In this document: one piece after another, positions 1-41,256 of the stretch
Layout of the letters: every line of letters starts with the position of its first letter
Numbering within the stretch: the first letter of the stretch is position 1
Assembly: GCA_026390585.1 (NCBI GenBank)
Contig: JAPLFP010000354.1
Coordinates: 1 to 41,256 of the forward strand
DNA: 41,256 nucleotides
Reading direction: 5' to 3'
Source of the DNA: Ignavibacteriales bacterium
GTDB taxonomy: Bacteria; Bacteroidota; Ignavibacteria; UBA10030
Position numbers and translations under genes: made by a program
Notes under the pieces: generated by a model
The model's input: the letters and a program-made list of their open reading frames with translations, nothing else
Database searches by the model: none
Told to the model about the DNA's origin: nothing

Positions 1-122
1 ATTAGGAAGGCACAGCACAACTGAAGCAAGAGCATCATTGTTGCTCGTTTCCAGAATCAGAACTCGTGAGCAACAGTTGAAAAAGATTTGTCAATTTCTC
101 TGAGTACGGTTGACACCTAAAA

Positions 123-150
123 TGAAAAATGGCACCATCCCAGTGCCATT
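123..150 (-). terminator. Probable rho-independent terminator, minus strand
   Basis: A perfect 8-bp stem, AATGGCAC (128-135) with GTGCCATT (143-150), closes a 7-nt loop. Read on the minus strand it runs into TTTTTCATTTT, so it would stop transcription coming from the tRNA-Pro-like repeat about 90 bp upstream (239-273, minus sense). The stem is only moderately GC-rich, so its strength is uncertain. Confidence 0.5.
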
Positions 151-230
151 AAACAAATAATTAAAGATGCCTTCCAACAGTACGAATGTCTTTTGTCGAT
201 GGGCGAACTCCGAACGATTCCCCCGGTGAC

Positions 231-273
231 ACCCCAAGCAAGTGCGCTACCGGGCTGCGCTACGTTCCGAGGT
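231..273 (-). repeat. tRNA-Pro 5'-half repeat, copy 1
   Basis: Read on the minus strand, this matches the 5' part of a tRNA-Pro gene. It starts with acceptor strand CGGAACG and continues with TA, D-stem GCGC, D-loop, GCGC and the anticodon arm CTTGC TTGGGGT, which implies anticodon GGG. Identity to a tRNA stops at about position 39. The 3' anticodon strand should be GCAAG but is GTCAC, and no T-arm or matching 3' acceptor strand follows, so this is not a working tRNA. The 35 bp at 239-273 recur exactly at 6445-6479. The reading frame through it is the familiar spurious peptide NVAQPGSALAWG, which comes from tRNA-Pro and not from a protein gene. Confidence 0.75.
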
Positions 274-469
274 GAATCCGGTGTATTCGGGGAATAAAAG
301 CCTTCCAAAAAACCTATAAAACAGATGCTCTAGTAACCATTTGGCCAACCAAGGGTAACCACTTGCCAGTCGGTTGCTGTGTCTGCAAGTCCAATATAAG
401 ACTATGATTCTGGTGAAGCAATTGGGAATTTTCACCATTCCGACTCTGCCACGAGCCCTATAGATTCTC

Positions 470-726
470 TGGCAATGTCAAAGCTCTTCGCCATGTTGCC
501 AATTGACACAATATCTGTCGAAGTGTCGAACTGGCTAAGCATTATTGCCATTGTCACTCTGCCAATTCCTTTAGGGTATGGTTGGTGATGGCAAGGTGTG
601 TTCGGCTTCTTTGCCAGGTTGTCACTTTGCCATTTTCCTGTCTGACTGTCGAAGTGGCAAAGATTCAGTGATACGCACCGACTTCGCCACGCTCCCATAA
701 TGTATAGGTGTTTGGCAATCTGGCAA
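470..726. repeat. Cluster of TTGCCA/TGGCAA motifs
   Basis: Nine exact TTGCCA or TGGCAA hexamers occur in 257 bp. Forward copies start at 496, 545, 611 and 627; reverse copies start at 470, 589, 655, 713 and 721. Longer shared strings include TTGTCACTCTGCCA at 551 and TTGTCACTTTGCCA at 619, and CTGTCGAAGTG at 515 and 646. CTTTGCCA (625-632) and TGGCAAAG (655-662) form an inverted repeat. No convincing gene overlaps the cluster. It could be a decayed minisatellite or an array of protein-binding sites. Confidence 0.55.
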
Positions 727-1289
727 GGCGACGACAAATCCGGATTTCCAGCTCTCTCCGGAAAATGTAAGAAATGCCAAGGAGATGGCATTCAGTTCAA
801 TGAAATGGCGCATTCAAAAAACAATCCAAAAACTTCTTTTATCTCTGGTCCCGCCCCAATCATTTGCTCCCACCAGCCGAAAAAAATAAAAAGCCCAATC
901 TCGAAACGCTCGATTTTTTCCGAACGAAATCGCGCGCGTTTGAAATTTGGCGCGCGGTGCAGGAGGCACACGAACGTATGCTGAAAATGGTGCCGAATCG
1001 CAGGATTGTACCGTGAATACTCAGGTTCCTCATTTTCGGGAAAATAATAATCCGCTCGGGTCTGCCGGTATTGAGTTTGTTCGCTGGCTTTGCTATGTTG
1101 CATCACCCTCTCGCACCGTTTCTTCCACCATCACATGGAGAAGTCATGCGGCAAATCGGCGCGGATGCTAGGTATTGCTGTCAAGAGACGAGTGAGCCCA
1201 AGTGACAATTAAGAACAACTGATGAACCTTCGAAAACACTTTAGAACGGTTCTTTCGAAGGCCGGATTCCGCCCGGAAGAGCTTGCCGT
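727..1289. other. Gene-poor stretch, nothing firm seen
   Basis: No reading frame here combines a start, a ribosome binding site and a recognisable protein. One plus-strand frame (about 800-1014) stays open but has no start codon. The opposing minus-strand frame (792-1106) has an odd composition. I see no RNA gene or strong terminator. Together with the repeats to the left, this looks like decayed or intergenic accessory DNA. Confidence 0.4.
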
Positions 1290-1537
1290 AGGGAAGCATA
1301 GGTTCTTTGTCCCCGTTCAAGGGGGACATGAAATGGCTTTCCTTGCTTGGCTCACCCAAGAAACCAAATCCATCCGAATACTCAAGCGTTATGCTGTATG
1401 CAGATATCCGAAATCTCTTTTTCAAGCTAAACGTGAAATGGATGGACTCGCTGGGGAGGATAGGAGGAGAGCTGGGAGATCCGAGTGCATATTACGATCT
1501 GCGAAGAGTAAAAATTGGGTTTCGTATGGAACTATAG
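1290..1537 (+). pseudogene. Possible C-terminal fragment of an outer-membrane barrel protein
   Basis: An open frame bounded by stops ends in AYYDLRRVKIGFRMEL followed by a stop. This alternating, aromatic-rich pattern ending in a hydrophobic residue is how many outer-membrane barrel proteins of this bacterial group end. There is no good start or ribosome binding site, and the upstream part of any parent gene is missing, so if real it is a remnant. It sits about 90 bp before the lipoprotein gene at 1631. Chance resemblance is quite possible. A different frame (1222-1617) overlaps it and looks less protein-like. Confidence 0.25.
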
Positions 1538-1630
1538 ACGAGGTATCCAACTCGATGTCTCGTGCGATTGGAATTCATGTGTCGGCGACGCCAGACGCAG
1601 GGATGTTTTCCTTTTAGGGGAAGCGTTATA

Positions 1631-2629
1631 ATGAATCGCTCTCATAGGAACGAAGTTCTTGTCATTCTGTCGACATTATCTCTTCTGATTTTTGTCTTTT
1701 CCCCAATTGGCTGCACCAAAAATGGACAATCCCCCGTGGAGGCTCCGGCTGGACTGACGATATCCGCTCCTTCCAACTCAGCTGGTGAGTTTATCGTGAC
1801 CTTGTCATATTCTTGGCCGGAATCAGGCTCAAGTCAGGACGCCTATACACTCGAGGAGTCGACAATATCCTCAACCTCCAGGTTTGTTGAGATCGCTACG
1901 TCACCGGAGGGTGCCTGGCATCAAACGTTTAGTTTCCCGTTGAATAGGCCGACCGGCACATACTACTACAGGGCGCGTGCGTGGGTGAATGCTACTCCTA
2001 CACCCTACAGTTCCGTAGCAACGGTCGTGGTGACTTCGACGGATAACGTGCGCACGTTCTACGCATCCTATACTAACCTCCTGAGGTTCAGTTCCACAGA
2101 CCCAGCGATTGCGAACACGGTCGATACAAGCAGCGATCTCAGCGTGGGGTCGAACTATTATTTTGGAACAAATGGGGGGTATGAGTTCAACCATAGTGCG
2201 TCTCTCTTGAGCTTCGACGTGCAATCGATGATTGCGCTGAAGACAATCCTTGAGGCAAAGCTGATATTATACCCGAGGAGCCTTCCCAAGGACCCTGTGG
2301 GCAAATATAGCGTAGCAGCCACCACACAAGGCTGGGTTCATTCCAGAATAACTTGGACCACATGGTTTAACCTGGGAAGTTACTATGCAAGCATCACAAC
2401 CGAATTGGCCGCACCTTCAACGACTGACGGTCCATTTGAGATTGACGTCACTGCGATTGTGCAAAACTGGGCACGTGGGACTTGGGCTGCCAAGGGGTTC
2501 ATGATGTGGACGCCCGACATGAGATCGCCGGACCCTCCCGTCGAATCACATCGGGCTGCGACTTTCGAAAGTGATGATAACTACACCAACCTATTGCGAC
2601 GACCACAACTCTTCGTGCGGTATAAATAG
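1631..2629 (+). CDS. Secreted lipoprotein with DNRLRE-type domain
   Basis: This 332-residue protein begins at an ATG 7 nt after an AGGGGAAG ribosome binding site. The frame is open further upstream from 1562, but that segment lacks a signal. Residues 1-28 form a lipoprotein signal with a hydrophobic core and Cys in PIGC; the -3 Pro is unusual for a lipobox. Residues about 45-130 look like a fibronectin-like beta domain. The remainder resembles DNRLRE domains of extracellular proteins: a beta-sandwich with 'ASLLSFDV', a 'W..S.ITW.TW' segment, 'EIDVTAIVQNW..G' and a terminal 'RPQLFVRY'. Such domains are carried on cell-surface proteins and their ligands are mostly unknown. It precedes the TonB receptor by 136 bp, so a surface role with that uptake system is inferred. 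Confidence 0.75.
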   Translation: MNRSHRNEVLVILSTLSLLIFVFSPIGCTKNGQSPVEAPAGLTISAPSNSAGEFIVTLSYSWPESGSSQDAYTLEESTISSTSRFVEIATSPEGAWHQTFSFPLNRPTGTYYYRARAWVNATPTPYSSVATVVVTSTDNVRTFYASYTNLLRFSSTDPAIANTVDTSSDLSVGSNYYFGTNGGYEFNHSASLLSFDVQSMIALKTILEAKLILYPRSLPKDPVGKYSVAATTQGWVHSRITWTTWFNLGSYYASITTELAAPSTTDGPFEIDVTAIVQNWARGTWAAKGFMMWTPDMRSPDPPVESHRAATFESDDNYTNLLRRPQLFVRYK

Positions 2630-2765
2630 GAAACGGGAACCGAAGGAGCTGGAGATCTCCCAGCAGTACTTCGGTGATGACTGCAAAATTCCTGGGGCGC
2701 AATTTTACACAAGCTTCAACTGCCGCTGACTCCGTGTTCAAGCGGCTAATCAAGGAGTACAAACG

Positions 2766-4997
2766 ATGAAAGTCGGGGGCACCCTTCTACTAGCTGTTCT
2801 CGCCTTTCCAACCTTTCTCATTGCCCAGGGCGTCGATATCCACGGCACTGTGGCTGACAGCGCCACGGGAGAGAAGCTTCCCTACGCAAACGTGATGTTG
2901 ATCGGCACTACTCGAGGTGCTTCTACGAACGTTCAAGGGTTCTATCTCATCGCCAACGTACCTCCGGGCAGATATGAGATTTCTGCCGGCACCATAGGTC
3001 ATCAATCAAGCATCAAGACGATCGAAGTTCGCACGGGCAGGCCCATCATCGTCGACTTCGAGCTTTCTGCCAAAACCGTCCAAATGTCAGAAGTGGTTGT
3101 GACAGGAGCAGCGAAACCTGAGCTTTCCGAAATTCAAACGAGCATCCACATCATGGAGCAGACTGACATCAAGGCCGTGCCCGCCGCAGCCCAGGGAGAT
3201 TTCTTCAGATCCATTGGAATACTCCCTGGAATCGTGTCAACGAGCGATGTAAGCTCACAGTTCTATGTCCGCGGTGGTTCAGGCGATCAGAATCTAATCC
3301 TGCTCGATGGCATGAAAATCTATAACCCGTATCATGCCTTTGGGCTCTTCAGCATCTTCGATCCCGACGTCATTAAGACAGCTGAGATATACACAGGCGC
3401 ATACCCCGCTGATTACAGCGGCAGGCTCTCGTCGCTTGTTAATATTACAACGCTCGATGGGGGAACAAAGTCGATCTCTGGCCGCGCAAACATCAATTTC
3501 CTCTCAGGCAAGCTCCAACTCGACGGCCCCATTCCCGCTTCCGACGGTTCAGCCATCACATGGTTGGTGAGCGTCCGAAAATCGCTTTTCTCGGAAACTC
3601 TCACAAAGTTTTTGAACAAGGACGCTCCTTTTTCATTCTTTGACGGGTTCGCGAAAGCCACTTACAGGTCGCAAGAAACTGAAGCACAATGGGGATTCCA
3701 GGCTTTTTCGAGCGGCGATGACCTAAAATCAACCAATCCGACTGAGCCGGACTATTCTTGGCGTACGAGCGCCTTCGGATTCACTGGATCCAGTCTCCTT
3801 TCAGATAGAGTATTTTTCACGTCAACGGCATTTATCAGCCTTTACGCAGCTGACAGACGTGTGGAACAGTCGGGTGCTACTTCTTCCGAGTCGACATCTT
3901 TGTCTGAATTCGGTTTGCGAATGAGCACAACGATCTATACTGGCTCGCGTGACTTGTTCTTCGCTGGGGTGGCGCTCAGTTTTCCGATGCTCGATTTCAC
4001 GACAACGAACAACGTCGGCGCCAAAAGCGATGAAACCAGTAATCTTCTGGAAGGGACGACGTGGATCCGATACCAGACTGGCCTGAGCCGGTTGCAAGCT
4101 GATATTGGCCTGTGCCTGGACTTCGGGAGTCTGATGACGCGGAACGCTGGAATCGAAACCCTCCAGCCTCGGGTTGATCTCAGTTATGGTCTTTGGGATA
4201 CGTGGAGGGCGAAGATCGCACTGGGACGGTTCACACAGAACATGATTACCGTAAACAACGAGGATGACGTGATTTCGACTTTCGATGCGTGGGTTAAAGT
4301 GGCGGAGGACCAGAAGTCCGAAATATCAGATCACTTGGTTCTGGGTCTAGAAGGCAATTTCCTTCCGGCTCTTTCGACCAGCTTCCAGACGTATTACAAG
4401 AACTATGGATCCTTAACCCTCTATAATCGAGACAAGATCGACAGGAACGATCCGGATTATGTTATGGGGAGCGGCAAAGCCTACGGTGTTGAGTCACTCG
4501 TCCGCTATAAGAGTGACATCACAGATCTCTATGCGGCATACACACTCTCTTGGACCACTGTGACGTTGAATGACGTCACCTATTCCCCGCGGTACGACCG
4601 GCGGCATACAGTGAACATCAAGGCTCTCCTCCATTTGGCTCCGGCTTTCGATATTACGCTTCGATGGCAGTTAGGCTCGGGTTTTCCTTTTACGGAGACC
4701 GTCGGCTATTATGACCGACTCCAGTTGACAAACCTGTTCCGCGGCTCGTACCTCAATGAAACCGGACAGCCCTTCGCTATGCTGGGCAGGTATGACGCCA
4801 GCCGCCTCCCAACTTTTCACCGTCTTGATGCAAGCGCTGCATATAAATTTGTTCTGAGCTCGATAAGAGGAACAGTCGGTATTAACATTCTCAATTTGTA
4901 TAACCAAAAGAACATTTTTTACTTTGACCGCACTACCGGTAAGCAAGTAACCATGCTGCCGTTTTTCCCGACAGCGACTTTGAATGTCGAGTTCTGA
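2766..4997 (+). CDS. TonB-dependent outer-membrane receptor with carboxypeptidase-regulatory-like domain
   Basis: This 743-residue outer-membrane transporter starts at an ATG preceded by AAGGAG. Residues 1-20 are a signal peptide. Residues about 24-110 are a CarboxypepD_reg-like beta domain (GTVADSATGEKLPYANV). A plug domain follows, with 'SEVVVTGAA', 'FYVRGGSGDQNLILLDGM' and 'YPADYSGRLSSLVNITT'. A beta-barrel then extends to the last residues LNVEF. Receptors of this type take energy from TonB-ExbBD to import a bound ligand. The substrate cannot be read from the sequence. Its length is short for a SusC-type protein, and the partner downstream is DUF4249-like rather than SusD, so a polysaccharide system is not indicated. 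Its stop overlaps the next start (ATGA at 4997), which shows translational coupling. Confidence 0.92.
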   Translation: MKVGGTLLLAVLAFPTFLIAQGVDIHGTVADSATGEKLPYANVMLIGTTRGASTNVQGFYLIANVPPGRYEISAGTIGHQSSIKTIEVRTGRPIIVDFELSAKTVQMSEVVVTGAAKPELSEIQTSIHIMEQTDIKAVPAAAQGDFFRSIGILPGIVSTSDVSSQFYVRGGSGDQNLILLDGMKIYNPYHAFGLFSIFDPDVIKTAEIYTGAYPADYSGRLSSLVNITTLDGGTKSISGRANINFLSGKLQLDGPIPASDGSAITWLVSVRKSLFSETLTKFLNKDAPFSFFDGFAKATYRSQETEAQWGFQAFSSGDDLKSTNPTEPDYSWRTSAFGFTGSSLLSDRVFFTSTAFISLYAADRRVEQSGATSSESTSLSEFGLRMSTTIYTGSRDLFFAGVALSFPMLDFTTTNNVGAKSDETSNLLEGTTWIRYQTGLSRLQADIGLCLDFGSLMTRNAGIETLQPRVDLSYGLWDTWRAKIALGRFTQNMITVNNEDDVISTFDAWVKVAEDQKSEISDHLVLGLEGNFLPALSTSFQTYYKNYGSLTLYNRDKIDRNDPDYVMGSGKAYGVESLVRYKSDITDLYAAYTLSWTTVTLNDVTYSPRYDRRHTVNIKALLHLAPAFDITLRWQLGSGFPFTETVGYYDRLQLTNLFRGSYLNETGQPFAMLGRYDASRLPTFHRLDASAAYKFVLSSIRGTVGINILNLYNQKNIFYFDRTTGKQVTMLPFFPTATLNVEF

Positions 4998-5959
4998 TGA
5001 GAAAGGGCTTATGGATGAGACAACGCCTTTTGCTCCCGGTCGTTCTTTTGATTCTTCTGATCTGGCCAGGCTGCGAGAATAATTTCAGTCCGATCAGTGA
5101 CTACAATAAACAGTTGGTGGTCTATGGAGTGCTTTCGGCTCGCTCCGACAGCCAATATGTAAGGGTTTACACGAACTACAATCCGTCCGGCAATGACCCT
5201 TCCGGGCAAACGACAGACACCGGTGTCCATGGTGCCATAGTGACAATGATGGACGATTTGACAACCTATAGATTTAAAGAGACCGCCATTCCGCGTGACA
5301 CCACGATTCGCTATTCTTCGGACATCGTGGAATATGTCGGTTTTCCATGCCGGCTGCGTCCAGGGAAAATATATTCGTTAGCGATCAACTCCGACCAAGG
5401 AAGAGCGACGGCCCTGGTCTTCGTTCCCTCACACGGTTTTCTTTTCATTAACACACCGATGTCATTGACAGATCCTCGCTCGGCTCTCGATGATATATCC
5501 GTGACAATAGGTATTTCCCCTTGGGCGCGGGGATACCTCGTCCGTTTGTTTATCAATTTTGATGTGATGGTGGGCCAAAATTGGGAGCACAGAAAAGTGG
5601 AGGTCCCATCGTTTGGAGATTCTCTGATGACTCCAGGGGCGTACGGATACTCAACGTTGACGTTTGGACCCTCGGGTTCCACTAGCACTGTCGTTTTCCG
5701 TCGCGAAGCTTATCTGGGCATTCTAAAGCAGCAAATCGAACGTCCTTATGGAGGCTCATTTAGGTTGACAACTGCAACGTTCGTTCTCACACAGGTGGAT
5801 CAAAATCTCTTCAACTATTACAATACCGTGAACGGCTACCAGGATCTGTATACCATAAGGTTGGATCAGCCGGACTTTACAAATATCAATAGGGGAGTTG
5901 GTCTTTTCGGTGCGATGGTCGAGGATTCAACTGAAGTATGGATTCAAGGTCTTTATTAA
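4997..5959 (+). CDS. DUF4249-like lipoprotein, partner of the TonB receptor
   Basis: This 320-residue protein has an N-terminal lipoprotein signal ending in LLIWPGC. An internal ATG at 5015 has a better spaced GAAAGGG in front of it and would give 314 residues with the same signal. After the Cys comes 'NKQLVVYGVLSARSDSQYVRVYTNY', the opening pattern of DUF4249 family proteins, followed by a beta-rich body with no catalytic motif seen. DUF4249 lipoproteins are a known companion of TonB receptors in Bacteroidota, encoded directly downstream as here, with a 1-nt overlap. Their biochemical job is not established; a surface-exposed ligand-binding or lid role is a reasonable inference. Confidence 0.8.
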   Translation: MRKGLWMRQRLLLPVVLLILLIWPGCENNFSPISDYNKQLVVYGVLSARSDSQYVRVYTNYNPSGNDPSGQTTDTGVHGAIVTMMDDLTTYRFKETAIPRDTTIRYSSDIVEYVGFPCRLRPGKIYSLAINSDQGRATALVFVPSHGFLFINTPMSLTDPRSALDDISVTIGISPWARGYLVRLFINFDVMVGQNWEHRKVEVPSFGDSLMTPGAYGYSTLTFGPSGSTSTVVFRREAYLGILKQQIERPYGGSFRLTTATFVLTQVDQNLFNYYNTVNGYQDLYTIRLDQPDFTNINRGVGLFGAMVEDSTEVWIQGLY

Positions 5960-6160
5960 TTGTAGTTGATTCAGGGAGCGATGGTCTCGGCCTCGAAAAG
6001 AAGCGATGACACTCGTATAGCCGTCTTCGTCTTTCCGCCTGCGCTCCCACCTACGCACTTCGTGCTTCGGTGGGCTAGACTCTCCGGCGGGCAAGTCGGA
6101 GGACAAACCGGCGCCGAAGCAACGGGACATCAGTTCGATACTGGCGGCTCGCATGCTAAA
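5960..6160. other. Non-coding, hairpin-bearing spacer
   Basis: No gene is seen. An imperfect hairpin lies at 6046-6074: outer arms CCCACC and GGTGGG, inner arms GCAC and GTGC. Further right is a T-arm-like string CAGTTCGATACTG, but no acceptor strand pairs with the bases after it, so I do not call a tRNA. The stretch separates the uptake operon from the terminator at 6161-6188. Confidence 0.4.
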
Positions 6161-6188
6161 AAAAGCGGCCACAACTTCAGCCGCTTTT
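6161..6188. terminator. Rho-independent terminator, likely bidirectional
   Basis: Stem AAAAGCGGC (6161-6169) pairs with GCCGCTTTT (6180-6188) around a 10-nt loop, with an A-run on the left and a T-run on the right. It can end the plus-strand uptake operon, whose last gene stops at 5959, and the minus-strand transcript of the recombinase stub, which stops at 6209. Confidence 0.8.
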
Positions 6189-6208
6189 TCTGTGATCACT
6201 CACAACAA

Positions 6209-6304
6209 TCATCTAAGTCGTGCCTTTGTGCTGATCTTACGCTTGCGGCCATCCTCATCATCATACCAGAGGTAGTAGATTTCGTTGCGCTTGGATAAAA
6301 ACAT
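6209..6304 (-). pseudogene. N-terminal stub of a tyrosine recombinase (phage integrase-like)
   Basis: Too short for ordinary gene calling, this frame encodes 31 residues starting MFLSKRNEIYYLWYDDEDG and followed by RKRKIST. The pattern of basic residues, 'G/N-x-Y-Y-x-x-Y', an acidic turn and 'GKRKRIST' is how many phage and conjugative-element integrases begin: a short AP2-like strand region before the core-binding domain. It has a start ATG with GGAGG about 7 nt upstream and stops soon after the motif. A terminator (6161-6188) lies about 20 nt downstream on the same strand. The core-binding and catalytic domains are absent, so a deletion removed the rest of the gene. It lies 140 bp from the right tRNA-Pro-half repeat, which suggests a former mobile element. 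A stand-alone micro-peptide is the alternative. Confidence 0.6.
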
Positions 6305-6414
6305 ACCCTGCCTCCATAGAAAATGGATGCAAGGATTACCAATAAGCTAACCATGTGAGAGATGCTGGTGGGTGTTTCTTAGGAAGGAATAATCATCTTT
6401 GAATCCGGAACATC

Positions 6415-6479
6415 ACCCCAAGTCCCGAAGGGATCCCTTTGGGACAAGTGCGCTACCGGGCTGCGCTACGTTCCGAGGT
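6415..6479 (-). repeat. tRNA-Pro 5'-half repeat, copy 2, with palindromic insertion
   Basis: The 35 bp at 6445-6479 equal 239-273. On the minus strand they read as a tRNA-Pro 5' half from the acceptor strand through the 5' anticodon stem. Copy 1 continues directly into the anticodon loop, but here 22 bp (6423-6444) intervene before the matching ACCCCAAG (6415-6422). The insert begins TCCCGAAGGGA and is self-complementary over 11 pairs with a single G-T pair. The right part of a tRNA (T-arm, 3' acceptor) is absent, as in copy 1. No tRNA can be made from this locus. Confidence 0.75.
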
Positions 6480-6648
6480 ATATCTCCCATCCCGCAATTC
6501 ATCCTGGGTCAGAAACAATATACGAAATACATTCTGGGTCCGCAATAAACACATCACGGTTGCCGGAACCATACTTCCGGGGACAAGGTCCTTTTTTGAG
6601 CATTGCATGCCTACGGGAAATAAGCTATGTTACGGGTGATTAAGAACC
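6480..6648. other. Spacer upstream of the GroES-like gene
   Basis: No gene is seen. Two CCTGGGTC/TCTGGGTC strings lie in a short direct repeat (about 6507 and 6534). A promoter for the downstream pair is expected here, but I cannot place convincing -35 and -10 boxes. Confidence 0.3.
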
Positions 6649-7056
6649 GTGGATCAGCTTTCTTCTATGGAAATTACATCCCGAAAGAAAATCATCCTCG
6701 TTGGCGACAAGGTGCTGATTGCACCCGACGCTGAGTCAGAGCGTTCCAATCACGGCCTGTATCTTCCTCCCGGGGTCAAAGAGAAAGAGAAAGTCAACAG
6801 CGGCGTCATCGTGCAGGTCGGACCCGGCTATGCAGTCCCCAATCCGCATTTTCTCGATCAGGAACAATGGTCGACTTCCCAGAAGGATCCTATCAAATAT
6901 ATGCCCCTGCAGGCTGAAGAGGGCGACTACGCTCTGTTTCTGCGCGATTCCGGCATCGAGATCGAGTACGATGAGCACAAATATCTCATCGTCCCACACT
7001 CGGCAATCCTGATGCTCATCCGAAGAAGCGAGTTCGGTCAAGGACTGGAACAATAG
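6649..7056 (+). CDS. GroES-like (Cpn10 family) protein
   Basis: This protein has 135 residues from GTG, or 129 from an in-frame ATG at 6667; neither start has a strong ribosome binding site. It shows the Cpn10 pattern: 'VLIAPDAESERSNHGLYLPPGVKEK' in the N-terminal strand and mobile-loop region, 'SGVIVQVGPG', then 'EEGDYALFLRDSGIEIEYDEHKYLIVPHSAIL' matching the closing 'G D x V L F x x Y x G x E I ... Y L I V x x x D I L'. It is longer than ordinary GroES (about 95-100 residues) because of an insert of roughly 30 residues after the GPG turn. No groEL is next to it, so it is probably a paralogue with its own role rather than the main co-chaperonin. The next small gene follows after 8 bp. Confidence 0.8.
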   Translation: MDQLSSMEITSRKKIILVGDKVLIAPDAESERSNHGLYLPPGVKEKEKVNSGVIVQVGPGYAVPNPHFLDQEQWSTSQKDPIKYMPLQAEEGDYALFLRDSGIEIEYDEHKYLIVPHSAILMLIRRSEFGQGLEQ

Positions 7057-7064
7057 GAAACCTC

Positions 7065-7322
7065 ATGGGGCACGACCTTCGGCTCTATAGCCACGAGAAT
7101 CTTCTCCAACAGATCCAAACGGCCGTTTACCGAAACGGATACTACGTCCTCGAATTCTACGCGAACCAACACAAGCCATCCTCAGTTCAGACCGCTACAA
7201 TAGAGACCTTCTATCTTTACCCTTCCGGCGGCACACTTAGAGATAGTAGTTTTCAACTCCTCTTCTATGATTCGCGGTACGATACGTACCGTGGGTTCAA
7301 GCATCCACACATGAGTCGATAG
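7065..7322 (+). CDS. Small hypothetical protein
   Basis: The frame has 85 codons with ATG 5 nt after AGGAAA, only 8 bp downstream of the GroES-like gene, so the two are probably cotranscribed. The product is rich in Tyr and Phe (14 Tyr/Phe-type residues, such as 'YYVLEFYANQ' and 'FYLYPSGG'), with no signal peptide, membrane segment or metal motif. I do not recognise a family. Composition and spacing favour a real gene. Confidence 0.55.
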   Translation: MGHDLRLYSHENLLQQIQTAVYRNGYYVLEFYANQHKPSSVQTATIETFYLYPSGGTLRDSSFQLLFYDSRYDTYRGFKHPHMSR

Positions 7323-7380
7323 GTCGGCCGATAGTTGCAGGCTCCCTGAAATCAAGCTTCAACAAAAAAGGGACAAGTCA

Positions 7381-7549
7381 CCCCTTCGAAAGAAGGGGTC
7401 CAGACAAAGTCTCAAGCTCGGTTCTGGATTCCTGCTGGAGTTTATCCCGACGAAAGTCGGGACAGGAATGACTGCAATCCTTCTTTGTTTGTCATCCCCG
7501 CATGCTTTGGGCCGCCTGCCCGCCTTTGCGGTTCTCGCGGTGCAGGCGG
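7381..7549. repeat. Hairpin-rich intergenic repeat block
   Basis: The gap between 7322 and 7651 holds no gene but three strong inverted repeats. The first is CCCCTTC/GAAGGGG at 7381-7398 with a GAAA loop. The second is nested: ATTCCTG (7428-7434) with CAGGAAT (7463-7469), enclosing TCCCGAC/GTCGGGA around GAAA at 7445-7462. The third is CCGCCTGC (7512-7519) with GCAGGCGG (7542-7549). None has a T-run directly after it, so they are more like dispersed palindromic repeats than terminators. Confidence 0.6.
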
Positions 7550-7650
7550 GGGGAGACAAAATCAATGGGAACGAACTGCCCGGGTTCTTCGTTTTCATGA
7601 TAGCATCAGTAAGTCTCACCAATTGAGAAATTTTCGGGAGGTTAACTACC

Positions 7651-8085
7651 ATGTATGATATTCTGATCAAACAAATGAGAGATGAAGTCACACGGCTCGG
7701 GGCGCAGGAGTTGCGGACAGCGGCAGAAGTCGATGAAGTGCTGCCCAACGCCAAAGGGGTGACACTCGTTGTCGTCAATTCGACGTGTGGATGCGCCGCA
7801 GGCGCGTCCCGTCCAGCACTCGCGAAAGCACTTCAGCATTCGGTTAGTCCGGACAGAATTGTGACGGTCTTTGCCGGCCAGGACAAAGAAGCAACGGCCC
7901 GGGCGCGCGAGTTTTTCACAGATCAGCCACCATCATCTCCTTCTTTCGCGTTTATGCGCGACAGTAAGTTCGTTCACATGATCCATCGATATCAAATCGA
8001 AGGTCATACGGCCGACCAGGTTGCCGCAACACTCACCAATACGTTTGAGAAGCTCTGTGGCGCGGAGGCGAAACAGGCAGTGTAG
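7651..8085 (+). CDS. BrxA/BrxB family bacilliredoxin
   Basis: This 144-residue cytosolic protein of the YphP/YqiW family matches that family's usual length. It has the active-site motif CGC at residues 46-48 in 'VVNSTCGCAAGASRPAL', then 'VFAGQDKEATARAREFF' and 'PSSPSFAFMRDSKFVHMIHRYQIEG', all typical of bacilliredoxins. These thioredoxin-fold proteins remove bacillithiol, or a related small thiol, from oxidised protein cysteines. The ATG follows GGGAGG with good spacing. It is monocistronic, with a terminator at 8109-8140. Confidence 0.92.
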   Translation: MYDILIKQMRDEVTRLGAQELRTAAEVDEVLPNAKGVTLVVVNSTCGCAAGASRPALAKALQHSVSPDRIVTVFAGQDKEATARAREFFTDQPPSSPSFAFMRDSKFVHMIHRYQIEGHTADQVAATLTNTFEKLCGAEAKQAV

Positions 8086-8108
8086 ATTCCTTCTGCTGTT
8101 GATTAGTG

Positions 8109-8140
8109 GCCCGCATCAGTCCTATCGATGTGGGCTTTTT
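8109..8140 (+). terminator. Rho-independent terminator after the bacilliredoxin gene
   Basis: Stem GCCCGCATC (8109-8117) pairs perfectly with GATGTGGGC (8127-8135), allowing one G-T pair, and is followed by TTTTTGTTTT. Confidence 0.85.
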
Positions 8141-8160
8141 GTTTTCGTGTGAGGAGAAGC

Positions 8161-8202
8161 ATGACATTCTCGTCGGTTGATTATGACTCCAATTTTGGTT
8201 AA
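8161..8202 (+). CDS. Possible 13-residue leader peptide
   Basis: A 14-codon frame (MTFSSVDYDSNFG, then stop) starts 4 nt after a strong GAGGAG. It lies directly behind a terminator and 78 bp before the barrel gene at 8281. It might be a leader peptide, or simply the start of a lost gene. No attenuator hairpin was found, and confidence is low. Confidence 0.25.
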   Translation: MTFSSVDYDSNFG

Positions 8203-8280
8203 TTGTATGCAACTGGAAATGACGCGACAACGGATTGCAGAGAAATGACCCATACTGACTTCACTTAGTGAGAAACAGCC

Positions 8281-9396
8281 ATGATCCGACGATTGAATCT
8301 TCTTTTCCTGGTCGCAACCTTTGTGGTGCCACTGTCCGCACAGGTGCAATTCACAGGTGATGCATCGGCAAGCGCACTCAAAAGCGCCCGAACAACAAGC
8401 GCTCGGGTTGTGGACGTTGGAAATCCCACGTTTGGATGGCGGTTTGACCTCTTTCTGGATGGAAAAGTCACAGACAATGTTTCTGTCATTGTCCGCACCC
8501 GGACATCGGATGATGAGCTGATCAACTTCGACTGCGTCGCATTGAGGATAACGAACCTTGCGAACCTTGGGTTCAATTTTCAAATGGGAAAATTCGACAT
8601 ACCTTTCGGAAATCTTGCCGAGCGGCGATATCCGTCAAAAAACTTCCTCTATGGTCTTCCACTTATCCATGAGTACCGCATGTCTCTGCCAAATCAAGTC
8701 CCCACACGCGTCGAAGTGTTGAACAATCGGGGGAAGGGGACTGGAATGCGCCTTTTGGATCTGGGAATCAACGATCTGGGAGCCATGGTCTTCGGCGATG
8801 CGGGCAAGTTGCATTATGCCGTCGCAGTCGCAAACGGAACCGTGAGCTCAACCACGACGAACCACCAGAATGAAGATTCCGATTTCAACAAGATCCTTCG
8901 TCTTGCATATACCCCAATGACGGGACTTACAGTCGGCGCGTCGGCTGCAATGAGTGCCTACCTCGGTGGCGATGGAAGATCGTTGCCGAGAAGTCAGGGG
9001 CGTTCACACTACCAGCAAATGACCGGGGAGTTGGACGTGGAATTCAACCGGGAAAAGTTCATGATGAACGGCGAGGCGGTGTACAGCCGTTGGACCGTTC
9101 CATTTGAAAACCAAGATACAGACCTTTGGGCCCTCGGCTATAACGCGGAAGCGAAATACACATGGATCCCGCGCTTCTACACGGCGGTTCGAGTCGGTGG
9201 ACTCGTGTTTTCTCGCCTGAGCCTTGAAAGCGCTTCGCCGCGATGGGACAACAATATCCTCGAAGTCGAAGCCGGTGTTGGATACTATATTGACCGCAAT
9301 ACCCTGGCCAAACTGGTGCGCAGGGAAACCCGCACACTTGAAGTGACAGGGCCGCGCGACAATCTCACCGTACTCCAACTGGCAGTCTCATTCTGA
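8281..9396 (+). CDS. Outer-membrane beta-barrel protein, porin-like
   Basis: This 371-residue protein has a signal peptide (residues 1-20, ending LSAQ) and then an even run of amphipathic strands. Its features are a short FDLFLDGKVTDNVSVIVRTRT strand pair, 'NFQMGKFDIPFGNLAERRYPSKNFLYGLPLI' and a C-terminal strand ending LQLAVSF, the usual barrel end with Phe. The 'GKFDIPFG' element resembles phosphate-selective or carbohydrate porin-like barrels. No plug or enzyme domain is seen. It precedes two small c-type cytochromes by 283 bp on the same strand; a link to extracytoplasmic electron transfer is a guess from position only. Confidence 0.7.
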   Translation: MIRRLNLLFLVATFVVPLSAQVQFTGDASASALKSARTTSARVVDVGNPTFGWRFDLFLDGKVTDNVSVIVRTRTSDDELINFDCVALRITNLANLGFNFQMGKFDIPFGNLAERRYPSKNFLYGLPLIHEYRMSLPNQVPTRVEVLNNRGKGTGMRLLDLGINDLGAMVFGDAGKLHYAVAVANGTVSSTTTNHQNEDSDFNKILRLAYTPMTGLTVGASAAMSAYLGGDGRSLPRSQGRSHYQQMTGELDVEFNREKFMMNGEAVYSRWTVPFENQDTDLWALGYNAEAKYTWIPRFYTAVRVGGLVFSRLSLESASPRWDNNILEVEAGVGYYIDRNTLAKLVRRETRTLEVTGPRDNLTVLQLAVSF

Positions 9397-9679
9397 TTGT
9401 TGTTGGGATTATGAGTATCCAAACTGCTCCAGATCCCTCTGTGGAGTGCACCAAATCTCTTAGGAACGAAACCACCTGTGCTGTTTCACAGCTACTCTGG
9501 CGTGTATTCTAGAAGGTCATTTCTCGCGTGAGATTGTCTACCACCGCCGTCTTATGGACGGAACCTGGTGCATGAATGTATTGTTCTTTGAATGATATGA
9601 GACATGGGGAGGAGCCAAGAAGAACCTGCCTCCAGGATGACGTGCAATGCGACTCACTTAGGAATAGGGGAAAAGGATC

Positions 9680-10087
9680 GTGCGTTGGTCGAGCCTTACA
9701 GTGTGCTTAGCAGCCCTCGTCGCTGGTATCGTCATTGCCGGCTGTAGTGACAAGGGAAGTAATCCCGCAAGTTCTTCCCCTCCTCCTCAGCAGACACAAG
9801 ACGTCTCGTTCAAGAACCAAATTGTTCCATATTTCATCAACTACGGTTGTGACGGATGCCATGGAGGAAACGGTGGCCTCGATGTTCAGACGGTCGCACA
9901 ACTCTTGCGCGGAGGCATTCATGGTCCTGCCGTTGTGGCCGGCAAAGCCGATTCCAGCATCATCATAAAGAAACTCTCTTCAAGCCCTCCGTTTGGCGAT
10001 CGTATGCCGCGGGGCGGACCCTACATGGCAGACTCTACAATTCAAATTCTTAAAACATGGATCAATCAAGGAGCCAAGAACAATTGA
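9680..10087 (+). CDS. Mono-heme c-type cytochrome lipoprotein
   Basis: This 135-residue protein starts at GTG, 3 nt after AAAAGGA. A lipoprotein signal ends in VIAGC at residues 17-21, followed by a Ser/Pro/Gln linker. A single heme motif, CDGCH, lies at about residues 57-61, and 'DRMPRGG' supplies a likely Met ligand near residue 110. The fold matches small cytochrome c domains of the Planctomycete-type family, ending in 'LKTWINQGAKNN'. It is anchored on the periplasmic side and should carry electrons there. It overlaps the next, related cytochrome by the TTGA stop/start. Confidence 0.85.
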   Translation: MRWSSLTVCLAALVAGIVIAGCSDKGSNPASSSPPPQQTQDVSFKNQIVPYFINYGCDGCHGGNGGLDVQTVAQLLRGGIHGPAVVAGKADSSIIIKKLSSSPPFGDRMPRGGPYMADSTIQILKTWINQGAKNN

Positions 10088-10509
10088 GCAACGATTTGCT
10101 TCGATCGACACATAACCGACATTCACATGCACTTTCGATTTTTGCCCTCGCTGTCGTTTTCTCTGGGGCGCTGTTCGCACAAGATAGCACGAAGGCGAAT
10201 TCATCAACAGAAGTGTCGTTTTCAAAGGATGTGGCGCCGGTCCTCGACAAATTCTGCACAACCTGCCACTCGTCAGAAGAAGATCATCCGAGTGAGCTCT
10301 TTATGGATTCCTATGAACTATTGATGAAGGGGGGGAAACACGGGAAGGCAATCGTGCCAGGCAATTCCAAGGAGAGTCTCTTCTCTCAGAAGATGAGCGA
10401 CGATCCGCCATTCGGAAAAATGATGCCGCCTCCGAGAAAGCCGCGACCAACCCCCGAGCAAGTTGCACTCATTCTCGCGTGGATTGACCAGGGGGCCAAG
10501 AAGAATTGA
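10084..10509 (+). CDS. Mono-heme c-type cytochrome, soluble, Planctomycete-type
   Basis: A TTG start at 10084 overlaps the previous stop (TTGA) and has AAGGAG about 10 nt upstream. It gives 141 residues with a clean signal peptide ending in LFAQ. An ATG at 10057 in the same frame would add nine residues that spoil the signal. Heme motif CTTCH follows 'SFSKDVAPVLDKF', and 'GKMMPPPRKP' carries the likely Met ligand. The C-terminal half is plainly homologous to the previous gene: 'GGKHGKAIVPG', 'SDDPPFGKMMP' and 'ILAWIDQGAKKN' against 'GGIHGPAVVAG', 'SSPPFGDRMP' and 'LKTWINQGAKNN'. The pair is a tandem duplication, one copy lipid-anchored and one soluble. Confidence 0.83.
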   Translation: MSNDLLRSTHNRHSHALSIFALAVVFSGALFAQDSTKANSSTEVSFSKDVAPVLDKFCTTCHSSEEDHPSELFMDSYELLMKGGKHGKAIVPGNSKESLFSQKMSDDPPFGKMMPPPRKPRPTPEQVALILAWIDQGAKKN

Positions 10510-10546
10510 ACCTGCCGGGTTCAATCGTATTTGGTGGTGATGATCG

Positions 10547-11227
10547 ATGAGTATAGATCGCATTTCCACGACGCTTGTCCATAAGGTCAGACCTCCGGCG
10601 ACTTCCGTTCCCGCAAAGCCGCCAGCTCTCATTTTGCTTCATGGCCGAGGCACGAACGAAGACGACCTTCTTGGTCTCGCAGACTTCCTGGATCCCCGGT
10701 TTTTCATCGTCAGCGCACGAGCTCCGTATCGATTCGAACAAGGGCATGACAGTTACGCGTGGTTCGGACTGCAGGAGATTGGGAAGCCCGACGCTCAGCA
10801 ATTCAGCGAAGCATACCATCATCTTACGCAGTTCATTGAGGATGTGAAAACGGGGTACCCGGTCGATCCTGCCCGCGTGTTTCTGCTCGGATTCAGCATG
10901 GGAAGCATCATGGCCTTCGCGGTCGCTCTGACACAACCGAACGCCGTTCGCGGAATTGTTGCTCACAGCGGATACATTCCGGAAAGCGTGTCACTGCAGT
11001 TCGCATGGACTCAACTCTCCTCCCTCTCAGTCTTTATCGCTCACGGTCTCCACGATCCCGTCATCCCCATACAGAAGGCGCGTCGCGCTCAGGAGCTGCT
11101 TTCGAAAACAGAAGCCGATCTCACGTACAAAGAGTATCCCATCCAACATACGATCAGCGAAGAAAGCCTCGCCGACCTATCGCAGTGGCTCCAGAAAAAG
11201 CTTGATGTTCCGGCGGATATGAAGTAG
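10547..11227 (+). CDS. Phospholipase/carboxylesterase family alpha/beta hydrolase
   Basis: This 226-residue cytosolic serine hydrolase has 'LILLHGRGTNEDDLLGLA' (oxyanion-hole region), nucleophile Ser117 in GFSMG, Asp170 in 'HGLHDPVIP' and His201 in 'QHTIS', a complete catalytic triad. Length and motif order match the carboxylesterase/phospholipase (Abhydrolase_2, YpfH-like) family, which cleaves short acyl esters or thioesters. The natural substrate is unknown. It follows the cytochrome gene by 37 bp with no clear terminator, so readthrough is possible. Confidence 0.87.
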   Translation: MSIDRISTTLVHKVRPPATSVPAKPPALILLHGRGTNEDDLLGLADFLDPRFFIVSARAPYRFEQGHDSYAWFGLQEIGKPDAQQFSEAYHHLTQFIEDVKTGYPVDPARVFLLGFSMGSIMAFAVALTQPNAVRGIVAHSGYIPESVSLQFAWTQLSSLSVFIAHGLHDPVIPIQKARRAQELLSKTEADLTYKEYPIQHTISEESLADLSQWLQKKLDVPADMK

Positions 11228-11269
11228 ATTCTTCACGCACCGCAGCTCGTTGAATCCAACTTTTCCTGT

Positions 11270-12172
11270 GTGATCGTGAAGAGATCTACGCGCAAAAAAA
11301 CCTCCACCTCTGCATTCGGCACTTCCGGTCGAAGTAGCCACGATTCTTCGCGTTTCTACAAAAGTCGGTTGTACGATCCTCTTGCGCAAAAGACCACAAC
11401 CGCCGCTTCCGAGAATCCTATCCCCTCAGATGCCCTCGATCGGATTTTCTGGAAGAGCAGCGAATTGATGGATGAGCTGCCGGACAACTCTGTTCATCTG
11501 ATGATCACCTCTCCGCCGTACAATGTCTCCAAGGAATACGACGAAGACCTGACGTTGGGGGAGTATCGGGAGCTTCTGCGTCGTGTGCTGCGCGAAACAT
11601 ATAGAGTCCTTGTTGAAGGTGGAAGAGCGTGTGTCAATGTCGCAAATGTGGGCAGGAAGCCCTACATCCCTTTCCATGCATTCATTGCGCAGGACATGAT
11701 CGAGCTCGGATATTCGATGCGCGGTGAGATCATCTGGAACAAAGCTGGCAGTGCCGGACCATCGACCGCCTGGGGAAGCTGGAAATCCGCCTCAAATCCG
11801 ACGCTGCGCGACGTTCACGAATACATTCTGATTTTCTCGAAAGACACGTTTGCACGCAAAAGAGAGGGGAAGAAAAGCACCATCGAGAGAGATGAATTCC
11901 TTGAGTTCACCAAAAGTATCTGGACATTTCCGTCTGAGTCAGCCCGACGCGTTGGTCACCCGGCGCCGTTTCCTCTTGAACTTCCCCGTCGGCTCATTCA
12001 GCTCTACAGTTTCGCGGGGGATGTTGTTCTCGATCCATTTGTGGGAAGCGGCTCAACCTGCATTGCCGCTCTGAAGGCAAACCGCCATTTTATCGGCTAT
12101 GAGAAAAACCGTGGCTATGTCAAGCTCGCGGAAGGACGAATAAAGGCTTCCCGTGGCACGATGAAGGATTGA
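11270..12172 (+). CDS. Orphan DNA methyltransferase, N4-cytosine/N6-adenine type
   Basis: This 300-residue enzyme starts at GTG, with a second GTG two codons later. The catalytic motif IV is TSPPYN at about residues 80-85, and AdoMet motif I is DPFVGSGST at residues 255-263. Motif IV before motif I is the beta-class order, and Ser-Pro-Pro-Tyr favours N4-cytosine methylation, although N6-adenine enzymes can also carry it. The 'HDSSRFYKSRLYD' segment at residues 24-36 is shared by related methylases. No restriction endonuclease gene is adjacent, the neighbours being an esterase and an NlpC/P60 peptidase, so it acts alone or is the remainder of a lost restriction-modification system. The recognition sequence cannot be read from the protein. 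Confidence 0.88.
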   Translation: MIVKRSTRKKTSTSAFGTSGRSSHDSSRFYKSRLYDPLAQKTTTAASENPIPSDALDRIFWKSSELMDELPDNSVHLMITSPPYNVSKEYDEDLTLGEYRELLRRVLRETYRVLVEGGRACVNVANVGRKPYIPFHAFIAQDMIELGYSMRGEIIWNKAGSAGPSTAWGSWKSASNPTLRDVHEYILIFSKDTFARKREGKKSTIERDEFLEFTKSIWTFPSESARRVGHPAPFPLELPRRLIQLYSFAGDVVLDPFVGSGSTCIAALKANRHFIGYEKNRGYVKLAEGRIKASRGTMKD

Positions 12173-12263
12173 AAGCGATCCAGATTCGAGGTATATTTTT
12201 GCCGGTGGGAGCGACGTGAATCCACGCAAATCCGTTTGTTGAAATTATTCTTTGGCACCTTCT

Positions 12264-13448
12264 ATGAAAACTAAAACCGTTCTCAGCGTAGCTTTTGCGA
12301 CGCTTCTTTGCAGCCTCTCGTCGTTTTCACAACTTTCGCAAGCGACCTCTCCGCTCACCGCGGCGCTCGACTCGCTCAAATCGCACTATGCGCCTGATCG
12401 TCGGGTCGCTGTCTTCGATGTCACGTGCGTTCAACAGGGGAGCGTTGTTCTCCTCAGAGGAGAAGTCGACAATCCGAAAGCGAAAGAAGACGTCATGAGT
12501 CTGGTTCACAGGAGTCTTGGTGGCCAGATTATTGACAGCCTAAAGGTTCTACCAGATCCAGAACTCGGCGATAAGCGCTTCGGAATTGTCTCCGCCAGCG
12601 TGGGCAACGTACGCTCCAATCCCAGGCACCAAGCCGAAATGTGCACACAGGCGATGATGGGAATGGTTGTGAAGATTCTGAAGAAACGGGGCGGGTGGTG
12701 CTACGTTCAGCTGCCCGACAACTACCTCGGATGGCTGGAAGGAAGTGCAATGAAGGTGACGACCGAAGCGGGAGTGGAAACGTGGAGGTCTGCCGCGAAA
12801 GTGATTGTCAAGACGATCTTCACGTTCGTACATGAGCATCCCAGTGCATCGTCGCAACCGGTGAGTGACGCCGTCGCCGGCGTATTGCTCAAGCAACTGA
12901 AGAGCACGGGACCGTGGGTTGCCGTGGAGCTCCCGGACGGTCGGAAAGGGTACATTGAACGTTCCAGCGTTGATGATTACGGGCACTGGAAGAAGACGCG
13001 GAAGTTAACGCCGGAAAATGTTGAAATTGCTGCGAAATCCCTGATTGGAATTCCTTACCTCTGGGGAGGGACGTCACCGAAGGGAATGGATTGCTCCGGA
13101 TTTACGAAGACTATTTTCAGGCTCAACGGGCTGGAGCTCTCCCGCGACGCCGACCAGCAAGCCGATGGTGGACAAGTGGTAGATAAAGGGAGTGATTTTG
13201 AAAACCTGAAGAAGGGAGATCTGTTGTTCTTTGGTCGAAAGGGCAGTGCAGACAGACCGGAGCACATCTCCCACGTGGGCATCTACCTGGGCAAGAAAGA
13301 ATTCATCCACACTCCCGGTGGGGCCGGTGTGCAGATCAACAGTTTTGACGCTACTGCTTCGAACTACAACGAGGCCGAACTGAAGCGTTTCGTTCGCGCA
13401 CGCCGGTACATCGGTACACAACCTGTTCCGGAAGTCCCGAAGAAGTAA
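12264..13448 (+). CDS. Exported NlpC/P60 peptidase with two SH3b domains
   Basis: From the ATG the product has 394 residues; a TTG at 12252 is in frame but adds nothing. Residues 1-23 are a signal peptide ending SSFSQ. A short BON-like or unknown alpha/beta region follows, then two SH3b domains (about 107-165 and 180-240, each with a 'G.W..V.L.D...GW' or 'G.W..VELPDGR.GYI' pattern). The C-terminal NlpC/P60 domain has catalytic Cys in 'GMDCSGF', His in 'HISHVGIY' and a third polar His in 'FIHTPGG'. Members with this SH3b-NlpC layout, such as YkfC, cut the gamma-D-Glu-diaminopimelate bond of murein peptides. It faces the epimerase gene across 217 bp. Confidence 0.9.
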   Translation: MKTKTVLSVAFATLLCSLSSFSQLSQATSPLTAALDSLKSHYAPDRRVAVFDVTCVQQGSVVLLRGEVDNPKAKEDVMSLVHRSLGGQIIDSLKVLPDPELGDKRFGIVSASVGNVRSNPRHQAEMCTQAMMGMVVKILKKRGGWCYVQLPDNYLGWLEGSAMKVTTEAGVETWRSAAKVIVKTIFTFVHEHPSASSQPVSDAVAGVLLKQLKSTGPWVAVELPDGRKGYIERSSVDDYGHWKKTRKLTPENVEIAAKSLIGIPYLWGGTSPKGMDCSGFTKTIFRLNGLELSRDADQQADGGQVVDKGSDFENLKKGDLLFFGRKGSADRPEHISHVGIYLGKKEFIHTPGGAGVQINSFDATASNYNEAELKRFVRARRYIGTQPVPEVPKK

Positions 13449-13527
13449 AATCGATCTCAAAACCTCTTTTGGAAGATAGGAATCTCACGCAAAGTCCCGC
13501 TCCTCGTAGTGAATTAAAGCAATGTGT

Positions 13528-13617
13528 CATTGCGAGCGTCTTCTGCGAAGCAATCCATCCCGCGCAGTATAGATTGCTTCGTTGTCCCGCGAAACAACAG
13601 CGGGACGCCTCGCAATG
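13528..13617. repeat. Large nested palindromic repeat
   Basis: CATTGCGAG (13528-13536) pairs with CTCGCAATG (13609-13617). Inside lie GAAGCAATC (13547-13555) with GATTGCTTC (13572-13580), and GTCCCGC (13584-13590) with GCGGGAC (13600-13606). This 'cattgcgag ... gaagcaatc' type is a dispersed intergenic palindrome seen in many bacterial genomes. It sits between the convergent peptidase and epimerase genes, where it could also end both transcripts, although it lacks a T-run. Confidence 0.75.
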
Positions 13618-13665
13618 ACTGGGAGCAAGGTGTCTTTGCGCCTAGGCGTGATCATGTGTAAGAGG

Positions 13666-14802
13666 TCACAGCTTCTTCACACCGATACCTGGTCTGTCCG
13701 TCAGCGTTACCTTTCCGTCAATCACCTTCGTCCCATCAAACACGTCGTTGCTGATCAGCAGTGCGCCGTCAAGGTCGGCGTAGTCGACCATAGGAGTCAG
13801 GTGCGCTGCAGCCGATATTGCACACGACGTCTCCGTCATACAGCCCATCATGACTTTCAATCCGAGAGACCGGGCAAGAACGATCATCTTGTGTGCTTCC
13901 CGCATCCCGGCACACTTCATCAGTTTGATGTTGATCCCTGAATACACGCCAACTGCTTTCTTCACATCCGGGAGACGTTGCACACCTTCATCGCCGAAGA
14001 TGGGCAGTGGACTGTGTTCGGTCAGCCATGCAAGGTCGTCCACCTGTTCTTTCGGCATTGGCTGCTCGATGAACACGACTCCCTTCTCCTTCAGCCAGTG
14101 GGCCATATCAAGAGCGAATTGTTTGTCCTTCCAACCCTGATTGACATCCGTCGTAATGGGTTTGTCGGTGACGGATCGAATGGTCTCGATAATCATCTTG
14201 TCCGTGTCGCGGCCAAGTTTCACTTTCAGAAGCTTGAACTCCGCTGCCTCTTTGGTCTTTTGGCGGACCACATCCTCGGTATCAATGCCGATCGTGAATG
14301 AAGTGTAAGGTGTGGCGGTCTTTTTGAATCCCCAAATGTTGTACCACGGTTGACCCATCAGTCGACCGATCAGATCGTGCAGCGCGATGTCCACAGAAGC
14401 CTTTGCTGCTGGATTCCCCGGGGCGATTGCATCGATGTCCCGAAGGATCGTCTCGAGCTCAAACGGGTTTTCATACTTGCTCAAATCAACCTTTGCGAGA
14501 AATGCGGTGGCGGTGTCGTGCGATTCTCCGAGATAGGGAGGCATAGAAGCCTCACCGTAGCCAATGACTCCATCATGCTCGATCTCTGTCAGAACGACCG
14601 GTGTGGTTGAGCGGGAACTATTGGCGATGGTGAAAACATGTTTCAGTTCAAGCGTATAGGGGCGAAAACGGAGTTTCATGCGGGCGTTCTTTTGCCGTGG
14701 TGCAATGAGGTTTTCGGCGTGCAAATCTGTGAATCCCCCTGCGAGGGAAGCACCGGCAAGCAAAGAAGTTGCCTTGAGAAACTCCCGACGATCGTGGTTC
14801 AT
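13666..14802 (-). CDS. Dipeptide epimerase (enolase superfamily) with Tat signal
   Basis: This 378-residue protein carries all the acid/base and metal residues of muconate-lactonizing-type enolases: KxK in 'LLKVKLG', Asp in 'TTDVNQGW', Glu in 'FIEQPM', Asp in 'GDEGV', and Lys in 'INIKLMKCAG'. It matches L-Ala-D/L-Glu epimerases (YkfB/YcjG type), which change D-Glu to L-Glu in the murein dipeptide. Unlike the usual cytoplasmic forms, it starts with a Tat-type signal: 'DRREFLKATSLLAGASLAGGF', an Ala-rich stretch and LHA/EN as the likely cleavage site. The conserved enzyme begins near residue 41 (KLRFRPYTLEL). Export beside an exported NlpC/P60 peptidase makes periplasmic processing of murein peptides plausible. 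Substrate specificity in this family varies widely. Confidence 0.87.
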   Translation of the reverse strand: MNHDRREFLKATSLLAGASLAGGFTDLHAENLIAPRQKNARMKLRFRPYTLELKHVFTIANSSRSTTPVVLTEIEHDGVIGYGEASMPPYLGESHDTATAFLAKVDLSKYENPFELETILRDIDAIAPGNPAAKASVDIALHDLIGRLMGQPWYNIWGFKKTATPYTSFTIGIDTEDVVRQKTKEAAEFKLLKVKLGRDTDKMIIETIRSVTDKPITTDVNQGWKDKQFALDMAHWLKEKGVVFIEQPMPKEQVDDLAWLTEHSPLPIFGDEGVQRLPDVKKAVGVYSGINIKLMKCAGMREAHKMIVLARSLGLKVMMGCMTETSCAISAAAHLTPMVDYADLDGALLISNDVFDGTKVIDGKVTLTDRPGIGVKKL

Positions 14803-14979
14803 GGGAACTCCTTGTCGTGAAGTGATTGAGAGCCGTCACAAGGTAGGGAAAAGGGGAATCATTTTCAAAGCATTGGGGTTGTAAGAAGAAAGAAGAGATG
14901 AACGATTTCTGTACCGGAGTTGCTTTCGAACGGTGCAGTTTGTACCTTGTTTCGGAATGTATCTTGATCATGATGAGCG

Positions 14980-15357
14980 ATGAAAGACAGGAAAAAACAG
15001 ATCCTTGTTGTTGATGACGAGCCGTCCTGGTTGAAGAGCATGGCAATCATGCTACGGAGGGAAGGGTACCAGGTAAAAGAAGCGCAGAGTGCTGCTGAGG
15101 CCCTTACGCTGCTCATCAAATATCGCCCCGATCTTATTGTTAGCGATCTGACAATGCCTGATATGAACGGCTTCGATCTGCTGGACAAGATCAAGAAGCA
15201 GCCGACGATTTCGGGGACACCGGTTGTGTTCCTGTCGGCAATCGATGATTTCTATGCGAAGAAAGTTGCCCGCGAACTCGGCGCCAAGGCTTGCCTGCCC
15301 AAGCCCTACGACAAGGATGACATGGTGTCGATCCTCAAGCAGTACCTCCCGCGTTAA
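14980..15357 (+). CDS. Single-domain response regulator
   Basis: This 125-residue receiver domain has no output domain. The acidic pocket is 'VVDDE', the phospho-acceptor is Asp56 in 'VSDLTMPD', and Ser/Thr in 'VVFLSA' and Lys in 'CLPKPYDK' complete the switch. Such proteins act by binding partners or by passing phosphate. It lies 87 bp before a hybrid histidine kinase on the same strand, which is a likely phosphodonor. It is divergent from the epimerase across 177 bp. Confidence 0.93.
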   Translation: MKDRKKQILVVDDEPSWLKSMAIMLRREGYQVKEAQSAAEALTLLIKYRPDLIVSDLTMPDMNGFDLLDKIKKQPTISGTPVVFLSAIDDFYAKKVARELGAKACLPKPYDKDDMVSILKQYLPR

Positions 15358-15444
15358 TCACACCCCAGAACCGCTCGTGTTGCGTTGACTTGCTATTGAT
15401 GCCCCGTGTTGCTACTTTTTCGGTGTCCATTTCTGCCCCCAACG

Positions 15445-17667
15445 ATGAAACTCTCAAGATTGTGGAAATTCCGTACGGCCCTCGGGCCTGTTGAGCAAGC
15501 CCAGGTCGTGGCCTCTGTTGTTGTGGTTGTCTCGCTGGCAACCATAGTCAGCATCCGCGTCTTCACGTACGGCAACAGGCTCGATTGGTTGCTGTTCGGC
15601 AGTGTGACCAGTGTGGGAGTGTTGGGGTTCATTAATGTTCTCTTCACGCTGAAGTACGGTCAGCAGCTCGAAGAACAGAAACGCGAGTTGATGGCGCTCA
15701 ATACGATCGCAGAGGCGGTCAATCGCTCGGTTGGCATGAAGGTTCTGTTGAGGGAGTCGATCCGTGAGATTCGCCGGCTCCTCGATGTCGATTACGGATG
15801 GATCTATCATATGGATGGGGGAAGACTCATTTTGCGCGCAGCGGAAGGAGCTGAGCCGCTCCCGCGCGCCATTATCGAACCGGACACGGACATCGAGAGC
15901 AAGGATATTCAATGGGTGGGTTTCCCGCGCTCGAGGGTGAAGCCGAGGTCATGGGAAAGCAAGGAAGAATGGACGTACGGCGGAATCGGTTCGTGGGCCT
16001 CCGTGCCCATTATCATGAAAGACAAGTTCGCAGGAGCGATCGTCGTCGCGAGCATCGAACGCAAGGCGATTCTGCAGAAACAATTGAACCTGATGGAAGC
16101 TTTTTCCAACCAGATCGGTGTGGCGTTGGAGAACGCAACGCTCTTTGAACAGCTCCGAAAATCCGAAGAGCGCTATATGGATCTCTTCGAACATTCTCCC
16201 GACATGTATCATATCGTCAATCGCCAGGGAATCATTATCAGCTGCAACCAGACGGAGGCAGACCGCCTGGGCTATCGCAAGGATGAGCTCGTCGGCCATT
16301 CGCTCCTGACGTTCTATGCTCCGGAGAATCGAGTGGCTGTTCAGAGCCTCGTCACCGATGTGTTTGAGAATCATCGCGAGGTCTCCGGTCATGAACAGCA
16401 ATTCATGGCCAAGGGTGGCGAGATTGTCGACGTCAGCGTCAGCACCTCCATCGTCTATGATGAATCCCGAAAGCCCGCGTTCATTCGAATCGTCGCCCGC
16501 GATATCACGGAGAAAAAGAAACTGGAATCGAAGATCTTTCACGCACAACGCATCGATAGTATCGGGAACCTCGCCGGCGGCATCGCACATGATTTCAACA
16601 ATATCCTCACTTCCATTCTCGGCTCAACCGCGATCATGAAGAGGAAGATGCGGAAAAACAACCAGTGGTATCATTTCGCTGATATCATTGAGACGGCAGC
16701 GAAGCGAGGGGCGGGCCTGACACGGCAGTTGCTGACGTTTGCCCGGAAAAGCACGCCGCAATTTCGCCCAATCATTGTCAACGACATTATTGAGGAGACC
16801 CTCCGGCTGTTTGAGCGGAGCACCGACAAAAGTATTGCGATCAAGAAGGAATTGACCAACGATCTGGCCATTATCAAAGGGGATGACGGGCAACTCCAGC
16901 AAGCGATACTCAATCTCTTGATCAATGCACGCGATGCTATGCCGAACGGAGGAACCATCACTATCCGAAGTCAGGCGTTGAACCCGGATATCCGGTCGGC
17001 GAGCGTCTTCGGCGACGCCCGGGCTGGCGAGTTTGCTTCGGTCGCCATACGTGATGTAGGAGCGGGCATGTCTCAAGCGGTTCAGCAAAGGATCTTCGAG
17101 CCCTTCTTCACGACGAAAGACAAGGGGACGGGTTTGGGGCTTTCTGTGGTCTATGGCGTCGTCAACTCGCATGGAGGCTTCATCACGGTGCAAAGCGAGG
17201 TCGACAAGGGGTCGCAGTTTACCATGTTCTTTCCTCTCGTGGCTGACAGAGAGAAGTTCCAGCGCAGTCTCAAGGAACAGCGGTTGCGGCATGGAAGCGA
17301 GCGGATTCTCGTCGTTGATGATGAGGAGCACGTTCGTGAAATGATCTGTCGTATGCTGCAGACTCTGGGCCATGACGTTGACTTCGTCGAGAGCGGCCAG
17401 GAAGCAATTGATCTTGTGGAGAAGAAAGAATCGTTTGACCTTGTCATTCTCGACATGAACATGCCGACGATGAGCGGAAAAGAAACGTTTTTCAAGTTGA
17501 AAGAAATTGAGCCTGACCTGAGGGTCGTCATTTCGACGGGCTACAGCAATGCCAGTTTGGAACCGAACTCCCTCAATGACTTCGTCGACGGATTCCTGCA
17601 GAAACCATACCAGATGGAAGAATTATCGAAAGTGTTGCGTGATGTGTTCGACGAAAAGCGTGAATAG
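15445..17667 (+). CDS. Hybrid sensor histidine kinase (GAF-PAS-HisKA-HATPase-REC)
   Basis: From the ATG at 15445 the product has 740 residues. Two membrane helices lie near residues 20-65, followed by a short coiled coil, a GAF domain (about 80-230) and a PAS domain ('RYMDLFEHSPDMYHIVNRQG'). HisKA follows with the phospho-acceptor His in 'GNLAGGIAHDFNNIL', the NtrB/HWE-like AHDFNN form. Then come the ATPase (N box 'NLLINARDAM', G boxes 'DVGAGMSQ' and 'GTGLGLSVVYG') and a C-terminal receiver with Asp in 'VILDMNMPTMSG' and Lys in 'FLQKPYQ'. It senses an unidentified signal through GAF and PAS and passes phosphate to its own receiver. The upstream lone receiver is a candidate partner. No DNA-binding output is encoded next to it. 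Confidence 0.93.
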   Translation: MKLSRLWKFRTALGPVEQAQVVASVVVVVSLATIVSIRVFTYGNRLDWLLFGSVTSVGVLGFINVLFTLKYGQQLEEQKRELMALNTIAEAVNRSVGMKVLLRESIREIRRLLDVDYGWIYHMDGGRLILRAAEGAEPLPRAIIEPDTDIESKDIQWVGFPRSRVKPRSWESKEEWTYGGIGSWASVPIIMKDKFAGAIVVASIERKAILQKQLNLMEAFSNQIGVALENATLFEQLRKSEERYMDLFEHSPDMYHIVNRQGIIISCNQTEADRLGYRKDELVGHSLLTFYAPENRVAVQSLVTDVFENHREVSGHEQQFMAKGGEIVDVSVSTSIVYDESRKPAFIRIVARDITEKKKLESKIFHAQRIDSIGNLAGGIAHDFNNILTSILGSTAIMKRKMRKNNQWYHFADIIETAAKRGAGLTRQLLTFARKSTPQFRPIIVNDIIEETLRLFERSTDKSIAIKKELTNDLAIIKGDDGQLQQAILNLLINARDAMPNGGTITIRSQALNPDIRSASVFGDARAGEFASVAIRDVGAGMSQAVQQRIFEPFFTTKDKGTGLGLSVVYGVVNSHGGFITVQSEVDKGSQFTMFFPLVADREKFQRSLKEQRLRHGSERILVVDDEEHVREMICRMLQTLGHDVDFVESGQEAIDLVEKKESFDLVILDMNMPTMSGKETFFKLKEIEPDLRVVISTGYSNASLEPNSLNDFVDGFLQKPYQMEELSKVLRDVFDEKRE

Positions 17668-17785
17668 TTCCGCTCTCTTTCCGGCAAGCGTCTTCTTCGT
17701 TATCGTTGCAACTCGGTGAAATAATCGGTACCATTTTTCGACAAAACTCAACCTTCCTTTCATCCTCAGCCTGAAACAGCGCAGT

Positions 17786-20613
<2,828 letters not shown>

Positions 20614-20652
20614 TGGAGATCACAAACCGAAGAAAGAAACGAAGAAAATTAC

Positions 20653-21192
20653 ATGCTTGAAAATTTGCGTTTACGCGTTGGAACCTCGTATGCCCGGTTT
20701 CATTTCCGGTCATCAGGCGATCCCATCGTCCGATTCACGGAAGCGATTTCCGTTGCGAAACAGCCGATTGTTTTTCTTCCGGAATTTCCGGAAGAAGCAT
20801 CTGCCGTTGAAATGGTTCTGAAGTTTTTTGCGCAGCGTTTTCATTCAAGCAAGGTCATGCTTGTGGCACGGAAGGAAATTCTGTCCCGGCTTCCCGAGCA
20901 TCGTTCCTTTCCACTCATCACCTTCAGTGCCGAGGAGCTCAATGCGTGGTATCTCCCGACGTCGGATTTGCTTCGAAAGGTGAAAAAGAGTACATTCGAT
21001 GTAGCATTCGATCTGAATATTCGCTTTGCGTTGCCGAGCTCATTTCTTTGTCGCTCGTCGCAAGCCCCGTTGCGGATAGGATTTGTCAAACCGAACGCAG
21101 ACAGTTTCTACAATTTCCAGGTTCAAACCGGACCGTCAAACAATTGTTCTCAAGTATATTCACAGCTGTTGAAGTGCATCGAAATGTTTTAG
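20653..21192 (+). CDS. Hypothetical protein resembling the N-terminal half of a GT9 (heptosyltransferase-like) enzyme
   Basis: The product has 179 residues with no signal or membrane segment. 'QPIVFLPEFPEEASAVEMVLKFFAQRF', 'DVAFDLNIRFALPSSFLCRSSQAPLRIGF' and the general alpha/beta layout resemble the N-terminal Rossmann domain of GT9 glycosyltransferases (LPS heptosyltransferase group). The C-terminal nucleotide-sugar-binding domain is absent, and the protein is about half the usual length. It could be a stand-alone domain or an old truncation; the stop lies well before any homology to the second domain would begin. The ribosome binding site is weak, and the gene sits between ligA and the STAS gene, 61 bp ahead of it. 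Confidence 0.6.
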   Translation: MLENLRLRVGTSYARFHFRSSGDPIVRFTEAISVAKQPIVFLPEFPEEASAVEMVLKFFAQRFHSSKVMLVARKEILSRLPEHRSFPLITFSAEELNAWYLPTSDLLRKVKKSTFDVAFDLNIRFALPSSFLCRSSQAPLRIGFVKPNADSFYNFQVQTGPSNNCSQVYSQLLKCIEMF

Positions 21193-21253
21193 GAATTCGA
21201 TTCAGCACGACGAACAACGATCCGTCAGCGCACAATGGCAAGAGGAGGACGCC

Positions 21254-21586
21254 ATGCAATTTGAAGTGAAGAAGAACGGTGATGCGACGATTCTCAAGGT
21301 GAAGATGCGCAAACTTGACGCGAGTGTATCGCCGGAATTGAAAGGGGAGTTCCTCGTCCTGTGCAACCGGCAAACGAAGAATCTGGTCATTGATCTGAGT
21401 GATGTGGAGTTCTGCGACAGCAGTGGCCTCAGTGCGCTCCTGATCGCTGAACGGAAGATGAGAGAAAACGGAGGGGTCGTGAAGCTCGCCGGACTCCAGA
21501 AAAAGGTTCTTGCTTTGATTCGCATTTCCCGCCTGGACCGTGCCTTCCGCATTCACGATACGGTTGCGAAGGCGCTGAAGTCGTAA
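21254..21586 (+). CDS. STAS-domain anti-sigma factor antagonist
   Basis: This 110-residue protein consists of one STAS domain, with ATG after GAGGACGCC. The phospho-acceptor Ser lies in 'FCDSSGLSALL' (residues 53-63), preceded by 'NLVIDLSDV', and 'GVVKLAGLQKKVLALIRISRLDRAFRIHD' is the usual helix-strand ending. Such SpoIIAA/RsbV-like proteins bind anti-sigma kinases when unphosphorylated and so free the sigma factor. No RsbW-like kinase or PP2C phosphatase is in the window, so its partner must be elsewhere. Confidence 0.92.
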   Translation: MQFEVKKNGDATILKVKMRKLDASVSPELKGEFLVLCNRQTKNLVIDLSDVEFCDSSGLSALLIAERKMRENGGVVKLAGLQKKVLALIRISRLDRAFRIHDTVAKALKS

Positions 21587-21665
21587 ACGCCGTACCCTGA
21601 GTTGTTTTCCGCACGGGCAGCACAGTGTAGCCCACGAATTGATAACCCTGCCTCAGGAGTCCCCG

Positions 21666-23120
21666 TTGGGTTTCCATACCATTGACTACGTCATTCTTGT
21701 TGTCTATCTCATCGGCATAGCCGTTTTGGGAATTGTGCGTGGCGGTAAGCAAACGTCGACGCGCGACTATTTCCTTGGACGCGACGAAATCCCGTGGTGG
21801 GTCGTCTGCTTCTCCATCGTTGCTGCCGAAACGAGTACTCTGACATTCATCAGCATCCCTGGCCTCGCTTATCTCGCCAACCTGAACTTCCTTCAGGTCA
21901 CCGTGGGCTATCTCCTTGGCAGAATTGTTGTCAGTTTCATATTTCTGCCGGCATATTACAAAGGGGAGCTTTCGACAGCCTACGCCTTCCTCGAACGGCG
22001 ATTTGGAATGAAAACGAGAAGCTTTGCGTCCCTCGTCTTCCTGTTCACAAGACTGGCGGCAGAAGGGGTACGCCTCTTTGCATCAGCCATTCCGCTGAAG
22101 TTCATCCTTAACATCAACTATCCAACGGCGATTCTTATCATCGCTGCCATCGCGCTGCTCTATACGTACATCGGCGGGGTTCGGGGTATCTTGTGGGTGG
22201 ACGCTCTGCAGATGGTGATCTATCTCGGAGGAGCAACGCTCTCGGCGATTCTGCTCATTTCTACTGCTGACGGGGGATGGGCAGGCATTACGCAGAAGGC
22301 GTTTGAAGCGGGCAAGTTCCAGATCATCAACCTGGGATTCGACAGTAGCTTCTGGGGATCCCCGTATACGCTTTTCGGCGGTCTCATCGGAGGTGCCTTC
22401 CTCTCTATGGCGTCGCATGGAACCGATCAGCTCATCGTTCAACGGGTTCTGACAACAAAATCGCTCGCCGCAAGCCGAAAAGCGATGATCGGCAGCGGAG
22501 TGATTATCATCTTTCAGTTTGCGCTCTTTCTCATCGTCGGACTCCTTCTGTACGGTTACTACAACGGAGCAACGATTGCCCAAATGGGCTTACTCCGGGC
22601 AGACGAGATATTTCCAAGATTTATTACCCAGGGACTCCCTTCCGGCGTGGCAGGATTTGTCATCGCAGGTCTCACTGCAGTTGCACTCTCAACGCTGGCC
22701 GGATCCATGACATCGATGGCTTCGTCGACGGTCATGGATCTCTACAAACCGTATTTCGGCAAGAATGTCACACCCGAACGTGAGCTGTTCCTGTCGCGAC
22801 TTGTTACCGTGGGATGGTCCGTCATGTTGGTAGGCTCCGCTTTGGTCTTCATGAACACAACGCAAACGGTGGTCGAGCTTGCGCTGAGCATTGCATCGTT
22901 TACTTACGGGGGCCTTCTGGGAACATTTCTGCTCGGCGTTCTCTTCAAGAAGCCGACACAAGAGGATGCACTTGCTGGCTTCGTTGCAGGGATCTTCATC
23001 ATGATCACTGTCATTGCCCTCAATCTTGTGGCATGGACGTGGTTCACGGTGATTGGCGTTTCCGCGACGCTGATCGTTGGTAATGTCTTGAGCCTGTTGA
23101 GCAAGCGCACGAGCGCGTAG
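21666..23120 (+). CDS. Sodium/solute symporter (SSS family)
   Basis: This 484-residue membrane protein with about 13 hydrophobic helices belongs to the sodium:solute symporter family. Its family signatures include 'TSTRDYFLGRDEIPWWVVCFSIVAAETSTLTFISIPGLAY' and 'GGVRGILWVDALQMVIYLGG'. The TTG at 21666 has a TCAGGAG 7 nt upstream and is the likelier start; the frame stays open to a TTG at 21639. Substrates in this family range from sugars to amino acids, iodide and solutes such as acetate, and none can be chosen here. It co-orients with the STAS gene and xerD. Confidence 0.9.
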   Translation: MGFHTIDYVILVVYLIGIAVLGIVRGGKQTSTRDYFLGRDEIPWWVVCFSIVAAETSTLTFISIPGLAYLANLNFLQVTVGYLLGRIVVSFIFLPAYYKGELSTAYAFLERRFGMKTRSFASLVFLFTRLAAEGVRLFASAIPLKFILNINYPTAILIIAAIALLYTYIGGVRGILWVDALQMVIYLGGATLSAILLISTADGGWAGITQKAFEAGKFQIINLGFDSSFWGSPYTLFGGLIGGAFLSMASHGTDQLIVQRVLTTKSLAASRKAMIGSGVIIIFQFALFLIVGLLLYGYYNGATIAQMGLLRADEIFPRFITQGLPSGVAGFVIAGLTAVALSTLAGSMTSMASSTVMDLYKPYFGKNVTPERELFLSRLVTVGWSVMLVGSALVFMNTTQTVVELALSIASFTYGGLLGTFLLGVLFKKPTQEDALAGFVAGIFIMITVIALNLVAWTWFTVIGVSATLIVGNVLSLLSKRTSA

Positions 23121-23154
23121 CAGCTGTGACGTCGAATGAGATCGTGGCGGCACC

Positions 23155-24099
23155 ATGAAAAAGGGACGCATCATCTCTGTGCTGGTAAAAGAGAAGGAGG
23201 ATCTCAAACTCGACAGTGAGATCCGTCAGTACTTCAATTTCCTTCGTCTTGAAAAAGGCTCTTCTCAGCATACACTCCACTCCTATCAGTTTGACCTCGC
23301 AAAGTACCGAGCCTTTCTTGTTGATCAGAACATCGTCACGGTAAGCAGAGTCAAAGAGGAGCACCTCAGCGAATTCCTGAAGGAGCTTGCGCGGAAACGT
23401 CTCTCGCCGCGAAGTGTGGCGCGGATTCTCTCGGCCGTTCGTGGACTCCACCGCTTCATGGTGGGGGAGGGGTTGCACGATGATGATCCGACAGAGAATA
23501 TAGACACTCCGAAACGTTCGAAAACTCTCCCTGGTGTGCTTTCCGTGGCAGAAATTGATGCTATTTTGAAGCAGCCGGATGTCCGGAAACCACTGGGCGT
23601 GCGCGACAGAGCCATGCTGGAAGTTCTCTACGCGACCGGAGTGCGGGTGTCGGAGCTTACGAATCTCAAGCAGTCGAACCTGATGTTCGATTCGGACCTG
23701 ATTCTGGTCTTTGGCAAGGGTTCAAAGGAGCGCCTTGTGCCGATTGGACCATCAGCAGTCGATTGGGTCACAACCTATCAGCGGGATGTGCGGATTCACC
23801 TTGTAAAAGCAGGTCGTTCGAAGGATGTGTTGTTTCTGAACTTTCGAGGGGGAAAGCTGTCTCGCGCGGCAATACGGGATTTGGTTGTGAAATACGCCCG
23901 CGCAGCCGGTATCAGAAAGGAAATTCATCCGCACACATTTCGCCACTCATTTGCCACTCATCTTCTGGAAGGTGGAGCCGATCTTCGTGCAGTGCAGGAG
24001 ATGCTTGGTCACGTCGATATTTCCACGACACAAATCTACACACACATCGACCGCGAATACCTCAAAGAAGTTCACCGAACGTTCCATCCTCGCGCCTGA
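23155..24099 (+). CDS. xerD: Site-specific tyrosine recombinase XerD
   Basis: The product has 314 residues. The core-binding domain starts at 'IRQYFNFLRLEKGSSQHTLHSY', followed by the catalytic domain with Arg164 ('GVRVSELTNL'), Lys in 'GKGSKERLVPIG', 'HPHTFRHSFATHL' (His260, Arg263), His286 in 'LGHVDISTTQIYTH' and nucleophile Tyr295. This is the full catalytic set of Xer recombinases that resolve chromosome dimers at dif. The N-terminal extension of about 20 residues is slightly long. XerC and XerD are hard to separate by sequence alone; 'HVDISTTQIYTHI' and the position outside any element favour XerD. The REP/RAYT locus begins directly after its stop. Confidence 0.88.
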   Translation: MKKGRIISVLVKEKEDLKLDSEIRQYFNFLRLEKGSSQHTLHSYQFDLAKYRAFLVDQNIVTVSRVKEEHLSEFLKELARKRLSPRSVARILSAVRGLHRFMVGEGLHDDDPTENIDTPKRSKTLPGVLSVAEIDAILKQPDVRKPLGVRDRAMLEVLYATGVRVSELTNLKQSNLMFDSDLILVFGKGSKERLVPIGPSAVDWVTTYQRDVRIHLVKAGRSKDVLFLNFRGGKLSRAAIRDLVVKYARAAGIRKEIHPHTFRHSFATHLLEGGADLRAVQEMLGHVDISTTQIYTHIDREYLKEVHRTFHPRA

Positions 24100-24118
24100 C
24101 ATCCTTCGGCGACCAGAT

Positions 24119-24255
24119 CGTGAAACGGGTCGCAGGCCCGTCTACCTTGACGGTACTGGCGTCCCGTCCGACAAGGCAAATCTCATTCGTGAAACGGTCG
24201 CAGACCCGTCTACCTTGACGGTACTGGCGTCCTGTCCGACGAGACAAGTCTAAGA
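24119..24255 (+). repeat. REP-type tandem repeat upstream of the RAYT gene
   Basis: Two units of about 68-69 bp lie at 24119-24187 and 24188-24255, each starting CGTGAAACGG. They share 'TCGCAGRCCCGTCTACCTTG' followed by an imperfect hairpin: GACGGTAC, TGGC loop, GTCCCGTC (24149-24168) in unit 1 and GACGGTAC, TGGC, GTCCTGTC (24217-24236) in unit 2. The units match the repeats downstream of the transposase gene. Confidence 0.85.
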
Positions 24256-24272
24256 CTTCGACCGGGTTGCCG

Positions 24273-24290
24273 ACTCGACCAAATTCGAGT
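24273..24290 (+). promoter_or_regulatory. Hairpin just before the RAYT start
   Basis: ACTCGA (24273-24278) pairs with TCGAGT (24285-24290) around a 6-nt loop, 7 nt before the GTG start of the RAYT gene. It could limit translation of the transposase. It is short and unproven. Confidence 0.3.
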
Positions 24291-24297
24291 AACAGCC

Positions 24298-24933
24298 GTG
24301 GAAACCTTCTATCGCCGACATTTGCCCCACTATCAGCCACCAGGAGCCACGTACTTCGTCACATTCCGGCTTGCAGGCTCGCTGCCCGTGAAACTCAGTA
24401 AGGAGCGGTCTCTTTTTGGAAATCGAAATCATGATCAAGATCACTTCTGGCGTCTCGACTCAATTCTGAGCTCTTCAAATTTTGGTCCTCGGTGGTTGCA
24501 GAATGCCGACGTTGCAGAAATTGTTCAGGAGGCAATCATGTTTCGGGATGGCATCAAATACGACTTGTATGCATCGTGCATCATGCCGACCCATGTCCAC
24601 ATGGTATTTCAGTTGCTCGACGGAAGTGCGAGCGAGATTTCACAACCTGGTCGGAATAATAATGCTGAGCAGAACCGAAAGCTTGTACGGTATCCGGTGA
24701 CGGAAATCCTTGGATCGCTGAAAAAACATACTGCCCTTGAAGCGAACAAGGTTCTGGGTCGGAGAGGGGCTTTCTGGAAAGACGAAAGCTACGATCACTT
24801 TGTCCGCGATGGCGCCGAACTGGAGAGGATTTTGTGGTACGTGTTGTTCAATCCTCAAAAATCCGGACTTGTAAAATCATGGAAGGACTGGAAGTGGACG
24901 TACTGCAAGCCACGGTTGTTGGCGTTGGAGTAG
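24298..24933 (+). mobile_element. REP-associated tyrosine transposase (RAYT, Y1_Tnp/IS200-like)
   Basis: The product has 211 residues from GTG. It carries the Y1 transposase signatures: 'ATYFVTFRLAG' (strand 1), the HUH pair His99 and His101 in 'IMPTHVHMVF', 'LGSLKKHTALEANKVLG' and 'GAFWKDESYDHFVRD'. RAYTs are single-copy proteins that bind and move REP hairpins found nearby; they are not classical insertion sequences, and the terminal inverted repeats of IS elements are not seen. Hairpin repeats flank the gene on both sides. All the key residues I can check are intact, so the gene may be active. Confidence 0.88.
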
Positions 24934-24952
24934 GCACTGTAGATCTGGCCAT

Positions 24953-25160
24953 GCGGACGGGACTAGCGTCCCGTCCGATGACGCGAATCTGAGGCATGAG
25001 CACAATCGGACACGAATTGTCCATCGGATCGCAGACCCGACGTTCTTGACGGGACAGGCGTCCAGTCCGACGAGACAAATCAAAGACTTAGATCGTGTCG
25101 CAGACCCCAATCGTCCGTCGGCTCGCTGACCCGGCATTTTGGACGGAACTAGCGTTCCAC
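24953..25160 (+). repeat. REP-type repeat cluster downstream of the RAYT gene
   Basis: Three related hairpin units occur. The first is perfect: GGACGGGAC, TAGC loop, GTCCCGTCC at 24955-24976. The second is GACGGGAC, AGGC, GTCCAGTC at 25048-25067, with one mismatch. The third is GGACGGAAC, TAGC, GTTCC at 25141-25158. Units two and three are preceded by TCGCAGACCCG or CTCGCTGACCCGG. The 'CCGACGAGACAAATC AAAGACTT' tail after unit two matches that after unit 2 upstream. Arms differ by compensating or single-base changes, but the 4-nt loop is kept near (T/A)(A/G)GC. Confidence 0.85.
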
Positions 25161-25512
25161 GAAATGAATCTTGGCTTGATTACTTGCCAGTTTCTCGTGA
25201 TGGATCTTTCGTCTTATTAGCTCGAGTTCATTCTTTCCATTGCCAAGTCCTCCGCTGTCCCACAGCTTCCTTTGGGCTCACTCAGTTGAGAAAGTTGACT
25301 GATTCTCGGCAGGCGTGCGGATTCTCTCTACAAAGGTCGTGCCAAACAAAACGGCTTGAGTTTCTTGAGATTTTTTGGTAAGTACCTGCATCCGATGGTG
25401 TTCGCCCGCACGTATCATTGGTCCGAAGCAGGCGACCCGGAATCCGATCATTTGGGCGAGCTGACTCAATGAGCTTGTGCCAGTATCTCTCCTGAACTCA
25501 GTTGATCGCTTC
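25161..25512. other. Intergenic region after the REP cluster, nothing firm seen
   Basis: No protein, RNA gene or strong terminator is recognised. A promoter for the DUF1611/lysA/asd operon should lie near the right end, but I cannot place it. An open frame at 25139-25381 runs out of a REP hairpin and does not look like a protein. Confidence 0.4.
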
Positions 25513-26562
25513 ATGAAACGTAGAATACTGGCCGTGGCGGAAGGACGATTCAGTCCGCTCAAATCCAAGACAGCGAACGGTGCCATTGCCTATCTCCCTG
25601 GTGAAGTCGTTGGTGTTGTCGATAGCACCAAAGCCGGGATGACGGCCCAACAGGTTCTCGGCTATGGCGGAGAAATCCCAGTCCTTCGGAACCTCGAGGA
25701 AGGCTTTCGTCATCAGCCGACGCACATGTTGATCGGGATTGCTCCCCCCGGGGGGCGCCTGCCGGAAGTGTGGCGCGACCTCATTCGGCAATCGATCAAA
25801 GCACGGCTGCATATACTCAGCGGACTGCACACAATTCTTTCAGATGATGCTGAGTTCATAGAGCTTGCGCGGGAACACGACGTCAGCATCACAGATTATA
25901 GAAAGATTTCTCCGGAATCAGAGGTTGTTGCCAAGGGGACATGGCGAAATCGCAAAGCAAACGTGATCCTCACCGTCGGGACAGACTGCAACATCGGCAA
26001 GATGACGACGATTCTGGAGATTCAGAAGGACCTTGTCCAACGCGCCGTGAAATCGGATTTCGTCGCCACGGGTCAAACAGGAATGATGATTCGCGGAAGA
26101 GGAATCGCTGTTGATTCACTCATCGGAGACTACATCGCTGGAGCGATAGAACTGGAAATCGATCGCTCTGTGGCCGAAGGATATGAATACATCCTTGTCG
26201 AAGGGCAGGGAGCTTTGACGCACATTGGGTATTCAAGCGTCACGATGGGACTCCTTCACGGGACAATGTCGGATGCCATGATTCTGTGCCATCAACCCAC
26301 GCGAGTGAAGGATGATTATGGCCTGGTTCTGCCGAGCCTGAAAAGTATCATCGAGCTTCATGAAGGAATCGTCAGATTTTTCCGCGAGACAAAAGTCATC
26401 GCTATCGGGCTCAATTCCGTGGGCTTAACGGATGAGCAGTCGCAGGAAGCGGCTGATCGGATCACGCGGGAAACTGGCCTGCCAGCCATCGATGCGTTTC
26501 GATTCAGTCCGAAGAAACTGACCGATGCGATCCTCAATTACTTCACGACAAGAGATCATTGA
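25513..26562 (+). CDS. DUF1611 family protein (DgcN-like)
   Basis: From the ATG at 25513 the product has 349 residues; an upstream GTG at 25477 is in frame. It shows the DUF1611 layout. The N-terminal half has 'TANGAIAYLPGEVVGVVDSTKAGMTAQ' and 'PTHMLIGIAPPGGRLPEVW'. The C-terminal P-loop-like half has 'ILTVGTDCNIGKMTTILEI', 'DFVATGQTGMMIRG', 'ILVEGQGALTHIGYSSVTMGLLHG' and 'CHQPTRVKDDYG'. The family includes DgcN, reported to act in D-glutamate metabolism with the enolase-superfamily partner DgcA, and is often encoded beside dipeptide epimerases. Here such an epimerase is 11 kb away on the other strand. It ends 17 bp before the lysA start at 26580. The role is inferred, not proven. Confidence 0.8.
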   Translation: MKRRILAVAEGRFSPLKSKTANGAIAYLPGEVVGVVDSTKAGMTAQQVLGYGGEIPVLRNLEEGFRHQPTHMLIGIAPPGGRLPEVWRDLIRQSIKARLHILSGLHTILSDDAEFIELAREHDVSITDYRKISPESEVVAKGTWRNRKANVILTVGTDCNIGKMTTILEIQKDLVQRAVKSDFVATGQTGMMIRGRGIAVDSLIGDYIAGAIELEIDRSVAEGYEYILVEGQGALTHIGYSSVTMGLLHGTMSDAMILCHQPTRVKDDYGLVLPSLKSIIELHEGIVRFFRETKVIAIGLNSVGLTDEQSQEAADRITRETGLPAIDAFRFSPKKLTDAILNYFTTRDH

Positions 26563-26579
26563 TCGAAGGAAGGAGTGCT

Positions 26580-27842
26580 GTGGAAGGATTTCGCTATCAA
26601 GATAATGAGCTGTACTGCGAGGACGTTGCGTTACACGAGCTTCCAGAAGAGTTTGGAACTCCACTCTATGTGTACAGCAAGAACCAGATCATCCAGAATT
26701 TTCGCGCGGTCGAAGAACCGCTTAAAGACTTGGACCATGTTGTCTGCTATGCGTTAAAGGCGAACGCCAACCCGTCGATCCTCAAGATTCTTGCCCAGGA
26801 AGGGGCCGGTGCCGACGTGGTTTCGGGGGGTGAACAGTACCTTGCGCTCAAAGCCGGTTTTCCTCCCTCCAAGATCACATTTGCAGGCGTTGGCAAGAGG
26901 GAAGACGAAATTGAATACGCACTAAAGAACAATATCTTCACGATCAACGCAGAGTCATCCCAGGAGCTTCAGATCATCTCGCTTGTTGCGCTTCGCCTCG
27001 GGACTACTGCGCGGGTCACCCTCCGTATCAATCCGGATATTGACGCTCAAAGTCACCCGTACATCACCACAGGCTTGAAGCAAAACAAGTTTGGGATTCC
27101 GTCTGAAGAAGCAGAGGGCGTCTTCAAGTTTGCCGCAACGTTGGCAAACCTGGAAACTGTTGGCGTGCATGCTCATATAGGTTCCCAGATCACGAAAATC
27201 GAACCATTCGTCGAAGCAGCCAACTTCCTCACGCGCTTTGTGAAATCATTGCGGGAAGCTGGAATGGCGATCAATCACATTGATTTTGGGGGCGGATTTG
27301 GAGTCCAGTATTTGAATGCCCTGAGTCATGAGGCGTTGCCTGTGGAGCCAGACAATGCAATTGTTCCTCCCCTGCGTCAATACATGGAGGCGCTGGTTCC
27401 GGTGTTGAGGGAGGCGGGATGCTCGGTGTGGTTTGAGCCTGGCCGGTCGATCGTTGCCAACGCCGGTGTGCTGTTGACGAAGGTCCTCTATACCAAGCAG
27501 AATGGAGTGAAGAAGTTCGTCATAACGGACGCAGGGATGAATGATCTGATACGGCCGAGCCTGTATGGCGCCTACCATCAAATCGTTCCGCTGAAGCTCG
27601 ACACATACGAACACGAACACGTTGATGTGGTTGGACCAATTTGCGAGACCGGCGATTTCCTCGCCCGCGATCGCCATATGCCAAAATCAAAGCGGGATGA
27701 TTATCTGGCAGTCATGACAGCAGGCGCGTATGGATTCTCCATTACCTCCAACTACAACGCGCGACCGAAACCCGCAGAGATCCTGGTGAACGGCGATCGT
27801 GTACGCGTGATCCGGGAACGGCAGACCATAGAACAACTCTAG
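26580..27842 (+). CDS. lysA: Diaminopimelate decarboxylase LysA
   Basis: This PLP enzyme of 420 residues makes L-lysine from meso-diaminopimelate, the last step of the pathway. The GTG at 26580 sits 4 nt behind GGAAGGAG; the frame is open to a TTG at 26559, which is less likely. Motifs are the PLP Lys in 'CYALKANANPS', 'GADVVSGGEQYLALKAGF', 'VHAHIGSQI', 'DFGGGFGVQY', 'FEPGRSIVANAG' and 'CETGDFLARDR', the Cys of the second subunit active site. 'MTAGAYGFSITSNYNARPKPAEILV' closes it. It is complete, and the downstream asd gene begins after 23 bp, so the two form a lysine operon. Confidence 0.96.
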   Translation: MEGFRYQDNELYCEDVALHELPEEFGTPLYVYSKNQIIQNFRAVEEPLKDLDHVVCYALKANANPSILKILAQEGAGADVVSGGEQYLALKAGFPPSKITFAGVGKREDEIEYALKNNIFTINAESSQELQIISLVALRLGTTARVTLRINPDIDAQSHPYITTGLKQNKFGIPSEEAEGVFKFAATLANLETVGVHAHIGSQITKIEPFVEAANFLTRFVKSLREAGMAINHIDFGGGFGVQYLNALSHEALPVEPDNAIVPPLRQYMEALVPVLREAGCSVWFEPGRSIVANAGVLLTKVLYTKQNGVKKFVITDAGMNDLIRPSLYGAYHQIVPLKLDTYEHEHVDVVGPICETGDFLARDRHMPKSKRDDYLAVMTAGAYGFSITSNYNARPKPAEILVNGDRVRVIRERQTIEQL

Positions 27843-27865
27843 AATCAAGAAAAGCAAACAGAACG

Positions 27866-28858
27866 ATGAAACGCTACAATGTTGCAGTGGTCGGAGCAAC
27901 TGGACTCGTCGGACGGACCATGATTCGGGTGCTGGAAGAAAGAAACTTTCCGGTGGATCAGTTGTTGCCGCTGGCTTCAGAGCGGTCTGTGGGAAAAGAT
28001 GTTGTGTTCCACGGAAAGATCATTCCTGTCCAGAAGCTTGAACCTGACAAATTCAATAACATCCAGTTTGCTCTGTTTTCCGCTGGAGCGAGTGTGAGCA
28101 AAGAGTTTGCGCCTCATGCGGTGAAAGCCGGGACGGTCGTCATCGACAACAGCAGCGCATTTCGCATGGATGCCGACGTTCCGCTTGTTGTTCCTGAGGT
28201 CAATCGCGCTCAAGCCTTCGCTCATCATGGTATCATTGCCAATCCCAACTGCTCCACCATTCAAATGGTTGTCGTGCTCAAACCGCTCCATGATCGATTC
28301 AGGATCAAACGAGTAGTGGTATCGACCTACCAGTCGGTGACCGGGGCGGGTCAGCGGGCGGTCAATCAATTAGAGGATGAACTTGCCAAACTACCGCTCA
28401 GGGAAAAGAAATTCCCACACCCGATCGCGTTCAACTGCCTTCCTCACATCGATGTGTTCTTCGACGACGGTTATACAAAGGAAGAACTCAAGATGAAACA
28501 AGAGACGGTGAAGATTATGGGCGAGAAGATCGCTGTCACCGCCACGACTGTGCGCGTGCCTGTGATGGGCGGACACAGTGAGTCAGTGAACATCGAGTTC
28601 GAAAAGCCTTGCAGTGTCAACGAAGTACGCGAAGTCCTGAAGTCTGCCCCCGGGGTTGTCGTTCAGGACGATCCCGCCAACAACGTGTATCCTATGCCGA
28701 TTCATGCACATGGCAAAGATGATGTTTTTGTCGGGCGGATTCGTATGGACGAGACGATACCTTACGGAATCAACCTGTGGATTGTTTCCGACAATATCCG
28801 TAAGGGAGCAGCGACAAATGCGGTTCAGATTGCGGAAGCGTTGATTGCGAATTCTTGA
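27866..28858 (+). CDS. asd: Aspartate-semialdehyde dehydrogenase
   Basis: This 330-residue NADP-dependent enzyme reduces aspartyl phosphate to aspartate semialdehyde, shared by lysine, threonine and methionine synthesis. 'NVAVVGATGLVGRTMIRVLEER' is the nucleotide-binding loop, Cys in 'NPNCSTIQM' is the catalytic residue, 'QSVTGAGQRAV' is the substrate loop and 'RVPVMGGHSESVNIEF' carries the catalytic His. Full length. It directly follows lysA, matching their joint pathway. Confidence 0.96.
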   Translation: MKRYNVAVVGATGLVGRTMIRVLEERNFPVDQLLPLASERSVGKDVVFHGKIIPVQKLEPDKFNNIQFALFSAGASVSKEFAPHAVKAGTVVIDNSSAFRMDADVPLVVPEVNRAQAFAHHGIIANPNCSTIQMVVVLKPLHDRFRIKRVVVSTYQSVTGAGQRAVNQLEDELAKLPLREKKFPHPIAFNCLPHIDVFFDDGYTKEELKMKQETVKIMGEKIAVTATTVRVPVMGGHSESVNIEFEKPCSVNEVREVLKSAPGVVVQDDPANNVYPMPIHAHGKDDVFVGRIRMDETIPYGINLWIVSDNIRKGAATNAVQIAEALIANS

Positions 28859-28876
28859 CGGGTGGGGAACGGAACG

Positions 28877-29218
28877 ATGATTGAACGATACGGAACAATC
28901 CTGCTGTTCCTGATTGTTGTCCTCCTGTCTGCGAATGGATGCGCCCGACAGGAAAACGGAGAAAGCAGGCCAGCACGCTACCACCCTCTCAAAGGGCAGG
29001 TTGTCGCTCTTGAACCTGCCTCGAGCCTCATTACCATTGCCCACGAAAAAATCCCGGACTTCATGGAAGCCATGACCATGCCGTTCAGCGTCAAGGACAG
29101 TGCTCTGTTTCGCGGTGTTGAAGTGGGGGATTCTGTGCGCGGTGTGGTCGCTGTCCGAAAACCAGAGATATGGCTGGACAGTCTTACGGTCATATGGAAA
29201 ATGCCGCCGTCGAAATAG
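28877..29218 (+). CDS. CusF-like copper-binding lipoprotein
   Basis: The product has 113 residues from ATG 28877; a GTG at 28862 is in frame. A lipoprotein signal ends in 'LLSANGC'. The remaining domain (about 35-113) shows 'GQVVALEPASSLITIAHEKIPDFMEAMTMPFSVKD', the CusF_Ec/PF11604 pattern in which the Met and His residues of 'H..IP.FM.AMTMPF' bind Cu(I). It would be anchored in the periplasm and buffer or hand over copper. It sits after asd by 18 bp, with a copper-type P-ATPase 10 kb away at the right end of the window. Confidence 0.87.
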   Translation: MIERYGTILLFLIVVLLSANGCARQENGESRPARYHPLKGQVVALEPASSLITIAHEKIPDFMEAMTMPFSVKDSALFRGVEVGDSVRGVVAVRKPEIWLDSLTVIWKMPPSK

Positions 29219-29273
29219 ATTTCACCACTCTCGCTGATGTATCACAACATACGATTCAGTTCTGGAGAAACCC

Positions 29274-31115
29274 GTGAAGCTTGATTTCCGGCAGAGGTTA
29301 AGAAAAGGTCCCATTCTGTGTGATGGGGCGATGGGGACGTTGCTGGACATCTATGGATCTGGTGAGCGTCCGCATGAAATCCAAAATATCAAGCATCCGG
29401 AACTCGTCGCTCGTATCCATCAGGAGTACATCGATGCTGGCGCCGAAATCATCGAGACCAACACGTTTTCCGGCAACCGGTTTCGCCTTTCACAGTTTCA
29501 TCTCCAGGACCGTCTGAAAGAAATCAACCGGACGGGAGTTGAAATCGCTCGCCGCGTGGCGGGTGACCGGGTGTATGTTGCCGGTTCTGTGGGGCCCACG
29601 GGAAAACTATTGGAACCAATTGGAAGAATCAGACTCTCCGAAGCCCGTGATGCCTTCAAGGAACAAATTGAAGTCCTTCTGGCTGCCGGAGTTGACCTGC
29701 TCATTCTGGAAACGTTTGTCAGCCTTCACGAGCTCGATGAGGCGATTGCCGCTGCGAAAGAACTGACCTCAATTCCGATTGTTGCCCAGAAGGCCTTTGC
29801 TGAGGACGGGTCGATACTCTCCGGATCTTTCCCTCTGGAAGTTGTCGAGCATCTGTTGAGCAAAGGGGTTGATGTCGTCGGCGCAAACTGCACCGTTGGT
29901 CCGCAACGAATGTTCAGCATCATCCGGGCGATGTACAAGGATGGAGTCATCCTTTCTGCCCAGCCGGCTGCCGGAATTCCAACGTTTCAGGATGGTCGGT
30001 CGGTGTATCACACGACGCCGGAGTATCTGGCGACCTATGCGAGGGAGCTTCTGCAATCAGGTGTGACGCTCATTGGGGCCTGTTGCGGATCCACACCTGC
30101 TCACATCAAGGCAATGCGTAGGGCGCTGGATGAAATGGCCGATAATCCTCCGCCCACAGTCGTTGTTTCCGAGGTTTCGTCCAAAACAAGAGCAGTTGTG
30201 GAATTAGAGGTCTCTGCACCTTCGGCGGAACTGGAAAGCCGTTCTCTGTTCGCCCGAAACCTCGGCAAGAAATTTCTCGTCACGGCAGAGCTCGATGTCC
30301 CGCGTGGACTTGATATGTCGTCGGTGATGGAAGGGGCGCGCTATCTTCACCGCTGTGGACTCGATGCCATCAATATCACGGACGGTGCGCGTGCCCGCCT
30401 CCGAATGAATTCCATCGCGCTTTCATTCCTGATGCAGCGAGACGTCGGGATCGAAGCGATGACGCACATGACAACGCGCGATCGCAACATGATCGGTCTG
30501 CAGGCGGAATTGCTCGGTGCCCACATACTCGGTGTGCGCAATATCCTTTGCATCACCGGCGATCCGACGAATATCGGTGACTATCCTCAAGCGACTTCGG
30601 TGCATGATATTGATTCCATCGGATTGATCCGCGCGGCAAAGGCAATGAATCAGGGTCTCGACTTGATGGGCAATAGTCTTGAGCAGAAAACGTCGTTCCT
30701 CATTGCGTGCGCGGCCAACCCTCTCGCAGACAACATGGACCGGGAGATTGCGCGATTGTCACTGAAGATCGAAGCTGGGGCAGATGTCATCTTCACGCAG
30801 CCGATGTACGAGATGCGAACGCTCGAGCAATTGGTGAAACGAGTAGAACAATGGCGGATTCCGATCATGTTGGGTATCCTTCCGCTCCGGAGCTATCGAC
30901 ACGCCGAGTTCCTTCACAATGAAATCCCCGGGATGGTAATTCCGGAAACCATTCGGGAATCTCTCCGCTTCGCAGGGAGCAAGGCGTCATTGATGGGAGT
31001 GCAACTCACGAAGGAATTTCTACACAACGCGAAGCATCTTGTCGCCGGCGCGTATCTGATGCCACCGTTCAGGAAGTACGAGGTCATTTCGCAAATCCTT
31101 GAAGCCCTTCAATGA
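29274..31115 (+). CDS. Bifunctional homocysteine S-methyltransferase / methylenetetrahydrofolate reductase
   Basis: This 613-residue fused enzyme starts at GTG after TGGAGAAA. The N-terminal S-methyltransferase half (about 1-290) has 'ILCDGAMGTLLDIYG', 'ETNTFSGN' and the zinc Cys residues in 'GANC' and 'GACCGSTPAHI'. The C-terminal half (about 310-613) is MTHFR-like: 'KFLVTAELDVPRGLDMSSV', 'NILCITGDPTNIGDYPQA' and 'ADVIFTQPMYEMRTLEQLV'. Single proteins of this layout (YitJ type) are known in several bacterial phyla and couple methyl-THF formation to homocysteine use. There are only 55 nt between it and the previous stop, too few for a riboswitch. Confidence 0.93.
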   Translation: MKLDFRQRLRKGPILCDGAMGTLLDIYGSGERPHEIQNIKHPELVARIHQEYIDAGAEIIETNTFSGNRFRLSQFHLQDRLKEINRTGVEIARRVAGDRVYVAGSVGPTGKLLEPIGRIRLSEARDAFKEQIEVLLAAGVDLLILETFVSLHELDEAIAAAKELTSIPIVAQKAFAEDGSILSGSFPLEVVEHLLSKGVDVVGANCTVGPQRMFSIIRAMYKDGVILSAQPAAGIPTFQDGRSVYHTTPEYLATYARELLQSGVTLIGACCGSTPAHIKAMRRALDEMADNPPPTVVVSEVSSKTRAVVELEVSAPSAELESRSLFARNLGKKFLVTAELDVPRGLDMSSVMEGARYLHRCGLDAINITDGARARLRMNSIALSFLMQRDVGIEAMTHMTTRDRNMIGLQAELLGAHILGVRNILCITGDPTNIGDYPQATSVHDIDSIGLIRAAKAMNQGLDLMGNSLEQKTSFLIACAANPLADNMDREIARLSLKIEAGADVIFTQPMYEMRTLEQLVKRVEQWRIPIMLGILPLRSYRHAEFLHNEIPGMVIPETIRESLRFAGSKASLMGVQLTKEFLHNAKHLVAGAYLMPPFRKYEVISQILEALQ

Positions 31116-31251
31116 TCGGCTCGAACGGCGCTCTCACTCTCTGGCGCTTCCGATTGCTGCCAAGTTCAGATACATTCTTCCTCTTATTCATCCCATTTCG
31201 TCAATCGCTGAAGCGAAATCGACATTATTCTTGATTTTCGCGGAGGTATTC

Positions 31252-33990
31252 GTGATATTCTTGCGAATACTCATCCATTTCACATCTCCCGGCGCGCCTG
31301 CATTTTTGATGATTCTCGCACGCACGATGTCGATCCTACTTCTCGTTTTTCCTCTCCTTGAGAGCCCATCTTTTGGACAGAACAAGGCAACATCAGCGCG
31401 CGCCGTCAACGCTGTGCGTACCACCGGACCGATCAAGATCGACGGTCGGTTGACAGAACCTGCCTGGCAACGCAAAGGGGAGACTGGGTTTGTTCAGCGC
31501 ACGCCCGACGAGAATTCTCCAGCATCGCAAAAAACCGAAGTGCTCGTTGCTTACGATCAGAATGCGTTGTACGTAGCCGTGAAGATGTTTGACACACATC
31601 CTGACTCGATCGTTGGCCGGCTCGCACGCCGCGATCAGGACTCTCAATCTGATCTCGTGATTATTGGCATCGATGCTGCACATGACAAGAGAACGGGGTA
31701 CTACTTCGGCGTCAATCCGGCTGGCGCAATCCAGGACGGAACATTGTCCAATGACACTCAGACCGACGATGGTTGGGATGGTGTGTGGGATGCCGGCGTG
31801 CGGATTGAGTCGTGGGGCTGGACCGCGGAATTCCGCATTCCCTATTCCCAGCTTCGATTTCCAAAGCGCGACAAGTATGTGTGGGGTTTCGAGGTCTACC
31901 GGTTCATCCAACGGAGAAATGAAGAATCATACCTCGTGTACTATCCCCGGACAGATCGCTTGCGTGTTTCCAGGTGGATTGAACTTCAGGGCATCGAGGG
32001 AATCAAGCCGCCTTTACGCATCGAGCTTCTTCCGTACGCCGCTGCCACAGGAAAGTTTCTTCAACAACCACCAGTCGATGTCTTCAACGCCGGGCGCACG
32101 GATCCCTTCAAAGTTCAGCGTGACTTTCCACTGAGCTTGGGTGCGGACGCGAAAATCGGTCTGGCAGGAGACGTGACGCTTGACCTGTCCCTGAACCCTG
32201 ACTTTGGCCAGGTTGAGGTGGATCCTGCCGTCGTCAATCTCACTGCATACGAGATCTACTATCAGGAGAAACGACCCTTCTTTATCGAGGGTTCGAACAT
32301 CATGAGTTTTGGCCGCGGCGGCGCCGCATCACTCCAGGATTTCTACTGGACCGATCCGAGCTTCTTCTACAGCCGGAGAATCGGGCGAGCGCCCCAGGGG
32401 TCCGTCACGCACCGGGGGTTCCAGGATATTCCCGATCGAACCACCATTCTCGGGGCGGCAAAATTGAGCGGCAAAATCACGAACTCGTGGTCCTTTGCCG
32501 CATTGACTGCGGTGACCGATCGGGAGTATGGGGAGGTCGACTCTGCCGGCGTGAGATTCAAGGAAGAAGTTGAGCCGCGCACACTCTATGGTGTTGTCAG
32601 AACACAGAAGGAGTTCAACGATGCCCGACAGGCGATTGGGATGGTCGGCACCATCGTCGAGCGTGAGGTTGGTGACCAGCGGTTGGCGGGTGTTGTCAAC
32701 AATGGAGCTGCCTCGCTTGGCTTGGATGGCTGGACGTTTATCGATCGCGAGAAAGTGTGGGTCTTGACAGGCTGGGCGGGAGCTTCGTATGTCTCCGGAA
32801 GCAAGGATCGATTGATCGATCTGCAACGTTCACCGCAACACTTTTTCCAGCGCCCGGATGCATCCTATCTCAGTGTTGATCCAAACGCAACATCTCTCAC
32901 GGGCTGGGCCTCACGCGTCTGGCTGGATAAAGTTACCGGCAACTGGATCTTCAATGCAGCGATCGGAGCGATCAATCCGAAGTTCGAAACGAACGACGTA
33001 GGGTTCCTTACCAGAGCGGATTTCCTCAATGGCCACGTCTATGTCGGCTATCAGTGGTTCCAGCCGGACAGGCTGTTCCGAACAAAGACGATTACGGGTG
33101 CTGTAATACAGCAGTTCGATTTTGGAGGGAACAAGATAGGGGACAGCTACCAGATCTCTCTTGATGGTCAGTTCCTCAACTACTGGGAAGCTGCGCTGGC
33201 TGTCGGATTGAACGGTGAGACTTATGATGACCAACGGACCCGAGGCGGTCCGCTCATGCGGCAATTGAGCAGCCAGAGTCTGGTGTTTACTCTTTGGAGT
33301 GATACGAGAAAACCGTTCTATGGGACGTTGAACACAACGGTGAGCAAAGGCCGATCCGGGGCCTGGACGTTGAACCCCAGTCTCAGCATCAACTGGAAAG
33401 CGACAAGAACATTGAATGCGAGTCTGAACCTCGATTTCTCGAGGGTCCATTCGGAGGCCCAGTACATTACCACTATCGATGATCCTATGTCTTTCAAGAC
33501 GTTTGGCTCACGATATGTCTTCGGCACTCTCGATCAAAAGCAGCTCTCAACCACCATTCGCCTCAACTGGACTTTTACGCCGAAGCTAAGTCTTCAGTTC
33601 TATGTCCAACCCCTTCTCTCTACGGGTGCCTATGCCGGCATCAAAGAACTAGCGCAGCCTGGAACATTCACCTTCAACAGGTACGGCGAAGGATATTCAC
33701 AAATTCGCCTCATCGGTAACACCTACTTTGTCGATCCCAACGGTCCGCTTGGTCCAGCCCTGCCGTTCAGGTTCTCAATGCCTGACTTCAACTACAAGTC
33801 AATTCGAGTGAATGCGGTTTTTCGATGGGAATACTTACCCGGGTCGACACTGTACTTTGTCTGGACACACGAAAAGGCAGACTATGAAAGCCGGGGTGAT
33901 TTTGAATTTGGCAGGGATGTGATCAGGCTGGCGCGCGTTGCGCCAGACAATGTCTATTCGATCAAAATAACTTACTGGTTGAATCCCTGA
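31252..33990 (+). CDS. Outer-membrane protein with CBM9-like N-terminus and DUF5916 barrel
   Basis: A GTG at 31252 has GGAGG 5 nt upstream and gives 912 residues; the frame stays open to 31099, inside the previous gene, and that earlier start is unlikely. The N-terminal signal is long, with 'MSILLLVFPLLESPSFGQ' near residue 25-43. A CBM9-like sandwich follows (IKIDGRLTEPAW, 'EVLVAYDQNALYVAVKMFD', 'GYYFGVNPAGAIQDG', 'WTAEFRIPYSQLRFP'). Then comes a DUF5916 region ('NPDFGQVEVDPAVVNLTAYEIYYQEKRPFFIEG') and a long barrel. Proteins of this layout are common in Bacteroidota as outer-membrane components of unknown function. Carbohydrate binding by the N-terminus is possible from the fold only. Confidence 0.83.
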   Translation: MIFLRILIHFTSPGAPAFLMILARTMSILLLVFPLLESPSFGQNKATSARAVNAVRTTGPIKIDGRLTEPAWQRKGETGFVQRTPDENSPASQKTEVLVAYDQNALYVAVKMFDTHPDSIVGRLARRDQDSQSDLVIIGIDAAHDKRTGYYFGVNPAGAIQDGTLSNDTQTDDGWDGVWDAGVRIESWGWTAEFRIPYSQLRFPKRDKYVWGFEVYRFIQRRNEESYLVYYPRTDRLRVSRWIELQGIEGIKPPLRIELLPYAAATGKFLQQPPVDVFNAGRTDPFKVQRDFPLSLGADAKIGLAGDVTLDLSLNPDFGQVEVDPAVVNLTAYEIYYQEKRPFFIEGSNIMSFGRGGAASLQDFYWTDPSFFYSRRIGRAPQGSVTHRGFQDIPDRTTILGAAKLSGKITNSWSFAALTAVTDREYGEVDSAGVRFKEEVEPRTLYGVVRTQKEFNDARQAIGMVGTIVEREVGDQRLAGVVNNGAASLGLDGWTFIDREKVWVLTGWAGASYVSGSKDRLIDLQRSPQHFFQRPDASYLSVDPNATSLTGWASRVWLDKVTGNWIFNAAIGAINPKFETNDVGFLTRADFLNGHVYVGYQWFQPDRLFRTKTITGAVIQQFDFGGNKIGDSYQISLDGQFLNYWEAALAVGLNGETYDDQRTRGGPLMRQLSSQSLVFTLWSDTRKPFYGTLNTTVSKGRSGAWTLNPSLSINWKATRTLNASLNLDFSRVHSEAQYITTIDDPMSFKTFGSRYVFGTLDQKQLSTTIRLNWTFTPKLSLQFYVQPLLSTGAYAGIKELAQPGTFTFNRYGEGYSQIRLIGNTYFVDPNGPLGPALPFRFSMPDFNYKSIRVNAVFRWEYLPGSTLYFVWTHEKADYESRGDFEFGRDVIRLARVAPDNVYSIKITYWLNP

Positions 33991-34053
33991 GATGTGCTCC
34001 TCCGATTCTCCGTCAGCATGAACAACCAAATCCCGAAGGGAACATTGTTGGCG

Positions 34054-36870
34054 CTATCGTGTAGCTCCTGAGGAGCGGGGCTTACGCGCGAGGATGGTGG
34101 CAAAATCTGGATCCCGCCACACAGACATAAAATCCGGATCGAGAACCTGGGGGAAATTGTATTCAACTCCAAGAGCCTTGGCGAGCTCATTGAGTGCCTT
34201 TGCGCGGTCGTTCTGGATCGCATGAACTCGTGCTTTCCAATAGTGAACCCGGGCTGAGGTGGAATCAAACGTGAATACTTGCTGCATAGCACGAACGGCG
34301 AGTTCAGGGCGTTTTCCCCGCCGGGCTTGTAGCAGAGCATAGTACGCCATTGTTGGATAATCCCGCGGATTTTCCGAAAGGACCCGATCAGCAATTTGAA
34401 GACCCTGGTTGAGCGGATCGAGAGATTCGAGCTTTCCTCTCAACTGATATGCCCGGCCCATCCAATAGTATAGGACAACCTTCGTTCGAGCATCCGCACG
34501 ATCCATGATCTGCTGGCAGTATTGAATGATCTTGCTATCTTGATCAAGGCCTGTCCACGCCCGGAATTTGTAATTAATGGTCAAGAGCGAATCAGGGGCA
34601 TGGAGTGCTGACGCTTCGTCAAAGAACTTTTCCGACTCCTCATACTGTTCCTTGAAAAGATGGACAATGCCTTTTACGACATGTGACTCGTAGTTTTTGG
34701 GATCGACCTTCAATGCCATGGCCGCGTGCTCGAGCGCCTCATCATTGTTTCCCTGCGTCAGCGACAACAGCGCAAGTTGTCTCAAGCTTTCCGAATTGCC
34801 GGGCTCTATCGCAAGGCTTGCATTGATTTCTTCGCGAGCTTTTTCGAACTGCTGTCCATATCGATATGACTCGCCAAGCACAAGATGTGCCAATGCGTTG
34901 TTCGGGTTTCCCTTGACGGCCTGGACGGCGAGACTCGTAGCCGACGAAAGAATACCCTTATCTTGCTCCCCCTGCAGCTTGAACTGCTCAAGCAGTGCAT
35001 CAGATAACGCCGACTTTGCCGCCGTCAGTGTCGAGTCTTCTTGCAGTGCGTCATTGAAGAAGGTGGCACCCTCGTGTACCGCCTCCAGCGTCGGGCAAGT
35101 CATGGACGTAATTCCGCGCAGATATGCGACGAATGCCTCTGGATTTGAGGTCACTCGTTCCGAGCTTTGCATCGGGACGTCCATCCCCATTGCTTTAAAC
35201 ATATCAGTATTTGTTTGCGCCGCCAGCCGACCGATATCCAGGAGATCCGCCTGCGCGGTCGACTGCCACAAAGTCTTCCCTTCGGTGACCTCGACTATCT
35301 GGGCCTTCAAGATGACAGTGGTGCCGCTGAGGGAAACCGAGCCGCGGACGACGTGACTGATACCGAGGTTGGCAGCGATCTCACGGGGATTGACCCCCTC
35401 CGAGGCAAGCACTTTTGAGCTTACGGGAGAAACAGCTATCATGTCGGGAACTCGTGCAACGCATCCGGTGACCATGATTGAGAGAGCTTCTCCCACATAG
35501 CTTTCATCAGCATGTTCCGTAGTGAACGGGAAGACAGCGATCACAGACGGCGGTTTGAGATGACTTCGTGTGAGGAGAACTATGGAAATGATCCCAATGA
35601 GAACAATCACCCCGAGGCCAATGCCCAGATAGAGTTTTGTCTTGTTCGGTTCGGGCGGTTGTTCCGTCATCGGGTAGGCGTCTTCGAGAGCTGAATCAGA
35701 GAGGCCATCCACCCCCGGTGCATCGGGTTGCTGATTGAGAAGTTCCTCCCGCACGCGATCTGCCTCTGCCATCGCCTCCAGTCTCATGAGCTCGAGCCGA
35801 GCCTCTTCAGCGGACAATATCTGCTCTTCGAGCTCCTTTGCCTGTTGGTTGTTCGGGTCGATGTCGTACACTTCCTGAAGAGTAGTCAAGGCTTCTGGAT
35901 ATTGATCGTACTCGACATATTGGATCGCGTGTTCGATATGCTGCTGAATGCGTTGTTGACGTTCGTCTTCTTTGCGTTTTTTCTCTTCCCGGACTCGCCG
36001 CCGACGGTTATCCTCTTCGAATCGCGCACGCTGTTCCTCGATCTGCAGCACAAGCATTTGTGCTTCGTAGTGCATCTGCACAATCTTGAAAATCTCCTTG
36101 ATCTCTTCTTCGGCCTTGTCCAGGTCTCCTGAACGGAAATACTCCTCGGCTTTCGAATAGCGCGCATCTGCCCGGGCCTGTTTCTCGGCCTCTTCGCGCT
36201 GCCGGTCTTCATCAACCTTTCTCTTTGCCGCCTCAACCCGATCGGCTTCTTCCTCTTCCTGGGATGAGAGAAGCTCTGCGCGGCCCCGGGATTGAACCAG
36301 CCTGGCAGTCTCTGACGGCTCTGAGAATTCCGGAATGGAATCGATGAGAAGCTCGAACACCTCAACCGGCTCAGCAATGTTCTTCAGCTCGATGGAGCCG
36401 ATGCTGAAAGCGCGGATCGGCATCTTGTTCTTCACCTGGTTGTAGATGTCGGCTGAGACGCAGATGCGGGTAGGTTCGGTGATGGACTCGATGCGGGCGG
36501 CGATATTCACGCCATCGCCGTAAATGTCGTTTCCGACCGTAATGACGTCACCAAGGTGGATGCCAACGCGTATCTGGATCCTGTCGAACTCCGACTTACC
36601 CTGGTTGTAGTTCCAGAATTGTTCCTGAGCTTCGATGGCGCAACGCACTGCGTTCACAGCACTGGAGAAATCAACCATGAAGGAATCGCCGAGCGATTTA
36701 ATGATGGTCCCGCCGAACTTCAAGACGACGTCCCGGACTAGGCCGTCGTGGACTTTCAGGAGCTCCATGGCGGCGATTTCATTCTCGCTCATTTTCTTGG
36801 AGAAGTCCCTGACGTCGGTAAACATGATCGCCGCGAGTTTGCGGGTTCCGCCTTCTGGATTCGAAGCCAT
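34054..36870 (-). CDS. Membrane class III adenylate cyclase with TPRs and FlgO/TolB-like domain
   Basis: The product has 938 residues. The catalytic domain (about 10-185) keeps the key residues of class III cyclases: metal Asp in 'IMFTDVRDFS', 'IIKSLGDSF' (purine-selecting Lys and second metal Asp), 'NDIYG' Asp, and 'GVNIAARIE' (Asn, Arg). It therefore looks active and specific for ATP. A long charged coiled coil follows (about 205-390), one membrane helix ('LYLGIGLGVIVLIGIISIVLL', near 405-425), a domain like that of CadC-type and FlgO regulators ('VIAVFPFTTEHADESYVGEALSIMVTGCV') and C-terminal TPR repeats. Tandem TPRs outside, with the cyclase inside, point to a sensor of envelope or extracytoplasmic signals. 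It follows glgP on the same strand by 241 bp. Confidence 0.87.
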   Translation of the reverse strand: MASNPEGGTRKLAAIMFTDVRDFSKKMSENEIAAMELLKVHDGLVRDVVLKFGGTIIKSLGDSFMVDFSSAVNAVRCAIEAQEQFWNYNQGKSEFDRIQIRVGIHLGDVITVGNDIYGDGVNIAARIESITEPTRICVSADIYNQVKNKMPIRAFSIGSIELKNIAEPVEVFELLIDSIPEFSEPSETARLVQSRGRAELLSSQEEEEADRVEAAKRKVDEDRQREEAEKQARADARYSKAEEYFRSGDLDKAEEEIKEIFKIVQMHYEAQMLVLQIEEQRARFEEDNRRRRVREEKKRKEDERQQRIQQHIEHAIQYVEYDQYPEALTTLQEVYDIDPNNQQAKELEEQILSAEEARLELMRLEAMAEADRVREELLNQQPDAPGVDGLSDSALEDAYPMTEQPPEPNKTKLYLGIGLGVIVLIGIISIVLLTRSHLKPPSVIAVFPFTTEHADESYVGEALSIMVTGCVARVPDMIAVSPVSSKVLASEGVNPREIAANLGISHVVRGSVSLSGTTVILKAQIVEVTEGKTLWQSTAQADLLDIGRLAAQTNTDMFKAMGMDVPMQSSERVTSNPEAFVAYLRGITSMTCPTLEAVHEGATFFNDALQEDSTLTAAKSALSDALLEQFKLQGEQDKGILSSATSLAVQAVKGNPNNALAHLVLGESYRYGQQFEKAREEINASLAIEPGNSESLRQLALLSLTQGNNDEALEHAAMALKVDPKNYESHVVKGIVHLFKEQYEESEKFFDEASALHAPDSLLTINYKFRAWTGLDQDSKIIQYCQQIMDRADARTKVVLYYWMGRAYQLRGKLESLDPLNQGLQIADRVLSENPRDYPTMAYYALLQARRGKRPELAVRAMQQVFTFDSTSARVHYWKARVHAIQNDRAKALNELAKALGVEYNFPQVLDPDFMSVWRDPDFATILARKPRSSGATR

Positions 36871-36976
36871 GGTCGATGCGCTGTGGTATTAACGATTGAG
36901 CATAATTGGAGGAGGGAACAAAATCCTGTCGGCACGCAGCCGCAGAGTTCCCAGGAAACGTTGATGATCCCCCCGT

Positions 36977-36999
36977 GCGGACGGGAGAAGAAGCCCGTC
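36977..36999. repeat. Possible orphan REP-like hairpin
   Basis: GACGGG (36980-36985) pairs with CCCGTC (36994-36999). The string TGCGGACGGGA matches the left arm of the perfect REP hairpin at 24952-24962, but the loop differs (8 nt). It may be a degenerate REP copy or chance. No T-run follows on either strand. Confidence 0.35.
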
Positions 37000-37111
37000 T
37001 TACTGTGCAACCAAGATATTCACTCCTGATCGGAATGTCAACAAGCGCTCGTTCATGCCCACCACGAAAGGAGAACGAGAGTGGGAGACCGAGGATGAGA
37101 ATGTGCTTCGA

Positions 37112-39262
37112 TTACCGTGGCATGTAGTACCGGGTGACATACTCAGCCACCATGCGGTCGGTGTTATAGATGGGCACCAGGGATCGCATAGCACTGCGAA
37201 TGCGTCTGATCCACGCCTTGGGTACTCCCTGGGCATCGCGGCGATAGAATTCGGGGATGACCTGCTCGGTCAGGGTCCGATAAAGGCTTCCAGAGTCCTT
37301 TTCATCCTGCAACTCGAGGTCGGTTTCAGAAATATCTTCACCGATTGACCAGCCATTGCTGCCGTTGAATCCTTCCCGCCACCAACCGTCCAAAATGCTC
37401 AGATTGAGACCGCCGTGGATGACGATTTTCTGTCCGCTGGTGCCGCTCGCTTCAAGAGGCCGGCGGGGAGTGTTCAGCCAAACGTCTGCTCCCGAAACAA
37501 GATATCTTCCAACATTCATGTCATAGTTCTCGATGAAGACGACTTTCCCGACAAGCTGAGGATGGCGGGCGATCTCCACGATTCGTTGCATGAACCGCTT
37601 CCCTTCATTGTCCCTCGGATGGGCTTTCCCGGCGAAGACGAACTGAATCGGATGATCGGGGTGGTTCACGAGTTCGATGATCAGGTCAAGGTCGCGGAAG
37701 ATAAGCGGGCCCCGCTTGTAGGTGGCAAACCTGCGGGCAAAACAAATCGTGAGAGCATCGGGCGAGAGAGCGTGGTCAATCGTGACGGATGATTCGGTGT
37801 CGGAGTGCAAGAGCTGGCTGCGCAGCCGTTGTCGAACAAATTCGACAAGATCGCGCCGAAGAATGTAGCGGAGGGCCCAAAGCTCCTCGTCTGTGGCGAT
37901 GTCACCGTTTTCAAGCTTGCTCCAGTATTGCGTGTCTATCAGCTTTGCAGTCCAGTCGACGCCGAGTCGCTTGTTCCAGAATTCGTGCGCTTTTGCAGTG
38001 GCCCAGCTGGGGGTATGAATGCCATTGGTGATATGGCCGATGGGTACTTCATTAACCTTCCGCTCTGGGTAGAGCTCTTCCCACATTTCGCGACTCACTT
38101 CACCGTGCAACTGACTCACGCCGTTGGCAGCGCGCGACATTTTTAGCGCGAGAACAGTCATCGTAAACAATTCCTGCTGCTCGCCGGCATTGATCCGGCC
38201 GTAGGCCATGAGTTGGTCGTGGTTGAGCCCTGTATCGCTCCAGAACCGACCAAGCGTATGCTCCAGAAGTTCTGAACTGAAACGATCATGCCCTGCCGGG
38301 ACTGGAGTATGTGTCGTGAAAATGCATCGGGCTCTGACGGCTGCTTGAGCCTGCTGAAAATCTCTACCCTGTTTGATCTGCTCGCGAAGGAGTTCCAGTG
38401 TCAAAAAGGCCGAATGTCCCTCATTCATGTGAAAAACGGCGGGCTCGATCTGCATCGAACGGAGCAGACGCACTCCTCCGACACCGAGGACAATCTCCTG
38501 CCCGATCCTCGTGTCGACATTTCCCCCATACACGTGAGCGGTCAGTCCCTGAAAATGCTGGTCGTTCTCCGGAAGATTTGTGTCGAGGAGGTAAATGACC
38601 GCACGCCCGACGAGCAGGCGCCACGCTTGGAAATGGACTGTGCTGTGCCCGATTTCGACCGAGTTGAGAAGTCTCCCGCCTGCTTCCTTGGTGACAAGTT
38701 CGAGAGGAAGGCGGACCGGGTCATAGTGAGGATAGGATTCCTGCTGCCAACCGTCTGCACCGATGTGCTGCTGGAAATATCCGTTTCGGTACAAAAGACT
38801 GATTCCAATGAAGGGAATCCCGAGATCGCTCGCGGACTTCGTGTGATCGCCCGAGAGAACTCCGAGACCGCCAGAATAAATGGGGAGCGATTCATGAAAT
38901 CCAAATTCAGCGCTAAAGTAGGCCACGGGTGCGGAGAACTTTGTCGACTGTCGCCTGGCCCATGTGTCTTTGGCCTCCATGTAGGAGTCAAAGTCGTCAA
39001 GCACGCTCTGAACCTTCTTTAGGAAGTCCGAATCGTTCAACCGGGCGGAGAGTTCGGTGTAGGAAACGTCATGCAGGACATCAACCGCGCTGTGGTTCGA
39101 TCGCTCCCATGTCAGAGGAGAAAGCTCACGGAAGATCTGTTGTCCTTGTGGATTCCACGTCCACCAGAAATTACGCGCTAATATTTGTAAACGCTCGGGT
39201 ATGGAACGATGATCATTGATGCTCACGACGTCGTCTTCAAGTGTGAATGAATTGTTCGCCAA
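37112..39262 (-). CDS. glgP: Short-form alpha-glucan phosphorylase
   Basis: This 716-residue enzyme releases glucose-1-phosphate from glycogen or maltodextrins. It is the short, DUF3417-bearing type: the N-terminus has 'LQILARNFWWTWNPQGQQIFREL', then 'VAYFSAEFGFHESLPIYSGGLGVLSGDH' and 'HMNEGHSAFLTLELLR'. 'EASGTSGQKIVIHGGLNLSILDGWW' carries the PLP Lys region near residue 600. It is full length for this family (about 700-850). It is encoded between the copper ATPase and the cyclase, and no other glycogen gene is in the window. Confidence 0.94.
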   Translation of the reverse strand: MANNSFTLEDDVVSINDHRSIPERLQILARNFWWTWNPQGQQIFRELSPLTWERSNHSAVDVLHDVSYTELSARLNDSDFLKKVQSVLDDFDSYMEAKDTWARRQSTKFSAPVAYFSAEFGFHESLPIYSGGLGVLSGDHTKSASDLGIPFIGISLLYRNGYFQQHIGADGWQQESYPHYDPVRLPLELVTKEAGGRLLNSVEIGHSTVHFQAWRLLVGRAVIYLLDTNLPENDQHFQGLTAHVYGGNVDTRIGQEIVLGVGGVRLLRSMQIEPAVFHMNEGHSAFLTLELLREQIKQGRDFQQAQAAVRARCIFTTHTPVPAGHDRFSSELLEHTLGRFWSDTGLNHDQLMAYGRINAGEQQELFTMTVLALKMSRAANGVSQLHGEVSREMWEELYPERKVNEVPIGHITNGIHTPSWATAKAHEFWNKRLGVDWTAKLIDTQYWSKLENGDIATDEELWALRYILRRDLVEFVRQRLRSQLLHSDTESSVTIDHALSPDALTICFARRFATYKRGPLIFRDLDLIIELVNHPDHPIQFVFAGKAHPRDNEGKRFMQRIVEIARHPQLVGKVVFIENYDMNVGRYLVSGADVWLNTPRRPLEASGTSGQKIVIHGGLNLSILDGWWREGFNGSNGWSIGEDISETDLELQDEKDSGSLYRTLTEQVIPEFYRRDAQGVPKAWIRRIRSAMRSLVPIYNTDRMVAEYVTRYYMPR

Positions 39263-39368
39263 TCTCTAAAAGTGCGAAAAAATGGCTGGAAATACCAGCT
39301 AAATTGACGTGGTTCTTCAGCTCGGAGAGATCACTGGGATCGACTGTTGAATCTGGAACCAAAGGGAA

Positions 39369-41256
39369 CTACAGCGAGGATTTGAAGCGGCGCAGTCTCA
39401 AAGAATTTGAAACGACACTGACAGAGCTCATCGCCATCGCACCTGCAGCGACCATGGGACTTAGAAGTCCAAGTGCTGCCATCGGTATGCCGATCACGTT
39501 GTAAATGAAGGCCCAAAACAGATTCTGTTTGATCGTAAGGACGGTTCGTCCGGACAACCTGATCGCTTCGACGACGCCAGAGAGATCACTATGCATCAAA
39601 GTAATATCTGCAGTTTCCATGGCTACGTCCGTTCCTGAGGCCATAGCGATACTGACATCGGCTTGCGCGAGAGCCGGTGCGTCGTTGACGCCATCACCGA
39701 CCATGGCAACGCGTTCGCCGTTTGCCTGAAGAGTCTTGATCTGTTGTGCCTTCTCCTGAGGCAGGACTCCGGATATGAAGGAATCAACTCCCATGTTCAT
39801 AGCAATGGATCCAGCGGTTCGGGAATTGTCCCCTGTGATCATGACGATCCGCAGGCCCATCTTCTTGAGTTGACGAATTGCCTCCCGCGATCCGGGCTTC
39901 ACCGTGTCAGCAATTCCCATGACTCCCGCCAGCGTGCGATTGATGGCAACAAAAACTGGAGTCTTTCCCTGACCGGACAAATCCTGGATGGTGTGCTCAA
40001 CAGCTGCGAAGTCCACGCCTGCGCGCCTCATCATGGCCTCGTTGCCGACGCTCACTTGATCCCCTTGCACGATACCCTGTAATCCGATGCCGGGAAATGA
40101 GTCAAACGATGTGACGGAGCCAGGTTCGATCCGCAGACTTCTGGCGTACTCTACGACGGCGCTGCCCAGCGGATGCTCCGACTTGTTCTCCAGTGAAGAT
40201 GCTCGGTGCAAGAGAACCTGCCGGTCGAATCCGCTCGACGGAATGCAATCGGTCACCGATGGTTTCCCCTCTGTGATCGTGCCTGTTTTGTCGAGAATGA
40301 CTGTTTGGATATTTTTTGCCCTCTCGAGACTCTCGGCATTCTTAATAAGGATGCCTTTTGAAGCGCCAACCCCGGTGCCGACCATGATCGCGGTAGGGGT
40401 TGCAAGTCCCAGTGCACAAGGGCAGGCAATGATCATGACGGAAATGAAATTCATCATAGACAACGTGAATGGAAGGTGGCCGATAGTATACCATGCCAGG
40501 AAGGTGACGACAGCGATGCCGATGACGATAGGGACGAAAACGCCTGCGATCCGATCCGCCAGCGCCTGAATCGGCGCTTTCGAACCCTGCGCCTCTTCGA
40601 CCATTCTCACAATGTGGGCGATCACCGTGTCCTTCCCGACGGCCGTCGCTCTGAATTCAATGCTCCCATTCTTGTTCAGCGTTCCGCCGATAACTTTCTC
40701 GCCGGCATTCTTGTCGACCGGCAGGCTTTCCCCCGTTACGAGCGATTCATCAACCGAAGTGTACCCGCTGGTGATAATCCCGTCAACCGGTATCTTCTCT
40801 CCGGGTCGAACGATAATTGTGTCATGGATAAGGAGTTCAGACACAGGGATATCAGATTCCCCTCCAGTTCTCCGGACCCTCGCTGTTTTCGCCTGCAAAT
40901 CCAACAACTTTGTAATCAAGTCGGTTGTGCGCTTTTTCGCCCGCGCTTCCAACAGTCTGCCCATGAGGATGAGAGTGGTAATCGTGGCTGCCGTGTCAAA
41001 ATAGATGCTGTTCGCTGCTGCCGCGCTGGGGAGCCACTGTGGGAACAAGACGACAATCGAGCTGAAGCCGTACGCCGTCCCCGTTCCGATGGCGACGAGC
41101 GTATTCATGTCGGCTGAGAAATGTCTCGCCATCTTCAAGGCTGATGAGAAGAACCGCCTTCCCGGAAGTACGATGATCGCTGTAGTCGCAAGGAACAGAA
41201 GTTTGTTCACTTCATCCATCGAGAGGGGAGATGAACGCATGAACCAATCGGTCATG
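39369..41256 (-). CDS. copA: Copper-translocating P-type ATPase, N-terminus beyond the window
   Basis: The visible 628 residues run from 'NMDTL'-like transmembrane helix 4 onward to the end; the metal-binding HMA domain and first helices lie past the right edge. Seen in order are the dephosphorylation motif '[10 protein letters not shown]', the ion motif 'IACPCALGL', phosphorylation site '[11 protein letters not shown]', '[10 protein letters not shown]' (nucleotide-binding HP) and hinge '[20 protein letters not shown]'. The last helix '[21 protein letters not shown]' has the MSS pattern of Cu(I) pumps. It exports Cu(I) or Ag(I) across the inner membrane. It lies 106 bp upstream of glgP on the same strand. 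Confidence 0.93.

Follow-up and report, generated by a model that had tools for sequence, protein, structure and literature searches.

The two direct repeats near the start of the window, which is the entire 41,256-nt contig C55 within the 4.7-Mb, 379-contig assembly under study (G000), are very probably att-site scars of tyrosine-recombinase islands that stacked in one tRNA-Pro(GGG) gene. The block between them (274-6444) is, with the same high confidence, a single decayed island. Such an origin would account for the position of an uptake gene set between two tRNA halves. It would also provide an example of the rare 5' polarity, which leaves the host relying on an element-supplied half of its tRNA gene.

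Repeats and gene content of the block

The repeats at 239-273 and 6445-6479 are exactly identical, have the same orientation and lie 6.2 kb apart. Their assignment to the 5' half of tRNA-Pro in the original prediction was correct, as the 35-mer is the reverse complement of nt 1-31 of tRNA-Pro(GGG) plus 4 nt upstream. The predicted length of 35 bp holds for the exact match but understates both copies: copy 1 is longer, reaching tRNA nt 40, past the anticodon, and copy 2 also extends to nt 40, interrupted by a 22-bp palindrome. The recombinase stub noted beside the right copy is present, and profile matches agree with the three gene assignments made between the repeats. The features of positions 1-7056 are as follows, where island A denotes the putative island.

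230-278, minus strand: copy 1, displaced tRNA-Pro(GGG) 5' half, nt 1-40 (230-269) plus 9 nt of flank; 98% identity over 49 bp to the 5' half of the intact gene on contig C299; predicted att site that closes island A on its distal side
270-422: distal end of island A; 231-422 aligns with contig C10 of G002 (L072 18743-18935), 75.6% over 201 bp, E 6e-31
274-6413: island A body, bounded by att copies homologous to both ends of island A in G002
1222-1614, plus strand: ORF of 131 aa, no family match in profile searches
1631-2626, plus strand: DNRLRE-domain protein, probable lipoprotein (NF033679, E 2.3e-13)
2766-4994, plus strand: TonB-dependent receptor with a carboxypeptidase-regulatory-like domain (PF13715, PF07715)
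4997-5956, plus strand: DUF4249 protein (PF14054, E 2.4e-12)
6209-6304, minus strand: N-terminal stub (31 codons) of the island A tyrosine recombinase, remainder of the gene lost; peptide MFLSKRNEIYYLWYDDEDGRKRKISTKARLR*
6414-6479, minus strand: copy 2, displaced native tRNA-Pro 5' half, with nt 1-31 at 6445-6475 and nt 32-40 at 6414-6422
6423-6444: 22-bp double-hairpin palindrome between tRNA nt 31 and 32, sequence TCCCGAAGGGATCCCTTTGGGA, single copy in the genome
6476-6666, minus strand: native upstream region and promoter of the tRNA-Pro gene, remaining beside GroES; homologous to the region upstream of the intact tRNA in G004 (z 20.7) and of fragment A in G002 (z 18.0)
6667-7056, plus strand: GroES-like (Cpn10) gene (PF00166), which adjoins tRNA-Pro on chromosomes of the family

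The GC content of the island A body (274-6413) is 49.7%, compared to 53.0% for positions 6480-41256. A defence-profile search with two of the cargo proteins of the window gave no match. Elsewhere in the window, an Xer-like tyrosine recombinase ORF of 314 aa is found at 23155-24099, with 30% identity to the C299 integrase over its C-terminal part.

Copy number and the intact tRNA-Pro gene

A 25-bp core of the repeats, searched for with up to 3 mismatches, occurs three times in the 4.7-Mb genome, twice in the window and once on contig C299. The same pattern read backwards gave 0 matches in this genome, so the three copies are not due to chance. The third copy belongs to the intact tRNA-Pro(GGG) gene (C299:12014-12088), the cognate of the nt 1-40 fragments.

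These counts bear on a suggestion in the original prediction, namely that the repeats belong to a dispersed tRNA-derived element, in which case the intervening genes would have no connection with them. The small palindrome of copy 2 does occur elsewhere in relatives, and tRNA-Pro fragments are seen around tRNA-Pro in several genera; however, one of the only three copies genome-wide is the gene itself, and both fragments have flanks, of island-end or native tRNA type, that are homologous to G002. We therefore regard a dispersed element as highly improbable. Its sole echo is the 22-bp insert of copy 2, which recurs in GIY-YIG-linked tRNA-Pro fragments of other genera.

On C299, a tyrosine recombinase ORF (PF00589) starts 120 bp from the 5' end of the intact tRNA-Pro and points away from it, an arrangement that differs from that in G002. 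The intact tRNA and the fragments sit on separate contigs in this genome, and C299 would join C55 across the contig gap.

An intact array in a sister species

In G002, a sister species of the same genus, the entire array is found on one contig, C10. It runs from GroES (24091-24477) through a fragment with tRNA nt 1-40 (27884-27923; fragment A) and integrase A, then a fragment with tRNA nt 1-39 (58896-58934; fragment B) and integrase B, to the intact tRNA-Pro (97830-97904). Integrase A lies ~110 bp beyond the nt 1-40 fragment, and the second integrase follows the nt 1-39 fragment. Both fragments are on the 5' side of the intact tRNA and have the same orientation. Judged from this gene order, the layout is the one expected of 5'-type islands whose entry at the anticodon would leave the 5' half stranded, the gene then being rebuilt from the other island end.

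Both ends of the block in our window align with this array. Positions 6228-6546, which comprise the stub, copy 2 and the tRNA promoter, match the start of integrase A, its att site and the tRNA promoter in G002 with 73% identity over 320 bp (E 6e-50), while 231-422, comprising the far block end and copy 1, aligns with fragment B at 76% (E 6e-31). Past nt 40 of copy 2 the sequence continues as ATGTTCCGGATTC and then the integrase N-terminus, as it does in fragment A, which has no hairpin. This homology at both ends assigns the 6.2-kb block to one island family with G002 island A; of the integrase in the block, a 31-codon stub is left. The tyrosine recombinase is intact in the homologous G002 island, and because only the stub remains in the window, we call the block a decayed island and not a mobile member of the family.

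No cargo gene between the ends is common to the window block and G002 island A. In the cargo of the C299 element and of G002 island A, we see two defence-like matches (PDC-S69; REase_II/HATPase), and the rest is without assignment or consists of generic repeats.

Sites without the island

Among relatives of the same genus and family, tRNA-Pro(GGG) adjoins a GroES-like gene. G004 presents an empty 5' side: its intact tRNA has its 5' end facing GroES at a distance of 203 bp, with the same native promoter, as in the window minus the island DNA. In G003 the first 23 bases are identical between the contig bearing the tRNA and the one bearing GroES, which indicates that the two genes are neighbours there too, and they lie on the same strand. 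Searches of G003, G004 and G005 gave one tRNA-Pro match each, with no fragment and no equivalent of 274-6444, in a comparison of draft assemblies from sister species rather than strains. Together with the G002 site, where islands are bounded by the same tRNA halves, these alleles agree with the earlier suggestion of a small genomic island. The strand of tRNA-Pro relative to GroES varies among relatives, even within one genus (G011 and G024; L012-L025), which indicates that the locus has also been rearranged.

As separate observations, an integrase start is also present 3' of the intact tRNA-Pro in G002 (L074, from about 17990 onward) and G004 (L077, 4665-4886). From their position, 3'-type islands seem to use the same tRNA-Pro gene.

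Upstream flanks and the proposed route of integration

To compare promoters, the 90 bp upstream of each tRNA copy were aligned for eight tRNA flanks and scored as z values. A native class, with the region TTGC ... GTATATTG, comprises copy 2, G002 fragment A, and the intact genes of G000, G003 and G004. An island-end class comprises copy 1 and G002 fragment B; among the eight flanks, copy 1 resembles fragment B only (z 4.9). The flank of the intact G002 gene falls in neither class. These classes suggest that the native promoter stays with the displaced half by the integrase start, and that the rebuilt gene uses one supplied by the island.

The same comparison bears on the possibility that the block arose by ordinary homologous recombination duplicating the 5' region of the tRNA, with no site-specific recombinase. 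Rearrangement of the locus among relatives, seen in the strand of tRNA-Pro, would be in keeping with such an event. However, the upstream flanks of copy 1 and copy 2 are unrelated (z -0.6), an integrase stub stands at the expected place, and G002 shows the same layout twice, which together leave this explanation with very little probability.

We instead favour stacked islands, which could have produced the window as follows. Each island would cross over at the anticodon stem-loop of tRNA-Pro(GGG). Its integrase end would join the native 5' half and native promoter, giving what is now copy 2 beside GroES, and the promoter of the displaced half would read towards the integrase gene. The other island end would supply a replacement 5' half (nt 1-40), rebuilding the gene with the native 3' half. 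Entry of the next island into the rebuilt gene would then strand its predecessor's replacement half, seen as copy 1. The 6.2-kb block would thereby be a single island that lacks a working integrase and carries the DNRLRE protein, TonB receptor and DUF4249 protein as cargo, and at least one further island would lie between copy 1 and the intact tRNA on C299. The intact tRNA of G000 has a native-like promoter, which calls either for a comparable promoter having come in with the second island (island B) or for a more complicated history; we infer the former. This promoter, the variable strand of tRNA-Pro relative to GroES, the separate contigs and the orientation of the C299 integrase are the points that speak against stacked islands.

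The hairpin insert of copy 2

We searched 32 genomes of the family for tRNA-Pro 5' halves interrupted before nt 32. In addition to copy 2, five were found, in G007 (C28:16952-16995), G008 (C7:49290-49333 and 49653-49696) and G010 (C39:40021-40064 and 40420-40463), so that four genera are represented including that of the window. All inserts are exactly 22 bp long, consist of two 11-nt hairpins and lie at tRNA-Pro nt 31/32. The first stem varies in a paired fashion (TCCC/GGGA, TCAC/GTGA, TTCC/GGAA, TGCC/GGCA). The interrupted copies outside G000 adjoin small ORFs of the GIY-YIG family (PF01541). The palindrome was also considered as an abundant repeat and rejected, since this genome has a single copy and each relative has copies at a few loci, mostly outside tRNAs.

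Copy 2 might accordingly be attributed to a GIY-YIG micro-element instead of an integrase island, the element having inserted at nt 31/32 and been lost, leaving the 22-bp double hairpin as its scar. The inserts of exactly this length at the same tRNA position beside GIY-YIG ORFs in G007, G008 and G010 speak for such a scar, as does the frequency, within the order, of GIY-YIG ORFs with tRNA fragments on their flanks. It is nevertheless unlikely, because what follows nt 40 in copy 2 (ATGTTCCG.ATTC, then the start of the integrase) is shared with the hairpin-free fragment A of G002, a GIY-YIG ORF sought in G000 at E 1e-8 gave no match, hence none between fragment and intact tRNA, and a hairpin could also have come into the displaced half on its own at a later time. 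Judging by its flank, copy 2 is a scar of an integrase island; its hairpin probably arrived afterwards, once the half had lost its use, at a position with repeated insertions.

Polarity of related islands

The original prediction described direct repeats of a 5' half as unexpected, and integration of the 5' type is indeed a known minority: of 3,919 islands in the Islander survey, 3,760 have a 3' tDNA fragment and 159 a 5' fragment (PMC4383910). A review states that bacterial tRNA genes keep their own promoter with very few exceptions, and gives pTN3 as an archaeal 5'-half case (PMC8371274). On both accounts, the island in our window is another case of a known but rare kind, the 5'-fragment tRNA island.

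It shares with the Islander 5'-fragment islands a probable anticodon-centred crossover, a terminal 5' fragment, a tyrosine recombinase, and a tandem arrangement with a separate fragment for each member (PMC4383910). It differs from them in that island A is without its integrase and the displaced half carries a 22-bp insertion. The pTN3-type archaeal integrases (Cossu et al. 2017, via PMC8371274) likewise have the tRNA 5' half as attB, with the rebuilt tRNA using an element-borne promoter. In our case, by contrast, the host is a bacterium, and integration leaves the integrase gene, which adjoins the displaced half, unsplit.

For related integrases of the order, a tRNA sequence is present within 400 bp upstream in 26 of 30 cases, and in 12 of these it is only a 5' half, of various isotypes. 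Going by these upstream sequences, the 5' type is not rare in this order. A single integrase clade with 5' polarity was considered and rejected, as the states are mixed on the integrase tree (8 changes; 282 of 500 shuffles were as low). Polarity changes repeatedly within one integrase family, with at least four changes forced by well-supported branches and not clustered, and it therefore looks like a property of the att site of the element rather than of the enzyme.

GIY-YIG ORFs between tRNA genes and their fragments

Because the interrupted tRNA-Pro copies adjoin GIY-YIG ORFs, such ORFs were tested at large. Within the order, a tRNA gene was present in the fetched stretch at 27 of the 30 best GIY-YIG loci and 16 of 20 weaker ones; the tRNAs are mostly no more than 300 bp away, are all on the strand of the ORF, and represent many isotypes. 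A scan of named genomes gave a tRNA within 300 bp at 64 of 80 loci, all on the ORF's strand, spread over about 14 phyla as assigned from record titles. At the usual tRNA density, a tRNA within this distance is expected at an estimated 1 in about 100 loci.

An exact stretch of at least 14 nt of the same tRNA was found on the far side of the ORF at 80 of the 104 loci with enough sequence (controls: 0/104 on the other strand, 8/520 with other isotypes), in pooled sets (L113-L142, L173-L192, L193-L272) with a few genomes in more than one set and loci that are not fully independent. Polarity is strictly kept: where the tRNA precedes the ORF, the fragment behind the ORF is of the 3' type (46 vs 2), and where the tRNA follows the ORF, the fragment in front is of the 5' type (30 vs 2). 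By their sequence layout, these loci point to a class of tiny predicted nuclease genes, lying between a tRNA gene and its broken copy, that is widespread and apparently undescribed. We found no account in the open literature of small GIY-YIG ORFs between an intact tRNA and a displaced cognate fragment, which does not in itself prove novelty. Free-standing GIY-YIG homing endonucleases near tRNAs, such as phage SegB, also link a nuclease gene to tRNA genes (PMC13096335); at the cellular loci described here, in contrast, the small ORF has an intact tRNA on one side and a displaced piece of that tRNA on the other.

We tentatively suggest, at somewhat less than an even chance, that tRNA-Pro(GGG) of this lineage is a landing site for two unrelated kinds of half-stranding element, the integrase islands and tiny GIY-YIG elements. 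The latter would be widespread, undescribed micro-elements, each bringing a tRNA half with which the gene it has split is made whole again, and the copy 2 hairpin could be a footprint of the same process. If GIY-YIG ORFs from about 14 phyla do break and rebuild tRNA genes, many annotated tRNA fragments and stray GIY-YIG proteins would have one cause, and intron-free homing into tRNA genes would become testable.

The putative GIY-YIG elements measure about 0.3-0.4 kb in the tRNA-Pro cases read. In G008 and G007 (L025, L081), the GIY-YIG reading frame continues into the tRNA-Pro behind it, where the TAG of the D-loop serves as its stop. A GIY-YIG ORF and an integrase are found no more than 600 bp apart at tRNA-Asp in G008 (C14; L170) and at tRNA-Ser in G040 (C122; L166), as if both kinds of element stack at one tRNA.
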